Shown here one piece after another: positions 1 through 64,000 of a stretch of DNA of 64,000 nt. The DNA comes from Gammaproteobacteria bacterium (GTDB lineage: Bacteria > Pseudomonadota > Gammaproteobacteria > HK1). A model generated the notes under the pieces. That model was not told where the DNA came from, searched no databases, and saw only the letters and a program-made list of their open reading frames with translations. The stretch's first letter is position 1. Each line of letters opens with the position of its first letter. Position numbers and translations under genes: made by a program. The stretch lies in the NCBI GenBank assembly GCA_021773795.1, contig JAJFJT010000012.1, positions 62,001 to 126,000 on the forward strand, read 5' to 3'.

Positions 1-1
1 A

Positions 2-775
2 GCGGGTTTCTTTCTCGGTGGCCTGCTGCTGGCGACGCTGGGTTTTGGGCATGCCCTGTACGCCATGGCCGCTGGGCTATTCATCGTCCTGTGTGGTTCG
101 GTATTGCTGCTGCCCCGGGAGATGGGCAAGGCCAAGGCCAAGGTTAAATTTAGCTCCATCCTTTCCAAGAGCCCCGAGATCAATCGCTTGTCGGCGGCGC
201 GCTTCTTCCTCTTCGGCTCACGGGATATATGGTTTGTAGTGGGACTGCCGGTCTTTCTGCATGCATCGCTGGGCTGGAGCTTTACCCAGGTGGGCGGCTT
301 TATGGCGGCCTGGGTGATCGGTTATGGCTTCGTGCAGGCATCGGTCCCCGCGTGGATGCGTCGTGGCCACGCGCCGCGGGGGCGTACCGCGCTGGGTTGG
401 ACCACCTTGCTGAGTTTTTCCCCGGCGGCTATCGCCCTGGCACTGCAGTTTGGCGCGGATCCGGCGCTGGCCATTATCATTGGCCTCGGGCTATTCGGCG
501 CGATCTTTGCAGTGAATTCCTCCATCCATTCCTATCTGGTGCTTGCCTATACCGACGCCGATAAGGTGGCGCTTAACGTTGGCTTTTATTACATGGCTAA
601 TGCGGCCGGCCGGCTGGTGGGTACGGTGCTTTCGGGATGGGCCTTTCAAGTCTGGGGGTTGGTGGGTTGTCTGTGGGTATCGACCGCCTTCCTGCTCGCC
701 GCCGCCGCCCTCTCCCTGCTGCTTCCGGACCCGGCGAAGATCGGTACGCCCGCCGCCAGTCCTGTCGCGGGTTAA
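2..775 (+). CDS. arsJ: Organoarsenical efflux MFS transporter ArsJ-like, C-terminal part
   Basis: Partial gene: the frame is open from the first bases of the window, so the N-terminal half lies outside. The visible 257 or so residues are hydrophobic and carry several predicted membrane spans. The stretch SAARFFLFGSRDIWFVVGLP and the charged cytoplasmic loop before it (GKAKAKVKF) match my memory of ArsJ, the major-facilitator permease that exports 1-arseno-3-phosphoglycerate made by a partner GAPDH. No GAPDH is visible because upstream sequence is missing. It ends 20-40 bp before recQ on the same strand. ArsJ identity is from family resemblance; membership in the MFS superfamily is safer. Confidence 0.75.
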   Translation, partial: AGFFLGGLLLATLGFGHALYAMAAGLFIVLCGSVLLLPREMGKAKAKVKFSSILSKSPEINRLSAARFFLFGSRDIWFVVGLPVFLHASLGWSFTQVGGFMAAWVIGYGFVQASVPAWMRRGHAPRGRTALGWTTLLSFSPAAIALALQFGADPALAIIIGLGLFGAIFAVNSSIHSYLVLAYTDADKVALNVGFYYMANAAGRLVGTVLSGWAFQVWGLVGCLWVSTAFLLAAAALSLLLPDPAKIGTPAASPVAG

Positions 776-816
776 AGACATCATCCCGATAGATATTGGG
801 GAGTAGTAGCGTCCAC

Positions 817-3009
817 TTGCAACAATCTCCTCACGACATTCTCGGCACGGTCTTTGGCTATGACAGCTTCCGAGGCGAGCAACAGGCCATCATTGAGCGT
901 TTGACTGCGGGCGGTGAGGCGCTGGTGGTGATGCCTACCGGGGGCGGTAAGTCCCTGTGTTATCAAATTCCTGCCCTGTTGCGTCCCGGCGTCGGCATCG
1001 TAGTCTCACCTCTCATCGCGTTGATGCAGGACCAGGTGGATGCACTCCGTCAGCTTGGTGTGCGTGCGGCCTTTCTCAATTCCAGCCTGGAGCAGGATGC
1101 GGCGCGCGAGGTGGAGCGGCAACTTCATGAAGGCACGCTGGATCTGCTTTATGTCGCGCCGGAACGCCTGTGCACCGAGGGCTTTTTGCAGCGCCTTTCT
1201 CACGCTCAGGTAGCGCTCTTTGCCATTGACGAGGCGCACTGTGTTTCCCAGTGGGGACATGATTTTCGGCCCGAATACCGCCGCCTCAATGTACTGCACG
1301 AGCGCTTCCCCGAGGTACCCCGGATTGCTCTCACCGCCACCGCCGATGCGCCCACGCGAAACGAAATTATTGAGCGTCTGGCGTTGGACGAGGCCGAGGC
1401 CTTTATCGCCGGCTTCGACCGTCCCAACATCCAGTACCGAGTGGTGCACAAGGATAACGGTCGCCGCCAGCTGCTGGATTTCATTAACGGCGAGCACCGG
1501 CATGACGCGGGAATCGTCTACTGCCTGTCGCGCAAACGGGTGGAGGAGACCGCTCGTTTCCTGGCGGAGCAGGACATCAAGGCACTGCCCTATCACGCGG
1601 GTATGCCCGCCGAGACGCGTCGCGAGCATCAGGCCCGCTTTCTGCGCGAGGATGGCGTGGTGATGGTGGCTACCATTGCCTTTGGTATGGGCATCGATAA
1701 GCCGGATGTACGCTTTGTCGCCCACCTTGATCTGCCAAAAAGCCTGGAGAGTTATTATCAGGAAACCGGTCGCGCCGGACGTGACGGTTTGCCCGCCAAT
1801 GCCTGGATGGCCTATGGCTTTGGGGATGTGGTGATGATGCGCCAGATGCTGGCGTCTTCTGAGGCCGATGAGCAGCGCAAGCGCACCGAGCAACAAAAGC
1901 TCGAAGCCATGCTGGGCTTTTGCGAGACCACTCGTTGCCGACGCCAAGTGCTACTTGGCTACTTCGACGATGTGATGGAAATACCCTGCGGCAATTGTGA
2001 TGTCTGTCTCCATCCGGTGGAAAGTTGGGACGGCACCGAGGCGGCACGCAAGGCACTCTCCTGCGTCTACCGCACTGGACAGCGTTTTGGCGTCAGTTAT
2101 CTGGTGGATGTGCTGCGCGGCAAGGACAGTGAACGCATCCAGCGTTTTGGCCACCATAAAACCAGCACCTTTGGTATTGGCGGGGAACTCACGGAGAAAC
2201 AGTGGCGCTCGGTCTACCGACAGTTGGTAGCCAACGGCCTGATGAGCGTGGATCTGGAGGGTTACGGTGGCCTGCGGCTCACCAGCAATGCCCGCCCGGT
2301 GTTGCGCGGCGAGCAAAGCATTTTTTTCCGCAAGGACCCTAAAAAATCGGTCCGGCAGCGTGGCAAACGCCCGAGCAGGGGACCGGTGGAATTCAGCGAG
2401 CCTGCTGAGCAGGCGCTATGGGACAGCCTGCGTGCCCGCCGTCTGGCGCTGGCCCGGGAGCAGGGCGTTCCCCCTTACGTCATTTTTCAAGATGTCACCC
2501 TGCTGGAGATGATCAGCCAACGCCCGCAGACGCCGATGGAGTTGAGCAATCTAACGGGTGTCGGCGTGCGTCGGCTGGAGCGCTACGGTGTTATTTTCCT
2601 TGAAGTTCTGGCCGCGCACGACGCTGCCAACGATAGACCGGCGGTCGAGGTGCCCTCCGTACCCCAGCCAAAACAGCCTGCGTCGACTAGCGGTTTGCCA
2701 GATAGCGTTGCCACCACCGTGGGACTGCTCAGTGAGGGTGCAACCGTGGAAGAAATCGCGATTCAGCGAAAATTGAAATCCACCACCATCTACGGCCATC
2801 TCACGCAAGCCATCGAGGCCGGTGAGCTTGATGTCAGGGAGGTGCTGAATCTGGATGTGACGGAACTGGCGAAGGTTGAGGCAGCATTCCGTGGCGCCGC
2901 GAACGAAAATTTTGGTGTTCTGAAACCGGTGTTCGATGCTTTCGATGGTCTGTACGGCTACGATATTCTGCGCTGCATCAGAGCCGGAATGGAACTCACC
3001 GGGAAATAG
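817..3009 (+). CDS. recQ: ATP-dependent DNA helicase RecQ
   Basis: 3'-5' SF2 helicase acting in recombination and replication-fork repair. Visible in order: Walker A PTGGGKS near residue 45, DEAH box followed by [11 protein letters not shown] near 140, helicase C-terminal motif [10 protein letters not shown], the RQC zinc-binding cysteines (C...C, CGNCDVC), an HRDC domain near 520-590 and a C-terminal helix-turn-helix stretch of the RecQ HTH_40 type. It is about 730 residues, longer than E. coli RecQ because of that tail. No ATG start exists. TTG 817 follows GGGGAG (798-803) at a longish spacing of 13; TTG 796 is possible but has no ribosome-binding site. The function is secure, the start is not. 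Confidence 0.93.
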
Positions 3010-3060
3010 CGGTGGTTCCTATCAATGGCCGTTAGGGAGACTCCGATTTGAGCCGCAAAC

Positions 3061-3088
3061 GTCATTCTTGCGAAAGCGGGAATCCAGT
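3061..3088. repeat. REP-like palindrome
   Basis: GTCATTCTTGCGAAAGCGGG followed by AATCCAGT: the widespread proteobacterial palindromic form with a TTGCGAAAGCGGGAA hairpin. It lies in the gap after recQ, between convergent genes. A diverged relative sits at 43181-43212. Confidence 0.55.
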
Positions 3089-3125
3089 AACCCAAGCCAA
3101 TGGAGGTTGCCCAGGTGCCCAAAAC

Positions 3126-3467
3126 TCAGCCGGGATGGCTTGAGTAGCTGGCCTTATCAATATCCACGATTTCGACGGTAACACTCCCTACATCCTTCAT
3201 CTGCCCGATCACGTCATCCAACACAGCACGACTTAAGGCGGCCTTCTGTTCCCCTGTGCGCCCGTCAAAAAGCCGGATGGTGATATGGATGAAGGGCCCG
3301 TCAGAACCACCTGTCTGGTAGTGCTCATAAGCAATAGCCCGGCTCTTGATAGCCTGTTCCGAGAACAGGCCCGAGGCCAAAGTACTGCTGTGCACGCACT
3401 GAACCAGCGCTTTGATATCCAGGCTTGATTCCAGTTTTTGTGAGTATTCAATAATGCAGTGGGGCAT
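3126..3467 (-). CDS. 5-carboxymethyl-2-hydroxymuconate delta-isomerase-like protein (tautomerase superfamily)
   Basis: A 113-residue protein beginning MPHCIIEYS, the hallmark of the CHMI family. After removal of Met the N-terminal proline is the catalytic base of tautomerase-fold enzymes. In homoprotocatechuate degradation CHMI isomerises 5-carboxymethyl-2-hydroxymuconate, but isolated copies such as this one, with no meta-cleavage genes around it, often have no proven role. The later part (GPFIHITIRLFDGRT) fits the second half of the fold. It is convergent with recQ and stands alone. Family assignment is good; the physiological substrate is not known from this context. Confidence 0.82.
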   Translation of the reverse strand: MPHCIIEYSQKLESSLDIKALVQCVHSSTLASGLFSEQAIKSRAIAYEHYQTGGSDGPFIHITIRLFDGRTGEQKAALSRAVLDDVIGQMKDVGSVTVEIVDIDKASYSSHPG

Positions 3468-3673
3468 CTCTTAACCTTTTCCAGATACTGGCAGTGTGGG
3501 GCTGGTGCGACGGGTTGGGCGTCATTGTAGCAATGCTTTCCCCCAGGGATCCTGATGAACACAAGACCTGCCCGGGAGTGCCGTGGATCTTAGGATGCGA
3601 CAACACAGCCTGATTTGGCAAGAAGGATGGGTTGTTAAATACTAAATTGCTGAAAAAACAAGAGTTTATTGCT

Positions 3674-3910
3674 ATGGCGAAGAAACTGAAGAACGAGAAA
3701 GAACTGGTCAAGAAGGCGATCGCGCTAGGCGTGGCGTATGGTGAAAAACGGGGTGTCGTCGAGTTTGAGGCCACGGACTCGGCCAATGAAAAACTCGAAT
3801 ATATTTATCGACTTCTCGTTCACGATAAGCTGATAGCGCCCATCCCGGAAGACCAAATTTCCCAGAAATCGATAAAGCATCGACTGGCTATTTGGGCATC
3901 GAAGCAATAG
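3674..3910 (+). CDS. Small conserved protein, DUF5062-like
   Basis: A 78-residue, lysine-rich soluble protein without signal peptide or membrane span. The run KKLKNEKELVKKAIALG and the pattern IYRLLVHDKLIAPIPEDQ ... SIKHRLAIW match what I recall of the gammaproteobacterial DUF5062 family, whose function is unknown. The open frame begins at 3632, but ATG 3674 is preferred: it has AAGAG about nine bases upstream and gives the usual family start (MAKKLK...). The gene sits alone between the isomerase and the IS element. Only family-level naming is possible. Confidence 0.7.
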   Translation: MAKKLKNEKELVKKAIALGVAYGEKRGVVEFEATDSANEKLEYIYRLLVHDKLIAPIPEDQISQKSIKHRLAIWASKQ

Positions 3911-3966
3911 GAGTAATGCTGGGTCCGGGAAATACCTCCCCTACTGTGTCACGGCTCAAATCATAA

Positions 3967-3977
3967 GGGCCAGACTC
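3967..3977. repeat. Left target-site duplication of the IS4-type element
   Basis: GGGCCAGACTC, repeated exactly at 5250-5260 on the other side of the element. Because its terminal base overlaps the inverted-repeat edge, the duplication could be read as 9 to 11 bp. Confidence 0.85.
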
Positions 3978-5249
3978 ACTGCTGTCCCACTTATTTTAAA
4001 CTCTCATAATAATGCTAACTGAGGCGATGTAAGAAATGGGTCCGGTGGTGGCTTGAATAGCTCAATCAAGTCTCGCCTTGCGAACAGATTCAAATGGATT
4101 AACGGGCCCATTTGTTGCAGGCCTTGGGTTATCCGGCCTTGGAACTTGAGAAACGCCAATATCAGATAAACGGATAAAGCCACGAAAACTTGTGTTATGA
4201 CAGCGTTGTCCGTATTACCGACAAAAGCTTTTATTTTTAAGTTTTGCTTAATCCACTTGAAGAACAACTCCACCTGCCAGCGCTGCTTGTAAATACGAGC
4301 AATGGTCTTGGCGGACCAGTCAAAATGATTGGTAATAAAGACATAATGCTTGCCCGTTTCCACATCACGATAACCTATCCGCCGTACCGGCCTGAGGTTG
4401 TTTTTGCAGGAACGAATGGATGTGTATTCGATGACTTGGTCGCTGGTTATACCTTGTGACCTATTTGCAGTACCTCGTTCCAGCACATGGTACTTTGCAT
4501 TGCCCCTAATCCGCGTCACCCAGAATATTCCTTTACTGGTCAGTTTGTTATGCCATGCATAGTCAGCATAACCCTTGTCGAATACGAGCACACTGCCGGT
4601 GGGGAAGCGCATGAGTTTGGCTTGTGTTTGGTCGCCCGTCTTGCCGGGAGTGACTGCCGCAAATGCGGGAATCAAACCATCATGGTCAAGGCCAATATGT
4701 AATTTATAAGCCGCTTTCATGCGATTGTATTCGGCTTTTGGAAAAACTTTCATAGAGACATCCAATAATGATGCGTCTAGTGAAAACAATTTTTGCTTAA
4801 AGCGAAAGCCATGTCTGGGAGAGCGGCTTTGACAGCGTGTATACAATCTCGAAAACATCTCTTCAAAGAAGCTTGGAGACAACATTTGATTCGCTTGACT
4901 CAACGTTGAACGCTTAACCATTCCGCTTCCCAGGTGGTATTGCAGGTGCTTTTGGCTTGCGAGAGTTGATTCAATATCACGCAGGCTGGACCGTCCACTA
5001 AGCTGTGCGGTTGCCATGGCAACGAACTGAGTCCAACGACTCATGGCATCACTGTGGCGACGTCCATCATGCTTTTTGGCAAGACCAGAGAATTCATGTC
5101 GTGGGGTCAATTTAAGAATCTGAGAGAACACGGTGTTATGATGAGCCAAGGCTTAAATCCTCTTGTTATTATAGTGTTTGCTAGCACTTTCATTGTAACA
5201 ACCTGTTGGGATTTAAGCCTTTTTATTGCCTTCTAAGTGGGACAGCAGT
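3978..5249 (-). mobile_element. Complete IS4-family insertion sequence, about 1.27 kb
   Basis: Both ends carry the same perfect inverted repeat: ACTGCTGTCCCACTTA at 3978-3993 and its complement TAAGTGGGACAGCAGT at 5234-5249. Sequences inside these 16-17 bp diverge. The element is flanked by an identical 11-bp direct repeat (3967-3977 and 5250-5260). The single transposase gene fills it on the minus strand. Intact ends, intact gene and perfect duplication indicate a recent insertion. Removing it joins the sequence before 3977 directly to 5261, a gap between two genes, so no gene was interrupted. Confidence 0.93.
4004..5149 (-). CDS. IS4-family transposase (DUF4372-type N-terminus)
   Basis: A 381-residue DDE transposase that cuts and pastes the surrounding element. 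Visible: an N-terminal DUF4372-like segment (HEFSGLAKKHDGRRHSDAMS), first catalytic Asp in FSLDASLLD, second in VLVFDKGYADY, and the C-terminal YREK-like signature RWQVELFFKWIKQNLK holding the catalytic Glu, followed by GNTDNAVITQV. Length is normal for this IS4 subgroup and no frameshift is seen. The stop lies only about 27 bp inside the left end of the element. Start ATG at 5149 gives MAHHNTVFSQ, typical of the subgroup. Confidence 0.95.
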   Translation of the reverse strand: MAHHNTVFSQILKLTPRHEFSGLAKKHDGRRHSDAMSRWTQFVAMATAQLSGRSSLRDIESTLASQKHLQYHLGSGMVKRSTLSQANQMLSPSFFEEMFSRLYTRCQSRSPRHGFRFKQKLFSLDASLLDVSMKVFPKAEYNRMKAAYKLHIGLDHDGLIPAFAAVTPGKTGDQTQAKLMRFPTGSVLVFDKGYADYAWHNKLTSKGIFWVTRIRGNAKYHVLERGTANRSQGITSDQVIEYTSIRSCKNNLRPVRRIGYRDVETGKHYVFITNHFDWSAKTIARIYKQRWQVELFFKWIKQNLKIKAFVGNTDNAVITQVFVALSVYLILAFLKFQGRITQGLQQMGPLIHLNLFARRDLIELFKPPPDPFLTSPQLALL

Positions 5250-5260
5250 GGGCCAGACTC
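5250..5260. repeat. Right target-site duplication of the IS4-type element
   Basis: GGGCCAGACTC, an exact copy of 3967-3977; see the mobile element entry. Confidence 0.85.
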
Positions 5261-5446
5261 GATTGATTGTGCTGAAATCTCTCCGAAAAAGGACATCCGT
5301 CCAGATAAGATCTATCTCAAATCAATGGTATATTCAGGGTGCACGGTGTGTGCCTTCCTGGCGGACTGTATGCCGGGTTCAGCGTGTACATATCCTGCCT
5401 TTATATGGTTTGTTACTTCTCACTTTTAAACAGAGGAAAGAAGCTC

Positions 5447-6202
5447 ATGTCGATGGAAGGGAAGGTGGTTGCGGTGACCGGTGGTGCTTCGGGGATTGGG
5501 GCGGAAACGGTACGGGTGTTTGCCGCTGCGGGGGCCAAACCGGCGGTGTTGGATCTGGACAAGGATGCGGCCGATGCGCTGGCCGCGGAGACCGGTGGTA
5601 TCGGTCTGCTAACCAACGTCTGTGACAATGATTCGGTGATTGCTGCCTTTGCGGCCATCAAGCAGAAATTTGGTCGAGTGGATGTGGTGATTTCCAATGC
5701 CGGGATTTCAGCGCCGGGATACATGCTTGAGATATCCGACGAGCTCTTTCACCGCAGTTTCGAGGTTAATTTCTTTTCCCATCACCTGGTCAGCCGTGCA
5801 GCGGTCAAACTGATGCGCGAAGGGGATGGCGGCTGCATTCTCTACAATGCATCGATGGTTGCGGTGAATCCAGGGCCGAATTTGGGTGGCTATGGTGCCC
5901 CCAAGGCCGCGGTGCTTTATTTGATGCGCCAATATGCGGTTGAGCATGGCAAGGATGGCATTCGCTGCAATGCACTGAACGCGGCGCGGGTGCGCTCGGG
6001 GATTACCACCGACAAGTTTATTGCCGAGCGTGCGGAGGCCCGTGGCGTTTCCAAAGAGGAATACATGCGCGGCAACCTGCTCCAGCACGAGGTCACGGCC
6101 AACGATGTAGCCAATGGCTTCCTGTTGCTGGCCCAAGCGGAGGCCACTACCGGCACGATCCTGACGGTGGATGGCGGTATCGGAGCCGGCTTCCCGCGTT
6201 AG
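5447..6202 (+). CDS. SDR-family NAD(P)-dependent oxidoreductase
   Basis: A 251-residue classical short-chain dehydrogenase: cofactor motif TGGASGIG near residue 11, NAG (SNAGIS), catalytic Ser in NASMVAVNPG, Tyr-Lys pair in YGAPKAA and C-terminal TVDGGIGAGF. The stretches GYGAPKAA, NALNAARVRSG, ARGVSKEEYM and NLLQHEVTA closely recall the C-terminal dehydrogenase half of the fused rhamnulose-1-phosphate aldolase/lactaldehyde dehydrogenase proteins, but no aldolase half is present. Start ATG 5447 has AGAGGAAAG at 5432-5440; the frame is open further upstream without a better start. Substrate unknown. Confidence 0.85.
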   Translation: MSMEGKVVAVTGGASGIGAETVRVFAAAGAKPAVLDLDKDAADALAAETGGIGLLTNVCDNDSVIAAFAAIKQKFGRVDVVISNAGISAPGYMLEISDELFHRSFEVNFFSHHLVSRAAVKLMREGDGGCILYNASMVAVNPGPNLGGYGAPKAAVLYLMRQYAVEHGKDGIRCNALNAARVRSGITTDKFIAERAEARGVSKEEYMRGNLLQHEVTANDVANGFLLLAQAEATTGTILTVDGGIGAGFPR

Positions 6203-6430
6203 CTAATAATCCCGGGAGGTGGACACGCGGCATTGCTTTCCGGGGCGTACCTATCCCGCTTTCCGGCGAACAGCCGGAGGTCGGGCGCTGTCGTCGCTAC
6301 GAAAATCGGCGCTGTGTTCCTGTCCGAGAGGAACCCTTCCCACCCCTGTGAGTCAGTAAAACCATCGGCCTGTCGATGCAGAGCGTAGTGAGCGAGGTCG
6401 GTATTCCCCTGGCAACGGTGGTTTCGGCCC

Positions 6431-7651
6431 ATGGCAATTTCGGCAGCGCAACGCTTCGACGATTCCTTTTCCATTCATATGATCCGGGATTTTTTCCTGG
6501 TACTGCTCGGCGTCATTTTGATTGAACTGGGGATACGTTTTGCCTTGGTCATTTACGACTTCAATACCAAACAGAAAGTCGTTACCCAGCGCACCGCAGA
6601 ACGTCTGGCCACCGATGTCCAGACCATCATGCTCAATCGTGGTGGCGCGGTGGCGGCACGTACCGTTTATCCTATCCTGCGCCGGAATCATGACCGCCTT
6701 GGTTTTTCCGTCGCTATCCAGCCGTCGGCCATTACCATTGAATCGATCCAAAGCATTTTCAGCTTTACCCCACAAGGGATCCTTCCCGTATGGCCCGAGG
6801 GCCGCCATCAAGAAGCGCGGGTAGACATTGCGGCGGAACAATTCTGTGTGCAGTGCCATGTCACCGCCAAACCGGGAGATATTCTCGGTGAGGTGACGGT
6901 GCGAAGTTATCTGGATCGGCAGCTACAGGATTGGTGGCACGAGGTGAAGCTCACCGGCACCTTGGGTATGCTAAAGATCCTGCTGCACACTATCGTGTTG
7001 TTTTTGTTACTGAAAATTCGCATGGAGCCACTGGTTTCTCTGCAGGCAGTGATTACCTTGTTGGCAAAGGCGGGCTCGGATCTCTCGCATCGCGCTCCCA
7101 TCAAATCGAAGGATGAATTTGGTGAGCTGGCGCGTGATCTGAATCTGTTTCTCGACCGTCTTTGCCAGATCGTTGAGGATCTCGGTGGCGTGCTGACGCA
7201 TATCACTGGTATCAATAAACGGCTGATCACTGTGCATGATCAGATGGGTGGTCATTATCGTGATGTTGATTCCAAAACTCTGGAGATCGTTACGCGTGCC
7301 CACACCGGTGCACGGATAAACCCGGTGTTATCGGAGGAATGGCTATCCAGCGTAGAGGGCTTACTCGTGAGCTTGGAGAAAATCGAGCAGACGGATGGGG
7401 TGACAATGGAGCAGAGCGAGGCGATAAGAAAACTTGTCAGTCCGCTTAAATACCTCGCTAAAGGCGCGGGAGAGGCCTTTGAGTTGCAGACTCGGGTTGG
7501 GCTGGATTTGACCGGGTTGTCTACCAGGGTACGAGATTTTTCACGTTGGCTTGAGGAAATGGCAGTGCTGGAGGAGAAAATGCGTACTATCTCTGAGCAG
7601 GGTCAGACTTTGCTACAGCGATTGACGGAGCAGAAAGGCGACGATGAGTAA
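6431..7651 (+). CDS. Membrane-bound c-type-heme sensor-like protein with HAMP domain, no output domain
   Basis: A 406-residue protein: transmembrane helix at about 20-42, a periplasmic domain of about 135 residues ending in a heme-attachment motif CVQCH (Cys139, Cys142, His143), a second helix at about 178-196, and a HAMP-like linker (197-250) with DEFGELARDLN. After that come only helical, coiled-coil-prone segments; no histidine-kinase, GGDEF or methyl-accepting signature is seen. The architecture resembles DUF3365/Tll0287-type heme sensors. An alternative start, ATG 6479 (MIRDFFLV), removes 16 residues; neither start has a clear ribosome-binding site. The role, perhaps redox or gas sensing passed to a partner, is inferred. 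Confidence 0.75.
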   Translation: MAISAAQRFDDSFSIHMIRDFFLVLLGVILIELGIRFALVIYDFNTKQKVVTQRTAERLATDVQTIMLNRGGAVAARTVYPILRRNHDRLGFSVAIQPSAITIESIQSIFSFTPQGILPVWPEGRHQEARVDIAAEQFCVQCHVTAKPGDILGEVTVRSYLDRQLQDWWHEVKLTGTLGMLKILLHTIVLFLLLKIRMEPLVSLQAVITLLAKAGSDLSHRAPIKSKDEFGELARDLNLFLDRLCQIVEDLGGVLTHITGINKRLITVHDQMGGHYRDVDSKTLEIVTRAHTGARINPVLSEEWLSSVEGLLVSLEKIEQTDGVTMEQSEAIRKLVSPLKYLAKGAGEAFELQTRVGLDLTGLSTRVRDFSRWLEEMAVLEEKMRTISEQGQTLLQRLTEQKGDDE

Positions 7652-7736
7652 TGCCAAATCTGTGATTTCGTTGCTGAAGCGCGTGGGGCAAACATGCCGG
7701 CCGCAAGATACAAGTTCAAGAATAGATCAGGGAGCC

Positions 7737-9362
7737 TTAGCGTTTTAATAGTGGCAGTGCTCGCGCGATGGGAACGCCGAGGTTTGAGCCACCGAATTCG
7801 GGCAGCACCGCTGCATTGACGGCGATGACCTCCCCATTTATATTCAGTACTGCTCCACCACTAGCGCCGCGCGTAGTTTCTGCATCGTAGACCACCGCCT
7901 CGGGGGTAACCTGGCCAACGATCCCACGGGTAGCCAAAGGCGTTATCCGGCCTTCGTTAGAGAGTTTTTCAACGACGTTCCAAAAATTGAGATCACCGCT
8001 TTCACGGATTTTTTTCAGGAAGCGTTCGTCGGTTCTTGCCAGCATGGCCCGGATCCCCGTTGGATAAGCAATGATGATAATCTCGTCGCCAGGACGCGCC
8101 GGCATGGAGCTCATGCTCAGATGGGAAGCTTGGCCGCTAATTTTGTCGCCCTGTAGGATGGCGATATCGGCTTCGTCACTCACATGGAGCAGTTTCACTG
8201 CAAATGATTGCTTGATACCGGGCAGATAGCCGATCAGGCGGCGGCTAACAGGCTTCAGGTTCATCTCGGAGGTGAACCGGAGTACATCGCTCTCCTCCCA
8301 GGGAAGCGCAACGTGGCGGGCAGTCAGCAGCAGGCCATCTTCAGTCGCGACAAATGCCGTTCCTGTGTACTGAAATTCGACGACTGGCCCATTTCCGTCG
8401 AGGCTGATTTCCGGTCCCTGTTCCGTCACCCTTGGCTGGCCATTCGGATCTGAACTGACGTAGCGTAATGGTTGCCCCGTATCCTTTTCAACAAAATCGT
8501 AACTGCCTTGCAGGAAGACCGTAGATTTTGATGCCGTCGAGATAATTCGGGTAGTCGCGGCCGAGCGGGCTTCCAGGGCGGTAAGGCGGTCTGCCGTGGT
8601 TAACAGATGAATTTCGATCTCGGTTCGGACGGCGGCGAGGTCCTTTTCGGTAATGGCCCGTTGCTGAGCATGCTCAAGTACCCCGGAGATACCCTGCGTG
8701 CGTGCCTCCTCCTGGGCGAGACGCGTCCGTAAATTCCAGCTTTGGTATGTCAGGAGGATGACGCTCAAGAACAACAAAGTGAGGGCCGAGAGCACCCCGA
8801 TACGAAACCAAAGAGGACTCCGTATCAGGAATTCTCTCGATACGGAGCCGATGAATCGGCTACTACGTTTAACGAAAGTCTCATCGTAGTAACGGACGCA
8901 GTCTATGCAATCGGCGAAGGCATCGGCGGTCGAGCGGCATGGGGCAGTTCCCAGTGTATATAAACGAAAGCGAAGCATAGGCCCGTTGCGGCCAATCTCA
9001 AGCACATCGCCGGAAGCAAGCACTTTTTGGCTCACTTTTTTGCCGTTTACCCAGACCTCGTGGCCGGGGCTGACGTCCAGTTCGTAGGTCAGGCCTGAGT
9101 GGTGCAGTTTTGCGGGAGGGTCATCGTCCGGACTTTCCCCCGGGGCTACGATCTCCACTTCGTTAACGGCCGGGCTGCGAATGAAATGGGTCTGTTCCGA
9201 AAGTTGCGTATTGGTACCGCGTCGCCGTCCAGACATATAGATGATGACGGATAGTGGAATATCTCCGGGATCCGTATGAGTCGGAGAGGGGACGGTGGTC
9301 GGCTGGTCGTTGGTCGTCATCCCCTGTGGCCTATTGATTGGACGGATCCGGCGCTTCGTCAA
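7737..9362 (-). CDS. Membrane-anchored FHA-like / trypsin-like serine protease
   Basis: A 541-residue protein. Residues 35-135 look like a degenerate FHA domain (VWVNGKKV, LASGDVLEIG), cytoplasmic by topology. One membrane helix lies at about 186-206, followed by a coiled coil (about 210-270). A trypsin-like domain fills about 330-541 with a visible triad: His350 (LLTARHVA), Asp399 (EADIAIL), Ser501 (TRGASGGAV). The protease would be periplasmic. A Cys-rich patch (DCIDC) lies before the helix. It is convergent with the heme/HAMP gene. The combination suggests phosphopeptide or partner binding inside and proteolysis outside; the target is unknown. ATG 9320 (MTTNDQ) is an alternative start. Confidence 0.82.
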   Translation of the reverse strand: MTKRRIRPINRPQGMTTNDQPTTVPSPTHTDPGDIPLSVIIYMSGRRRGTNTQLSEQTHFIRSPAVNEVEIVAPGESPDDDPPAKLHHSGLTYELDVSPGHEVWVNGKKVSQKVLASGDVLEIGRNGPMLRFRLYTLGTAPCRSTADAFADCIDCVRYYDETFVKRSSRFIGSVSREFLIRSPLWFRIGVLSALTLLFLSVILLTYQSWNLRTRLAQEEARTQGISGVLEHAQQRAITEKDLAAVRTEIEIHLLTTADRLTALEARSAATTRIISTASKSTVFLQGSYDFVEKDTGQPLRYVSSDPNGQPRVTEQGPEISLDGNGPVVEFQYTGTAFVATEDGLLLTARHVALPWEESDVLRFTSEMNLKPVSRRLIGYLPGIKQSFAVKLLHVSDEADIAILQGDKISGQASHLSMSSMPARPGDEIIIIAYPTGIRAMLARTDERFLKKIRESGDLNFWNVVEKLSNEGRITPLATRGIVGQVTPEAVVYDAETTRGASGGAVLNINGEVIAVNAAVLPEFGGSNLGVPIARALPLLKR

Positions 9363-9419
9363 ATGCGCCCGATTGTCTTTCAGCAGCTAATCGATGACAA
9401 GTTGTCGCTATAAAACGCC

Positions 9420-10004
9420 CTATAGCTTGCTATCAGCTTTTTGGATTAGCTGCATACCCCAGTGGTAAGGCTCGAGGATTTTACTGGTACCACGATAATC
9501 CAGAGTTAATCCGTCTATTGCATTTAATATCCGCTCTTGATCTGGTCGGGTATTAACTGCCGGGCCACGTGGGGTTGCAACGTCCTTTCTCCAGTGAATA
9601 ATGGCAACCGTGCCGCCATGCTTGAGAATGCGTGCCGCCTCTTCAAGAAATATTCTTTTCTCACGGAGGTGGAGAATATTAAAAAGTAACACCATGTCGA
9701 TGCTGTCAGACTCAAGCCCCGTACCTCGCTCAAGTACATCTCGCAATGCAAAGTTTATATTCGAAACACCTGCCTTTCGGGCATTACTCTTCGCGACTTC
9801 AAGCATTGATGGCTCAATATCAAAGGTATAAATGTCACCTGCTGAACGCACCGCGAGCGGCACTGTGAAAGTGCCATAACCACAGCCGATTTCGACTATT
9901 GTGGCTGCTTCTTTCGGGAGGGCCAGCCATTCAATAATGCTGTCTATATTGAACAGGCTGTTCCAGTAGCTCTCTTCTGGCATGCCGCTGTTTTCAACCT
10001 TCAT
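9420..10004 (-). CDS. Class I SAM-dependent methyltransferase
   Basis: A 194-residue Rossmann methyltransferase with motif I VEIGCGYGTFTVPLA near residue 38, the acidic end of strand 2 (YTFDIEPSM), and post-motifs DMVLLFNILHL and ARILKHGGTVAIIHW. It is the last gene of a minus-strand run; its ATG overlaps the stop of the upstream PQQ-type dehydrogenase by four bases (ATGA), so translation is probably coupled. The substrate cannot be told from sequence; small-molecule methylation is as likely as any. Confidence 0.83.
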   Translation of the reverse strand: MKVENSGMPEESYWNSLFNIDSIIEWLALPKEAATIVEIGCGYGTFTVPLAVRSAGDIYTFDIEPSMLEVAKSNARKAGVSNINFALRDVLERGTGLESDSIDMVLLFNILHLREKRIFLEEAARILKHGGTVAIIHWRKDVATPRGPAVNTRPDQERILNAIDGLTLDYRGTSKILEPYHWGMQLIQKADSKL

Positions 10005-11251
10005 TTTGTTTCCCGATAGAGACGAAAGAGGGCTTGGGTGCCCGCATCACTGGTAAAATAGAGGCTGCCGTCAGGGCCGGCCGCGACTCCCGCCGGGCGT
10101 GCCCAGCGCGAGCCATTGGGGCGTTGAAAGCCGGTCACCAGATCATCCACCCGCCGCGCTTCTCCTCCCATAAAGCGAACCAGCACCAATTTTGGCGGGC
10201 GCCGGCTGGCACGGGAACCCAGATAGGAGCCTTTCGGGCGAGTCCCCCAGGATCCGTGCAGGGCCACCACGGCATCCCCGGACCAGGGTTGTTTGGCTGC
10301 GGTAGGCAGAAAGGCCATGCCGAGCGGTGCGTTACGCGCTGGAAAGGTAAGGACGGGTGGTGAAACCTCATTAAGTGGGCGAGGTGGCGGACCGGAGACG
10401 CAGCGGTCGCGCCGTATCTGCCGGCCATCGAACTGGAACCAGGGCATACCGTGGAAGGAACCCGGAGCTATGCGGCTGAAGTACTCCGGGGGCTGCTCGA
10501 ATCCGAGGTGATCGGGACCGTTATTGGTGGCGTAGAGGTCCGCGGTTCGCGGATGCCAGTCAAAGCCTACCGGGTTGCGCAGGCCTGAGCCGTAGGGCTG
10601 CCATTGCGGTGGGTCGGTATTTTCGTCGAGCACCAGGATGCCACCTCGGCGTGCGGCAACGGGATAGCTCGGGTGCAGATACTGATTGGAGCAATTGCCA
10701 CTTAGACCAAGGCTCAGGTAGATGCGGCCATCGGGTCCGATACCGAGGGTACGGCTGTTGTGCCCCCGGCCACCGGGCAAGGGTGCCAGTAATCGCAAGC
10801 TGCTCATCCGTAGCTTTGCTCCACGGGCGGGACGGGGGCCATGCCAGAGTCCGGCGGTTTGAGCGATGAGGATTTCCTCCCCCCGTATCGCAAGGCTATG
10901 GGGATAATCAGACAAATTTCCGATCACCTCGGTCTGGCGATACGGCGGATAGAGGCGATAGATCTTTCCCGAGCGCGAACCTATCCAGAGCACGCCTTGT
11001 TTGTCGAAATGCATCATGCGAGGGCTATCGAGTTCCGCCGTGAGTAGTTTCAGCCGGTAACCCGCTGGCACCCGCACACGGTGGATTTGTCCCGCCACCA
11101 TCAGGTTCTGCTCCCGGTACTGCAAGGCCGGGGGTGGAGTTGGCGTCTGCTGCGTATGGGTGTCGGTGGCGAAGGTAGTGGTGACGAGGCTGCTGGCTAC
11201 CATCATCGAGAGGGCAGCAAAGAGGGAGCCAAAGGCTTTGTGGGCACTCAT
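10001..11251 (-). CDS. PQQ-dependent sugar (sorbosone-type) dehydrogenase, secreted
   Basis: About 416 residues from ATG 11251, with signal peptide MSAHKAFGSLFAALSMMVAS ending near TTFA. The body is a six-bladed beta-propeller of the soluble glucose/L-sorbosone dehydrogenase family: GVLWIGSRSGKIYRL, HSLAIRG, RTLGIGPDGRIYLSLG, GLRNPVGFDWHP, DLYATNNGPDHLG and GPDGSLYFTSDAG. Such enzymes oxidise aldoses or aldehydes in the periplasm using PQQ; many relatives have no proven substrate. The frame is open back to 11365, but ATG 11251 overlaps the esterase stop by four bases and gives the signal peptide. No PQQ synthesis genes are in the window. Confidence 0.85.
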   Translation of the reverse strand: MSAHKAFGSLFAALSMMVASSLVTTTFATDTHTQQTPTPPPALQYREQNLMVAGQIHRVRVPAGYRLKLLTAELDSPRMMHFDKQGVLWIGSRSGKIYRLYPPYRQTEVIGNLSDYPHSLAIRGEEILIAQTAGLWHGPRPARGAKLRMSSLRLLAPLPGGRGHNSRTLGIGPDGRIYLSLGLSGNCSNQYLHPSYPVAARRGGILVLDENTDPPQWQPYGSGLRNPVGFDWHPRTADLYATNNGPDHLGFEQPPEYFSRIAPGSFHGMPWFQFDGRQIRRDRCVSGPPPRPLNEVSPPVLTFPARNAPLGMAFLPTAAKQPWSGDAVVALHGSWGTRPKGSYLGSRASRRPPKLVLVRFMGGEARRVDDLVTGFQRPNGSRWARPAGVAAGPDGSLYFTSDAGTQALFRLYRETK

Positions 11252-12174
11252 GCTTTGCCTGCTCGGAAATATGCGTCTGCGTAGGCGCCGGATTCCTGGA
11301 TGCACTGCTTTGCCTCGGGCAATAGTGGGGCGAAGAGTGGCACGACATGGGGGGTGTGATCCCATATCTTCAGCTTTGCGTGTACTCCTGCCGCTTGCGC
11401 TTTGACCACAAAGCGCTCGGAATCACTCAACAGAATCTCCGTATTGCCGGCATGGATGAGTAGGGGTGGCAGGCCATGGAGATTGCCGTAGAGCGGGGAC
11501 ACTCCGGGGGTCCGGGGATCAGTGGCGGCGTGATAGAGCTGTGCCACCGGCGACAGCAAAGAGGCCAGCAGCAGGGGGTCGGCCTCGGCATTGCTGCATA
11601 GCGATTCACCTTCGCCCACCAGATCGGTCCACGGTGAAAAAGCGATGGTTGCCACCGGAAGTGGATCGCCCCGGTCACGCAGATCGAGCAGCATGGCGAG
11701 GGCAAGACCCCCGCCGGCGGAATCCCCGGCAACGATCAGCTGCTGGCTCGCGTAACCCTGCGCCAGTAGCCAGTGCCAGCAGTGGCGTACATCTTCCAGT
11801 GCGGCGGGCCAGGGATGCTCCGGAGCGAGCCGATAGGCCGGCACGAGTACCGCCACACGGGCAGCGGCGGAGAGCCGGGCGGCCAGCGCGCGGTACAGGC
11901 GCGGCGAGCCCATGATGTAGGCGCCACCGTGGACATACAGGATGGCGCGATCAGGATTCGCGCACGGAGCCATGATCCGCTCCGCACTAACGCCATTCAT
12001 ATCAATGTGTTCAACGGCGACACCGAAGGCCGCTGGCGGGATGCAGCGGGCGATTAATTCCAGATGAGCCCGGGTATCGAGTGCGGTGGTGGAATCGACG
12101 GTTTTGATGCGGGCAAGACGCCGCTTAACCGTGGCGCGGAGGAAGTGGTTGAGAAGAGTCCCCTGCCAACTCAT
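11248..12174 (-). CDS. Alpha/beta hydrolase, hormone-sensitive-lipase-type esterase
   Basis: A 308-residue carboxylic-ester hydrolase. Oxyanion-hole motif HGGAYIMGS near residue 83, nucleophile elbow GDSAGGG near 150, then Asp in the ILLSDSERF region and His in HTPHVV complete the expected triad of the HSL (family IV) esterases. No signal peptide, so cytoplasmic. It begins about 40 bp after the tolC stop on the same strand and overlaps the dehydrogenase gene by four bases. The three-gene set (esterase, secreted dehydrogenase, methyltransferase) may act on one alcohol or sugar ester, which is inference from coupling only. Confidence 0.87.
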   Translation of the reverse strand: MSWQGTLLNHFLRATVKRRLARIKTVDSTTALDTRAHLELIARCIPPAAFGVAVEHIDMNGVSAERIMAPCANPDRAILYVHGGAYIMGSPRLYRALAARLSAAARVAVLVPAYRLAPEHPWPAALEDVRHCWHWLLAQGYASQQLIVAGDSAGGGLALAMLLDLRDRGDPLPVATIAFSPWTDLVGEGESLCSNAEADPLLLASLLSPVAQLYHAATDPRTPGVSPLYGNLHGLPPLLIHAGNTEILLSDSERFVVKAQAAGVHAKLKIWDHTPHVVPLFAPLLPEAKQCIQESGAYADAYFRAGKA

Positions 12175-12216
12175 CGGGGCCGGGCGGGAGCGTGCACTAT
12201 CCCGTGTTTCGGAGCA

Positions 12217-13590
12217 TCAGGGGGCCAGCGCGAGCCAGCCATTAATTTGTCCCAGATCGTCTTCGGACAGGGTCCCTGCTGCCTGTTTGAGCGTCAGAAT
12301 GTTGATCAGGTAATCATAGCGGGCACCGGCATAGTCTCGTTTGGCCCGGAACAGATCCCGCTGGGCATCGAGCACATCCACCGAGGTGCGGGTGCCGACA
12401 CGAAAACCTGCTTCCACCGCTTCCAGTGCGGCCTGGGTGGATACCAGTGCCTGCTTCAGGGCCTTGACCCGTGAGATACCTGACACCACACCACGAAAGG
12501 CGTCGCGGGCCTGTCTCTGTGTGGCTCGTTGCTGACGCTCCAGTTCATCCAGACTTTGCTGATAGAGATGACGCGCCTGACGTGTCTGGGAAAGGACCAG
12601 ACCGCCTGCATAGAGTGGAATATTTAGTTGCAGGCCGATGGTTGCCAGACGGGTATCGCTGCCGCCAGAGAAACCACCGTTAGCCGTGTTGTGGCCGTAA
12701 CTGCCTTGCAGGGCTAGTGTTGGCACGTGCCCGGCGGCAATGCGACGAATCTCCTCTTCAGCATTTTTAGCCACCAGGCGCGCTGCACTGAGTTGCAGGT
12801 TTTGCTCGAGTGCGGTGGCATTCCATTGATCGATATCGTTGGGTTCCGGTCGCACCAACGCCATGTCGTCTCCCAGTGCCGCAAGGCCTTGTGGAAAGGC
12901 ACCGGTAATTTCGCGCAATGCCTCCCGTGCATTGGAAAGGGTATTTTCAGCCTCGATCTCCTCGGCGATGGCAAGATCATATCCGGCTCGTGCCTCTTCC
13001 ACGTCAGTAATGGCGATGAGACCTACCTCGAAACGCTGTCGGCTCTGTTCCAGTTGCTGACCAATAGCCTCCTTGGAGGCACGGGCGAACTCCAGATCAT
13101 CAATGGCTGCCAGTACGGAAAAATAGCGTTGAGCGGTACGCAGCATGAGGTCCTGGCGGGCAAAACCAAACTCCGTGTTGGCCTGCCGGATACGGGTATT
13201 GGCTTGTGAAAGCTGAATTTCCAGGTCTTTTCGATAGATCGCCTGATTGATATTGAGGCCGATGCTACTGCTATTGAAGCGTTTTACTCCCAAACTGGAA
13301 GAGGTGAAATTTCCGCCACGGATGTCCAGGCGGTTAGCGGTACTATTGCCCGCAAAGTTAATATTAGGCAGCCAGGCGGCCACGGCTTGGGGACGTAGTT
13401 CCTGGGCGGCACGGTTGGTGGCTCCGGCACTGCGATAGGCTGGATCGCCTTCAAGGGCGAGGCGGTAGACGGCCAGCAAATCAGTGGCGCTGGCCAGCCC
13501 GGGCAGGGTGATACTGAGGACAAGCAGCGCCAGCCTTAGGTAGCAAGTCCTGTTAAGATGCACGTTAATGAGAGTCATTCTCATGTCCAT
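12217..13590 (-). CDS. tolC: TolC-family outer membrane efflux protein
   Basis: A 457-residue outer-membrane channel for type I secretion and drug efflux, with two OEP repeats. Seen: signal peptide (LRLALLVLSITLPGLASA), start of the mature part TDLLAVYRLALEGDPAYRSA, and the conserved GLQLNIPLYAGGLVLSQTRQA, GTRTSVDVLDAQRDLFRAK, YDYLINILTLKQAAG. Start is ambiguous: ATG 13590, 13584, 13578 or GTG 13563 all precede the signal peptide and none has a strong ribosome-binding site. It is divergent from thiC, and a Fur-like inverted repeat covers the first codons. No membrane-fusion or inner-membrane pump genes are nearby. Confidence 0.92.
   Translation of the reverse strand: MDMRMTLINVHLNRTCYLRLALLVLSITLPGLASATDLLAVYRLALEGDPAYRSAGATNRAAQELRPQAVAAWLPNINFAGNSTANRLDIRGGNFTSSSLGVKRFNSSSIGLNINQAIYRKDLEIQLSQANTRIRQANTEFGFARQDLMLRTAQRYFSVLAAIDDLEFARASKEAIGQQLEQSRQRFEVGLIAITDVEEARAGYDLAIAEEIEAENTLSNAREALREITGAFPQGLAALGDDMALVRPEPNDIDQWNATALEQNLQLSAARLVAKNAEEEIRRIAAGHVPTLALQGSYGHNTANGGFSGGSDTRLATIGLQLNIPLYAGGLVLSQTRQARHLYQQSLDELERQQRATQRQARDAFRGVVSGISRVKALKQALVSTQAALEAVEAGFRVGTRTSVDVLDAQRDLFRAKRDYAGARYDYLINILTLKQAAGTLSEDDLGQINGWLALAP
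13567..13585. promoter_or_regulatory. Fur-box-like inverted repeat
   Basis: AATGAGAGTCATTCTCATG: ATGAGA and TCTCAT arms around GTCAT. It agrees with the core of the Fur consensus (AATGATAATCATTATC) at 13 of 16 positions. It lies over the 5' codons of tolC as annotated, which would be a natural operator place if tolC starts at GTG 13563 or is transcribed from just upstream. Iron control of tolC is inference. Confidence 0.35.
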
Positions 13591-13760
13591 AAAGGCCCAA
13601 GGGGTATTGGGCAGATTGTTGAAAATCGGGAGAAACGGGCAGTGGCCCGCAATTTATCGAGCGTCTTGCACCCCAAATCGGGTATTATATCGCTCCGTTT
13701 CAGCGTTCAGCTAGCCAATATACCTGAAAGTCTGTTCTGACCGTTGCGCAAAGCTTTCTC

Positions 13761-13793
13761 CAGGAGCCGGGTGAACCCGACATCCTGTTTTTT
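13761..13793 (+). terminator. Intrinsic terminator in the thiC leader (possible attenuator)
   Basis: CAGGA-gc-CGGGT-ga-ACCCG-aca-TCCTG (13761-13787) followed at once by six T (13788-13793). It ends 22 bases before the thiC start, downstream of any promoter in the 13591-13760 gap, so it would cut thiC transcription unless overridden. I see no canonical THI-box (TPP riboswitch) motifs before it. Confidence 0.6.
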
Positions 13794-13803
13794 CTAGTTG
13801 TAG

Positions 13804-15693
<1,890 letters not shown>

Positions 15694-15696
<3 letters not shown>

Positions 15697-15838
15697 CAGG
15701 CCGCTGAAAAATCCTCATACGGCACAATACGGCGTTAAAAATCGGCTCAAAATGCTCAATTACGATTTATAAACTGCGCTTTTTCGCCGATTTTTGCCTT
15801 GTCTTGCACTCGCCTGAAGATTTTTCAACAGCCTGCTA
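15694..15838. repeat. MITE-like element with 20-bp inverted ends
   Basis: Ends TAGCAGGCCGCTGAAAAATC (15694-15713) and GATTTTTCAACAGCCTGCTA (15819-15838) are inverted repeats matching at 18 of 20 positions. Inside, AAAAATCGGC and GCCGATTTTT form a second inverted pair, so the whole 145 bp can fold back. No coding capacity. The thiC stop codon TAG is supplied by its left end, so the element may have changed the last codons of thiC or brought in the stop. Confidence 0.7.
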
Positions 15839-15855
15839 ACTTCTGGTTGGTGTAA

Positions 15856-15898
15856 AGACAAAAAAAATCCCGCCATACGGCGGGGTTTTTTTTGTCTG
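15856..15898. terminator. Bidirectional intrinsic terminator
   Basis: AGACAAAAAAAATCCCGCC, loop ATAC, then GGCGGGGTTTTTTTTGTCT: a GC stem with A-tract before and T-tract after, working for both thiC (plus) and sco (minus), which converge here. Confidence 0.9.
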
Positions 15899-15908
15899 GA
15901 ACAAATCC

Positions 15909-16544
15909 TCAGCCCCGATAGTAGCCGATGATCGCCTGTAGATCGTTGGCCATATCTTCACCATCGTGGGGTGGTGGAAAGACGCCGGCAAAACGTCCCT
16001 CGGGATCGATGAGGACCACCACATTGCTGTGATCCATAAGGTAATTATCGCCGCCTTTCGGATCCGGCACCTTCATGGCGAGGACGCCAATAGCCGTAGT
16101 CAGGCGCTTGAGTTCCGTCGCATCCCCGCTGACGCCGAGAAAGGAGGGGTGGAAATACGGGGTGTATTTGGATAACACTTCAGGTGTATCCCGCTCCGGG
16201 TCGATGCTGACAAATACCACCTGAGGGCTTGTCTCGCCGTGGAGAAGGGGAAGCATCTGGCTGAGAGCGAGCAGGGTGGTGGGGCAGACATCCGGGCAGT
16301 GGGTATAACCGAAATAGAGCAAACTCCAGTGTCCTTGCAGCCGCCCACGATTAAAATCCTGGCCGAGGTGATCCTTAAGCTGGAACTCTGGCAAGGGGCG
16401 CTCTTGACCAAAGAGCCCGGTTGCGTGGGCCAACACAGGTAGAGGGGGGGGAGCAAAGACCCAATTGCCTGCGAGCAGGCCGAGGCCTCCAGAGAGGACG
16501 GTGAGCAGGGCAAAAGCCAACAGCAAAGCAGGTTTTTTTGGCAT
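15909..16544 (-). CDS. SCO1/SenC family copper chaperone
   Basis: A 211-residue thioredoxin-fold protein held in the membrane by an N-terminal helix (about 7-28). The copper-binding Cys pair is visible in YTHCPDVCPTT (Cys83, Cys87) with the partner His172 in LMDHSN; FVSIDPERDTPE is a typical SCO stretch. SCO proteins deliver copper to the CuA site of cytochrome c oxidase or keep its cysteines reduced in the periplasm. It sits three bases after the ZnuA-like gene, so the two are one transcription unit; no oxidase genes are in the window. Confidence 0.93.
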   Translation of the reverse strand: MPKKPALLLAFALLTVLSGGLGLLAGNWVFAPPPLPVLAHATGLFGQERPLPEFQLKDHLGQDFNRGRLQGHWSLLYFGYTHCPDVCPTTLLALSQMLPLLHGETSPQVVFVSIDPERDTPEVLSKYTPYFHPSFLGVSGDATELKRLTTAIGVLAMKVPDPKGGDNYLMDHSNVVVLIDPEGRFAGVFPPPHDGEDMANDLQAIIGYYRG

Positions 16545-16547
16545 GGG

Positions 16548-17471
16548 TTATTGGAGGCAGCGGCGCAGGTCCGTAGCCAATCCGCGCATGAGTTGAAAAT
16601 AAAAGTCGGTGCCAGCGGGGATGTTGCGTCCCTGTATATCCAGAGTCACCATCCGCGCCGATCCCCCACTCGTTAGTGTCCGGGCGAGTCTTTCTTCGTG
16701 TTGGCCATCATAAAAAACACAGTGGATTTGTCGATTTTTAATCAGCCGCCGCATTTCTGCCAGGCCCCTGGCCCCCGGTGGCATCTCGCTATCAGCCACC
16801 AGTATCCCCGCAGCGTGGAGATTATAGCGTTGTTCCAGGTAGTGGAAGGCGTCGTGAATAACGATGTAGGGAGTTTCTGAATGTGGAGCCAGTAGGGTGG
16901 ATAGTTCCTGTTCCAGGGCTTCCAGCTTTACTCTCAAGTGCTCACCATTCAAGCGGTAGCGGGCCTGATTGGCGGGGTCGATGTTTATCAGAGCCTGCTC
17001 CACGTGATGGATGAAAGCCTGCATATTGTGGGGGTCAAACCAGAGATGGGGGTCGATACGCGCAGATTTGTTATTGAGTCGGGATCTCGCTCCATCCAGC
17101 CGGACCCCGATGGCCCTTTTATGCAGCCGTGTGATATTCGGGGTATCAGTCAGGGCAATCACGCGCTCTTCCGGCAGCCATTGGGCAAGGGGCGTCATCA
17201 GTCCCGTCTCCAGCCCGGGGCCTACCCAGAAAACCAGATCGGCTTGATGCAGCTTGCGGGCGGCTGAGGGGCGCAAATGAAAGTGGTGATGGGAATCTTG
17301 TCCCGAAAGCAGCAGTATCGGCGTGCCGACCCCTGCCATGATCGCGGATACCATGGCATGCACGGGTTTGATACTGGTTACCACCGAGGGCGTTGCGCCG
17401 GCGGAGTGTCCGATCATCAGCAAGCAGGCAAGGCTAAGCCAAAACGGCAATTTCTGAATTCTTACTATCAT
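16548..17471 (-). CDS. Metal (zinc/manganese) ABC transporter substrate-binding protein, ZnuA-like
   Basis: A 307-residue cluster A-I solute-binding protein with signal peptide (WLSLACLLMIGHSAGA). Metal ligands are visible in the His-rich DSHHHFHLRPS near residue 60, DPHLWFDPHN near 142-151 and HDAFHYLEQRY near 204; the His-rich loop favours zinc over manganese. The partner permease and ATPase are not next to it; instead it is co-directional and nearly contiguous with sco, so it may serve metal supply for cytochrome assembly, which is inference. No Zur-like operator was found upstream. Confidence 0.88.
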   Translation of the reverse strand: MIVRIQKLPFWLSLACLLMIGHSAGATPSVVTSIKPVHAMVSAIMAGVGTPILLLSGQDSHHHFHLRPSAARKLHQADLVFWVGPGLETGLMTPLAQWLPEERVIALTDTPNITRLHKRAIGVRLDGARSRLNNKSARIDPHLWFDPHNMQAFIHHVEQALINIDPANQARYRLNGEHLRVKLEALEQELSTLLAPHSETPYIVIHDAFHYLEQRYNLHAAGILVADSEMPPGARGLAEMRRLIKNRQIHCVFYDGQHEERLARTLTSGGSARMVTLDIQGRNIPAGTDFYFQLMRGLATDLRRCLQ

Positions 17472-18581
17472 TGGGGGTGACTACGGTTGCGAGATCAGGT
17501 TTATGCGGGGAAAAACTACATCCGGATACCCATGGTTGCTGTTTGGGTAATGTACTGGACCGGAGCAGGGCCGGGCACAAGGATAACACTGCTAATGTAG
17601 CGGAGGGAGTTGCGTAACCATGCGGTGCTTGTGGGTACAGTGGGCGTATGGGGAAGGGCGATGCTCGAAAAGGCTTCAGTACCTGATGGTCGTTGATCGC
17701 TAACACTCACCGAGGTGCTGGCGACCAGACCGCACAGCGCGAGGCCGACAATCAAGTCAGGTGTAGTGGTGGCAGATAGCAACGTTTTTCGAGGCACGCG
17801 TTTCCCGGCCCGCAAGCGGACAGATCATGGGTTGAATGGTAATTCCGGGAAGAGGAGGGGGCTCCATGAGGCGGGGCCTAACCTTCCTGTCGGGAGCAGG
17901 TCTCGGCGCCAATGGGCGCTGGGCTATCCCGAGAGAGTCACGGGGAGATAAGCCGGAAAATCTGGCTAGCTGGCGGGCAGTAAACTACTGCGCCTTTCCC
18001 CGAATCCTTAACTCTATTGTTGATACCGCCTTATTATTGTCCCTTGGCAGTTTTGTGACGAACTTCACACAAACTATAACACGAGGTTTTGCTGAAAAAA
18101 GCCCGTGGAAGTGAATTTTGAGAATGATTCTGGCCATGCCCAATCTTGTCTATGGTCCCAAGATGTATTGTACACGCATGGAGGCTCGTACCGGTGGCCT
18201 GTGGAGCGATGATAAAACACGCTGTATGGCGGCGTTTTGAAGGACGCGAAGTATCACTAGCGGTTACAATGGCCAAACTTACCTGAGTTTAGGGTGTCAG
18301 TAGCTTCTCAGCGAGGCTGCAATTCACTACCCACACCCGCGCGCGTAATAACCAGTCCGCCAAATAGTGTGTTGCAAGGGATTTGTTTTGGTGAATCGAC
18401 CCAGAAGGATCGTGATGGCTGTAGATAAACCTTGTTTGGTGAAAAGCAACTCTGGTTCTGATGAAAATCCCCGGGGCGCGGTAGCTTTGCAGCAGCATGC
18501 CCAAACTCTTTCGGGTGGATCAAACAATTTCCGTTCTATTCAAGGCATCGCCCACCTCCCGTTCTGTGATGAGGAGGTTTC
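17472..18581. other. 1.1-kb gap without a supported gene
   Basis: Open frames here (for example 17516-17815 minus, 17836-18114 plus, 18367-18585 plus) lack recognisable domains, good ribosome-binding sites and consistent composition, so none is called. The GC-rich stretch 17880-17975 can fold strongly on the minus strand and contains CCGAGACCTGC, similar to but not identical with the B12-box of cobalamin riboswitches. The right part (about 18290-18581) must hold the promoter and leader of the polysaccharide operon, including an ops-like sequence. Confidence 0.5.
18477..18487 (+). promoter_or_regulatory. ops-like element upstream of rmlB
   Basis: CGCGGTAGCTT matches the RfaH recruitment core GGCGGTAGCGT at 9 of 11 positions, 95 bases before the rmlB start in the untranslated leader of a long polysaccharide operon, where ops elements belong. 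No rfaH is in the window and a chance match is possible. Confidence 0.3.
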
Positions 18582-19652
18582 ATGAGTGTGCTGATTACTG
18601 GTGGTGCCGGATTTATCGGCAGCAACTTTGTTCTCAGCTGGTTAAACCAGTCTGATGAACCCATCGTCAATCTTGACAGGCTCACCTACGCAGGCAACCT
18701 GGAAAATCTTGCCAGCCTGCAAGGCGACCCTCGGTGCATCTTCATACGTGGTGATATTGGCGATGCCACACTGGTGTCCAGTCTGCTCGCCGAACACAAA
18801 CCTCGTGCCATCATTAATTTTGCCGCTGAATCGCACGTAGACCGCAGTATTCACGGCCCGGAAGACTTCATTCAGACCAATATCGTTGGCACCTTTCACT
18901 TGCTGGAATCGGTTCGTGCCTACTGGAATGAGTTAGAGGGCAAGGCCAAAGCCAGCTTCCGCTTTCTGCACGTCTCCACTGACGAAGTTTATGGCTCCCT
19001 CGCAAAAGACGATCCCGCTTTCACCGAAGGCAATCGCTACGAACCTAACAGCCCTTACTCGGCCAGCAAGGCGGCGAGCGACCACTTGATTCGGGCCTAT
19101 AACCACACCTACGGCCTGCCTGTGCTCACCACCAATTGCTCCAATAATTATGGCCCCTATCAATTTCCGGAAAAGCTCATTCCGCTAATGATCGTTAATG
19201 CACTCGCCGGCAAAGCGTTGCCTGTATACGGTGATGGGCAGCAAATCCGGGATTGGCTCTATGTCGAAGATCATTGCAGTGCCGTTCGGCGTGTACTCGA
19301 GGCAGGAAATATTGGCGAGATTTACAACATGGGGGGCTGGAACGAAAAGCCCAACCTTGAAATCGTCCATACCATTTGTGCACTACTCGACGAACTCCGT
19401 GCCCGAGCCGATAGCAAGAGCTACCGCGAGCAAATCACCTACGTGACCGATCGCCCCGGCCACGACCGCCGCTATGCTATTGACGCAAGCAAGATAGAGC
19501 GTGATCTTGCCTGGAGACCTGCAGAAACCTTTGAAACCGGCATCCGTAAAACCGTGCAGTGGTATCTGAAAAACCAGGCGTGGGTCACCAACGTCCAATC
19601 TGGCAGCTACCGCGAATGGGTTGAAAAGAACTACGCAGGGCGTGCCAAATGA
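18582..19652 (+). CDS. rmlB: dTDP-glucose 4,6-dehydratase
   Basis: Second step of dTDP-L-rhamnose synthesis: dTDP-glucose to dTDP-4-keto-6-deoxyglucose, NAD-dependent extended SDR. It has 356 residues, the normal length. Cofactor motif [11 protein letters not shown] at the N-terminus, STDEVYGSL, active-site YSASKAASD and [19 protein letters not shown] all match the family. A GAGGAGG-like site (GATGAGGAGGTTTC) precedes ATG 18582. It opens the rmlBDAC set; each following gene overlaps its predecessor by ATGA. Confidence 0.96.
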
Positions 19653-20551
19653 AAATCCTGCTTTTCGGCAAAGGCGGTCAAGTCGGCTGGGAGCTGCAAC
19701 GCAGTCTTGCTCCCTTGGGGGAACTGGTGGCTCTGCACGCCAACAGCCAGGATCCATGTGGTGATTTCACCCATCTGCAGGGTATCGCCCAAACCGTTCG
19801 CGCCGTGGCCCCGGACATCATCGTCAACGCCGCAGCGTATACTGCTGTCGACAAAGCCGAGAGCGAGCCAGAGTTGGCCGGCACCATCAATGGGTTAGCG
19901 CCAGGTGTTCTTGGACAAGAAACCAAACGTTGTGGTGCTTGGCTGATTCATTACTCCACCGATTACGTGTTTGACGGCAGCGGCGACAAACCGTGGATGG
20001 AGACCGACCCCACAGGCCCGCTCAGTGTCTATGGCAAGACCAAACTGGAGGGCGAAGAAGCCATTCGCGCCTCGGGTTGCCAACACCTCATTTTTCGTAC
20101 CAGCTGGGTGTATGGCGCGCTTGGCAGCAATTTTGCCAAGACCATGCTGTGCCTGGCTCAAGAGCGAGACCGCCTCACCGTCATCGACGACCAGGTCGGT
20201 GCGCCTACGGGAGCTGATCTTTTGGCAGATGTAACCGCCCACGCCATTCGTGTGGCCCTGCAGCATCCGGAGGTCAGCGGCCTGTATCACCTGGCTGCAA
20301 GTGGCGAGACCTCGTGGCACGGCTACGCCCGTTTCATTATTGATTTTGCCCGTCAGGCCAGGATGAGAATCAAGGTTGCGCCAGAGGCCATCGAGCCCGT
20401 GCCCAGCAGCGCATTCCTTTTGCCCGCTCCGCGTCCGAAAAACTCGCGCATGGATAGCCATAAACTGCAAAATACCTTCGGCGTGAATCTGCCTCACTGG
20501 CAAAGCGGCATCGCTCGCATGTTGGCCGAAATTATAGAGAAGAAATCATGA
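19649..20551 (+). CDS. rmlD: dTDP-4-dehydrorhamnose reductase
   Basis: Last step of dTDP-L-rhamnose synthesis (reduction of the 4-keto group). 300 residues; N-terminal [16 protein letters not shown] is the family's cofactor motif, [10 protein letters not shown] and the Tyr-Lys pair YGKTKLEGE are present, and RTSWVYG follows. Its ATG overlaps the rmlB stop by four bases and its own stop overlaps rmlA the same way, implying coupled translation. Confidence 0.95.
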
Positions 20552-21435
20552 CCCAACGCAAAGGTATCATCCTCGCCGGTGGTTCCGGCACTCGGCTCTA
20601 CCCGGTGACCAAAGCCATCTCCAAGCAGCTATTGCCCATTTACGACAAGCCGATGATCTACTACCCCCTCGGCACCCTCATGCTGGCGGGCATACGCGAC
20701 ATCCTTATTATCTCCACCCCGCAAGACACTCCACGTTTTACGCAACTACTGGGTGACGGCAGCGAGTGGGGTCTCAACCTGCAATATGCTGTGCAACCCA
20801 CCCCGAACGGCCACGCCCAGGCTTTCATCATCGGCAAAGATTTCATTGGCAACGCCCCGAGCGCGTTGGTGCTGGGAGACAACATCTTCTATGGTCACGA
20901 CCTGCACACCCTGCTTGAGCAGGCCATGGCGTGCGAGCGGGGTGCAACTATTTTTGCCTACCATGTGCGAGACCCTGAGCACTATGGTGTAGTCGCCTTC
21001 GACGCTGAGGGCAGCGCCGCCAGCCTGGAAGAAAAGCCCGCGAGCCCCAAAAGCAACTATGCTGTTGCCGGCCTGTATTTTTACGATAACCAGGTCATTG
21101 ATATAGCCAGCAACCTTAAGCCTTCTGCGCGGGGCGAGTTGGAGATCACGGATCTGAATTGCATTTACCTTGAGCGCGACCAACTCAATGTAGAAATCAT
21201 GGGTCGAGGCTACGCCTGGCTCGACACCGGCACTCATGAAAGCCTGATAGAAGCTGGCAATTTCATCGAGACTATCGAGCATCGTCAAGGGTTGAAAGTA
21301 TCCCGCCCGGAAGAAATCGCCTACCGCAAAGGCTTCATCGATGCCGAGCAACTCGATAAACTGGCCCAGGCGCTTTCTAAAAATGGTTACGGGCAATACC
21401 TGCAGCGTTTGCTCAAGGAAGAGGCGCGGGGATGA
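20548..21435 (+). CDS. rmlA: Glucose-1-phosphate thymidylyltransferase
   Basis: First step of dTDP-L-rhamnose synthesis: glucose-1-phosphate plus dTTP to dTDP-glucose. 295 residues with the signature [20 protein letters not shown] at the N-terminus, [10 protein letters not shown], the metal-binding [10 protein letters not shown] and [15 protein letters not shown]. Overlaps rmlD and rmlC by four bases on each side. No anomalies. Confidence 0.96.
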
Positions 21436-21977
21436 AAGCAACCCGGTTCGCCATTCCCGATGTCATCCTCATCGAACCCAAAGTATTCACGGATAATCGT
21501 GGTTTTTTCTTCGAGAGTTTTAACCAATCTGAATTTGAAACAGCCATCGGCAGGAAAGTAAATTTCGTCCAGGACAACCATTCACGATCAGCCAAAAACG
21601 TCCTACGCGGCTTGCACTACCAAATTAAACAACCCCAGGGCAAGCTGGTGTGCGTTGTACAAGGCGAAGTGTTTGATGTGGCTGTAGATATCCGAAAATC
21701 ATCGCCTACCTTTGGCCACTGGGTGGCCGAAATCCTCAGCGCAAAAAACAAAAAACAGATGTGGATCCCTGAGGGTTTTGCCCACGGCTTTGTCGTGTTG
21801 GGCGATAACGCCGAGCTTCTCTATAAAGCCACCGACTACTGGGCGCCGGAGCACGAGCGTTGCATCGTCTGGAATGACGCAAGCCTGGAGATTAACTGGC
21901 CTTTCCAGGGCGAGCCCGTGCTTTCCGGCAAAGATATGCAAGGTGCCACGTTGAAAACAGCAGAGGTCTTTGTCTGA
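21432..21977 (+). CDS. rmlC: dTDP-4-dehydrorhamnose 3,5-epimerase
   Basis: Third enzyme of dTDP-L-rhamnose synthesis, a cupin-fold epimerase of 181 residues. Catalytic-site sequences RGLHYQ (His) and [14 protein letters not shown] with Tyr, plus [12 protein letters not shown], are present. Its stop shares one base with the start of the next gene, a truncated export permease, so the ancestral order was probably rmlBDAC-wzm-wzt. Confidence 0.95.
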
Positions 21978-22456
21978 TGCAAAACTTCTCCATCTCCCCA
22001 AAAGAAATGGCCGCCAGCCTGTGGCGCAACTGTGACCTGGTAAAGGCGCTGGTACAGTACGAAGTCATCGGGCGCTACCGTGGTTCGGTGATGGGCATCC
22101 TGTGGTCATTTCTCAACCCCGTGCTCATGCTGCTGGTGTTTACTTTTGCTTTCAGCGTGGTGTTCGAGGCGCGCTGGGGTGCGGGTGGCGACCCGAAAAC
22201 AGAATTTGCCCTCGTGCTATTCGCCGGGTTGGTCATTTTCAACCTGTTTTCCGAATGCGTCAGTCGGGTGTCGGGCTTGATTCTTGTCAACGCCAACTAT
22301 GTCAAAAAAGTCATTTTTCCCCTGGAGATACTGCCCTGGGTTGCCCTGGGGTCGGCGCTATTCCACGCTCTGATAAGCCTTGGCGTATGGCTCATCGCAT
22401 GGCTCGGTTTCGCCTGGTTCCAGAAAACGCGCAGGGGGTTGGCCGATGTCCTCTAA
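21977..22456 (+). pseudogene. Truncated ABC-2 polysaccharide export permease (wzm remnant)
   Basis: Only 159 residues, against about 260 for Wzm-type permeases. The first part is normal (LVQYEVIGRYRGSVMGILWS, NYVKKVIFPLEILPW) and covers roughly three membrane spans. After LIAWLGFAW it turns to unrelated residues and stops, so the last three spans are missing. The break is followed by a palindromic repeat (22478-22507), and the expected ATPase gene is gone. An intact permease/ATPase pair exists further on (30086-32067), so this copy is probably a recombination scar. Confidence 0.85.
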
Positions 22457-22477
22457 AATCGCCAACTTGCCCAGACG

Positions 22478-22507
22478 CTCCTCTCGCCCGCAAGTGGGAG
22501 AGGGGCC
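22478..22507. repeat. Palindromic repeat at the wzm break
   Basis: CTCCTCTCGCCCGC, loop AAGT, GGGAGAGGGG then CCGGGGATGA: the familiar dispersed intergenic palindrome of gamma- and betaproteobacteria (CCCTCTCCC ... GGGAGAGGG type). It lies directly after the truncated permease and 19 bases before the next gene. Confidence 0.6.
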
Positions 22508-22525
22508 GGGGATGATTACCACACC

Positions 22526-24985
22526 ATGAACCTGAATAACGAGCGCCACTTAGTAGTAGGGTGGAAGGTATCATCCCTTTCACCGAGTATTGCCAGTGTT
22601 AGGTATCGGGCTATTTTTCCTATGCTTGCACTTGAGGATAGAGGCGTTCAATGCCGACTATTTTCGGATGGCAATTTGAATAACCTGCGCGGCCTGAATG
22701 TTTTAGTGATTGTGAAAAGCTTTACTGCCGACGATATCTGTTTGGTACAGGAGGCCGGAGCAAGAGGTATTCCAGTCGTGTTTGATCTTTGTGACAATAT
22801 CTTCATCGATGGTTACGGTAAAAAAGAGGGGTGCTCTGTGGTTGGGATGTTTCTATCCATCGCAAACTATGCCACCGCAATAGTCACCACCACCGAACCG
22901 TTGGCAGATGAAATTCGTCGGTATGTAGGAGCACATGTTCCAGTTTATATTGCGCTAGATGGAATTGAAACCGAGTCACTGACCGAGGCAGTCCGCCGTA
23001 GGCTACTCACTGTTCGGCCTAGTATCTCGATAAGCCAACTACGAAAACTCACGGGGTTGGCAGACAAGCTGATCCGCAAACTGAAGTTGCTCCAGAGTGC
23101 CTCATTCACCGGCCTGATGCGCAGACTGGCTGAACATTGTCGAAAGTTTTTGCACTGGAGGTACTGGGCGAAAAAACTCTACCGCCGCTACGATTCGTTT
23201 CGCAATCGTTGGCATGCTCGAACAATGGGTACGCAAGCTATTGCGTTAAACGAAGCTACTCCACCGATCATCGGCTCCATCCCGGCTGACGTCGTATTTG
23301 AGTCGAGAGGCGTCATTCCCTCCGGTGATCGCGTGCGTCGTATCCTATGGTTCGGCAACCATGGTGCGCCGCATGCCCGCTTTGGTATGCTGGATTTGTT
23401 GGAGGTGCGTGAGGCACTGGAAAGCATTGCAACCGAGTTTTCAGTTGAATTGGTCGTAGTCAGCAACAATCTAAAGAAATATCGTCAGTACATTCTGCCG
23501 ATGGCGATATCCTCACACTATGCAGAGTGGTCTGCAGTGGCAATGGCGCAACATTTGAGTGAGGCAGACATTGTCGTGATACCGAATACATGCGATCCAT
23601 TTAGTATTTGCAAATCCGCTAACCGATCGGTGCTTGCGCTTTTGCATGGGGTTCCGGTTGTTGCCACCCGCACTCCCGCACTCATGCCACTGAGTGAATG
23701 TTGCGAGCTTGATGATTTTCAGACTGGTTTACGCCACTACCTGGCTAATCCAGAACATGCTCGCCGTCATGTGGAGCGCGGACAGAAACTTATCGCTGAG
23801 TTATACGGCCAGCCGCTAATTGGTGCGGCATGGCTAAGCATTTTAGAGATGGCCATAAATGCCCCAAGTCGTAGCCAAGAGGAAAGTGGCGAGTTCATCG
23901 TTGTACTCAATTTAATTCAGGATCTGGATTTAGCGGTGCCGGTTTTACAAGCGGCGCAGCAGTGCAGCCTTACCGTTGAAGTGTGGTGCAGTCCGACTTT
24001 ATTCGTGAAGTCACCCCGTGTAAAGACGACACTGGGCGGTCTTGGCATCCGCTGGCGAGTATTTCCAGATCAGCGCGATAAACTACAAATAGCGAAGCTA
24101 TTACGCAAGGCCAAGGCACTACTCACCGTGTCAGAAACAAATCTCGGCCCACATCGCTTCACCTATCATCTCACCAAGATTGCGCGAAAGGCAGGGATCG
24201 TTACCGGTACCATGCAACATGGATTTGAGAATGTTGGCCTGAGTTATAGCGATGCCTTGCACTCCATCGATAAAATCAATTTTGCTGCCGATCGAATCTA
24301 TATTTGGGGTCCCTTGCAGACCCTGCATCCTGACGTATCTTCCGAAACCCGGGTGAAATGCTTGCCTGTAGGCTGCCCTAAGCCTGCCGAGTCGATACCG
24401 GCCAACCTATCTGGTTTACTCCCATTGGAGGGGATCATCGTTGGGGTATTCGAGAATCTGCACTGGCACCGTTATTCCGATGACTATCGCAGATTCTTTC
24501 TTGATGGGGTTCAGCGATTGGCCACATCTTTTCCGCATATCACTTTCTTGGTCAAACCTCACCATGCTGGCGTGTGGTTAACGGGCAGGCATACCGGGGA
24601 TAGGCCTGATGCGCCAAACCTAATTATCGCTGACCCGGAAGACCCTGCTTGGGAGCCATTTACAGCTACTCAACTGTTGGGTTATTTGCATGCCGTGATC
24701 ACGTCACCGTCGACGGTAGTACTTGATGCGGCTCGCATCGGTTTGCCGGTAGCCGTCGTTGCACACACACTCAATTGTGACAATTACGCGCCGTTTTTTA
24801 GTATCCGCACGGAAGATGAGTGGCTGGGTTTCGTTGATGCAGCACAGGCCCTTCCAACCCGCGCAGGCCTGATAGAGTCTGGCCAAAAGTTTGTCAACCG
24901 GGTTTTAATGTCGGGTGATGCGGCCAAACTTATTGTTGACGATATGGTTGCTCGCATTCATACCCGAGCGAAGAGAGCGGCATGA
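22526..24985 (+). CDS. Large two-module glycosyltransferase-like protein
   Basis: 819 residues, no signal peptide. The first half (about 8-440) looks like a GT-B glycosyltransferase of the GT1/GT4 clan: VVFDLCDNIF, ILWFGNHGAPHARFG, ADIVVIPN and LLHGVPVVATRTPAL. A basic, helical insert lies near 165-240. The second half (about 450-815) is a second GT-B-like unit related to CDP-glycerol/surface-carbohydrate transferases: TMQHGFENVG, FLVKPHHAGVW, ITSPSTVVLDAARIGLPVAVV. Two catalytic units suggest a bifunctional or polymerising enzyme. It starts a new block after the wzm scar. Base composition seems lower in GC than the rml genes. Confidence 0.75.
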   Translation: MNLNNERHLVVGWKVSSLSPSIASVRYRAIFPMLALEDRGVQCRLFSDGNLNNLRGLNVLVIVKSFTADDICLVQEAGARGIPVVFDLCDNIFIDGYGKKEGCSVVGMFLSIANYATAIVTTTEPLADEIRRYVGAHVPVYIALDGIETESLTEAVRRRLLTVRPSISISQLRKLTGLADKLIRKLKLLQSASFTGLMRRLAEHCRKFLHWRYWAKKLYRRYDSFRNRWHARTMGTQAIALNEATPPIIGSIPADVVFESRGVIPSGDRVRRILWFGNHGAPHARFGMLDLLEVREALESIATEFSVELVVVSNNLKKYRQYILPMAISSHYAEWSAVAMAQHLSEADIVVIPNTCDPFSICKSANRSVLALLHGVPVVATRTPALMPLSECCELDDFQTGLRHYLANPEHARRHVERGQKLIAELYGQPLIGAAWLSILEMAINAPSRSQEESGEFIVVLNLIQDLDLAVPVLQAAQQCSLTVEVWCSPTLFVKSPRVKTTLGGLGIRWRVFPDQRDKLQIAKLLRKAKALLTVSETNLGPHRFTYHLTKIARKAGIVTGTMQHGFENVGLSYSDALHSIDKINFAADRIYIWGPLQTLHPDVSSETRVKCLPVGCPKPAESIPANLSGLLPLEGIIVGVFENLHWHRYSDDYRRFFLDGVQRLATSFPHITFLVKPHHAGVWLTGRHTGDRPDAPNLIIADPEDPAWEPFTATQLLGYLHAVITSPSTVVLDAARIGLPVAVVAHTLNCDNYAPFFSIRTEDEWLGFVDAAQALPTRAGLIESGQKFVNRVLMSGDAAKLIVDDMVARIHTRAKRAA

Positions 24986-25000
24986 GCAACCAAAACATAC

Positions 25001-25024
25001 GGCGGATTCAAATTTGAATCCGCC
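25001..25024. repeat. Perfect 24-bp palindrome between glycosyltransferase genes
   Basis: GGCGGATTCAAA joined to TTTGAATCCGCC, self-complementary over all 24 bases and with no T-run after it. It lies in the 62-bp gap between two co-directional genes. It could be an operator, an RNA hairpin or the relic of a small repeat. Confidence 0.5.
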
Positions 25025-25047
25025 ACGCCATTCAAGGGTGCCAAATC

Positions 25048-25926
25048 ATGGCGGATGATAATGTCATCAAAGTCTATGTCGGCGCCGACCGCTCGCAGCA
25101 GCTAGCGATCAAGGTGCTGGAGCACTCAATCATGCGCCACACCACTGCGCCGGTCGAGGTGATCCCGATGGTGGATCTGCCGGTGCCAACGCCGGCAGAT
25201 CCCCGAAATGGGCAACGCACTGGTTTCTCTTACAGCCGTTTCTGCATTCCAAAGCTGGCTGGCTACTCTGGGCGTGCCATCTATATGGACGCCGACATGC
25301 AGGTATTCAAGGATATTCGTAGGCTGTGGGAGTTACCCTTCAATGGAGCGAAGGTGCTTGTCCAACAGGAGGTTAAACACCTTGACGTGACCATGTCCAA
25401 GGAGAATGCGCCCCAAAATAGAATCAAGCAATGTGCCGTAATGCTGCTCGATTGCAGTCGCTTAAATTGGGATATAAAAGCCATTGTTAAAGACCTGGAC
25501 GAGGCGCATTACACCTACGAGCAACTGATGTATGAAATGTGCATCCTTGGTGAGGATGAAGTGGGTTATTCCGTGCCGTTCGAATGGAATAGCCTAGAGT
25601 ATTTCGATGAAAATACCTGCCTAACTCACTACACTGACATGGGTACCCAGCCTTGGGTCTCCACGAACAATCCCAATGGCCACATCTGGTTCGGTGAAGT
25701 GCGACGCATGTTAGCGGAAGGCAGTCTCGAATGGGCAACACTCGAACTGGAAGTTCGCGCAGGGCACTTCCGGCCATCGCTTCTCCGCGAAATCCGCTAT
25801 GGACACCTAGTGCCAAAATTCCTGCGCACGCTGTTCAACCACAAGAATGCGGCGATCGACAAACTCAAGGGTTACGTGCCACACAAGGAAGTTTACGAAG
25901 CAAAACGTTTGCGTAACATGCCGTAA
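25048..25926 (+). CDS. GT8-like glycosyltransferase
   Basis: 292 residues with a GT-A fold. FSYSRFCIPKL precedes the metal-binding DxD in YMDADMQVFKDI (near residue 88), LLDCSRL follows, and HYTDMGTQPW near 200 takes the place of the HxxGxxKPW motif of GT8 enzymes. It is clearly paralogous to the protein at 32816-33742, which shares the DxD and HYTDM..QPW blocks. ATG 25048 has AGGGTG at seven bases. Donor and acceptor are unknown; a role in building the locus polysaccharide is inferred from position. Confidence 0.78.
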   Translation: MADDNVIKVYVGADRSQQLAIKVLEHSIMRHTTAPVEVIPMVDLPVPTPADPRNGQRTGFSYSRFCIPKLAGYSGRAIYMDADMQVFKDIRRLWELPFNGAKVLVQQEVKHLDVTMSKENAPQNRIKQCAVMLLDCSRLNWDIKAIVKDLDEAHYTYEQLMYEMCILGEDEVGYSVPFEWNSLEYFDENTCLTHYTDMGTQPWVSTNNPNGHIWFGEVRRMLAEGSLEWATLELEVRAGHFRPSLLREIRYGHLVPKFLRTLFNHKNAAIDKLKGYVPHKEVYEAKRLRNMP

Positions 25927-25970
25927 AAGGATACGGGGCGCACCCTGAAGTTAACCGGAGCGGAAACGTA

Positions 25971-27173
25971 GTGAGTGTAAAAAAGATAGGCGTGGGGCGC
26001 TGGCTGTGCCAAGTGCATTCATGGTTTTTTGGGATGGTGGCAACAGCCGGTAAGTCACAGACAATCGGAAGCCAAGGCGCCCCAATACGTCTGTTGGTAG
26101 TTGCAAATGCGATCATTCCCACCGTACAGTTGAGCTTGCTCACACCACTGGCGAAACTCATCAAGAGTGGCGAGTGCTTCGTCGACTTCCTTACGGAACA
26201 GCAAATCAAGGAGCATTTCGGCAAAGGGTTGCGAACTATCGATGCACAGGCCTGGGTTGAAGATAGATGTCGTGCGGCGGCGCCAACCTATATTGTGTTT
26301 TGCCGATACAGCGGCCCACACGCTGACGCGATGCTAGCGTTTTCTCGTGCGCAAGGCTTGCCGTCGATCTATTGCATCGATGATGATTTGCTGAATGTAC
26401 CTCGCGAGTTGGGACAGCAAAAGTTCGAGTATCACAATCATCCGCTCCGCCTGGAGACAGTACGTTATTTGCTGAACAACGTTGATCTCGTCTACTGTTC
26501 GAATGCACGACTCGAACAGCGTTTACGTAACATCGGAATTAACGGTAATCTGTGCGTAGCGCGAATTTTTTGTGCTGGCGAAATTATCTCGCCAGCCGAG
26601 TTGCGTCCGGTCCGCACTATCGGATACATGGGTTTTGACCATGCACACGATTTTGAAATCGTGGTCCCTGCGTTGGTCAGTGTGTTGCGCCGACGCCCGG
26701 AATTACATTTCGAATTGTTTGGAAAGATTCCCAAGCCAGCAGTACTAGACGAATTCAAGGAACGCATTGTCGTGCTCCCAGTGGTGCCAAACTATGACGA
26801 ATTTATGCGTGTTTTTGCGGCTCGAAAATGGGATATAGGAATTTGCCCACTCGCACCGACAGACTTCAATCGGGTTAAAAACATCAACAAATGGATTGAA
26901 TACACCGCGGTCGGTGCGGCAGTCATCGCCACGCATAGAATGATCTACGACGAATGCTGCGCAGATCGATGCGGGGTTCTTGTGGGAGAAAATGATTGGG
27001 AGTCCGCCTTAATGGCCCTGGTTAAATACCCTGAAAATCGTTTCAAGCAAGTACGTAACGCTCAGTGTCGATTGTCCGAGGATTATTCTGTCGAACAATT
27101 ACGAGAGCAAGTTCAGGATATTTTTGCCATAGCAAGGGAGACGACCCAACTGCAGTCCGCACCCGTGAAATAG
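25971..27173 (+). CDS. GT-B glycosyltransferase (GT4-like)
   Basis: 400 residues, starting at GTG 25971. Seen: IYCIDDDLLNVPRELG, VDLVYCSNARLEQRL, then the second Rossmann half with IGYMGFDHAHDFE, VVPNYDEF, WDIGICPLAPTDFNRVKN and the typical acceptor/donor-side segment NKWIEYTAVGAAVIAT. The pattern matches retaining GT4 enzymes of O-antigen and capsule clusters. It lies about 45 bp after the GT8-like gene on the same strand. Its specificity cannot be read from sequence. Confidence 0.8.
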   Translation: MSVKKIGVGRWLCQVHSWFFGMVATAGKSQTIGSQGAPIRLLVVANAIIPTVQLSLLTPLAKLIKSGECFVDFLTEQQIKEHFGKGLRTIDAQAWVEDRCRAAAPTYIVFCRYSGPHADAMLAFSRAQGLPSIYCIDDDLLNVPRELGQQKFEYHNHPLRLETVRYLLNNVDLVYCSNARLEQRLRNIGINGNLCVARIFCAGEIISPAELRPVRTIGYMGFDHAHDFEIVVPALVSVLRRRPELHFELFGKIPKPAVLDEFKERIVVLPVVPNYDEFMRVFAARKWDIGICPLAPTDFNRVKNINKWIEYTAVGAAVIATHRMIYDECCADRCGVLVGENDWESALMALVKYPENRFKQVRNAQCRLSEDYSVEQLREQVQDIFAIARETTQLQSAPVK

Positions 27174-27251
27174 CGACGAGATTGTCGTTTGAGCGAATTA
27201 ACAGAGCGACGCTTTGTAGCATTGATTTTGTTTTGTAATTATGAGGGGCAT

Positions 27252-28097
27252 ATGAAAGATTTATTTAAAACCCCAAAGAGCCATCAAGCAATCTCGATTC
27301 CATTTAACGGGTTCGAAGAAAACCGCGTAAATTCTGGATTCATCGAGTTTTTAGGTGATGATGACCTGGGACGTTTGAACGAGATACTTCCGTGGAATTG
27401 CTTTACCGTAGATTCCAATGGAAGACGGTTTGGTAACGCGGCGTGGATGGGTAAGAGAGATAAGCCGCAGTTAGTGCCTGACCAGCGCATCTTAGAAATG
27501 AATCGGGTATTTGATCTGGCCAACCAGTCGGTACTTGAAGTGGGTTGCTTCGAAGGTATCCATACCATCGCATTAGCCCAGTTTTCCGCCAAAGTCTACG
27601 CAATCGACTCACGCATAGAAAATGTGGTGAAAACGATTGTGCGAACGCACTTACTTGGATTTTCGCCACAAGTGTCTGTCTGTGACCTGGAACAAGACGA
27701 AGATATGGGCAGACTCTCGATAGTGGATCTTGTGCATCATGTTGGCGTTCTATACCACCTGAAGGATCCCGTTGCGCACCTTGTTAAGCTTGCTGATATA
27801 GCCCGTAATGGCTTGTTGCTCGATACACACTACGCGACAAGCGACATGGCAAACGCGAGCTACACTGTCAACGGAAGAGAGTACCGTTACTTCAGTTATC
27901 GAGAGAAAGGCCGGGAGGAGGTGTTTTCTGGCATGTACGATCATTCCAAATGGCTGTTACTTGATGATATCAAGAGAATCCTTAGCCGGATCGGGTTTTC
28001 CGACATCCGAATCTTCAAAGATGACCAACAACGTAATGGGCCGCGCGTAACGTTATATGCTGCACGACCATCGGTCATGAAACTGGATGAAGCTTAA
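27252..28097 (+). CDS. SAM-dependent methyltransferase, CmoB/DUF1698-like
   Basis: 281 residues. Motif I VLEVGCFEGIHTIALA, strand-2 Asp in VYAIDSRIENV and VHHVGVLYHLKDPVAHL resemble the CmoB/DUF1698 methyltransferase group, which in glycan clusters is common as a sugar O-methylase. ATG 27252 has GAGGGG directly upstream; TTG 27189 in the same frame would add 21 residues but lacks a good site. In this locus it could methylate the chain terminus that the exporter recognises, an inference. Confidence 0.75.
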   Translation: MKDLFKTPKSHQAISIPFNGFEENRVNSGFIEFLGDDDLGRLNEILPWNCFTVDSNGRRFGNAAWMGKRDKPQLVPDQRILEMNRVFDLANQSVLEVGCFEGIHTIALAQFSAKVYAIDSRIENVVKTIVRTHLLGFSPQVSVCDLEQDEDMGRLSIVDLVHHVGVLYHLKDPVAHLVKLADIARNGLLLDTHYATSDMANASYTVNGREYRYFSYREKGREEVFSGMYDHSKWLLLDDIKRILSRIGFSDIRIFKDDQQRNGPRVTLYAARPSVMKLDEA

Positions 28098-28103
28098 TTA
28101 GAT

Positions 28104-30089
28104 ATGAGCGTTCGTGAAGTGCAATGGTTTATTCCTTTAAAACTTGAGGGGAATGAGCCGATTTTGCTGTTTTCGGCATGCGATGCCAGATATTTTGGTT
28201 ATGCAGCTTCCTTGATTAGAGGTGTAGATCTTTTTTCCCCGGGTTTTTCATTCGTATTACATCTGATCAATCCGGAGCAAACATTGCTGGAACGAGTACA
28301 ACAGCTCGCCGCATCCCTCAATGCTACCCGTTTGGTAGTGTCATTCGAGAATATCAATCTATCTAGGCTGGAAGAGGAGCAAAAACGCGCCTATTTTTCC
28401 TGTGCCCGTTTTCCACAAATCGCGAAATTACTTCGCCAATATCAATGTCCGATTTTCAGTCTTGATGCTGACTCACTGGTGGTGAATCCGATTGATCTTA
28501 ATTTTTCCGACAAAATAGATGCCGAGGTTGTTATCATTCGGCGCGATTTAAAAGAAGAAATGCCAGAGCATTTATCTGTTGCGACCGGCTCAATCTGGCT
28601 GAAGCCTACACAAGGGGTATTCCAATTCATTGATGACGTTAGTAAACAAGTCGATACTCACTTGCAAGAAGGCACTCTGAAATGGTTTGTAGATCAAGTA
28701 GTGTTTCACCAGCAAATGCAGGTAATGCAGAAAGAGGTTAGATTTTACAACCTGAAAGGGAAATACGCGGATTGGGATTTCCTGGAAAGCAGTATCATTT
28801 GGGCGGGCAAAGGGTTGCGCAAGGAAAATGACATGCGTTATTTTTTGTTGAAGGCTTTGCTTTCAGATGATGCGGGCCACCATATGATTGCGAATCAACT
28901 CTGGTCAAGCATATGTACTGCAGGAAGTGGTTTGTCATCCAGTCAATGGATGCGTAGCCGGATGGAAATAGCCAGAAAGTCCGTGGCAAGGATTGCATTG
29001 TATATTCCCAGGCTGGATCTCCCATGGAAGCGTGACAGTGACATATCTTCCTCTCCTCCTTTGCTCGCCGATGATGTGCTGGATCTACGATTGTACTGGA
29101 AAGCCTTTGCGGTGAAATTGGCTAATGCTATTGAGCGAGCCGGGTTGCCGGTTGACGTCATTGAGAAGCCGGCGTGGGAAATTGATCGCAAGGCGATTGA
29201 GGCCAGCGGTACTGTGCTTGCGCTAATTCCCCATCGGTGCCGGTTCGATTTCGACGAGGGTGACACGCCGGTTTTATTTTACATGCAGGAATATTTTCGC
29301 TGGGTGTTCGTGCTTAACGAAAGTGGCTGGAGTGCGGCATCCAGCATATATCCAATTCACCTCGAAGCAATACCGGAACTTGTTCATGATTCCTTTGGCA
29401 CCTATCGGCAGCGTCTACTTGCAGACGAGCTCGGCAGCAAGTTTGCACAACCTGTACGCAAGAGTCATCGCCAGTTGATTGCCGAGGGGTTGATTCCGAT
29501 GCGACGAGGAACGTTTGGATTGAAACATGTGCGCCCTTACATTTTTCTGCCGCTTCAGATTCCGCATGACCAGTCGATACATAATTTCTCCGATTTAACG
29601 GAGCAACATGTAGTCGAGAGCTTGGTGAATTGGGCCCAGGAACGCGATATTACCGTGGTCATGAAACCACATCCTGTCAATCGTAAAAGCACGGCATCCT
29701 TTGAGAAATTGGCTGATGGACGTACCGTATTCTGGAGCGAAGCACATGTATACGACTTGATTGCACATGCTACGTGCGTTTACACCGTGAACAGTGGCGT
29801 TGGTTTTGAGGCCCTCTTGCATCTGAAGCCGGTTGTTACTTTTGGCCGAGTGGAATACGACTGCGTTAGTTTCCAAGCCACGCCCGACACTCTGGATGCT
29901 GCTTGGGATTTTTGCATGCATGCGGATACATCGATGCTAGAAAAACGCTATCGCCATTTCGTCAACTGGTTTCTTGGTGCCTATGCGGTCGATATGTCTC
30001 AGTCTGAACATGCTCATGCGAGATTGGAACAACTGGCTTCAGAGGTTGTTGCACAAGCACGTGCAGCAACGGTAGGGGAAGTGTGGTGA
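28104..30089 (+). CDS. Fused glycosyltransferase: GT-A (GT8-like) domain plus KpsC/KpsS-like capsule synthesis domain
   Basis: 661 residues. The N-terminal part (about 15-260) is a GT-A fold with YFSCARFPQIAKLL before a DxD in FSLDADSLVV, related to the two GT8-like proteins of this locus. The C-terminal part (about 320-650) resembles the PF05159 capsule synthesis proteins: VVMKPHPVNRKS, then TVNSGVGFEALLHLKPVVTFG with a Tyr shortly after. KpsC and KpsS are beta-Kdo transferases that build the lipid-linked Kdo linker of ABC-exported capsules; whether this domain uses Kdo is unknown. Its end overlaps the permease gene by a few bases. Confidence 0.75.
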   Translation: MSVREVQWFIPLKLEGNEPILLFSACDARYFGYAASLIRGVDLFSPGFSFVLHLINPEQTLLERVQQLAASLNATRLVVSFENINLSRLEEEQKRAYFSCARFPQIAKLLRQYQCPIFSLDADSLVVNPIDLNFSDKIDAEVVIIRRDLKEEMPEHLSVATGSIWLKPTQGVFQFIDDVSKQVDTHLQEGTLKWFVDQVVFHQQMQVMQKEVRFYNLKGKYADWDFLESSIIWAGKGLRKENDMRYFLLKALLSDDAGHHMIANQLWSSICTAGSGLSSSQWMRSRMEIARKSVARIALYIPRLDLPWKRDSDISSSPPLLADDVLDLRLYWKAFAVKLANAIERAGLPVDVIEKPAWEIDRKAIEASGTVLALIPHRCRFDFDEGDTPVLFYMQEYFRWVFVLNESGWSAASSIYPIHLEAIPELVHDSFGTYRQRLLADELGSKFAQPVRKSHRQLIAEGLIPMRRGTFGLKHVRPYIFLPLQIPHDQSIHNFSDLTEQHVVESLVNWAQERDITVVMKPHPVNRKSTASFEKLADGRTVFWSEAHVYDLIAHATCVYTVNSGVGFEALLHLKPVVTFGRVEYDCVSFQATPDTLDAAWDFCMHADTSMLEKRYRHFVNWFLGAYAVDMSQSEHAHARLEQLASEVVAQARAATVGEVW

Positions 30090-30892
30090 TTTCAAAATTG
30101 ACCGCCGAAGTGAATGCGGGTTGGATGCTTGCATTGCGAAGTATCCATATACAAATTCTGGAACATGCACTGGGCTATGCCTGGACGCTGATTATTCCCA
30201 TGCTGTATGCGATCTGCTATATCTTCATCAAGCGGGAGCTTACCGGCAGTGCAGCGATACAAGGGGCCGAGGCTGGTTGGGATATATTGCGTGCTTTCGC
30301 CGGGATCATGCTGTTCCAATGCTGGATGCAAGTCGTGCAGGATATGTCGGATATGATTCGCCGTCAGCGTGGAATGCTGCGCAGCTTCAATGTTGGCCCC
30401 ACACCGTTTGTACTTGCAATTGCATTTGAGGGGGTTATAGCGCTTGTCGTACGCGCGATACTGATTGTTGCTGCGATACCAGTGCTTGGCCTGGAGTTCC
30501 CGTATGGGTTGTCCGTCTGGCTATGGTGCGCAGCTTGCCTGATTGTGTTGCTTCTCTCCGCGATGATGGTCGGGTTACTTTTGGCGCCTTGGGCTGTTCT
30601 ATACGGGGACGTACGCAAGGCACTAAGTTCCACCAGCCTCCCTTTGATTCTTATTTCTCCGATTTTTTACCCCGCAGTTGAACGTACTGGCTCAGTACTG
30701 TACTGGCTGAACCTTGTAAATCCAGTCGCCTCCCCATTGGCCGTGCTTGCCGATGCCTTGCGCGGCAAGGAATGGTCACTCTATTCGATACCGATGCTGG
30801 TTTGGGGCGGGTTGGCAGTTGCATTGCTTGGGTGGTCGCTCATGCAATTGCGGCGTCAAGTGCCAATATTGCTTGAAAGGATGGGGAGCTGA
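30086..30892 (+). CDS. wzm: ABC-2 polysaccharide export permease (Wzm-type)
   Basis: About 268 residues and six predicted membrane spans, the full length of the family. It begins in the last codons of the fused glycosyltransferase; GTG 30086 (after AGGGGAA) is preferred to GTG 30083. Motifs: EHALGYAWTLIIPMLYA near the N-terminus, RQRGMLRSFNVGP, LISPIFYPAVERTGSVLYWLNLVNPVASP. Together with the next gene it exports lipid-linked polysaccharide across the inner membrane. It replaces the truncated permease at 21977-22456, to which it is only distantly similar. Confidence 0.9.
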   Translation: MISKLTAEVNAGWMLALRSIHIQILEHALGYAWTLIIPMLYAICYIFIKRELTGSAAIQGAEAGWDILRAFAGIMLFQCWMQVVQDMSDMIRRQRGMLRSFNVGPTPFVLAIAFEGVIALVVRAILIVAAIPVLGLEFPYGLSVWLWCAACLIVLLLSAMMVGLLLAPWAVLYGDVRKALSSTSLPLILISPIFYPAVERTGSVLYWLNLVNPVASPLAVLADALRGKEWSLYSIPMLVWGGLAVALLGWSLMQLRRQVPILLERMGS

Positions 30893-32067
30893 TGGAAGAG
30901 CTTTTGCAAGTTGAAGGGCTGTGGAAGAAATATTCGCGCAGTCTGAATGCCTCGGTACGCTATGCGGCACACGACCTGTTACGCAATGTCATTGGAGCGG
31001 AAGCCGGGGAAACGGAATTGCGCGACACTGAATTCTGGGCTTTACGCGAGGTGGGCTTCACGCTGCGGCGCGGTGAAGTCCTCGCGGTGCTTGGGCACAA
31101 TGGCGCGGGGAAGAGTACGCTGCTCAAGTGTATTGCCGGGAAACTCAATGCGGATCGTGGAAAAGTGGTGCGGCGAGGTGAGCTTGGACATTTGCTGGAA
31201 ATGAGCGCCGGTTTCGCCCCCAGCATGACTGGGCGCGATAATGTTTCAGTGCGTGGGCGTCTGATGGGCAAGCGAGGCAAAGAGTTAGAGCGTTATATTT
31301 CACAAGTTGCAGAGTTTGCGGATATTGACGAGTTTTTCGATGCACCAGTACTATTTTATAGCGCGGGCATGAAATCCCGGTTGGGTTTTGCTGCGTCCTC
31401 TATCATCAAGCCTGATGTTCTTATTCTCGACGAGATTCTCGCTGTCGGTGACTTGGGCTTCCGCATGAAGTGTTACTCGCAGATCGATGAGTTACGGAAG
31501 AAAAGCGCTGTGATCTTAGTTTCACATAGTATGGGCCATGTTAGCCGTATGGCAACTTCGGCTATCTTTCTTAACAAAGGGAAGGTCGTTTTTAATGGCT
31601 CACCGCAGAAAGGTATCCAGCTTTACAGCGAACAGATGAAGGTGGCAAAAGGGAAACCTTCATATTTTAAACCAGAACGTATCCGTTTTGAGGTCACTGG
31701 TGATCACGAAGTCATACAGGAAGATGGTGCGATTATCTTCGGTGAAGAACTTTCAGTTTGTGGAGAAGCTTTCGTCGACATTCCCATCACCCTATCTATT
31801 ATTCTCCACGAACAGGGCGGTGCGGCGATCGCAGAATGGAACTCTAGGCGCAACAATTTCATCCTTCATCCAGGTCAACAGTTTTCCGCCAGATTAGGGC
31901 CTCAGAACCTTTGTCCGGGCTATTACCATTTCGCCGTCATAGGTTTTGACAATTGCGGAGAACAACTTTTCCTAAGTACTCCCTTCAATTTCAAGGTGAC
32001 GGGTGACTTTTACAACAGTATTCGTCTCCAGCCTATTGCCGCTTGGCACGTACTTAAGCTGGACTAG
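30892..32067 (+). CDS. wzt: ABC polysaccharide exporter ATP-binding protein with C-terminal carbohydrate-binding domain (Wzt-type)
   Basis: 391 residues. Nucleotide-binding domain: Walker A GHNGAGKSTLLK near residue 67, signature YSAGMKSRLGFA, Walker B VLILDEIL, H-loop VSHS. After about residue 250 comes a beta-rich extension (RIRFEVTGDHEV ... PGYYHFAVIGFDN), as in Wzt proteins of O8/O9a-type systems where this domain binds the capped non-reducing end before export. Start ATG shares a base with the permease stop (TGATG). The extension and nearby methyltransferases favour a termination-coupled export mechanism, an inference. Confidence 0.92.
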   Translation: MEELLQVEGLWKKYSRSLNASVRYAAHDLLRNVIGAEAGETELRDTEFWALREVGFTLRRGEVLAVLGHNGAGKSTLLKCIAGKLNADRGKVVRRGELGHLLEMSAGFAPSMTGRDNVSVRGRLMGKRGKELERYISQVAEFADIDEFFDAPVLFYSAGMKSRLGFAASSIIKPDVLILDEILAVGDLGFRMKCYSQIDELRKKSAVILVSHSMGHVSRMATSAIFLNKGKVVFNGSPQKGIQLYSEQMKVAKGKPSYFKPERIRFEVTGDHEVIQEDGAIIFGEELSVCGEAFVDIPITLSIILHEQGGAAIAEWNSRRNNFILHPGQQFSARLGPQNLCPGYYHFAVIGFDNCGEQLFLSTPFNFKVTGDFYNSIRLQPIAAWHVLKLD

Positions 32068-32072
32068 CGCAT

Positions 32073-32660
32073 ATGAATGATAAGAGAGATTACATTAGTG
32101 CGGACTATTACCAGAATCTGCACGATAACAACCAGGCCTTCATGAACAACAATTGGCTTCTGGATGAAGTCGAAATTATCAAGGGAGCTGTTGGAAATGT
32201 GAATACCGTACTGGAGTTGGGATGTGGCAACGGGCGGTTCCTTGAACTCGCGGCAGACATCTGGCAAGACGTTACCGGTGTGGACTGGGCGAGGTCCGGC
32301 TACCTCGAGAGTCTTCTGAAAACGTACAAACTAATTAAGTTTATCCAAGCCGACATTTCCACACTTAAGCTCCAACAGGAATATGATCTGATTGTCTCGG
32401 CTGATTTCCTGGAGCACCTACCAAAGGAATTACTTAGCTTGGTGGTTGCCGAAGCACTTCGAGCCGGACGCATCAATTTTCACAAGATTGCCTGTTACGA
32501 CGATGGTCATAGCCATCTTTCCATTCTTTCCCCAGCCGAGTGGCTGACCATTTTCAATGCTCAATCAGGTGGAGAGAGTGTCAGGATCGTCCATAGCGAA
32601 TTCAGGAAAGGTAATCCGAAAAACATTGTTGTCACGCTTTGCAACAGTACTGGAGTCTGA
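32073..32660 (+). CDS. Class I SAM-dependent methyltransferase
   Basis: 195 residues; motif I VLELGCGNGRFLELA near 50, strand-2 TGVDWARSGY, strand-4 YDLIVSADFLEHLPKE. It follows the exporter ATPase by five bases. In Wzt-dependent loci such small methyltransferases often cap the chain end; this would pair with the carbohydrate-binding tail of the ATPase. That role is inferred and sugar maturation is equally possible. Confidence 0.8.
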   Translation: MNDKRDYISADYYQNLHDNNQAFMNNNWLLDEVEIIKGAVGNVNTVLELGCGNGRFLELAADIWQDVTGVDWARSGYLESLLKTYKLIKFIQADISTLKLQQEYDLIVSADFLEHLPKELLSLVVAEALRAGRINFHKIACYDDGHSHLSILSPAEWLTIFNAQSGGESVRIVHSEFRKGNPKNIVVTLCNSTGV

Positions 32661-32661
32661 T

Positions 32662-32835
32662 ATGACGGAACTGATCAAGCAAAACACACCGGCTGCTGCA
32701 GTACAGAACGACTGCGGACTATCCGTGGCAGCTATCGAGAGTCTGAGCACCCGGTGCAGGGCCCTTGATATTCTGGCCCAACGCCTCGATGAGGAGTTTG
32801 AAGCTGTGTTGTGGAATGGAAATGGATGTGAATAG
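32662..32835 (+). CDS. Small ORF, 57 residues, unknown
   Basis: ATG 32662 immediately follows the methyltransferase stop (TGATATG). It reads MTELIKQNTPAAAVQNDCGL and then a helical tail with RALDILAQRLDEEFEAVLW, overlapping the start of the next gene. No domain is recognised. The spacing fits a real operon gene, but it could equally be the remnant of a larger protein or chance. No ribosome-binding site is obvious. Confidence 0.35.
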   Translation: MTELIKQNTPAAAVQNDCGLSVAAIESLSTRCRALDILAQRLDEEFEAVLWNGNGCE

Positions 32836-33742
32836 TGAAGCAATTGGAGATCCGGCGAGGGTATTTGTCGCCTCGACCCCAGCGGAGTGGCTGCCGATGC
32901 GGGTATTGGCATTTTCGATCCGCGAGACAGCGTCTCTGCCGGTTGAGGTTTTGGCAATCTATAAGTTTAATCGAGCGATACCCATGCCTTTGGCCATTGA
33001 AAATCGTCCTAGGACACCTTTCTCGTTCCAGCGTTTTCTGATTCCAGAGTTATGTGGATTTTCTGGAAAGGCGATCTATCTGGATGCCGATATGCAGGTT
33101 TTTCGGGACATTCATAAGTTGTGGAACTACGATTTTTCTGGTTGCGATTTGCAGGCCGTCACAGAAGCGCAACAAGGGCGGCGCGGGCAGTTCAGTGTGA
33201 TGTTGCTGGATTGTGAGGCACTTGGGTGGTGTGTCGACCATATCGTTGCAGATTTGGATGCAGGGAAGCTTGATTATGCGGCGTTGATGTATGAGATGCG
33301 GGTCACAAAGAAAATTGGGCGGGATATTTCGCCGGAGTGGAATTCGTTGGAGCGTTACGATGCAGCGAAGACCTGCTTGCTGCACTACACGGATATGAAT
33401 ACTCAACCTTGGATATCAATTGAAAATCCACTTGGATACCTTTGGATCGCCTGCCTTCGTCGAGCGTTGCAGGCTGGATTCATCAGCCGTGAAGAGCTAG
33501 AGCGAGAGGTTTCCTCTCGGCATGTACGCCCTTCTTTATTGGCGCAAATAGATAATGATCTGGACGATTCTCTTGCACTACCGTTATCGGTTCGCATACT
33601 CGACAAGAATTTTGTTCCGCCCTACCGAGGTTTGCAGTGCGGTAAAAATCGTCCCTGGTTCTCGTTCCGCCCGGCGGTTCTGGCGCTTTTGCGGCGCACC
33701 TATTATCGATCTCCGCTTCCGCTATTCTTCAAATGGGACTGA
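32816..33742 (+). CDS. GT8-like glycosyltransferase, paralogue of the 25048 gene
   Basis: About 308 residues from ATG 32816 (ATG 32822 is as good). FSFQRFLIPEL, the DxD in YLDADMQVFRDI, MLLDCEALGW and LLHYTDMNTQPW align with the protein at 25048-25926, showing duplication within the locus or common descent of two linkage-specific transferases. The C-terminal 60 residues (DKNFVPPYRGLQ, RRTYYRSPLPLFFKW) are basic and may bind the membrane. The frame is open to 32765 but upstream codons overlap the preceding small ORF and look non-coding. Confidence 0.78.
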   Translation: MEMDVNSEAIGDPARVFVASTPAEWLPMRVLAFSIRETASLPVEVLAIYKFNRAIPMPLAIENRPRTPFSFQRFLIPELCGFSGKAIYLDADMQVFRDIHKLWNYDFSGCDLQAVTEAQQGRRGQFSVMLLDCEALGWCVDHIVADLDAGKLDYAALMYEMRVTKKIGRDISPEWNSLERYDAAKTCLLHYTDMNTQPWISIENPLGYLWIACLRRALQAGFISREELEREVSSRHVRPSLLAQIDNDLDDSLALPLSVRILDKNFVPPYRGLQCGKNRPWFSFRPAVLALLRRTYYRSPLPLFFKWD

Positions 33743-33926
33743 AGTGGCGCGTTGCTGTCATGAGTGTCACATGGAACTTGGCATACCTGATTGAGGGAGC
33801 GCTGAATGTTTTTTACACGGACTATTTAACCGGCACTATTACTGTCGGTCGACAGTGGAAGTTGCAATTTTTCTCTACCCGACCAGTGATACCCATATCC
33901 ATTTCTATAAGGGTTTAAATCCATGA

Positions 33927-34295
<369 letters not shown>

Positions 34296-34492
34296 GCTTC
34301 CCCCTATCAGCGATTCTGGCCGGGAAACGAAAAATCAGCGCAACTCTGTCCAGCAAATTGGGCAAGTTCTTCGGTGTTAGCCCTGCCGTATTTGTGCCAG
34401 TCTAATCTGGTGCAAGATAGTAGAAGCCATTTTGATGTGGATCTGTTTTCCGTGGCCTTGTCGATGTGGTGGGCGGATCGGCAGGTGGGTTC

Positions 34493-35503
34493 GTGAACGA
34501 TCTGCGCCAAAATATGTGGTCGAAGGTGACGGTGGTCATCGTCAACTGGAACGGCGAGCGCTTCCTCGAACGTTGCCTGTCGGCGTTGCTGGCACAGACG
34601 GTTGCACCGCACGAGATTATCTTGGTCGATAACGCGAGCTCCGATGCGTCTCTGGATATCGTGAGACATTTTCCATCGGTGCGCGTGCGGGCGCAGAATA
34701 GAAACCTTGGCTTTGCGCGCGGCAACAATGTAGCAATCAAGGCGACCGGCCCCGAAACAGAGTGGATCGCTTTGCTCAATCCGGATGCATTCGTAGAGCC
34801 GCGTTGGCTGGAGGCGTTGTTATCAGCTGCGCATGATTATCCCACCTTCGATATATTCGGCAGTAAGCTGGTGAACACGGCTGATCCGGCTGTTTTGGAT
34901 GGGGCGGGTGACGCCTACCACATGGGCGGTCTGGTCTGGCGAATAGGGCACGGAGAAGCAGACACAGATCTCTTGGAGCAGGGGAAAGAGGTATTTTCTC
35001 CGTGTGCGGCTGCGGCGCTGTACCGGCGCAGTGCATTGGTCGAGGTCGGGGGCTTCGATGAAGAGTTTTTCTGTTACGTCGAAGATGTGGACCTTGGTTT
35101 TCGATTAAGGCTTGCAGGGTATCGTTGCCTGTATGTCCCTGTATCGGTGGCTCACCATGTGGGTTCGGGCGTTACGGGCGGGCAGCATAGTGATTTTGCG
35201 GTGTATCACGGGCATCGTAATCTGGTGTGGACCTATGTGAAGAATATGCCAGGCGTTTTATTCTGGTTGTTCCTGCCGCTTCATCTCGCGATGAATCTGG
35301 CTGTGCTGGCGGCGGTAGTATTGCGAGGTCAGGGGCGAGCCATACTGTGTGCCAAATGGGATGCCATCAAAGGTATTCCGAAAATGTGGCGGAAGCGGCG
35401 GCAGGTTCAGGCAACTCGCACTGCAACATTGGGCGAGATTTGGCGGGCGATGGATAAACGTATTCTACCGATAAGGCGAGGCTATGGTGGAAAAGGTGAG
35501 TAA
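34493..35503 (+). CDS. Glycosyltransferase family 2 (rhamnosyltransferase-like)
   Basis: About 336 residues. Nucleotide-sugar motif VVIVNWNGERFLERCL, VDNASSD, NRNLGFARGNN, DxD-like ALLNPDAFV, then FFCYVEDVDLGFRLRLAG as the catalytic acid region: the usual pattern of WbbL-type dTDP-rhamnose transferases. One hydrophobic segment (VLFWLFLPLHLAMNLAVLAAV) near 265 suggests membrane association. GTG 34493 follows AGGTGGG; ATG 34514 (MWSKVT) is also possible. It fits use of the dTDP-L-rhamnose made by rmlBDAC. Confidence 0.87.
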   Translation: MNDLRQNMWSKVTVVIVNWNGERFLERCLSALLAQTVAPHEIILVDNASSDASLDIVRHFPSVRVRAQNRNLGFARGNNVAIKATGPETEWIALLNPDAFVEPRWLEALLSAAHDYPTFDIFGSKLVNTADPAVLDGAGDAYHMGGLVWRIGHGEADTDLLEQGKEVFSPCAAAALYRRSALVEVGGFDEEFFCYVEDVDLGFRLRLAGYRCLYVPVSVAHHVGSGVTGGQHSDFAVYHGHRNLVWTYVKNMPGVLFWLFLPLHLAMNLAVLAAVVLRGQGRAILCAKWDAIKGIPKMWRKRRQVQATRTATLGEIWRAMDKRILPIRRGYGGKGE

Positions 35504-35521
35504 CTTATTGCGAACTGCCTG

Positions 35522-36421
35522 ATGCCCAATACTGTGTCCTTAATTATTGTTAGCTACAACGCCGGTATTTTTCTTAAATCCTGCGTTAGCTCTGCTTTGG
35601 GGCAAGTGGAGGAGATCATCGTTATAGATAACAATTCTCAAGACGCCAGTTTGGCACAGGTTGAGTCAGAATTTCACCGTGAGAAGAAACTGCGGATTGT
35701 GCGAAATCGGGAGAACTTGGGTTTTGCCGCTGCATGTAACGTGGGGCTGACGCACGCTACTGGCAGCTATGTTTTATTTTTGAACCCGGACTGTGTGCTG
35801 GAGCCCGATTCCGTCAATCGCCTATTCCAAGCATTGGAGGATTATCCGGAAGCTGGGATGGTGGGCGGTCGGCTCGTTGATCCGAATGGCACGGAGCAAG
35901 GCGGTGGAAGACGGGCTATCCCAACTCCATGGCGCTCCTTTGTGCGGGCGTTTGGTTTGTCATGTTTTTCTGAGCGGTGGCCGCGCTTGTTTTTTGATTT
36001 CCATTTGCACAAACAGCCTTTGCCGTCTGAGCCGATCGAGGTTGAAGCAATTTCTGGTGCTTGCATGCTGGTCCGTCGTGCCGCGATGGGGGATGTAGGG
36101 CAATGGGACGAAGGTTATTTCTTGCATTGCGAAGACCTGGATTTTTCCATGGCGCTGCGCCGCAAGGGCTGGAAAATTGTGTTTGTGCCTAGTGCCAGAA
36201 TCGTTCATGACAAAGGCGGCTGCAGTCGCTCGCGACCGATATTTGTCGAGTGGCATAAGCATCGCGGGATGATTCGGTTCTATCGCAAGTTTTTCAGCCA
36301 CCAGTATCCCGGTGTGTTGTTGTGGCTTGTCATGTTTGGGGTTTGGCTGCGGTTTGTAGCATTGGCAACCTATCATACGGGGCGACGAGCAGGGCGATGG
36401 CTGGGGCTGGCACGTGAGTGA
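35522..36421 (+). CDS. Glycosyltransferase family 2
   Basis: 299 residues with LIIVSYNAGIFLKSCV at the N-terminus, VIDNNSQDAS, NRENLGFAAACNVG, the DxD-like FLNPDCVLEPDS and HCEDLDFSMALRRKGW. A hydrophobic tail (VLLWLVMFGVWLRFVAL) lies near 265-282. It is similar in layout to the preceding GT2 and in the same operon (18 bp gap), so the two probably add successive sugars. Its last eight bases overlap the next gene. The activated sugar is not determinable. Confidence 0.87.
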   Translation: MPNTVSLIIVSYNAGIFLKSCVSSALGQVEEIIVIDNNSQDASLAQVESEFHREKKLRIVRNRENLGFAAACNVGLTHATGSYVLFLNPDCVLEPDSVNRLFQALEDYPEAGMVGGRLVDPNGTEQGGGRRAIPTPWRSFVRAFGLSCFSERWPRLFFDFHLHKQPLPSEPIEVEAISGACMLVRRAAMGDVGQWDEGYFLHCEDLDFSMALRRKGWKIVFVPSARIVHDKGGCSRSRPIFVEWHKHRGMIRFYRKFFSHQYPGVLLWLVMFGVWLRFVALATYHTGRRAGRWLGLARE

Positions 36422-37295
36422 GCCGCGAGTCGGCCTGATTGGTGCAACCAGCTTGGTAGGTGCATGTCTACTGCCTCTGTTAGCACGCGTGGGATATCGG
36501 ATAACGGCGTTTTCACGGCAGGAACTTCGGCAGGCGGACAACGGCATTGAGTGGCGGAAATTGATATCACCCGTAACACCCGACTCCGTTCCAGAGCGAG
36601 AAGGGAACATTCCGAACTGGATTTGTGTGGCACCCATTTGGGTGTTACCAGAGCATTTCACTATGCTAGAAACCTACGGAGCTCGCCGAGTGATCGCACT
36701 TTCATCCACCAGTCGCTTTACTAAAGACGATTCATCTGACCCTGATGAGCGGGCTGTCGCCCTTCGCTTGGCAGACTCCGAGTCGTGCGTGCAGGCATGG
36801 GCGGAAAGCCACGGGGTGGAATGGATCATCCTGCGTCCAACGCTAATTTATGGCCTAGGACGGGACAAAAACATTGCCGAAATAACACGCTTCGTGCGGC
36901 GTTTTGGGTTTTTCCCGTTGCTCGGCAAGGCAAAAGGCTTGCGCCAGCCTCTGCACGCGCAAGATGTCGCTGGTGCTTGCATAGCCGCGTTGGGTTCATC
37001 CGATGCGGTCAATAACGCCTACAACTTGTCCGGTGGAGAAACTATTGCTTATCGTGACATGGTGGCTCGTGTTTTCAGCGCCCTTGGAGGACCAGTGCGT
37101 CTGTTGCCTGTGCCACTACATGTTTTTCGATTTGCCGTAGCACTCCTTCGCCTCTTGCCGCAGTATCGGAACTGGTCATCCGCCATGGCCGAGCGCATGA
37201 ATCGTGATTTGGTGTTTGATCACAGTGAAGCGACCCACGATTTTGGATTCAAGCCCAAACCGTTCGTCTTGAATGCCGAGGATGTGTCGGCGTGA
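36414..37295 (+). CDS. NAD(P)-dependent epimerase/dehydratase-family protein
   Basis: 293 residues, extended-SDR type. Cofactor loop LIGATSLVGACLLPLLA at the N-terminus; VIALSSTSRFTKD carries the Ser region; the usual YxxxK is not clear, while ILRPTLIYG and the sugar-binding-domain stretch LHAQDVAGACIAAL ... NNAYNLSGGE are present. The missing YxxxK suggests a non-classical or inactive catalytic site. GTG 36414 overlaps the GT2 gene, so the two are coupled. It closes the polysaccharide operon and converges with the DUF4124 gene. Confidence 0.75.
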   Translation: MSEPRVGLIGATSLVGACLLPLLARVGYRITAFSRQELRQADNGIEWRKLISPVTPDSVPEREGNIPNWICVAPIWVLPEHFTMLETYGARRVIALSSTSRFTKDDSSDPDERAVALRLADSESCVQAWAESHGVEWIILRPTLIYGLGRDKNIAEITRFVRRFGFFPLLGKAKGLRQPLHAQDVAGACIAALGSSDAVNNAYNLSGGETIAYRDMVARVFSALGGPVRLLPVPLHVFRFAVALLRLLPQYRNWSSAMAERMNRDLVFDHSEATHDFGFKPKPFVLNAEDVSA

Positions 37296-37467
37296 ACCAG
37301 CCTGGGTGATTGCTGTTGGTGAGTGTTTTGCTTACGTGGCTGGTGGTGAGATTGATTTTTCGGTAGCGGAACCCTGAGTCATCTTTGCTTCCTGATGCCC
37401 GGCTTTGGTGCATGGGAGCCTCATTTTCCTGGCCACCTCTAACTGATCTCTATGCCCGTTTTGGCCA

Positions 37468-37917
37468 TTAGTCACAATGTTTGGCGATGGCATCTTTGAG
37501 TTCACGGGTAGCTACCTGGCGCTGGGTGTCAGTTAGGATATTACGCTTCTCATCCTCGCCTTTCTGGTAGAGGTAGTGGGCATCGCGGATGTCGCGTAGC
37601 TGCTTACGCGCCTTGGCGCATTTTTGTGCCAGCTTTCGTTGTTTGTCCCGTTTTTTCTGCTGATCTTCCTGTTTGCGCTGACGTTCTATTTCGAAGGCTT
37701 TTAGCAGGCGTTTTTGTTTCTGTATTCGCTGTTTGCCAGAGGGGTTTGGCGATGTCTTGTTATGGCTGTCTATCTCAACTTTTTGGGCCGACGATTGTCC
37801 GGGGCGATCGCCATAATGCACCTTGCCGCCTTCATCCATCCAGCGATAGATCTTCGCCGCGGAAACTGATGAGGCACACAGCAGACAGGGCAGCACCACC
37901 GCTACCCATCGCCTCAC
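37468..37917 (-). CDS. DUF4124 domain protein, exported
   Basis: 149 residues. Signal peptide (VAVVLPCLLCASSVSA), then a short DUF4124 domain, KIYRWMDEGGKVHYGDRPG, and a long very basic coiled-coil region with many Lys, Arg and Gln (about 60-125). DUF4124 proteins are periplasmic and of unknown function, common in gammaproteobacteria. Its ATG overlaps the stop of the P-II-like gene by four bases, making it the last gene of the antiporter operon, though it may have its own role. Confidence 0.85.
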   Translation of the reverse strand: MRRWVAVVLPCLLCASSVSAAKIYRWMDEGGKVHYGDRPGQSSAQKVEIDSHNKTSPNPSGKQRIQKQKRLLKAFEIERQRKQEDQQKKRDKQRKLAQKCAKARKQLRDIRDAHYLYQKGEDEKRNILTDTQRQVATRELKDAIAKHCD

Positions 37918-38246
37918 GCCTCCTCCTCGATTTCAGGTAGCCGGTAGGAGGTTGCCTTGATCAGCGCCTGCATATACATCAGTCCACCATGCGGTTGATC
38001 AATTTCTGCAGCCTCGTAGAGAAACTCGAAAATCTCATTCGCCTTGCGGGTGCTTACCACCACATCCAGGACTTCCTTCTCCGTGGTTTCGCCCACGCCA
38101 CGGTAGGTCAGCGGAGTGAGGTGCCCGGCACCCCGGGCGCTGTGGATGTTGGCGGTGATAATGCCTTTGTCTTCCTTCAACGCCTTCATGACCGGCATGG
38201 CCTTGCCCTTGGGGAGGATGCAGCTGATGAGTTTCTCGCTGGCCAT
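37914..38246 (-). CDS. P-II-like signalling protein (second copy)
   Basis: 110 residues with the ferredoxin-like P-II fold: KLISCILPKGKAMPVMKALKE, a shortened T-loop region around GAGHLTPLTYRGVG, EKEVLDVVVST, and a C-terminal GGLMYMQALIKATSY. The uridylylated Tyr of GlnB is not recognisable, so it is a divergent P-II of the kind linked to transporters rather than to nitrogen metabolism. Six bases after the first P-II gene; probably forms hetero- or homotrimers that bind nucleotides and regulate the DUF1538 protein, by inference. Confidence 0.82.
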   Translation of the reverse strand: MASEKLISCILPKGKAMPVMKALKEDKGIITANIHSARGAGHLTPLTYRGVGETTEKEVLDVVVSTRKANEIFEFLYEAAEIDQPHGGLMYMQALIKATSYRLPEIEEEA

Positions 38247-38252
38247 TCCGCT

Positions 38253-38642
38253 TTACCTTTGTCCAGACTTGCGAAGTGCCTGGCGATTGGCCAGTCGCTC
38301 GACGATTTCGTGGGGGATGTAGGTGGCCGCCTTCTCCAGACGGGTGACGTACATCATGCCCATGCCCGGCGTGCCGAGATCGCCGGCGTGGTAGATGCGC
38401 TCAAAGACACGATCGAGCTGATCGTCGGCGACTACGGTGGTGATGACTTCCTTTTCTACCTCAATGGCGAGGCCAACGACACCGAGTCGTTCCCGCACGC
38501 CGCTGCCCTTGCCGTAGTGAATGGTTGCGCCCTGAGCACCCGCTTCCTGGGCTGCCCGGACAATTTTGTCGGCAATACCGCGCTGCACGATGCAGGTAAT
38601 CAGCGCGGCATCGGTGAGGACGGGAATTTCTTTTTCGCTCAT
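38253..38642 (-). CDS. P-II-like signalling protein (first copy)
   Basis: 129 residues: ALITCIVQRGIADKIVRAAQ, HYGKGSGVRERLGVVGLA in the T-loop/B-loop position, KEVITTVVADDQLDRVFERI, and GMGMMYVTRLEKAATYIP at the C-terminus. Like its neighbour it lacks the GlnB uridylylation Tyr. Its ATG overlaps the stop of the DUF1538 gene by four bases. Two different P-II-like proteins behind one DUF1538 transporter recur in several gammaproteobacteria as I recall; they are likely regulators gating transport in response to nucleotide ratios. Confidence 0.83.
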   Translation of the reverse strand: MSEKEIPVLTDAALITCIVQRGIADKIVRAAQEAGAQGATIHYGKGSGVRERLGVVGLAIEVEKEVITTVVADDQLDRVFERIYHAGDLGTPGMGMMYVTRLEKAATYIPHEIVERLANRQALRKSGQR

Positions 38643-40411
38643 GTCACGGTCTCCAGCGTAGTGGTGGATTCTTGTTCAATTTGTTCATGACGGAGGCGGA
38701 TCTTGCGTTGGATCCACAACCCCGTCCCCAGCACTGCCAGGATCGGACCGATGGATGCCATGGAGAGTATGCCAAAACCCTCAATGGCACCGACGGCATT
38801 GCCAAAACCGATGCCCATGGAAAGCACCAGCGGGACGGTGACCGGGCCGGTGGTTACGCCGGCACTATCCCAGGCGATGTTGACGTATTCCTCGGTGGAT
38901 AGGGCGGTCATGATCACTGCCAGCAGATAACCTGGGAGCAGCAGATAGATGATCGGGATGGCAAAGACGATTTTCAGTACTCCCAGAGCAATGCCGCTGC
39001 CGACCCCAAAGGACACCGCGTACATCAGCAGCTTTTTTGGAAAAGCACCGTTAGTGAGATTTTCCACGGTGAGACCCAGGGCATTGAGGGCTGGTTCGGC
39101 GAGGGTCGCTCCGAAACCCAGGAACCAGGCAAACAGCAGTGCCACGAGGATGCCAAAGACGAAGGAGTAGAGCGGGGAGTTGGCGACCACATCAATCCGG
39201 GTAAAGGCGGCGGGTACGAGGCCACCGGACTGACCACCCAGTTTGGCGAGACCGTAGCTCAGCCCGATATTGAAGATGATCATTCCCAGCAATGCGAGGC
39301 CGATCCCGTAGCTGATTTCTGCCGGTTTGCTGAGCTTTTCCCGCAGCACCACGCTCAACACCAGCATCAGAAAAATCACCAGCGGCACGATGGCGCGCAG
39401 GCCGCCAAGTATTTCCAGCCCCGGGGTTCGGGCATACCAGGCCAGAGTATCGATGGCCGCGGGGATGGCGGCAGCGGTGACTATGAGTTCGGCAGGCGAG
39501 CTGACACTAGCCACATACAGGGCGAGCAGCATGACGGACATGATCGGGAACAGGGAGGCGAGGGTAACGATGCCAAAGCCCGACAGGGAGGATTCGCCCT
39601 TGCCCGCAGCCGCGGCGATACCGATGCCGAGAGAGAGCATCAGCGGTACAGTAATTGGCCCAGTGGTGACTGCACCACAATCCCATGCCAACCCCAGGAT
39701 TTCCCGCAGTTCCGGATCGGCGGAGATATACAGGCTAAGACCAATGGTGGGGATGAGCGTCAGGTATACCAGTGGTTTGAGACTCCATCCGTAGAGGAAG
39801 CGGAGGGTGCCGATGACCGCGGCGAGCCCGACCCCGGCTCCCACACCCAGCACCAGGGTGTCCGCCCACTGGTTGAGCAGTGCGTGCAGGTAGGGGGCAT
39901 CTTCGGCACGTACGTTGGAGCCAGCCGTTTTCAGGGCGCCAATGGCGGGCTCGGCAAAGGTCACGCCGATGCCGAGCAGCAGCGTGATGGTGAGTACCGT
40001 GGGCAGGGCCGAGCGTGATGGCAGGATGGTACCGATGGTTTGGCCAAAGGGCATGAGGCCAACCTTGAGGCCCTCCATGAACAGCATCAGGCCTACGATG
40101 ACGGACAGTAGCCCAGCGGTGATGATCGATGAATCGGTAACATTCTGGCGCAGCACCAGCAACTGAAACAGCATGAGATACAGCGCCAATGGCACTACTG
40201 CCCGCAGCTGTTCCAGCAGGCGTACGCTTACATAGGGCTGGATAACGGAATAGATTTCTGCGGGCCGGAGTTGTAGCCGACCCGGACGATAGGGCAATGC
40301 CTCACCCGCTGCGTCGGTTTTCATCTCCGGGACCAGCTCGTTGTAGCTAAGCGGAAGCTCGCGTCCGGCGATCTCCTGGATAAAGGTGCCAAAACGAATT
40401 TTCGTAGTCAT
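38639..40411 (-). CDS. DUF1538 membrane protein, two fused domains (UmpA/UmpB-like antiporter)
   Basis: 590 residues and about 14 predicted membrane spans in two homologous halves (about 45-290 and 320-575). Each half carries the motif TTGP-TVP (AVTTGPITVPLMLSLGIG; GVTTGPVTVPLVLSMGIG) and GFGI-ASL-PI. In Halomonas, as I recall, two separate DUF1538 proteins UmpA and UmpB together form a sodium/proton antiporter; here both are joined in one chain. It overlaps both neighbours by ATGA, which ties it to the CPA1 antiporter and the P-II proteins. Transport activity is inferred from those relatives. Confidence 0.85.
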   Translation of the reverse strand: MTTKIRFGTFIQEIAGRELPLSYNELVPEMKTDAAGEALPYRPGRLQLRPAEIYSVIQPYVSVRLLEQLRAVVPLALYLMLFQLLVLRQNVTDSSIITAGLLSVIVGLMLFMEGLKVGLMPFGQTIGTILPSRSALPTVLTITLLLGIGVTFAEPAIGALKTAGSNVRAEDAPYLHALLNQWADTLVLGVGAGVGLAAVIGTLRFLYGWSLKPLVYLTLIPTIGLSLYISADPELREILGLAWDCGAVTTGPITVPLMLSLGIGIAAAAGKGESSLSGFGIVTLASLFPIMSVMLLALYVASVSSPAELIVTAAAIPAAIDTLAWYARTPGLEILGGLRAIVPLVIFLMLVLSVVLREKLSKPAEISYGIGLALLGMIIFNIGLSYGLAKLGGQSGGLVPAAFTRIDVVANSPLYSFVFGILVALLFAWFLGFGATLAEPALNALGLTVENLTNGAFPKKLLMYAVSFGVGSGIALGVLKIVFAIPIIYLLLPGYLLAVIMTALSTEEYVNIAWDSAGVTTGPVTVPLVLSMGIGFGNAVGAIEGFGILSMASIGPILAVLGTGLWIQRKIRLRHEQIEQESTTTLETVT

Positions 40412-42867
40412 CGGGGTTCCTGTTCCGGGTTTTTCTGGCGACCTTTGCTAGCCTCTACCAGTCGTTGTTTGACCTCCGGGTGCTGCTTGGCGAGATAGAG
40501 CACGTCTTTGCGAATCAGGCGCAACAGCGTGGCCGGGGTCTCGGCCCGTACCGTCGCGGTGCGTAGTGAATCACCCAGCAATGCGGTTTCCCCGAAGAAG
40601 GCACCTTCGGTGAGGCAACCGAGCCGGGTTTCTCCATCTTGTGGTGTGTGATGAAACACCCCGACTTCGCCGCGTATAAGGATGTACAAGGCGTCACCTT
40701 TTTCCCCCTCACCAATGATTTCATCACCCATTAAAAAGGTGACCTGACGGGCATGCTGGGCGAGGGCGCCCAGGGCATTAACCGACAGGCCGGCAAATAA
40801 GGGCACCATCTGGATCAGCTCTTCGGGCGTGGGCTGTGGCAATGGTACTGAAATGGGTGGCAGGGACTCCAATGCCTCGTGTATACGTTCAGAGATGCGG
40901 GTATAGGCTTTTGCACCTACGGTGCCGTGGTGGTGTGCCTGTCCGGTGTTTTGCAGTGCCGAGCTTAGCGCGACGCGGCTGAACAGGCGGGACTCGTAAC
41001 GTCGGTAGAATTCGGGGAATTCACGCCGAATGGTTTCCAACCCCTGTTGACGGCGTTGCAGACGATCCGCGTAGGTTGCCATGATCGGTGCGCAGGCATC
41101 AGCAGGAAATTCCGGGTGCGCTCGCAAAGCCCGGAGCACTGTATCGGCCATCAGTATGCCGGCAATGGTGCGTTCCAGGCGCTGCGATAGACGCAGATTC
41201 TGGTAGCGGGATAAAAAGCCACTGGCCCAGTTGCGTTCCCGCAGGCGACGCAACAGCGCCGTTTCCAGTCGGAGAAACAGGCTTCTTCCCTGAGCCGGCC
41301 CGGTGACCGCGCCGGGATCCTGGCGGCGGCGTTGATCCCGATCGCGCTGTAACAGGTTACGCAAGTCGATGTAGCTGTATTGGGTAATGAGGTCCAGACC
41401 ATAAAGCCGGGCCAGTTCCACTTGCTCGACACGCAAGGCAAAGAGATAGACATCCCGGGCTGCCTCGCTCTCTGCCGCGGTCGTGCTGTTGGTTTCGAGC
41501 ACGGTAGCGAGATCCTTGCGAAAGCGATGCACCCCCGCCTTGGAAATAACCCCGGAATCGTGCATCTCATCGATACTTTGTTCCACCTGGTGGCGGGCCT
41601 CCAGCATGCCCTGTTTAAGTTCGGCCCGGTCTTCCCGGGTCATGCGATCAAGCCCCAGCCTGTGCATCAATGGTCGAATGGTGGGGGCATTGATCAGCAG
41701 GGTAAAGAGCACTACCCCCAAGGTCAGATCGAGTAGCAAGGGGCGGCCGGGAAAGTCCTCGGGTATGGAGAGAACAATGGCGATGGCAAGTCCACCTTTG
41801 AGCCCGCCCCACCACATAATGTGTTGCTCCCCCCGGCTGATTCTGGGCAAGGAGAAAAACCGGGTGGTTAGCGGTACCAGGCTGTAGAGGATAGCGGCGC
41901 GTGCGGCCATCACCAGGGCAACTACCACAAGAATGACGCCGAGGCGTGAGGCCAACTCTGCGGGATGGATGGCGAGCCCCACCAACAGGAATAGCAGGGA
42001 ATTGGCAATCAGGGCGAGAAATTCCCAGGTTTCACCCAGGCTATCGGTGGCCTCTTGATGCAGGCGGGCGACGCCGTAAATTCCCAGGGCGAGGGCTGCA
42101 CTCACCGCCGCCATCACCCCGGAGACATGCCATACGTGCTCGGCTAGGATAAAGCTGCCGTAGGCGAGCACCAGAGACATGGTGAGGATGGCACTTAAGC
42201 CACTTTTCAGTCGATAGAGTAGTTCGGAAACGACCAGCCCAAGTACTGCACCGACCAGTGCGCCACCAAGAAAGATGCGCAGAAAGTCGAGTACCGCAGA
42301 GCCGAACAGGGTCCAGTCATGAGTGCCCCCCTCAACGCTGATGCCGAGCAGAATGGTAAACAGCACGATGGCAGTGGCGTCATTGAGCAGGGACTCGCCT
42401 TCCACTAATACCGTCAGCCGCTGCGGCGCACCCAACTCCCGAAACAGGGCCACCACGGCCACTGGATCGGTGGCGGAGATCAAGGCGCCAAAGAGCAGGG
42501 CGGTGACCGGCGCCAGGCCGATGAAGAGGCTCAGACCGCTACCGATAAGGAAGGTGGAGATCAGCAATGCCGGGATGGCCAGCATCAGCACTGGCACGAG
42601 GTCGCGGAGCAGCAAGCGTGCATTGAGGTTAAAGCCGGATTCAAATATGAGTGCCGGCAGGAAGATAAAGAAGACGATTTCCGGGCTCAGGCGAAATGTT
42701 TGTAGCGGGGCGAGTGGTTGCCAGACATCCGCAACACTGCCGAGCACGATACCGATGAGCACCAGCAGCACAGTGAAGGGAATGGGGAGATTACGGCACA
42801 GCCCGGCAGCGATGATGGCCACTGCCAGCAGGCCCATGATAACCAGTACGGTTTCCGAGATCGGCAC
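40408..42867 (-). CDS. CPA1 cation:proton antiporter with C-terminal cyclic-nucleotide-binding domain
   Basis: 819 residues. The first 400 form an NhaP/NHE-type antiporter with about 12 spans; the ion-binding ND pair is in ESLLNDATAIVLF, with SATDPVAVVALFRELG before it and FLPALIFESGFNL early. Residues 410-680 are soluble and helical. About 690-805 is a cNMP-binding fold: GDALYILIRGEVGVF and the phosphate cassette FFGETALLGDSLRTATV, in which the Arg is kept. This layout recalls sperm-type NHEs. It starts the operon and is predicted to exchange Na+ or K+ for H+ under nucleotide control. Confidence 0.9.
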   Translation of the reverse strand: MPISETVLVIMGLLAVAIIAAGLCRNLPIPFTVLLVLIGIVLGSVADVWQPLAPLQTFRLSPEIVFFIFLPALIFESGFNLNARLLLRDLVPVLMLAIPALLISTFLIGSGLSLFIGLAPVTALLFGALISATDPVAVVALFRELGAPQRLTVLVEGESLLNDATAIVLFTILLGISVEGGTHDWTLFGSAVLDFLRIFLGGALVGAVLGLVVSELLYRLKSGLSAILTMSLVLAYGSFILAEHVWHVSGVMAAVSAALALGIYGVARLHQEATDSLGETWEFLALIANSLLFLLVGLAIHPAELASRLGVILVVVALVMAARAAILYSLVPLTTRFFSLPRISRGEQHIMWWGGLKGGLAIAIVLSIPEDFPGRPLLLDLTLGVVLFTLLINAPTIRPLMHRLGLDRMTREDRAELKQGMLEARHQVEQSIDEMHDSGVISKAGVHRFRKDLATVLETNSTTAAESEAARDVYLFALRVEQVELARLYGLDLITQYSYIDLRNLLQRDRDQRRRQDPGAVTGPAQGRSLFLRLETALLRRLRERNWASGFLSRYQNLRLSQRLERTIAGILMADTVLRALRAHPEFPADACAPIMATYADRLQRRQQGLETIRREFPEFYRRYESRLFSRVALSSALQNTGQAHHHGTVGAKAYTRISERIHEALESLPPISVPLPQPTPEELIQMVPLFAGLSVNALGALAQHARQVTFLMGDEIIGEGEKGDALYILIRGEVGVFHHTPQDGETRLGCLTEGAFFGETALLGDSLRTATVRAETPATLLRLIRKDVLYLAKQHPEVKQRLVEASKGRQKNPEQEPR

Positions 42868-43223
42868 GCCTTGTCACCTGTGCGTAGGCTGATTTTCAGT
42901 GGGGTGATTACGGCCTGGGCGCCCCCCCGGGTTCTTCGAATCCAGCCAGAATCTGACGCCTGATTCAGAGTGTAGCAGTCTGTTTGTAGTGGATGTCAGT
43001 GCTAATGACTGTCGCCGGATTCTGTGGTGCCTGTCTGAGCAAGCCTTCGTTCCCTGGATTATTCGCTTCGCTCACCCTGCGGGCCGCCTATGGGCGTTCA
43101 ACACGCTACGCGCTTTATGTCCCGCAAGCGGGAGGATGACGGGAATTGTTCGGGGTGGACGGGATTGTTCCAACTACTTTCCGTCATTATCCGTGAAAAC
43201 GGGTAATCCAGGGGGCGGAGGCA
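42868..43223. other. Intergenic stretch with repeat fragments
   Basis: No gene supported. It contains a run GGGCGCCCCCCCGGG (42918 onward), palindromic fragments around CCCGCAAGCGGGAGGATGACGG (from about 43121, shown in parts only) and a REP-like unit at 43181-43212. The promoter of the antiporter operon should lie near 42870-42960 on the minus strand, but no clear -35/-10 pair was seen. Confidence 0.45.
43181..43212. repeat. Diverged REP-like palindrome
   Basis: CCGTCATTATCCGTGAAAAC then GGGTAATCCAGG: ATTA.CCGTGAAAACGG.TAAT pairs as a hairpin. It keeps the frame of the unit at 3061-3088 with several substitutions. Confidence 0.45.
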
Positions 43224-43613
43224 GTGAAAACGTTGTTCTTCGGCAGCTGCGGCGTATTCACCTGAGGAATGGCACGGGACGAGATGTACCCCTCCCCCAG
43301 TTGTTATATAAGATGGACGGATAGTGTCGGTGCTATAACCGGCTGGGATTTTAATCTCCATAGCGCACTCAGTGGGGGTAGGGCGAATAACACCGTAACT
43401 TTTAACCGCGGCTCCTCCGACCCCTCTGCCCCTCCTCCTCCCCCTGGAATTGATTTTACGAATTTAATCTTAGGCAACGGCCAAGTCTCATTCGTAGACG
43501 CCAACCCAGGGGTGTGGCGCACGTCCGAAGTCTCGGCGCCCGAGCCTGCCACACTCGCTTTACTGGGTCTCGGCCTGGCCGGTGTTGGCTTCAGCCGGCG
43601 AAAGACAAGCTAA
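43224..43613 (+). pseudogene. PEP-CTERM protein gene interrupted by an in-frame stop
   Basis: GTG 43224 after GGAGG reads VKTLFFGSCGVFT, signal-peptide-like, then hits TGA at 43263-43265. The same frame continues from ATG 43269 for 114 residues and ends in a clear PEP-CTERM sorting tail: APEPATLALLGLGLAGVGFS then RRKTS. PEP-CTERM proteins are processed by an exosortase and tied to exopolysaccharide. With the stop and a very short ectodomain the copy is probably dead; a sequencing error or a recoded stop cannot be excluded. Confidence 0.6.
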
Positions 43614-43715
43614 GCCGCCAAATATCCTGACCACTTTTTCCGCTCCGTCCCAGCGCGCAATGCTGTTCAGCTAAGCATTGAATAAGGCAAAAAGCGGGAT
43701 CAGACCTTTCAGCCC

Positions 43716-43750
43716 GTAGCCCGGATTCCACTTTGTTTCATCCAGGCTAC
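43716..43750. repeat. Imperfect inverted repeat, REP type
   Basis: GTAGCCCGGAT and ATCCAGGCTAC around a 13-base loop, a common dispersed proteobacterial palindrome, here between the PEP-CTERM relic and thiO. Confidence 0.5.
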
Positions 43751-43768
43751 GGCCTCTAATGACGGAGG

Positions 43769-43805
43769 GGTTACGTAGGGCGGGCACGGCCCGCCCTACG
43801 TAACC
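43769..43805. terminator. Perfect 17-bp stem-loop at the 3' end of thiO
   Basis: GGTTACGTAGGGCGGGC, loop ACG, GCCCGCCCTACGTAACC. Its right arm covers the last codons of thiO on the minus strand. There is no T-run, so it may act as a transcript-stabilising hairpin or be a GTAGGGCGGG-type dispersed repeat rather than a true terminator. Confidence 0.45.
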
Positions 43806-44947
43806 TGGGGGAATTCGGCGCTGGGTGGGCGCTGCTGCGCAAGGGCATAGTCTTCCGGGGGCAGGATCGGGGGGCGGTCCAGCATCAGGTCGAGGAGCAG
43901 GTGCACCGCGGCCGGGGCCAAGCCGAGGCCATTGCGGTAGTGTCCGGTATTGATATAGAGGCCAGAAATTTCCGGGTGTTCGCCGATATAGGGCACGCCG
44001 TTGGGCGAGCCTGGGCGCAGCCCTGCCCAGTGGTGCTCGATCTCGTAATCGGCCAGGGCCGGGATTAGGTCGATGGCGGCACCCTGGAGTTCCTCCCTTG
44101 CACTTGCTGTGGTGTCCTTGTCGAAGCCGACAAATTCCACCGTGCTGCCTGCCAGAACCCTGCCGTCGAGGCGCGGAATGACATAGCGCGGGCCATCGAG
44201 GACGATGCGGGTCACAAGATCTTTGGGAGCGCGGAACAGCAGCATCTGGCCGCGTACCGGTAGTACCTTGATGGGCGTTTGCAGTCCCTCCGTGAGCTGC
44301 GGGCTCCATGCACCTGCAGCCACAATGACCCGGTCGGCACGCAGCACGCCTTCGGCGATATGTACACCATGAATACGGCCGTCGATGATCTCCAGACCGC
44401 TTACCGCACAATGCTCGCGGACATCGACACCACGTCGGTGCAGGCTCTCGGTCAGCGCACGGCCCACACGCGGATTGCGTGCCTGGGCGAGCTTTGGCAA
44501 CCACACGGCCGCGGTGCTACGCGCGGCCAGCGCCGGCTCGCAGACTGCGGCCTTGTCGGCGGATAGTAATTCAATTTGGGTCTGCCACTTCTTGCCCCAG
44601 GCCAATGCGCTTTCAATATCCTCCGGATCAAGCACCAGCACGCCGCTTCGCACCCATTCCGGGTCGATACCGGTTTCCGTCTTCAGCGCTTCGGCGAAAT
44701 CCGGGTAATGCGCCTGGCTCCAGCGCGCCATGGCCGATACCGCATCCGGGTAACGCCAGGGATGTAGTGGCGAGAGGATGCCGCCACCGGCCCAGGTGGC
44801 TTCGTGACCGGTCTTACCCTTGTCCAGCAGGGTCACTTTCAGGCCCTCACCAGCCAGTTCGCGGGCGCAGAGCATACCGATAACCCCGCCGCCAATGATG
44901 ATGCAGTCGGGGGCGTCGTGTTTTGCTACGGGAGTGGGATCGGACAT
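43796..44947 (-). CDS. thiO: Glycine oxidase ThiO
   Basis: 383-residue FAD-dependent oxidase that turns glycine into the iminoglycine needed for the thiazole ring of thiamin. FAD-binding GGGVIGMLCARELAGEGL near residue 18, ATWAGGGILSPLHPW, and C-terminal HWAGLRPGSPNGVPYIGEHP with TGHYRNGL match the family. Works with the thiamin pathway that includes thiC at 13816-15696, but no thiG or thiS lies next to it. The last codons fall in a perfect hairpin. Divergent from the solute-binding protein gene. Confidence 0.92.
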   Translation of the reverse strand: MSDPTPVAKHDAPDCIIIGGGVIGMLCARELAGEGLKVTLLDKGKTGHEATWAGGGILSPLHPWRYPDAVSAMARWSQAHYPDFAEALKTETGIDPEWVRSGVLVLDPEDIESALAWGKKWQTQIELLSADKAAVCEPALAARSTAAVWLPKLAQARNPRVGRALTESLHRRGVDVREHCAVSGLEIIDGRIHGVHIAEGVLRADRVIVAAGAWSPQLTEGLQTPIKVLPVRGQMLLFRAPKDLVTRIVLDGPRYVIPRLDGRVLAGSTVEFVGFDKDTTASAREELQGAAIDLIPALADYEIEHHWAGLRPGSPNGVPYIGEHPEISGLYINTGHYRNGLGLAPAAVHLLLDLMLDRPPILPPEDYALAQQRPPSAEFPQVT

Positions 44948-45054
44948 GGCTTCGCTTTGTTTGGTGGGCTTGAGGGGGAGGGGCTCAGTTTATCGAAGCC
45001 GGTGGTAGCCTGCCAGACGGTGGGAGATAATGCGGACGCATATATCGCCCTTTA

Positions 45055-45195
45055 GGGTACCTCTAGAAATTCAAGTTTCCAGGTAGGACAAGGCATGAGT
45101 AAAACAGTTGAGCGCAGCATATGTTTGATATGTAAGCGAAACTTTTTTGCGAGAAACGCCGTATTGCGAAGAAAATTGTGATTTTAGAGGTGCCC
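45055..45195. mobile_element. 141-bp MITE, copy A
   Basis: Ends GGGTACCTCTA and TAGAGGTGCCC are inverted repeats. The element is flanked by TTTA at 45051-45054 and 45196-45199, a 4-bp target duplication. Copy B (52551-52691) is also 141 bp and closely similar in opposite orientation, sharing for example GCAGCATATGTTTGATATGT and AAGCGAAACTTTT. No transposase inside. It has landed in the 5' codons of the solute-binding protein gene. Confidence 0.9.
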
Positions 45196-46668
45196 TTTAT
45201 ACGCATATTCATTTTAATGAGCGCGCTGCTGCTCGCGGCCTGTGGTGAAGCACCGCGGGATGGTCTTCGCTTCGGGCTTTCCTCGCGCCCGGTCACCCTC
45301 GACCCGCGCTACGCTACCGATGCCGCCTCCACCCGTATCAATCGGCTCCTCTACCGTCGCCTGGTTGATTTTGATGATGCCTTCAAGGCGGTTCCGTCAC
45401 TGGCCTCCTGGGAACGTCTGGCTCCCATCCTCTATCGCTTCAGCCTTGGAATCGAAGGCAGAACATTCCATGACGGCACCCGGCTTGGGGCTGGCGATGT
45501 CAAAGCCACCTATGACGCTTTGCTGGCGCCGAAAACGGCCTCACCTCATCGTTCTTCACTGGAAAATATCGAGCGCATAGAAGTTATCGACGATGACACC
45601 GTGGATTTCCACCTGCGGCGTCCCGATGTGCTCTTCCCCGGGCGCTTGGTGGTGGGTATCCTGCCGGCATCGGGCATCGCCTCGGGGCATCCTTTTCATT
45701 CCCAACCACTGGGTAGTGGAGAATTTGGCTTTCTCGCCTGGCCGGAGGAGGGCGTGCTGCGCTTGCGTCGCCTTGCCGATGGCCAGACGCTTGAATTTGT
45801 CCATGTTCCTGAGCCAACGGTGCGGGCGCTAAAGCTTTTGCGTGGCGAGATCGATATGTTGCAGGGGGATCTGCCGGCGGAACTGGTGGCCTGGCTTGCC
45901 CAGCGCCCTGAGCTCACTGTGCAGCGGGGACAGGGGAGTGGTTTTGCCTATCTCGGTTTCAACCTTGAGGATCCGCTGACGGGGCAGCTGCCACTGCGTA
46001 CCGCTATTGCCCATGCCCTCGATCGGCCGGCGATCATCCGTTACCTGTTGCGCGGCGCGGCACGGCCTGCCAGTGCCTTATTGCCACCCGACCATTGGGC
46101 GGGGCACGCTAATTTACCCACCTTGGGCCATGATCCGGAGCGCGCCCGTGGATTGCTGCGGGCAGCTGGTTTTGATGCCACCCATCCACCGCGCATCACC
46201 TACAAGACCTCCAGCGACCCCTTTCGCATCCGCCTGGCTACGGTGATTCAACATCAGCTTGCCGCCGTGGGGATCGACGTGCGCCTGCAAAGCTACGATT
46301 GGGGGACCTTCTACGGTGACATCAAGGCCGGACGTTTCCAGATGTACAGTCTGGCGTGGATTGGTATTCAGATGCCGGACATCTTTCGTTATGCCTTCCA
46401 CAGTGCCGCCATGCCGCCTGATGGTGCCAATCGTGGCCGTCTGCAACACACTCGTGTAGATCAATTGATCGAGGCTGCCGAGGCGGCGCAGTCGCTGGAG
46501 CAGCAGGCGGGCTATTACCGGGAACTGCAGGCATTGCTATTGCAACAGTTGCCCTATGTGCCCCTGTGGTATGAGGACAATGTTTTTGTTGCACGTCGGG
46601 AAATACAGGGCTACCAGCTGGCGCGGGACGGCAACTATGATGGCCTGAAGCAGGCGCTGCGCCAGTGA
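45178..46668 (+). CDS. ABC transporter solute-binding lipoprotein (SBP family 5, peptide/oligopeptide type)
   Basis: 496 residues from GTG 45178. Lipobox LLLAAC then GEAPRDG near residue 20, followed by the family-5 fold: DPRYATDAASTRINRLLYRR, TFHDGTRLGAGDVKATYDALL, and the C-terminal LPYVPLWYEDN. It binds peptides or similar solutes at the outer face of the inner membrane; no permease genes are adjacent. The present start lies inside a MITE. Before insertion, ATG 45030 would have read MRTHISPFIRIFILMSALLL then AAC. The next gene overlaps its stop. Linked L,D-transpeptidase and MltF suggest murein peptides as solute, an inference. Confidence 0.87.
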   Translation: MILEVPFIRIFILMSALLLAACGEAPRDGLRFGLSSRPVTLDPRYATDAASTRINRLLYRRLVDFDDAFKAVPSLASWERLAPILYRFSLGIEGRTFHDGTRLGAGDVKATYDALLAPKTASPHRSSLENIERIEVIDDDTVDFHLRRPDVLFPGRLVVGILPASGIASGHPFHSQPLGSGEFGFLAWPEEGVLRLRRLADGQTLEFVHVPEPTVRALKLLRGEIDMLQGDLPAELVAWLAQRPELTVQRGQGSGFAYLGFNLEDPLTGQLPLRTAIAHALDRPAIIRYLLRGAARPASALLPPDHWAGHANLPTLGHDPERARGLLRAAGFDATHPPRITYKTSSDPFRIRLATVIQHQLAAVGIDVRLQSYDWGTFYGDIKAGRFQMYSLAWIGIQMPDIFRYAFHSAAMPPDGANRGRLQHTRVDQLIEAAEAAQSLEQQAGYYRELQALLLQQLPYVPLWYEDNVFVARREIQGYQLARDGNYDGLKQALRQ

Positions 46669-47141
46669 ACATCGACATCGATCTGGGCCGGCAACGCATG
46701 GTGCTTTTGGATGATGTCGAGGTGGTGGCGGAGTATCCGGTTTCTACCGCCGCCCGGGGGGCGGGTGAACTCCGTGGCAGTGAATGTACGCCACGGGGAC
46801 GGCATCGGATTTGTGCCTGTATCGGCGCGGGCCATCCGGAAAACACGGTATTTCGGGGCCGTCGTCCCACGGGTGAGATTTATACCCCGATGCTGGCCGA
46901 AGCACAGCCTGGTCAGGACTGGATTCTGACCCGTATCCTCTGGCTGAGCGGACTGGAAGTGGGTAAAAACCGTTACGGTGAGGTAGATACGCAGGGTCGC
47001 TTTATCTATATCCACGGCGCCCCGGATGGGGTGCCGATGGGGAGGACTGGCTCACATGGTTGCATCCGCATGCATAACGCGGATCTATTGGCATTATTTG
47101 AGCGTGTCCGCGTTGGGGATGAGGTGCTTATTCGGGAGTAG
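46665..47141 (+). CDS. L,D-transpeptidase (YkuD domain)
   Basis: 158 residues, essentially one YkuD domain: start INIDLGRQRM-like strand (DIDLGRQRMVLLDD), YPVSTAA, FIYIHGAPDG and the catalytic SHGCIRMHN with Cys. The family makes 3-3 cross-links in peptidoglycan or attaches proteins to it. No signal peptide or membrane helix is visible from GTG 46665, which is unusual for an enzyme of the periplasm; either the export signal is lost or the start is elsewhere. It overlaps the binding-protein stop by four bases and converges with mltF, sharing 14 bases at the 3' ends. Confidence 0.85.
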   Translation: MNIDIDLGRQRMVLLDDVEVVAEYPVSTAARGAGELRGSECTPRGRHRICACIGAGHPENTVFRGRRPTGEIYTPMLAEAQPGQDWILTRILWLSGLEVGKNRYGEVDTQGRFIYIHGAPDGVPMGRTGSHGCIRMHNADLLALFERVRVGDEVLIRE

Positions 47142-48492
47142 CTAGCGGCGAATCAGGCTGCTGCGCGTGCCAGGTGAGCAAATCGTAGTAGCGGCGGATA
47201 TTTTCCACATAGCGCACCGGCTCGTAACCGCGGGCATAACCATAGCGGGTCAGGCGGTACCATTTTTTCTGGCTTAACAGCGGCAGATAGCGTTTCAAAT
47301 CGACCCAGCGATCCGGATCAGCACCATCCTTCTCCGCCAGAACGCGGGCATCCTCCAAGTGTCCGAAGCCAACATTATAGGCAGCCAGGGTAAACCAGGT
47401 GCGATCCGGCTCAGGAATGCGCGCCGGGATTTTACTGTAAATACTGGAGAAATAGCGCGCCCCTCCCACTACGCTCTGGTATGGATCGAGGCGATTTTCC
47501 ACCCCTACCTGCGCGGCAGTATTGCGGGTCAGCATCATGAGGCCACGCACCCCGGTGGGTGATTTTGCTTGTGGATTCCAGTGGGATTCCTGATAGCCCA
47601 TGGCGGCGAGTAATTTCCAGTCCAGCGTTTGTTGTGTCGCGGCTTCTCTAAAATGAGGCAACAGTGGTGGTAAACGCTTACCCAGATGTTGCAACAGCTT
47701 GCGGGTGGCCACGTAATCAAAGCGGCTGACATGCCCGTAATGGCGCTCGATAAGTTGTGCCAGCTTGCCGTTGCTGCGTAGCTGGTTGAAATAATGGATG
47801 GCGGCGACATAGAGAGAATCGTCGCTATCCAGAGGAAAGGCCCAGGCGAGGGATTGTTGCTGCTTGAAGTCAAAGGCGACCCCGAGTTCCGGGTAGATCT
47901 GGCGCACGAGGGCAAATTCGTTGGTGTGGGCGATGGTATATCGAGCTATCTGCAGGCGAACCAGATTCAGCATTTCATCACTGTAGGCGGCGGCATTTTT
48001 CATCCAATAAATACCGGGATAACGCACTTCCAGTTTTTGGAGCAAACCGATATGCAGGCTGTCAGCACCGACCTCCAGCCCTTTGCGCCGCAGATCGGCG
48101 GGAGAGCGCGGGCGCCAGTCACCGCGGCGGTAGATAAGCTGGGTACCCACCTGCTGGTAGATGGGGCCAAAACGTACCCGCTGCTTGCGTTCGGGGGTGA
48201 TGGCCAGCCCGGCAGCCGCTAGATGGGCATCGCCGCGGCGCAGTTCTTCCATGGCCTGCAAGGGGGTCTGGGTGGTGCTGATCTCAAGACGCACCCCGAG
48301 GCTATCGGCAAAACCCTTGGCGAGGTCATATTCAAGCCCGGTGGGGCCGTTGGCGCCGAGATAATAGCTGGTGGGATTATTGCGCGTGACTACCCGCAGC
48401 ACGCCAGCTTTCCGAACCCCATCGAGCACGCCCTCCTGCGGAGAACAGAAGGTGACAAACAGACCGGTGAGGAGGATAAAAAGTGTCTTCAA
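47128..48492 (-). CDS. mltF: Membrane-bound lytic murein transglycosylase F
   Basis: 454-residue lipoprotein (TGLFVTFC lipobox near residue 16). The N-terminal half is a family-3 solute-binding fold (GVLRVVTRNNPTSYYLG, GLEYDLAKGFADSLGV); the C-terminal half is an SLT lysozyme-like domain with the catalytic Glu in MGYQESHWNP, followed by GVRGLMMLT and AYNVGFGHLEDAR. MltF cleaves glycan strands to give 1,6-anhydro muropeptides and its N-terminal domain senses muropeptides. Typical length and order of domains. Confidence 0.94.
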   Translation of the reverse strand: MKTLFILLTGLFVTFCSPQEGVLDGVRKAGVLRVVTRNNPTSYYLGANGPTGLEYDLAKGFADSLGVRLEISTTQTPLQAMEELRRGDAHLAAAGLAITPERKQRVRFGPIYQQVGTQLIYRRGDWRPRSPADLRRKGLEVGADSLHIGLLQKLEVRYPGIYWMKNAAAYSDEMLNLVRLQIARYTIAHTNEFALVRQIYPELGVAFDFKQQQSLAWAFPLDSDDSLYVAAIHYFNQLRSNGKLAQLIERHYGHVSRFDYVATRKLLQHLGKRLPPLLPHFREAATQQTLDWKLLAAMGYQESHWNPQAKSPTGVRGLMMLTRNTAAQVGVENRLDPYQSVVGGARYFSSIYSKIPARIPEPDRTWFTLAAYNVGFGHLEDARVLAEKDGADPDRWVDLKRYLPLLSQKKWYRLTRYGYARGYEPVRYVENIRRYYDLLTWHAQQPDSPLATPE

Positions 48493-48613
48493 GGGCAGTT
48501 TCCGGGTAGGGCCGGCGGCAGTCTAACAGGAGAAGTCGGACTATTGTTGACCGTTGCCTGGGCGGGTATCCTTGGCGCCCGCTGTCTGGAAACACAATCA
48601 GCCAAGGGTTTTT

Positions 48614-48685
48614 CAGGAGAGGTACCGAAGTGGTCATAACGGCACCGACTCGAAATCGGTTGGGGGCTTACGCCCCACGTGGGTT
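48614..48685 (+). pseudogene. Truncated copy of tRNA-Ser(CGA)
   Basis: 72 bases identical to 48825-48896: two leading bases, acceptor 5' strand, D arm, anticodon arm with CGA, the long variable arm and the first part of the T arm (GTGGGTT). After that the sequence diverges (TGACGAATTGG), so the T loop, its 3' strand and the acceptor 3' strand are missing. It cannot fold into a normal tRNA. It lies 211 bases upstream of the intact gene in the same orientation. Confidence 0.85.
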
Positions 48686-48826
48686 TGACGAATTGGCAGG
48701 ATAGCCGATTCGCACGGAGCGTTTCTCAGCGAGGCCCGCAGGGCGAGGCACAGGGAAGTGCCGAGTGCACCCCACCCTTGGCAAGGCCCTGGAGTCATGC
48801 GCCAATGGTGGTGAAAAGTTTTAACA

Positions 48827-48917
48827 GGAGAGGTACCGAAGTGGTCATAACGGCACCGACTCGAAATCGGTTGGGGGCTTACGCCCCACGTGGGTTCGAA
48901 CCCCACCCTCTCCGCCA
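48827..48917 (+). tRNA. tRNA-Ser (anticodon CGA)
   Basis: 91 bases including encoded CCA. Acceptor GGAGAGG pairs with CCTCTCC, discriminator G; anticodon stem CCGACTCGAAATCGG carries CGA, decoding UCG; a long variable arm (GGGGGCTTACGCCCC) identifies the serine class; T arm GTGGGTTCGAACCCCAC is canonical. Followed by a terminator at 49027-49048. Confidence 0.96.
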
Positions 48918-49026
48918 TTCAGTCCTTTGTAATCAATGGGTTACGATGGACGTTTTCGGTTAGGGACCCCTGATTACCCTACGGTTCGTTACTCTCAGGT
49001 CACTACTTTTTGGCGCGAATAGTTTG

Positions 49027-49048
49027 AGGGCCTTTTAGCCCTTTTTTT
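49027..49048 (+). terminator. Intrinsic terminator after tRNA-Ser
   Basis: AGGGC, loop CTTTTA, GCCCT followed by a run of T. About 110 bases after the tRNA and before oadG. Confidence 0.65.
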
Positions 49049-49148
49049 ATGGCTCCATAAATCGCAATACATTTGTTCCTTGCAGATTATGTAGAATGCA
49101 GCAGCTTGTAACCGCCTTTTGCAAAGAGATTGAGAGCGATTTTCGCCT

Positions 49149-49388
49149 ATGCCCGCAACCGATTTACTTGTTGATGGATTGAATCTCATGCTGCTGGGCA
49201 TGGGCTCGGTATTCAGCTTTCTATCCGTTCTGGTGGTGGCCATGCTGGGTATGTCGCGTCTGGCTCGGGCCTTTGCTGGCCCAGAGAAAGCACCGGTTTC
49301 CAGTCCCGCGGTCGGTGCGGGTGACGAAGGAGAGTTAATCGCGGTGATCTCCGCGGCCGTTAAACGCTATCGAAGCCACAAATCCTGA
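49149..49388 (+). CDS. oadG: Oxaloacetate decarboxylase gamma subunit
   Basis: 79 residues: one membrane helix at about 14-38 (MLLGMGSVFSFLSVLVVAML) and a short cytoplasmic tail ending AVKRYRSHKS, as in OadG, which holds the alpha and beta subunits together and binds zinc. First gene of the oadGAB operon, 36 bp before oadA. Assignment rests on size, topology and position. Confidence 0.88.
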   Translation: MPATDLLVDGLNLMLLGMGSVFSFLSVLVVAMLGMSRLARAFAGPEKAPVSSPAVGAGDEGELIAVISAAVKRYRSHKS

Positions 49389-49424
49389 CCCTTAGACGGG
49401 TCTTTGAAGGGAAGTAGAGAAAGT

Positions 49425-51230
49425 ATGAGTAATTCAAAGCCACTCGGCATTACGGAGCTCGTTTTACGCGACGCCCATCAGTCCCTGTTTGCCACCCGTA
49501 TGCGCATCGAGGACATGCTGCCTATCGCCACCAAGCTCGACAAGGTGGGCTATTGGTCTTTGGAGGTATGGGGTGGGGCAACCTTCGATTCCTGCATCCG
49601 GTATCTTGGTGAAGATCCCTGGGAGCGGCTACGCAAGCTGAAGGCGGTACTGCCCAATACGCGCACGCAGATGCTGTTCCGGGCACAGAATATACTGGGC
49701 TATCGTCATTACGCTGACGATGTGGTGCGGGCCTTTGTGGAGCGTGCGGCGATTAACGGCATGGATGTCTTCCGTATCTTCGACGCCATGAACGATGTGC
49801 GGAACCTGGAGACTGCGGTCAAGGCGACTCTGGCCGTGGACAAACACGCACAGGGCGCGCTTTCCTACACCATTAGCTCAGTCCACAAGATAGATTACTG
49901 GCTGGACATGGCCAGGCGGTTGGAGGATATGGGTTGTCACTCCATCTGTATCAAGGATATGGCCGGGTTGCTGAAGCCTTACATTGCCTTCGAGCTGGTT
50001 TCCCGATTGAAGGAGACAGTGGCGGTTCCCATTGCTCTGCACAGCCACGCCACTACCGGTATGAGTACTGCTGCGATTATCAAGGCCGTTGAGGCTGATA
50101 TCGACATGGTGGATACCTCTATTTCCTCCATGAGCACCACCTATGGCCACTCGCCCACGGAGTCCGTGGTGGCGATTCTTCAACATGAAGAGCGGGATAC
50201 GGGGTTGAAGCTGAAGCCGCTGGAGGGGATTGCGGCCTATTTTCGCGAGGCACGCAAAAAATATGTAAAGTTCGAGGGTTCTCTAAAGGGGGTGGATTCA
50301 CGCATTCTGGTGGCCCAGGTTCCCGGCGGCATGCTTACTAATATGGAAAATCAGCTCCGCGAACAGGGGGCCAGCGACCGCTTTGATGAGGTGCTCGAAG
50401 AGATCCCGAGAGTACGGGAGGATCTCGGCATTATCCCGCTGGTGACGCCTACCTCGCAGATCGTGGGTACCCAGGCGGTGCTGAACGTGCTCACTGGGGA
50501 GCGCTACAAGACGCTCACCAAGGAGACCATCGCCATCCTAAAGGGCGAATACGGCGCCTCGCTGGCACCGGTCAACGCGGAGCTACAGGCGCGGGTGCTT
50601 GGAGATGAGGAGGAGGCGATCACTTGTCGCCCCGCAGATTTACTCTCTCCCGAGGTCGATAAGCTCTCCGCAGAGTTTGAGAAGTTGGCCCAGGAAAAGA
50701 ATATCCGGGTAGCCGAGAATGAGATTGAGGACGTACTGATTTACGCGCTGTTTCCTCAGGTGGGTCTCAAATTTTTGGAAAATCGGGATAACCCGGATGC
50801 CTTCGAGCCGGTGCCAGGAACCGAAGTCGTCGAGGCACCTCCGACATCTGCCGCTCCGGCTGTGGCTCCGGCAGGAGGCCCTGAGGCCTACACGGTGACG
50901 GTTAACGGTACCGCATACAGTGTAACTGTATCGGAGGGTGGCGAGGTTCAGCATGTGGCTCCTGCCACACTGGCGGCGCCCATCCCTGTGCCCGTGGCCG
51001 CTCCCGCTGCCAGCGGTGGAGCACCGTTACCGGCGCCGCTGGCCGGAACCATCTTCAAGATTGAGACCCAGGTGGGTGTTGCCTTCCAGGAAGGTGATGT
51101 GCTGATCGTGCTGGAGGCGATGAAGATGGAGACCGAGGTACGTGCACCGCAAGCCGGTACGGTGGCATCCATTGCCATCAAGGAAGGGGATACGGTGCAG
51201 GTGGGCGATGCGCTGTTGATGTTTAGCTGA
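49425..51230 (+). CDS. oadA: Oxaloacetate decarboxylase alpha subunit, biotin-containing
   Basis: 601 residues from ATG 49425 (GAAGGGAAG upstream). The carboxyltransferase domain starts [19 protein letters not shown] and carries DAMNDVRN and HSHATTGMS; a conserved carboxylase domain follows (about 300-460), then an Ala/Pro-rich linker (about 465-530) and a biotinyl domain with EAMKMET, the biotin Lys being 35 residues from the end. It moves CO2 from oxaloacetate to biotin; OadB then decarboxylates it and pumps sodium out. The protein could instead serve a related sodium-pump decarboxylase, but OadA is the best fit. Confidence 0.95.
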
Positions 51231-52366
51231 TGGATCCTACCGAGGCACTCTGGCAATCAACCGGGATTGCCAACATGCAGTGGGGGCAGCTCTGCATGAT
51301 GTTGGTGGGTGGACTACTCATCTATCTGGCCATCGCGAAAAAATTCGAGCCGCTGTTGCTGTTACCCATCGGCTTTGGGGCCATTCTCAGTAATATCCCC
51401 GTAGCCGGCATCGCTGGGCCAGATGGTTTGCTAGGTTTGATCTATCACGTGGGCATCGAGACCGGTGTATTCCCGCTACTGATCTTCATGGGGGTTGGTG
51501 CACTCACTGATTTCAGTGCCCTGATCGCCCGCCCCGTGACCCTGTTTCTCGGAGCAGCGGCCCAGTTTGGTATCTTTGCGACCCTGTTGGGTGCCCTTGC
51601 CCTGAATATGCTTCCGGGCTTTGATTTCACCTTGGCGGATGCTTCGGCCATCGCCATTATTGGTGGTGCCGATGGCCCCACGGCTATTTTCCTGGCTTCG
51701 CGTTTGGCCCCGGATTTGCTGGGCGCCATTGCCGTAGCCGCCTATTCCTACATGGCGCTGGTACCCATCATTCAGCCGCCGATCATGCGAGCCCTGACCA
51801 CCGAAGCTGAGCGAGGGATAGAAATGTCCCAGTTGCGTCCGGTGAGCAAGCTGGAAAAGATCTTCTTTCCGCTCACCGTACTGCTTCTCTGCATCGTCTT
51901 TCTGCCCACCGCTGCACCGCTGATCGGGATGTTAATGTTCGGCAATTTACTCAAGGAATCCGGGGTGGTGGATCGTCTGAACAAGGCGGCCCAGAACGAA
52001 ATCATCAATATTGTCACCATTTTTCTGGGGCTGGCCGTGGGGTCGAAACTTTCTGCAGAAAGTTTCCTGTCGCTGGAGACGCTTGGCATCCTGGCCCTCG
52101 GCGCCTTGGCCTTTTGTATCGGTACTGCCACGGGGGTGCTGATGGGAAAACTCATGTGCCGCCTGACCGGTGGCAAGGTGAATCCTCTCATCGGCGCTGC
52201 GGGCGTTTCCGCAGTTCCCATGGCCGCGCGAGTGGTCAACAAGGTGGGGTTGGAAGCCAATCACCATAATTTCCTGCTAATGCACGCCATGGGTCCCAAC
52301 GTGGCCGGGGTTATCGGCTCGGCGGTGGCCGCGGGCGTGTTGCTGGCGGTGGTTGGGGGGCAGTGA
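51230..52366 (+). CDS. oadB: Oxaloacetate decarboxylase beta subunit, sodium pump
   Basis: 378-residue integral membrane protein with about nine spans. The conserved [19 protein letters not shown] holds the sodium-binding Asp, and [13 protein letters not shown] and [18 protein letters not shown] match the family. Couples decarboxylation of carboxybiotin on OadA to export of Na+. ATG shares one base with the oadA stop (TGATG). With the antiporter operon this suggests a sodium-cycling cell. Confidence 0.95.
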
Positions 52367-52395
52367 GCCCCGCCTAAAATGGCTTTTCCACACGA

Positions 52396-52487
52396 CTGCA
52401 TGGATGCAGGAGGTAGGGCGACGCATATGTACAGGGATGTACGGTAGTAGGGCAATGCAGGAACAATCACCTACATGGATGTAGGTG
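52396..52487. repeat. Three successive short hairpins of one design
   Basis: CTGCA-TGGA-TGCAG (52396-52409), GTACA-GGGA-TGTAC (52429-52442) and CACCTACA-TGGA-TGTAGGTG (52468-52487). Arms differ but loop (T/G)GGA and following GGTAG/GG-TGAGG sequence recur at about 33-40 base steps. They follow oadB directly and may limit transcription or protect the 3' end of the oad message. Confidence 0.6.
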
Positions 52488-52550
52488 AGGGGCGTGAGCA
52501 GGATGCGGAAGCTTTGCCGAGGACGCCAAAGACGAGTAGAACAGCCCTAA

Positions 52551-52691
52551 GGGCACCTCTAAAAGCCCAATTTTCGTCGCAATACGGTGTTTCTCGAAGA
52601 AAAGTTTCGCTTACATATCAAACATATGCTGCACTCAACTTTTTCGCTCATGCTTTGTCTTGCTTGGAAACTTGAGTTTTTAGAGGTACCC
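52551..52691. mobile_element. 141-bp MITE, copy B
   Basis: Inverted ends GGGCACCTCTA and TAGAGGTACCC, flanked by CTAA at 52547-52550 and 52692-52695 as target duplication. Reverse complement of copy A (45055-45195) with scattered substitutions and the same length. Intergenic, no gene disrupted. Confidence 0.9.
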
Positions 52692-52958
52692 CTAAGTCCA
52701 ACAGGCTCCTAGGCCCAGTGGGAATGGTTGAAATTGTTGGAGCGCACCTATGCCGGCATCACAATGGGGGGTGGAAAGAGTCCAAAAACCCAGCAAGTGC
52801 GCCTTCAACGTCATGCTATAGTCGACCGTAAATCGCATTCAAAATCGTTCAACATTCAACCTTTTACGGATATCTGCCGGGTTGCTCGATTGGGCATCGC
52901 CGTGGAGTGCCCCGTGCGACTGTAATGCTTTTACTGCCAGGGTGGGGGATAAGTCGAC

Positions 52959-53342
52959 ATGAACTACGAAAAAGTTATCTTTGGATTTTTTATTATCCTG
53001 TCTCTGACACTCAATTTTGGGTTTTTTATAGGAGAAATCGATAATCCAGAGCACCACAATATTTTTGAGTTTTTCTTTGTGGTGGTGGTCAACATCATTG
53101 CCACCGGGTTGAAGCTGGGTGATCGGACGCAGATAGGCGCCTTGTTGTTGGCCACCAGTTTTGTTGCTGTCCTGCAGTTGGTCACCGCCTCGATAGTATG
53201 GGCCTATGTTATGCATGTATCGCAGACTGGCCTGACCCCCACCGTAATTGCCAGCATCGTCTCCCTGTCCGGTGGTGCATTAATGGCCAATATCATATCC
53301 GTCATCATTCTGGTGTCGGAAACCCTCATGATGCGCCGTTGA
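52959..53342 (+). CDS. Small integral membrane protein, DUF6394-like
   Basis: 127 residues with four predicted membrane helices (about 7-25, 36-52, 62-85, 97-122). Sequences EKVIFGFFIILSLTLNFGF and IATGLKLGDRTQIGALLLAT match my memory of DUF6394, a family of unknown function found next to RCK-type potassium channels. Here too it is ten bases upstream of such a channel, so an accessory subunit role is likely by association only. Confidence 0.75.
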   Translation: MNYEKVIFGFFIILSLTLNFGFFIGEIDNPEHHNIFEFFFVVVVNIIATGLKLGDRTQIGALLLATSFVAVLQLVTASIVWAYVMHVSQTGLTPTVIASIVSLSGGALMANIISVIILVSETLMMRR

Positions 53343-53351
53343 GAATCAGGC

Positions 53352-55109
53352 ATGGGCAGGCCGGACACAAACCGGGTCACATTTATCATCCTGCGCTACA
53401 TGCGCCGGCCGATTCTGGTGCTGGTAGTGGTTTACGCGATACTGATGGTCGGCTGGGTTCTTATACCCGGGCCTGAACTTACTGAAAACGGTAAGCCCCT
53501 GAGCTTTTTTCACGCATTCTATTTTCTAAGCTACACCGCCACCACCACCGGATTCGGAGAGATCCCTTACGAGTTCACCGACGCCCAGCGCATGTGGAGC
53601 ATTGTTTCTCTCTACGCTGGTGTGGTGGCCTGGATCTATGCAATAGGCGCCATAGTCAAGCTGGTGCGGAACCCGTTTTTTCAACGGGACCTGGCGGAGA
53701 ACCTGTTCAGAAAAACCGTTGCCAGAATCAAGGAGCCATTTATTATCCTCTGCGGATTCGGCAGCACGGGTAGTATGCTGGCGCGTGGTTTGAGTGATGC
53801 ACGCATGACGGCGGTTATTATTGACAAGGATCCCAGCCGCGTTCAGGCCCTGCAGTTGCGCGATTACCAGGTATCCATGCCGGGCCTGTGCGCCGACGCC
53901 AGCATTCCCGAGCACCTGATCAATTGTGGGCTGCTCAAAAGCAACTGCCAGGCCATTGTTGCGCTGAGCCCCCGCGAGGACATTAATCTGAAGGTCGCCG
54001 TGACTGCCCGCCTTTTTAACCCGGCAATTGCCATCATCGGCCAGTCTACCTCGAAGATCTATGAAGAAAGTCTGGCTGCCCTGGGCGGGGATGTGCATGT
54101 CGTCGATCCATTCAACATCTATGCCCGGTATCTCACCCTAACAATTGAGAACCCGAACATTCATATTCTCAGCCAATGGCTAAGCGGTTCACCGGGAGCA
54201 CGGCTGGACAACCCGGTGTCCATACCCGGCGGCAGGTGGGTTCTCTGTGGGTACGGCCGCATGGGTCACGCCATTGCTCGAAGCCTGGAAGCCAGCGATA
54301 TTGATTCCATTGCAATCGAACATCCGGGGATCGATCCTGTACGTGAAGAGGCTCAGGTTGGGGCAGGGCGTGCTACAAAAGACACGTTGCTGGCCGCGGG
54401 AATTGAATGTGCTGCGGGTATAGTCGCCAGCACTAACATTGACTCGGAAAACCTGGCTATTCTGCTCAATGCCAGGGCTATCAATCCCGGGATTTACACA
54501 ATTGTCAGGCAGAACCGGCACCACAATCGACCTTTGTTCGATAAGGCCCGAGCGGACTTTGTCATGCAGCCGAGCCTGGTGGGCGCCCGGCGCATACTAT
54601 TCTTGTTGACCGCGCCCCTGCTGAAGGTGTTCTTTGAGCATCTGATGTCCGTCTCGCAAAATGATGATTTCAGCTTTGTCGAGGAAGTAACAAACCGTTT
54701 GAGGGATACCGTTGGTCACGAAAAACCATGTTTGTGGACAGTGCAATGCAACAAGCAAAGCACCTGGGGGCTGGCCTCTGTGTTGGAAAGGGGCATGAGC
54801 CTGACATTGGCCGACCTGCTCCGTGACCCGGGTGATCGCGAGTCACAGTTGGCGTGCCAGCCGTTGGTGATCCGCACCGCACAGGGCCTTGAGGTCATGC
54901 CGGAACTGGATCAAACAGTGACCTTGGGCGACGAAATTCTGTTCTGTGGTCGCCCGCACGCCATCCACTTACTGGAGACCACCCTGAACAACGAGTACAC
55001 CCTGGTTTATTTGAAAACCGGCCGCGAGGCGACTCGCAGCATTGTGCTTAAGTGGCTGTTCAAGCGATTTTCCATCGCCGCTACCCAGCCAGCAGAACCT
55101 GCTGGCTAA
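53352..55109 (+). CDS. Potassium channel protein with two RCK/TrkA-N domains
   Basis: 585 residues. Two membrane helices (about 20-40 and 80-105) enclose a pore loop with filter TTTGFGEIP (the GYG position is GFG). Then two NAD-binding RCK units: IILCGFGSTGSMLARGL near 140 and WVLCGYGRMGHAIARSL near 295, and a TrkA-C-like end (TVTLGDEILFCGRP). The Phe in the filter is found in some K+ channels of bacteria. Probably a gated K+ channel controlled by nucleotides or Ca2+. Co-transcribed with the DUF6394-like gene. Confidence 0.88.
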   Translation: MGRPDTNRVTFIILRYMRRPILVLVVVYAILMVGWVLIPGPELTENGKPLSFFHAFYFLSYTATTTGFGEIPYEFTDAQRMWSIVSLYAGVVAWIYAIGAIVKLVRNPFFQRDLAENLFRKTVARIKEPFIILCGFGSTGSMLARGLSDARMTAVIIDKDPSRVQALQLRDYQVSMPGLCADASIPEHLINCGLLKSNCQAIVALSPREDINLKVAVTARLFNPAIAIIGQSTSKIYEESLAALGGDVHVVDPFNIYARYLTLTIENPNIHILSQWLSGSPGARLDNPVSIPGGRWVLCGYGRMGHAIARSLEASDIDSIAIEHPGIDPVREEAQVGAGRATKDTLLAAGIECAAGIVASTNIDSENLAILLNARAINPGIYTIVRQNRHHNRPLFDKARADFVMQPSLVGARRILFLLTAPLLKVFFEHLMSVSQNDDFSFVEEVTNRLRDTVGHEKPCLWTVQCNKQSTWGLASVLERGMSLTLADLLRDPGDRESQLACQPLVIRTAQGLEVMPELDQTVTLGDEILFCGRPHAIHLLETTLNNEYTLVYLKTGREATRSIVLKWLFKRFSIAATQPAEPAG

Positions 55110-55268
55110 GGAGCCCGGTACCGTTGTCCGGGCCCGGCGTAAAATAACCTCGCGTCCTGTGGCAGGGTATAGCTGGTTGAGAATGTATATAAAACAGGAC
55201 AAATAATGTCACTTGTCGGTTACATCATCTCCTGTAATGTGTTTAATTATTGGTGCGACCTGGTACTT

Positions 55269-55322
55269 GGAGCCAGGGTTTTTGTGGCGGCACCTCCACA
55301 AGGCTCCTAGCTGGTCTTTTTT
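55269..55322 (+). terminator. Probable terminator after the channel gene
   Basis: GGAGCC (55269-55274) pairs with GGCTCC (55302-55307), with an inner TTGTGG/CCACAA stem; a TCTTTTTTAT run follows about ten bases later. Stem-to-T distance is longer than ideal. Confidence 0.4.
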
Positions 55323-55342
55323 ATAAGTGATAGGGATAAATT

Positions 55343-55777
55343 ATGACATCAGAAACGATCGCCATTGCCTGTGACCATGCCGGGCTTGAGATGAAAAGTG
55401 CGCTTTTAGAACATCTACAGTCTCTTGGGCATAGCGTCCTCGATCTGGGAACCAACTCGCCTGATACAGTGGATTATCCTGATTTTGGTGCGGCAATGGG
55501 GGAGGCGATTAAATCAGGCCAGGTCGCGCGCGGTGTGCTGGTTTGCGGTAGTGGTATCGGCATCAGCATTGCTGCAAATCGTTACCCGGAAGTCAGGGCC
55601 GCTCTCATTCATGATGCGCTGGGAGCTAAAATGTGTCGTCTTCACAACGATGCCAATGTCATTTGTTTTGGCGGCAGAATGACGGGTATGGGGGTCGCTC
55701 TTGATTGCCTCGACATTTTCCTCGAGACGGAATTCGAAGGGGGGCGCCACGCGGCTCGTGTTGCCAAGTTTTCATAA
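55343..55777 (+). CDS. rpiB: Ribose-5-phosphate isomerase B
   Basis: 144-residue RpiB/LacAB sugar isomerase. N-terminal ETIAIACDHAGLEMKSALLE, VDYPDFGAAMGEAI, the active-site Cys in VLVCGSGIGISIAANR, and RAALIHDALGAKMCRLHNDANV with the catalytic His region are all present. Interconverts ribulose-5- and ribose-5-phosphate in the pentose phosphate pathway. Monocistronic, with its own gap on both sides. Confidence 0.95.
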   Translation: MTSETIAIACDHAGLEMKSALLEHLQSLGHSVLDLGTNSPDTVDYPDFGAAMGEAIKSGQVARGVLVCGSGIGISIAANRYPEVRAALIHDALGAKMCRLHNDANVICFGGRMTGMGVALDCLDIFLETEFEGGRHAARVAKFS

Positions 55778-55912
55778 GGAAAACGGAATTTTGAGTTTTG
55801 TGTTAACCAATACCACTGCTGTTTCGTTAGCGCGATAGCGATGGGGCAGAATGGAAACTGTTTGTTGTAGTCCCTGTCAGAGTGAGTAAATAACCTATCA
55901 CAGGAGAATGAC

Positions 55913-56989
55913 ATGGTATTTTTATTTGCTAAAAGGATGGCCGTCGCCATTGTCTGTGCGGTTGCACTGATCAATTCGGCGGTAGCGGCCGAGAAGGTCT
56001 ATCGCCTGAAACTGGCTGAAACCTGGCCCTCAAATTTTCCAATCTTCGGTGATGCCACCAAAAATATGGCCGCAATGGCCGCTAAAATGTCGAATGGTCG
56101 ACTCAAGATCACTATCGACTCCAAGAACAAGCACAAGGCTGCACTCGGTATCTTCGATATGGTGCGATCTGGTCAGTACGATATGGGTCACTCAGCATCC
56201 TACTACTGGAAGGGCAAGGTTCCAGAGACCCTCTACTTCACCAGCATGCCTTTCGGTATGACTGCACCAGAGCAGTATGGCTGGTTTTATCAGGGCGGTG
56301 GGATGGAGCTGATGGATAGGCTCTACAGCAAATACAACATGCTCTCGTTCCCCGGCGGTAACACCGGTAACCAGATGGGCGGATGGTTCAAGAAGGAGAT
56401 CAACAGTATTGCTGACCTGCAGGGCCTGAAGATGCGTATACCCGGTTTCGCTGGTGAGATATTTGCCAAGGTCGGAGCTAAGCCCACCAACATTCCGCCA
56501 GGCGAGCTCTATACTGCACTTGAGCGTAATACTATTGATGCGCTGGAGTGGGTAGGCCCCTCTCTTGACCTGCGTATGGGCTTTCACAAGATTGCCCCCT
56601 ACTACTACACCGGATGGCATGAGCCTGCGACCGAGCTGCAGTTTTTGGTCAACAAGAAGAGCTGGAACAAGCTGCCAGCCGACTTGCAAGAGATCCTGCG
56701 TGTTGCGATGCGTACTGCAGCCTACGATATGTACATCCACTCCTATCACGCAAGTAGCGAGAACTGGGCACAAATAGAGAAGGATTATCCCAATATCAAG
56801 GTCAAGACCTTCCCCAAGAGCGTCATGAGCGCGATGAAGAAAGCCAATGCACAACTGTTGGTTGAGGCCGCGGCCAAGAGCCCATTTGCAAAGGAGGTTC
56901 AGGATTCACAGGCCGCCTATATGAAGAAGGCGCGTGCATGGACCAACATCTCTGACAAGGCTTATCTGAATAGCGTTACCTCAAAATAG
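55913..56989 (+). CDS. dctP: TRAP transporter solute-binding protein, TakP/DctP type
   Basis: 358 residues with a signal peptide (AVAIVCAVALINSAVAA). Body: LAETWPSNFPIFGDATKNMA, SASYYWKGKVPETLYF, DLQGLKMRIPGFAGEIFAK with the carboxylate-binding Arg, and ALEWVGPSLDLRMGFHKIAP, the pattern of TakP-like proteins that bind 2-oxo acids or lactate. Periplasmic receptor for the DctQ/DctM pair downstream. A terminator between dctP and dctQ probably sets excess receptor over membrane subunits. Confidence 0.92.
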   Translation: MVFLFAKRMAVAIVCAVALINSAVAAEKVYRLKLAETWPSNFPIFGDATKNMAAMAAKMSNGRLKITIDSKNKHKAALGIFDMVRSGQYDMGHSASYYWKGKVPETLYFTSMPFGMTAPEQYGWFYQGGGMELMDRLYSKYNMLSFPGGNTGNQMGGWFKKEINSIADLQGLKMRIPGFAGEIFAKVGAKPTNIPPGELYTALERNTIDALEWVGPSLDLRMGFHKIAPYYYTGWHEPATELQFLVNKKSWNKLPADLQEILRVAMRTAAYDMYIHSYHASSENWAQIEKDYPNIKVKTFPKSVMSAMKKANAQLLVEAAAKSPFAKEVQDSQAAYMKKARAWTNISDKAYLNSVTSK

Positions 56990-57020
56990 CATTACCTGAA
57001 TATAGAGGCATCCTGACAAG

Positions 57021-57055
57021 GGCCGGTGGCATCCTGACGCCACCGGCCTTTTTAT
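57021..57055 (+). terminator. Terminator/attenuator between dctP and dctQ
   Basis: GGCCGGTGGC, loop ATCCTGAC, GCCACCGGCC followed by TTTTTATTT: a ten-pair stem with T tail. The next genes belong to the same transporter, so partial read-through is expected. Confidence 0.88.
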
Positions 57056-57116
57056 TTGTAACGAGCTAACTCCTCACAATCTGATTCGCTCAGAATAAAT
57101 CAGAGCATCCCTGAAT

Positions 57117-57671
57117 ATGTTTTTACTTCGGGCCGAAAGAGCAATTAATCAGTTTTCCAACCTGCTTGGAAAGATTGCCGCCTCGCTGTTTATTTTGCTT
57201 TTGCTTAACGTCTTTATCGACGTTGTTATGCGATATGTTTTTAACGATGTATCGATAGGGATGCAGGAGCTCGAGTGGCACCTCTATGCCACTGTTTTTC
57301 TGATCGGCATCCCCTACGCTCTGTTCAAAGATGGACACGTTCGTGTCGACATCATCTATGCCGGATTCAGCCCAAAGAGACGCGCCCTGATCGATCTGGT
57401 TGGCACCCTGGTTTTGTTACTCCCCTTTACTATTTTGGTAGCAAAGTATGGCATCGACTTTACCCGCGAGTCGTTTGAGCTGGGTGAGCAGTCCGGCGAC
57501 CCTGGTGGGCTTCGCTATCGTTGGCTGATCAAGGCGGTGATCCCTTTCGCCTTTACCGCCATGGCCATCAGTGGCCTGGGGCTGATACTCAAATCGATGA
57601 ACACCTTGCGCGGTGGCAGGCATGATAAAAGTGCCCCATCTGAAGAGCACGACGGAGAGTTCCTGTCGTGA
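57117..57671 (+). CDS. dctQ: TRAP transporter small membrane subunit DctQ
   Basis: 184 residues, four membrane helices (about 20-42, 55-75, 92-112, 138-160). GMQELEWHLYATVFLIGIPYA and DGHVRVDI are the recognisable DctQ stretches. Assists DctM in Na+-dependent uptake of organic acids. Its end overlaps dctM by four bases (GTGA). Confidence 0.92.
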   Translation: MFLLRAERAINQFSNLLGKIAASLFILLLLNVFIDVVMRYVFNDVSIGMQELEWHLYATVFLIGIPYALFKDGHVRVDIIYAGFSPKRRALIDLVGTLVLLLPFTILVAKYGIDFTRESFELGEQSGDPGGLRYRWLIKAVIPFAFTAMAISGLGLILKSMNTLRGGRHDKSAPSEEHDGEFLS

Positions 57672-58957
57672 TCGGCATCGTTATGTTCTTTGTCGCCTTG
57701 GCGATGCTTCTCTTTGGTTTTCCAGTGGCCTTTACCTTTGGCGGTATCGCGCTGGTGTTTGGGGTCTTTTCCGAGGGGGCGGAGCTGTTTGCCTTTATGC
57801 CCTATCGGATCCAGAACATCATGCAAAACACGGTGTTGATGGCGGTTCCTCTCTTCGTCTTCATGGGTATCGTGCTGCAGAAGACCAAGCTCGCAGCACA
57901 GTTGCTGGAGTCGATGGGCATATTGTTTGGAAGTCTGCGCGGTGGGCTGGCGATCTCTACCATCCTGGTGGGGGGACTGCTGGCCGCCTCGACCGGTGTG
58001 GTTGGGGCCTCAGTGGTCGCGATGGGTCTCATCTCACTACCGGTGATGCTTAAGTTCGGCTACGACAAGCCACTCGCCTGCGGTACCATCTGCGCATCGG
58101 GAACTCTGGGGCAGATCATTCCTCCCTCTATCGTCCTCATCATTCTTGGCGACGTCATGGGTATCCCGGTGGGCGATCTCTTCAAGGCGGCGGTAGCGCC
58201 CGGTGCGGTACTTGTTGGCGCCTATATTATCTATGTTCTTATCTATACCTGGCTTAAACCAGAGATGGCACCAGCCATGCCCATCATTACCGATGGCTCC
58301 AGCAGATCCAACCAGTATCGACGGGCACTGATTGCCATTTTTCCGCCCCTGGTACTCATTCTGGTGGTGCTGGGTTCCATCTTTGCCGGTATCGCAACAC
58401 CCACTGAATCCTCTGCTTTGGGGGGTGTAGGTGCGCTTATTCTGGCGTTTTTTTACCGCCAATTTAGCTGGAAGATGCTATTTGACTCCTCCCTTGAGAC
58501 AGTCAGGATCACGGCCATGGTTTTCGCAATCCTGCTTGGAGCGACCGCTTTTTCCATGGCCTTTACCTACTCCGGTGGTGATCTCATTGTTGAAGAGATC
58601 TTGCTCGGCCTACCAGGAGATCGGATGGGATTCCTGATTCTCTCCATGTTGGCCGTCATGCTACTAGGGTTTTTTATCGACTTCGTCGAGATCTCTTTTA
58701 TCATCGTGCCAATTCTCGCCCCGGTTGCCGATGCTCTGGGGATTGCCCCGCTCTGGTTTGCGATCCTGATCGCAATGAACCTGCAGACCTCATTTCTGAC
58801 TCCACCCTTTGGATTCAGCCTCTTTTATCTCAAAGGGGTTGCACCGGAAGGGGTTCATACCATTGATATCTACCGCGGTGTGCTGCCCTTTATCGTGATT
58901 CAAGTTGTCGTCGTCATCTCGATTTTGCTATTTCCCTCTCTCTACGGCCTTCAGTAG
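57668..58957 (+). CDS. dctM: TRAP transporter large membrane subunit DctM
   Basis: 429 residues, about 12-13 spans. MAVPLFVFMGIVLQKT, GGLLAASTGVVGASVVAMGLISLP, CASGTLGQIIPPSIVLI and NLQTSFLTPPFGFSLFYLKG are diagnostic. The pore-forming symporter of the TRAP system, using the sodium gradient that OadB can generate. GTG 57668 start in the dctQ stop; conceivable ATG 57683 (MFFVAL) would shorten the first helix. Confidence 0.94.
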   Translation: MIGIVMFFVALAMLLFGFPVAFTFGGIALVFGVFSEGAELFAFMPYRIQNIMQNTVLMAVPLFVFMGIVLQKTKLAAQLLESMGILFGSLRGGLAISTILVGGLLAASTGVVGASVVAMGLISLPVMLKFGYDKPLACGTICASGTLGQIIPPSIVLIILGDVMGIPVGDLFKAAVAPGAVLVGAYIIYVLIYTWLKPEMAPAMPIITDGSSRSNQYRRALIAIFPPLVLILVVLGSIFAGIATPTESSALGGVGALILAFFYRQFSWKMLFDSSLETVRITAMVFAILLGATAFSMAFTYSGGDLIVEEILLGLPGDRMGFLILSMLAVMLLGFFIDFVEISFIIVPILAPVADALGIAPLWFAILIAMNLQTSFLTPPFGFSLFYLKGVAPEGVHTIDIYRGVLPFIVIQVVVVISILLFPSLYGLQ

Positions 58958-59129
58958 AACGCCCTGGAGTAGTCCCCAGGATTACATTAATGGGAATAGC
59001 CATAGCTACGGTGGCCATCCCGCCTGCTGCACAGCGTGCGCCCCAGGATAAAGGGCACTAGTTTGGGCGGCGCCAGTCTATATACGGCGACGGGATCGTT
59101 GCCGTGCTTGCATTCCTAGAGGGTTTTAC

Positions 59130-61631
59130 ATGTCCATGATCTTGAGTTTGTTCTGGGTACTGCTGTTTGTCGTTGGGGTCATTGCGCTCGCTTATCATCG
59201 CGTTGGCCTTAAATCATCCACCCTTGCGGTGGCGATTGCTGTGTTGGCTTACACGCAGTTTGGCGATGCTGGCTGGTGGTGGCTTTCTCTGCTTTGGTTG
59301 GGGCTGGCCGGGCTGGTATTGCTGAACCTGGACGGATTGCGTCGCCGCTACCTAAGCACACCGCTGTTGGATCTGTACCGTAACTTGCTGCCATCCATGT
59401 CGGATACCGAGCGCGAGGCGCTGGAGGCGGGTACGGTTTGGTGGGAGGGTGAGTTGTTCTCGGGTCGGCCCGACTGGCAGCGCTTGATGTCCACGCCAGC
59501 ACCAGAGCTTACAGAGGCAGAGCAGGCTTTTCTGGATGGCCCCACGGAGGAACTTTGCGGGATGCTGGATGAGTGGGATATCACCCATCGACGCTTGGAT
59601 CTGTCTCCCGTGGTGTGGGATTTCATTATCCATAATGGCTTCTTTGCGATGATTATTCCCAAAGAATACGGCGGCAAGGGTTTTTCCGCTCAGGCCAATT
59701 CGCTGGTGCTACAAAAGATCGCCAGCGTCAGTGCCACCGTGGCCTCCACCATCGGGGTGCCCAATTCGCTGGGGCCGGCCGAATTGTTGCTGCACTACGG
59801 CACCGATGAGCAGAAGCAGCGTTATCTACCGGGGCTTGCCAATGGCACAGAGATCCCGTGCTTTGCGTTGACCGCGCCGCGAGCGGGTTCCGATGCCGCT
59901 TCCATTCCCGACACCGGGATTGTCTGCGAGGGGATGTGGCAGGGTGAGGAGATCGTTGGCATTCGGCTCAACTGGCGCAAGCGCTACATAACCCTGGCGC
60001 CCATTGCCACGGTGCTGGGTCTGGCCTTCAAGCTCTATGATCCCGAACACCTCATCGGTGAGCGCGAGGACTATGGTATTACCTCGGCGCTGATTCCGGT
60101 GGAACTACCCGGCATCGATATTGGGCGGCGGCATTTCCCGCTCAATACGCCATTCCAGAACGGGCCGACGGTTGGCAAGGATGTCTTCGTACCGCTGGAT
60201 GCCATTATCGGTGGGCAGGAGATGGCGGGGCAGGGCTGGCGCATGTTGATGGAGCTATTGTCTGCCGGGCGTTGTATCACCTTGCCATCGAGCGCTACCG
60301 GCGCGGCCAAGATGGCGGTCTATAGCGCGGGGGCCTACACCCGTATCCGGAAGCAATTCAATCTGCCGGTGGGGAAATTTGAGGGCGTGGGTGAGGCATT
60401 GGCGCGCATGGTGGGCCTCACCTATATCGCCAAGGCAGCCACTGCGGTGACGGTAGCGGCGGTGGACCGTGGCGAGAATCCGGCGGTGGCCTCAGCGATA
60501 CTCAAGTGCCATGCCACTGAGTTTAATCGCCGGGTGGTCAACGATGCCATGGATGTACACGGCGGCAAGGGCATCATGATGGGGCCAAAGAATTATCTCG
60601 CCCGCGCCTATGAGGCGGTGCCCATCGGAATCACCGTGGAGGGTGCTAATATCCTCACCCGCAGTCTGATTATCTTTGGTCAGGGAGCGGTGCGTTGCCA
60701 TCCGTGGGTGCGTAAGGAGCTGGCGGCGGCGGGATGTGAGGATGAACGGCAGGCCCTGGTGGATTTTGACCGGGCGCTGTTTGGACACATCGGTTATGCG
60801 TTGAGTAATGCGGCACGGGCACTGGTGCTGGCCTTGACCCATGCTCGTTACGTCGGGGTGCCTGAGCAAGGGGCGACGCGGCGTTATTTTCAGCATATCA
60901 ATCGCTACAGTGCGGCCTTTGCCCTGGCCACCGACGTGGCGATGCTGACTCTCGGCGGCGATCTGAAAAAGAAAGGACGGCTGTCAGCGCGTCTTGGTGA
61001 TGTGTTGAGTGCAGTGTACCTCGCCTCCATGGTGCTCAAGCACTACGCTGACGAGGGTCGGCTCGTTGCTGACCTGCCGTTGGTGGAGTGGTCCTGCCGG
61101 AACCTGTTGTATGAGGCGCAGGAACAGTTGCACGGTTTGCTGCGCAACTTTCCCAACCCCCTGGCGGGGGGATTGCTGCGCTTGTTGATATTTCCGCGGG
61201 GCCGTAGCTACTTCGCGCCCAGTGATGCTCTGGGACAGCAGTTGGTGGAGCGGGTGATCAATCCCACGGAAACCCGTGAGCGGCTCTGCGATGGAATTTA
61301 TAAACGTTGTGACGGCAAGAACCCCATGGGCCTGTTGCAGCAGGCATTGGAGTTGGCAGTGGTCATGGAGCCGCTGGAGGCGCGTTTGCGTGGGGCGGTT
61401 AAGGATGGGCGTGTAGTGGCCCCTGATTTGCCCCGGCAGGTGGACGCGGCCGAGGCGCTGGGGGTGTTATCTGCGGAAGAGGTGGCGCAGCTACGTGACT
61501 ATGACACCAAGGTCATGGCGATTGTCAATGTAGATGATTTCTCCGCGGAGGAATTGGGAGCCAAAACCTATCTGAGTCCCGGCAGTGCCCGTACCGTTTA
61601 TGCGGATTCCGTTGCCAAAAGTTCGTCTTAG
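59130..61631 (+). CDS. fadE: Acyl-CoA dehydrogenase FadE
   Basis: 833 residues, the long FadE form with two to three N-terminal membrane helices (about 3-60). Seen: LDGPTEELCGMLDEWDI, IPKEYGGKGFSAQANS, LTAPRAGSDAASIPDTG for FAD and substrate binding, MDVHGGKGIMMGPKNYLARAYE, and the C-terminal DUF1974-type part (LPLVEWSCRNLLYEAQEQL). Catalyses the first oxidation of fatty-acid beta-oxidation at the inner membrane. Its last four bases overlap the end of the opposing HD-GYP gene. Confidence 0.95.
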   Translation: MSMILSLFWVLLFVVGVIALAYHRVGLKSSTLAVAIAVLAYTQFGDAGWWWLSLLWLGLAGLVLLNLDGLRRRYLSTPLLDLYRNLLPSMSDTEREALEAGTVWWEGELFSGRPDWQRLMSTPAPELTEAEQAFLDGPTEELCGMLDEWDITHRRLDLSPVVWDFIIHNGFFAMIIPKEYGGKGFSAQANSLVLQKIASVSATVASTIGVPNSLGPAELLLHYGTDEQKQRYLPGLANGTEIPCFALTAPRAGSDAASIPDTGIVCEGMWQGEEIVGIRLNWRKRYITLAPIATVLGLAFKLYDPEHLIGEREDYGITSALIPVELPGIDIGRRHFPLNTPFQNGPTVGKDVFVPLDAIIGGQEMAGQGWRMLMELLSAGRCITLPSSATGAAKMAVYSAGAYTRIRKQFNLPVGKFEGVGEALARMVGLTYIAKAATAVTVAAVDRGENPAVASAILKCHATEFNRRVVNDAMDVHGGKGIMMGPKNYLARAYEAVPIGITVEGANILTRSLIIFGQGAVRCHPWVRKELAAAGCEDERQALVDFDRALFGHIGYALSNAARALVLALTHARYVGVPEQGATRRYFQHINRYSAAFALATDVAMLTLGGDLKKKGRLSARLGDVLSAVYLASMVLKHYADEGRLVADLPLVEWSCRNLLYEAQEQLHGLLRNFPNPLAGGLLRLLIFPRGRSYFAPSDALGQQLVERVINPTETRERLCDGIYKRCDGKNPMGLLQQALELAVVMEPLEARLRGAVKDGRVVAPDLPRQVDAAEALGVLSAEEVAQLRDYDTKVMAIVNVDDFSAEELGAKTYLSPGSARTVYADSVAKSSS

Positions 61632-62269
61632 TTGGCCCAGGATTCGGCGTGGACGCGCTCTTCTGCGGGATGGGGAAAACTGAAAGCCTGCGATGAAAAA
61701 AGCTTTAGGCAACGCCCCACCACGTCAGGATCAAAATGTATGCCGGCACCAGACTTGATCTCTTTCAGTGCCGCCAGAATGCCCAAGGCAGGTCGATAGG
61801 GGCGATGAGAGGCCATGGTTTCCACTACATCGGCTACCGCGATAATTCGTGCCTCCAGGCAGATCGCTTCCCCCTTAAGCCCACGCGGATAACCCGAGCC
61901 ATCCATGCGCTCGTGATGTTGGTGTATTGCCTCGGTAATGGGCCATGGAAAATCATGGTCTTTAAGCAGTTCACTGCCTACCTGGGCGTGCCTTTTGATG
62001 AGCGCGTATTCGTCATCGTCCAGTGGCCCCGGTTTCGAGAGGATCTCTGCCGGCGTTCCCATTTTGCCAATATCGTGGACATCACCGGCCAAGCGCAGAC
62101 CAATCAGGCGATTGGTGTCAAGCCCGGAGGCATCACCGAGGGCAACGGCTAGTTGGCTCACCCGCTTTTGGTGGGCCACTGTGTAAATATCCCGAATCTT
62201 GATTGTCCGGGAGAGGGTGGAAAACAGCTTTTCAATACATTCAGTGCTGCAGTTTTCGTGGGTGGACAT
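61628..62269 (-). CDS. HD-GYP domain protein, putative c-di-GMP phosphodiesterase
   Basis: 213 residues from ATG 62269 (GAGG at five bases). It is almost only the catalytic domain: HD pair in AGDVHDIGKMGTP (65-66), RHAQVGSELL, HHERMDGSGYPRGLKG with the GYP motif at 126-128, and IIAVADVVETMASHRPYRP. HD-GYP enzymes hydrolyse cyclic di-GMP. There is no receiver or sensor domain. An in-frame upstream extension to 62350 would add a Cys-rich peptide (ECCVCRCGG); the nearer start is preferred. Confidence 0.9.
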   Translation of the reverse strand: MSTHENCSTECIEKLFSTLSRTIKIRDIYTVAHQKRVSQLAVALGDASGLDTNRLIGLRLAGDVHDIGKMGTPAEILSKPGPLDDDEYALIKRHAQVGSELLKDHDFPWPITEAIHQHHERMDGSGYPRGLKGEAICLEARIIAVADVVETMASHRPYRPALGILAALKEIKSGAGIHFDPDVVGRCLKLFSSQAFSFPHPAEERVHAESWAN

Positions 62270-62460
62270 GGATGCCTCATCACAATAAATCACTCGCCCG
62301 CCACAGCGGCAGACGCAACATTCCATTCCTTGGGGGTTAACTTGTAGCAAACCTTTAACAGCAGATCGCTAGTGCTCTGGCGCTCCCCACTGTCTGTTGG
62401 TTATGATGGCTGCGGGCCAGGATGGCCTGCTGTAATCACCTACAAAGGGGAGGGACACCC

Positions 62461-63423
62461 GTGAGAGACTACCTGTTGTTTCCATCTATTGCACTATTTT
62501 CAATGGTGCTTTGTATGCCAGTCGATGTTTCTGCGTTGTTAATCAATGAGATCCGGGTGGACCAACCGGGATCAGATACCGATGAGTATTTCGAGTTGTC
62601 CGGAACGCCTGGTGAATCACTGACCGGTTTTAGCTATCTGGTGCTTGGAGATCGCACTGCGGCCCAGGGCAGTGGTGTGGTGGAAGCGGTGATTGATCTC
62701 GATGGCTTGCTGATGCCGGCGACTGGCTATCTGCTGGCGGCGGAGAGCTCCTTTTCAGTCGCTACGGCTGATCACACCACAGCACTTAATTTTGAAAATT
62801 CCGACAACGTCACTCATCTGCTCGTTGCGGGATTTAGTGGCAGTTTGAATGCCGATCTTGATGCTAATGATGACGGGGTGCTGGATGTACTGCCCTGGAC
62901 TGCGCTGATCGACAGTGTGGCGCTGATGGATATGCTTGGCGGTGGTGAGCGGGTCTACAGTAACCGTCGAGTGGGACCCGTGACTGGCGGCGCGCCCTTT
63001 CATGTCTACCGCTCTCCCGATAGTTTGGGTGCTTTTGTCGTGGGCAACGTGAGTCCTGGCTTGCCCGGGGAGACACCGGGCGCGGCCAATCCGGGGCAAA
63101 CAGTCCCTGAGCCAACTGCCTTGCTGCTCTACGCCTTGGGGCTGCTGTTTATGTGGTTTGGGCGCGGCTCCCTTACACTATCGATCTTTGTGCTCCCATT
63201 GAATCTGTCCCTATGGAATATGCCTCTCCGCTGGTCGAAGGTCGTTTGCTGCGCCGCTATAAGCGTTTTCTCGCCGACGTGGAGTTGGCGGACGGCCGCC
63301 GGCTCACCGCCCACACGCCCAACACCGGTTCCATGTGCGGCTGTGCCGAGCCCGGTTCGCGGGTGTGGCTGCGGGATACCGGTAGCAGTACCCGCAAATA
63401 TCCCTTTAGCTGGGAACTGGTAG
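62461..63423 (+). CDS. Lamin-tail-domain PEP-CTERM protein, read through into sfsA
   Basis: GTG 62461 follows GGGGAGGG. Signal peptide (LFPSIALFSMVLCMPVDVSA), then a lamin-tail-like domain, LLINEIRVDQPGSDTDEYFE to about residue 200, and a PEP-CTERM segment VPEPTALLLYALGLLFMWFG. Normally the protein would end in a few basic residues after that; here the frame runs on about 95 residues in another frame of sfsA, giving a Pro/Cys-rich tail that looks non-native. A small indel near 63160-63175 would explain it. The gene is anchored by exosortase processing if active. Confidence 0.7.
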   Translation: MRDYLLFPSIALFSMVLCMPVDVSALLINEIRVDQPGSDTDEYFELSGTPGESLTGFSYLVLGDRTAAQGSGVVEAVIDLDGLLMPATGYLLAAESSFSVATADHTTALNFENSDNVTHLLVAGFSGSLNADLDANDDGVLDVLPWTALIDSVALMDMLGGGERVYSNRRVGPVTGGAPFHVYRSPDSLGAFVVGNVSPGLPGETPGAANPGQTVPEPTALLLYALGLLFMWFGRGSLTLSIFVLPLNLSLWNMPLRWSKVVCCAAISVFSPTWSWRTAAGSPPTRPTPVPCAAVPSPVRGCGCGIPVAVPANIPLAGNW

Positions 63424-63917
63424 AGGCGCGGCCCGGGGTGTTGGTAGGCATTAATACACTCCTCAGTAACGGGCTGGTACGCGAGGCCATAGAAAATGGT
63501 GTGGTGCGAGAGCTGACGGGCTACCCGGATATTCGTGCCGAGGTGCGGTATGGACAGGAAAATAGCCGTATAGATCTGCTGTTGGAAGGCGGTGACGCAT
63601 CCTGCTATGTGGAAGTGAAAAACGTCACCTTGGTGGACGATGGAGTGGCGATGTTTCCCGATGCGGTGAGTGTGCGCGGCACCAAGCACTTACGTGAATT
63701 GGCCGGGGTGGTGTGCAACGGTGGCCGTGGGGTGATCTTCTATTGTGTACAGCGCGAAGATGTTCGTGAGCTGCGGCCAGCGGATGCCATCGATCCCGCT
63801 TACGGCGAGCAATTGCGTGTATCCCTGGATGCCGGTGTTGAGGCTCTGGCCTACGTAGCGAGAGTGACTACGGAAGGTGTTGAACTTCGACACTCACTGC
63901 CGATTCATTGCCCGTAG
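63213..63917 (+). CDS. sfsA: Sugar fermentation stimulation protein SfsA
   Basis: 234 residues from ATG 63213, which aligns with the usual SfsA start (MEYASPLVEGRLLRRYKRFL). Also present: HTPNTGSMCGCAEPGS, RKYPFSWELVE, VGINTLLSNGLVREAI, SRIDLLLEG with the nuclease-like Asp, YVEVKNVTLV, FPDAVSVRGTKHLREL. SfsA has a DNA-binding and PD-(D/E)XK-like fold; its role is unsettled. The start codon lies inside the read-through tail of the preceding PEP-CTERM gene. Confidence 0.94.
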   Translation: MEYASPLVEGRLLRRYKRFLADVELADGRRLTAHTPNTGSMCGCAEPGSRVWLRDTGSSTRKYPFSWELVEARPGVLVGINTLLSNGLVREAIENGVVRELTGYPDIRAEVRYGQENSRIDLLLEGGDASCYVEVKNVTLVDDGVAMFPDAVSVRGTKHLRELAGVVCNGGRGVIFYCVQREDVRELRPADAIDPAYGEQLRVSLDAGVEALAYVARVTTEGVELRHSLPIHCP

Positions 63918-63930
63918 TTCAATATTTCCG

Positions 63931-64000
63931 GTGCTGTACAAAGTCATTTCAGGTGGGCAAAGCGGGGTGGATCGTGCGGCACTGGATGCGGGCCTCGCCC
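63931..64000 (+). CDS. Putative molybdenum carrier / cpYpsA-related SLOG protein, N-terminal fragment
   Basis: The window ends inside it. GTG 63931 reads VLYKVISGGQSGVDRAALDA then GLA, the characteristic nucleotide-binding N-terminus (ISGGQ-GVDRAALDA) of the cpYpsA-related SLOG family, often called putative molybdenum carrier. It starts 14 bases after sfsA. Start and length cannot be verified. Confidence 0.65.
   Translation, partial: MLYKVISGGQSGVDRAALDAGLA

Follow-up and report, generated by a model that had tools for sequence, protein, structure and literature searches.

Partnerships between a membrane transporter and a soluble signalling protein of the P-II fold are known for GlnK–AmtB and SbtB–SbtA, in which the P-II-fold protein is encoded next to the transporter. 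Excerpts from two published accounts describe P-II proteins that bind and block AmtB and SbtA (PMC10710835, PMC8352866). In the excerpted literature, the transporter partners of P-II proteins are few and are described as trimers, and a rule is stated by which P-II regulation is confined to transporters working as trimers.

A second relevant system is UmpAB of Halomonas zhaodongensis, a pair of DUF1538 proteins. According to excerpts from its description, UmpAB is a Na+(Li+,K+)/H+ antiporter that gave Escherichia coli KNabc tolerance to salt and alkali from an insert with four ORFs, none of them P-II, and the paper presents itself as the first to assign a function within the family (PMC5484666). 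Because this four-ORF insert includes no P-II gene, transport by UmpAB does not depend on its own P-II. DUF1538 is also one of the entries in a table of genes that carry information on growth pH, in the excerpted part of PMC13255231. A third point of comparison is provided by bacterial CPA1 antiporters with a tail, which combine a CPA1 membrane domain carrying an N-D motif with a C-terminal cyclic-nucleotide-binding (cNMP) domain.

The terms P-II and PII were looked for in the open-access papers found to name DUF1538, the UmpAB paper (PMC5484666) among them; P-II is mentioned in none, the one 'pii' hit lying within a sequence motif, subscription papers being outside the scope. Among the matches listed from the open literature, no title or abstract concerned DUF1538 with P-II or a three-domain P-II; no open paper on the pairing of DUF1538 with P-II was found. 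Here, we describe a gammaproteobacterial locus in which the two occur together, and propose, by analogy with the action of GlnK on AmtB and with a probability of roughly 70%, that the activity of a DUF1538 cation/proton exchanger is gated by dedicated non-canonical P-II proteins.

Organization of the locus

The window is a stretch of 64,000 nucleotides from a gammaproteobacterial contig (JAJFJT010000012.1). The original prediction described five ORFs as one module, in which two ion exchangers are gated by two kinds of nucleotide sensor, and all five lie on the minus strand where it had placed them (table 1). Overlaps of the type ATGA had been read at three junctions; the DNA has ATGA at 40408–40411 and 38639–38642, while the overlap at 37914–37917 is GTGA. 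Copy B starts 6 nt past the stop of copy A.

Table 1. Genes of the operon, with the evidence for each assignment.
Feature	Coordinates	Strand	Evidence
CPA1-type Na+/H+ antiporter with C-terminal cNMP domain	40408..42867	-	Pfam Na_H_Exchanger, cNMP_binding
Fused UmpA-like and UmpB-like DUF1538 transporter	38639..40411	-	Pfam DUF1538, two stretches
P-II copy A, 129 aa	38253..38642	-	Pfam P-II
P-II copy B, 110 aa, divergent	37914..38246	-	hhalign to copy A; predicted fold
DUF4124 protein, 149 aa, operon end	37468..37917	-	Pfam DUF4124

A conserved three-gene core

The conserved core consists of three genes: a fused double-DUF1538 gene, followed by P-II copy A and then copy B. Of 80 loci fetched, eight were set aside as uninformative (L124, which contains a run of unknown residues, and seven contigs ending within 900 bases), and the fused DUF1538-A-B order was found in 71 of the remaining 72, an arrangement far beyond chance. 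The sole informative fused locus without a P-II gene is L090. With partial genes counted, 78 of the 80 loci have an A-type P-II in the position after DUF1538. The records cover many phyla, a span that rests on record titles, and those of metagenome-assembled genomes may be misbinned.

The association extends beyond the fused form. A P-II gene lies beside split or short DUF1538 genes in all 40 such loci checked, comprising the 30 best-scoring and 10 chosen by hand (nine from a match list and one from the window genome itself); the latter, a second DUF1538 locus of that genome (L035), also has an adjoining P-II. Across 369 gammaproteobacterial genomes, strong matches to copy B (at least 80 bits) stand beside DUF1538 in 13 of 13 cases. 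The claim that DUF1538 and P-II form one unit is thus borne out by the constant order in fused loci and the adjacency in the split and short ones.

The P-II component itself takes several forms. In each of the five Bacillota plasmid records opened, the gene after the fused DUF1538 gene encodes a two-domain P-II protein, a single P-II is present in both alphaproteobacterial records opened, and a three-domain P-II chain adjoins DUF1538 in 5 of the 369 gammaproteobacterial genomes. A strict rule, by which fused DUF1538 has two P-IIs and split DUF1538 has one, fails at three loci with a short fused gene and a single P-II (L041, L134 and L143). An apparent P-II/SpoIIE fusion in L124 was rejected, as its ORF passes through the run of unknown residues. 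Further recurrent partners were sought by clustering of neighbours and by Pfam scans of 20 ORFs, hand-picked and mostly from 78 candidates; the neighbours included GST, Ppx/GppA, enolase, PLD and others, with no shared theme except CPA1. These other neighbours vary, while DUF1538 and P-II stay side by side in the split, fused, Bacillota and proteobacterial systems.

The P-II proteins

Copy A belongs to the P-II family (PF00543), scoring 34.8 bits against a Pfam cut-off of 25, and copy B, at 20.2 bits, lies below that cut-off. Copy B is identified as P-II because its profile aligns with that of copy A (hhalign probability 99.7) and its predicted fold resembles GlnK1 (AlphaFold monomer model against 2j9d: Z 12.6, rmsd 2.3, 94 aligned).

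Compared with GlnK and SbtB, the T-loop of the window-type proteins is five residues shorter. Copy A of the window, with its shortened T-loop, is without Tyr51, Lys90, Arg101 and Arg103; copy B is without Tyr51, Lys90 and Arg101 and retains Arg103. As the original prediction had it, both copies lack Tyr51, the site being a gap, and uridylylation as in canonical GlnB/GlnK is not indicated. The losses are general. Tyr at position 51 occurs in none of 83 A proteins and none of 40 single copies, and in 78 B proteins it falls outside the six commonest letters, which account for 72. Lys90 is absent from all 82 A, 78 B and 38 single copies scored. Neither Arg101 nor Arg103 occurs in 81 A proteins, and Arg is found at these positions in 6 and 7 of 78 B proteins; the trimmed alignment of single copies stops before them. 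At position 39, 78 of 83 A proteins carry Arg instead of Gln. The two ordinary P-II proteins of the window genome keep Gln39, Tyr51, Lys90, Arg101 and Arg103.

We take Lys90, Arg101 and Arg103 to be the ATP-phosphate ligands of canonical GlnB/GlnK, a set that neither A nor B retains in full. Loss of Tyr51 had been read as a sign of direct nucleotide control, a step that finds no support here, since the canonical ligand residues have also gone from A and B. Judged from the residues, these losses argue against ordinary sensing of ATP and 2-oxoglutarate, and another nucleotide would be compatible with them. Because Lys90 and part of the T-loop are lost, A and B most likely sense a signal other than ATP/2-oxoglutarate.

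The cNMP-tailed antiporter and the DUF4124 protein

The first gene of the operon has a GTG start and encodes a CPA1 antiporter of 819 aa with a long tail. It belongs to Pfam Na_H_Exchanger (PF00999; 204 bits, cut-off 26.2), and N162-D163, presumably the N-D signature of CPA1 antiporters, is invariant in ten relatives. Residues 709–796 form a cNMP_binding domain (PF00027; 68.3 bits, cut-off 27.5) with a canonical-looking motif (FGETALLGDSLRTATVRA in the window row), which corresponds to FGE...R.A, assumed here to be the phosphate-binding motif of such domains. The gene differs from those of other cNMP-tailed CPA1 proteins in overlapping a DUF1538 gene, and its product scores below the cut-off of the a_cpa1 equivalog (TIGR00831; 216.6 against 279.6 bits).

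This antiporter recurs as a partner of DUF1538/P-II, though sparsely. It adjoins DUF1538 in 8 of the 80 loci (L050, L051, L064, L068, L072, L076, L081 and L084), in genome G750 and in G663, where its ORF is partial, with placements that are upstream, downstream or divergent. The original prediction, in which CPA1 and DUF1538 would act jointly in a five-gene module, one under cyclic-nucleotide and the other under P-II control, is a possibility that we consider less likely than not. In its favour, besides the ATGA overlap and the adjacency in three orientations, the linked rows form three groups on a tree built from 34 CPA1 domains, require three changes and are clustered relative to shuffles. 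In addition, near-full-length matches to a cNMP-tailed CPA1 model, found in 22 of the 369 gammaproteobacterial genomes, occur in 8 of the 19 genomes that carry a two-gene or a three-domain P-II system versus 14 of 350 others, an excess that persists when the window genus is dropped (5 of 16 versus 14 of 350, p = 7e-4); kinship was handled only by such collapsing or dropping of that genus. However, 72 of the 80 loci have no CPA1 gene (among the 48 loci with enough flanking sequence on each side, 43 have none), 14 of the 22 genomes with this CPA1 carry neither P-II system, and the three changes on the tree may equal one gain and two losses. The model was also built mostly from linked proteins, with at most two candidates scored per genome, and a common saline habitat could account for the co-occurrence.

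The DUF4124 protein (Pfam, 48.6 bits) is a genus-specific passenger, and its proposed membership of the module is rejected: of the 80 loci, only L050 and L051, both of the same genus, have it in this position. Another DUF4124 match is present about 2.6 kb away in L038. The neighbourhood survey suggested in the original prediction thus yields a steady DUF1538-A-B order, whereas CPA1 is sparse and DUF4124 is confined to a genus. The two parts of the finding, the three-gene core and the CPA1 partner, differ greatly in strength.

The DUF1538 transporter

The transporter is a single chain of 590 aa with about 14 TM helices and, at its N terminus, a hydrophilic extension of some 60 aa. It belongs to DUF1538 (PF07556), scoring 350 bits over the protein in two stretches against a cut-off of 22.6. 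As in UmpAB, both halves are DUF1538, and they match the UmpA and then the UmpB model best, in that order (206.8 and 156.2 bits). Unlike the two-component UmpAB, with its separate subunits, the window protein has its halves fused, carries the N-terminal extension, has P-II partners and lies far below the UmpAB equivalog cut-offs (NF041627 and NF041628; 490 and 500 bits). The split locus of the window genome is also below these cut-offs, at 361.6 and 352.2 bits. Because neither half reaches them, any assignment of the transported ion is tentative.

Acidic residues E154, D244, E439 and D515 are invariant in an alignment of 48 rows. The predicted structure (pLDDT 79.6, pTM 0.78) has no confident match to a known fold in the PDB (best Foldseek E 0.043), and the best hit of a second structural alignment, the exchanger NCX_Mj (Z 5.8, rmsd 5.9, 150 aligned), is within background. 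Loop charges mostly agree with both termini being inside; the second-half loop 505–509, expected to be cytoplasmic, is without positive charge.

DUF1538 might instead not be primarily a Na+/H+ antiporter but take up a nutrient ion, for example ammonium, potassium or bicarbonate, with P-II as the gate. The low UmpA/UmpB scores would fit this, as would the self-described novelty of the UmpAB report and the cargo of the P-II transporter partners reviewed in the excerpted literature (ammonium, nitrate/nitrite, urea or bicarbonate). We consider it unlikely, given the antiport reported for UmpAB in the excerpts, the salt and alkali tolerance of KNabc and the growth-pH gene table.

A proposed model for P-II gating of DUF1538

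P-II gating of a cation/proton exchanger is thus preferred. From the gene associations, domain identities and residue losses, we infer a mechanism in which the fused protein would be a monovalent cation/proton antiporter of about 14 helices, with UmpA-like and UmpB-like halves joined. The overlapping or closely spaced genes would allow P-II A and B to be made together with the transporter. A and B, probably as one A/B P-II trimer, would sit on the cytoplasmic face of the transporter and set its activity, possibly docking on its N-terminal extension, and would most likely respond to a signal other than the usual ATP and 2-oxoglutarate. In the window genus, the cNMP-tailed CPA1 may be an added second exchanger with its own sensor. 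That the P-II proteins act on another target (transcription or a different enzyme) and share no more than their expression with DUF1538 is more improbable still: P-II proteins have many soluble targets and UmpAB, as excerpted, is active in E. coli without its P-II, but the adjacency to DUF1538 outlasts changes of other neighbours and holds for all 13 strong copy-B matches.

The proposed gating resembles GlnK–AmtB and SbtB–SbtA in that a cytoplasmic cap would act on the transport path, the evidence here being gene linkage. It differs in that the transporter is DUF1538 rather than Amt or SbtA and is not known as trimeric, and in that DUF1538 systems have two P-II genes, or two to three P-II domains per chain. 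A broader reading, which we put forward tentatively and at well under even odds, is that DUF1538/P-II is an ancient transporter–switch partnership across many phyla. P-II would have been remodelled: its sensing would have moved off ATP/2-oxoglutarate, and its homotrimer would have shifted towards asymmetric assemblies (A and B genes, two-domain chains in Bacillota and three-domain single-chain trimers in some Gammaproteobacteria) that match a pseudo-twofold, non-trimeric transporter.

Significance

Few bacterial signal carriers are as widespread as P-II proteins. With DUF1538 as a partner, a pairing almost unbroken among the loci checked, P-II control would extend to a class of ion exchangers that balance sodium/potassium and pH. 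The partnership would also hint at the function of a set of divergent genes that are currently annotated as nitrogen regulators. The missing canonical ligands point to a signal outside the usual ones. The natural two- and three-domain P-II chains offer material for understanding the reason for the trimeric form of P-II and the workings of its asymmetric states and, if true, an ancient partnership with a rebuilt P-II would break the trimer-only rule for transporters as stated in the excerpted literature.

The fused DUF1538 gene and its P-II neighbours

The five ORFs of the original prediction are all present on the minus strand, with the domains named for them (table); two of the three ATGA overlaps claimed between them are correct, and the third (37914-37917) is GTGA. 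Only 6 nt separate copy A from the start of copy B. Copy B scores 20.2 against the Pfam P-II model, under the cut-off of 25, but its profile aligns with the copy A profile at probability 99.7 (107 columns), and its AlphaFold model (mean pLDDT 85.7) matches the known P-II structure GlnK1 (2j9d) with Z 12.6 and rmsd 2.3 over 94 residues. A small plus-strand ORF adjoins the operon's upstream end; its tail, PEPATLALLGLGLAGVGFSRRK, is putatively PEP-CTERM-like, judged by its motif alone.

Relatives of the fused DUF1538 protein were sought by a scan of species-representative genome contigs and the best 80 of 312 were kept. Record titles, from which phyla were inferred (some at family level), name Gamma-, Beta-, Alpha- and Zetaproteobacteria, Nitrospinota, Bdellovibrionota, Campylobacterota, Myxococcota, Gemmatimonadota and Elusimicrobia. 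At least 900 bases lie downstream of the gene in 73 of these 80 loci, and copies A and B both follow on the same strand in 71 of the 73, or 71 of 72 without L124, in which a run of unknown residues obscures what lies past the copy A start. The neighbourhood survey suggested earlier finds a stable order; L090 (8001-9722) is the sole one of the 72 informative loci with neither copy in the fetched stretch. An A-type P-II, complete or cut by the contig end, is found in 78 of the 80. The three genes are closely spaced: median stop-to-stop distances are 380 nt between DUF1538 and A (77 loci) and 350 nt between A and B (74 loci), each approximating one P-II gene. When 369 gammaproteobacterial genomes were searched, the copy-B profile reached at least 80 bits at 13 places, every one adjoining DUF1538. 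In one metagenome-assembled genome titled Rhodospirillales, an ORF of 464 aa carrying a cNMP-binding domain (73 bits) starts less than 100 bases past copy B, which again hints at a cyclic-nucleotide link.

Split, duplicated and fused forms

A single P-II accompanies split UmpA and UmpB genes, or a shorter fused DUF1538, in 10 of 10 loci from the window's own genome and hand-picked relatives, and likewise in the 30 best-scoring split or short loci (30/30), drawn from a phylum sample of 398 genomes, 126 of them with DUF1538; at L047 the P-II sits upstream. Nine plasmid records matched and seven were opened, the remaining two being from species already covered. All five Bacillota records opened encode a fused DUF1538 and then a two-P-II-domain protein of 222-224 aa (a bare ORF in two unannotated records; first domain weak in L279, i-E 0.0013), annotated, where at all, just as 'P-II family nitrogen regulator'. 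Both alphaproteobacterial records opened carry split DUF1538 and one P-II.

Among the 369 genomes, five (G565, G634, G750, G548 and G691) encode a P-II-like protein of about 380-410 aa immediately after DUF1538, as a single ORF in four and as two overlapping frames in G634. The A profile detects two domains in every chain (i-E 0.0074 for the weak first domain of G691); G750 also shows a third (i-E 3.9e-8). Aligned segments of the five chains match that profile with probabilities of 98.2, 99.6 and 97.1 for the first, second and third; compared directly, the third segment gave no match to the first (probability about 10). Since P-II proteins are trimers, the chain looks like a single-chain trimer. 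G750 also carries an operon whose gene order, CPA1-DUF1538-A-B, is that of the window.

Coordinates of the DUF1538-associated features
Feature	Location	Coordinates
CPA1-cNMP antiporter	window (-)	40408-42867
Fused DUF1538	window (-)	38639-40411
P-II copy A	window (-)	38253-38642
P-II copy B	window (-)	37914-38246
DUF4124 protein	window (-)	37468-37917
Small ORF	window (+)	43269-43613
Split UmpA, UmpB and one P-II (second locus, own genome)	L035, contig C13	7743-9819
ORF with cNMP-binding domain	L089	10594-11988
Three-domain P-II	L242	335-1591
Three-domain P-II	L243	9075-10265
Three-domain P-II	L244 (G750)	8879-10117
Three-domain P-II	L245	9638-10813
Three-domain P-II	L246	8486-9664
DUF1538 with three-domain P-II	L244 (G750)	8879-12087
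CPA1-DUF1538-A-B operon	L248 (G750)	4260-9398
Two-domain P-II, Bacillota plasmid	L279	3991-4665
Two-domain P-II, Bacillota plasmid	L280	3952-4635
Two-domain P-II, Bacillota plasmid	L281	3966-4634
Two-domain P-II, Bacillota plasmid	L282	3966-4634
Two-domain P-II, Bacillota plasmid	L284	3772-4776

Residues lost from the P-II proteins

Residues were compared after aligning the P-IIs to E. coli GlnB, whose numbering is used. In the copy A family the T-loop is five residues shorter and lacks Tyr51, so uridylylation at that residue is excluded, as predicted. Direct nucleotide control, which the prediction drew from this loss, does not follow: Lys90 is also gone (0/82 A, 0/78 B and 0/38 single copies), as are Arg101 and Arg103 from copy A (0/81). 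Gln39 is replaced by Arg in 78 of 83 A copies, and glycines 35, 37, 87 and 89 are mostly kept. Copy B has sporadic arginines (6/78 at 101; 7/78 at 103), and the window's own copy B carries one at 103; the counts at these two positions cover A and B. The window's genome also encodes two canonical P-IIs, which keep Tyr51, Gln39, Lys90, Arg101 and Arg103; one of them adjoins an ORF that reads by eye as an ammonium transporter.

The transporters

The window DUF1538 protein matches the UmpA and then the UmpB model in order, far under their equivalog cut-offs. Four acids are invariant in 48 fused proteins: E154 and E439, in two AEPA motifs, and D244 and D515, in two WD..VTTGP motifs. The predicted model (pLDDT 79.6, pTM 0.78) has about seven membrane helices per half, with helix breaks at or beside these motifs, and loop charges are mostly consistent with both termini inside (one loop misfits); fold comparison with the PDB gave no confident match. 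The antiport report found for the family concerns Halomonas UmpAB, whose active insert comprised four ORFs without a P-II (PMC5484666).

The cNMP-tailed CPA1 antiporter adjoins DUF1538 in 8 of the best 80 of 312 loci, and in 5 of the 48 loci whose flanks are long enough on either side to show it. In G750 and G663 it is likewise adjacent, the G663 copy being a partial ORF; its placement is upstream, downstream or divergent. On a tree of 34 CPA1 domains, from which two short linked domains were omitted, the nine linked ones require three changes, compatible either with three gains or with a single gain and two losses. Among the 369 genomes, a near-full-length CPA1-cNMP match occurs in 8/19 with two-gene or three-domain P-II systems versus 14/350 without (p = 2e-6), and in 5/16 versus 14/350 without the window genus (p = 7e-4). 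Shared habitat could lie behind part of this excess; we read the antiporter as a real but optional partner of DUF1538/P-II. The window cNMP domain keeps what looks like the phosphate-binding motif.

Reading of the linkage

P-II stays linked to DUF1538 when genes are fused, split or duplicated and from one phylum to the next, with the other neighbours changing around them; the simplest reading is a predicted dedicated P-II switch for the DUF1538 exchanger. In five openly available papers that name DUF1538, a word search for P-II returned no mention. A stated rule limits P-II regulation to transporters that work as trimers. Either DUF1538 is trimeric, or P-II and transporter would pair in a new geometry, a question that paired A and B genes and multi-domain P-II chains render testable.
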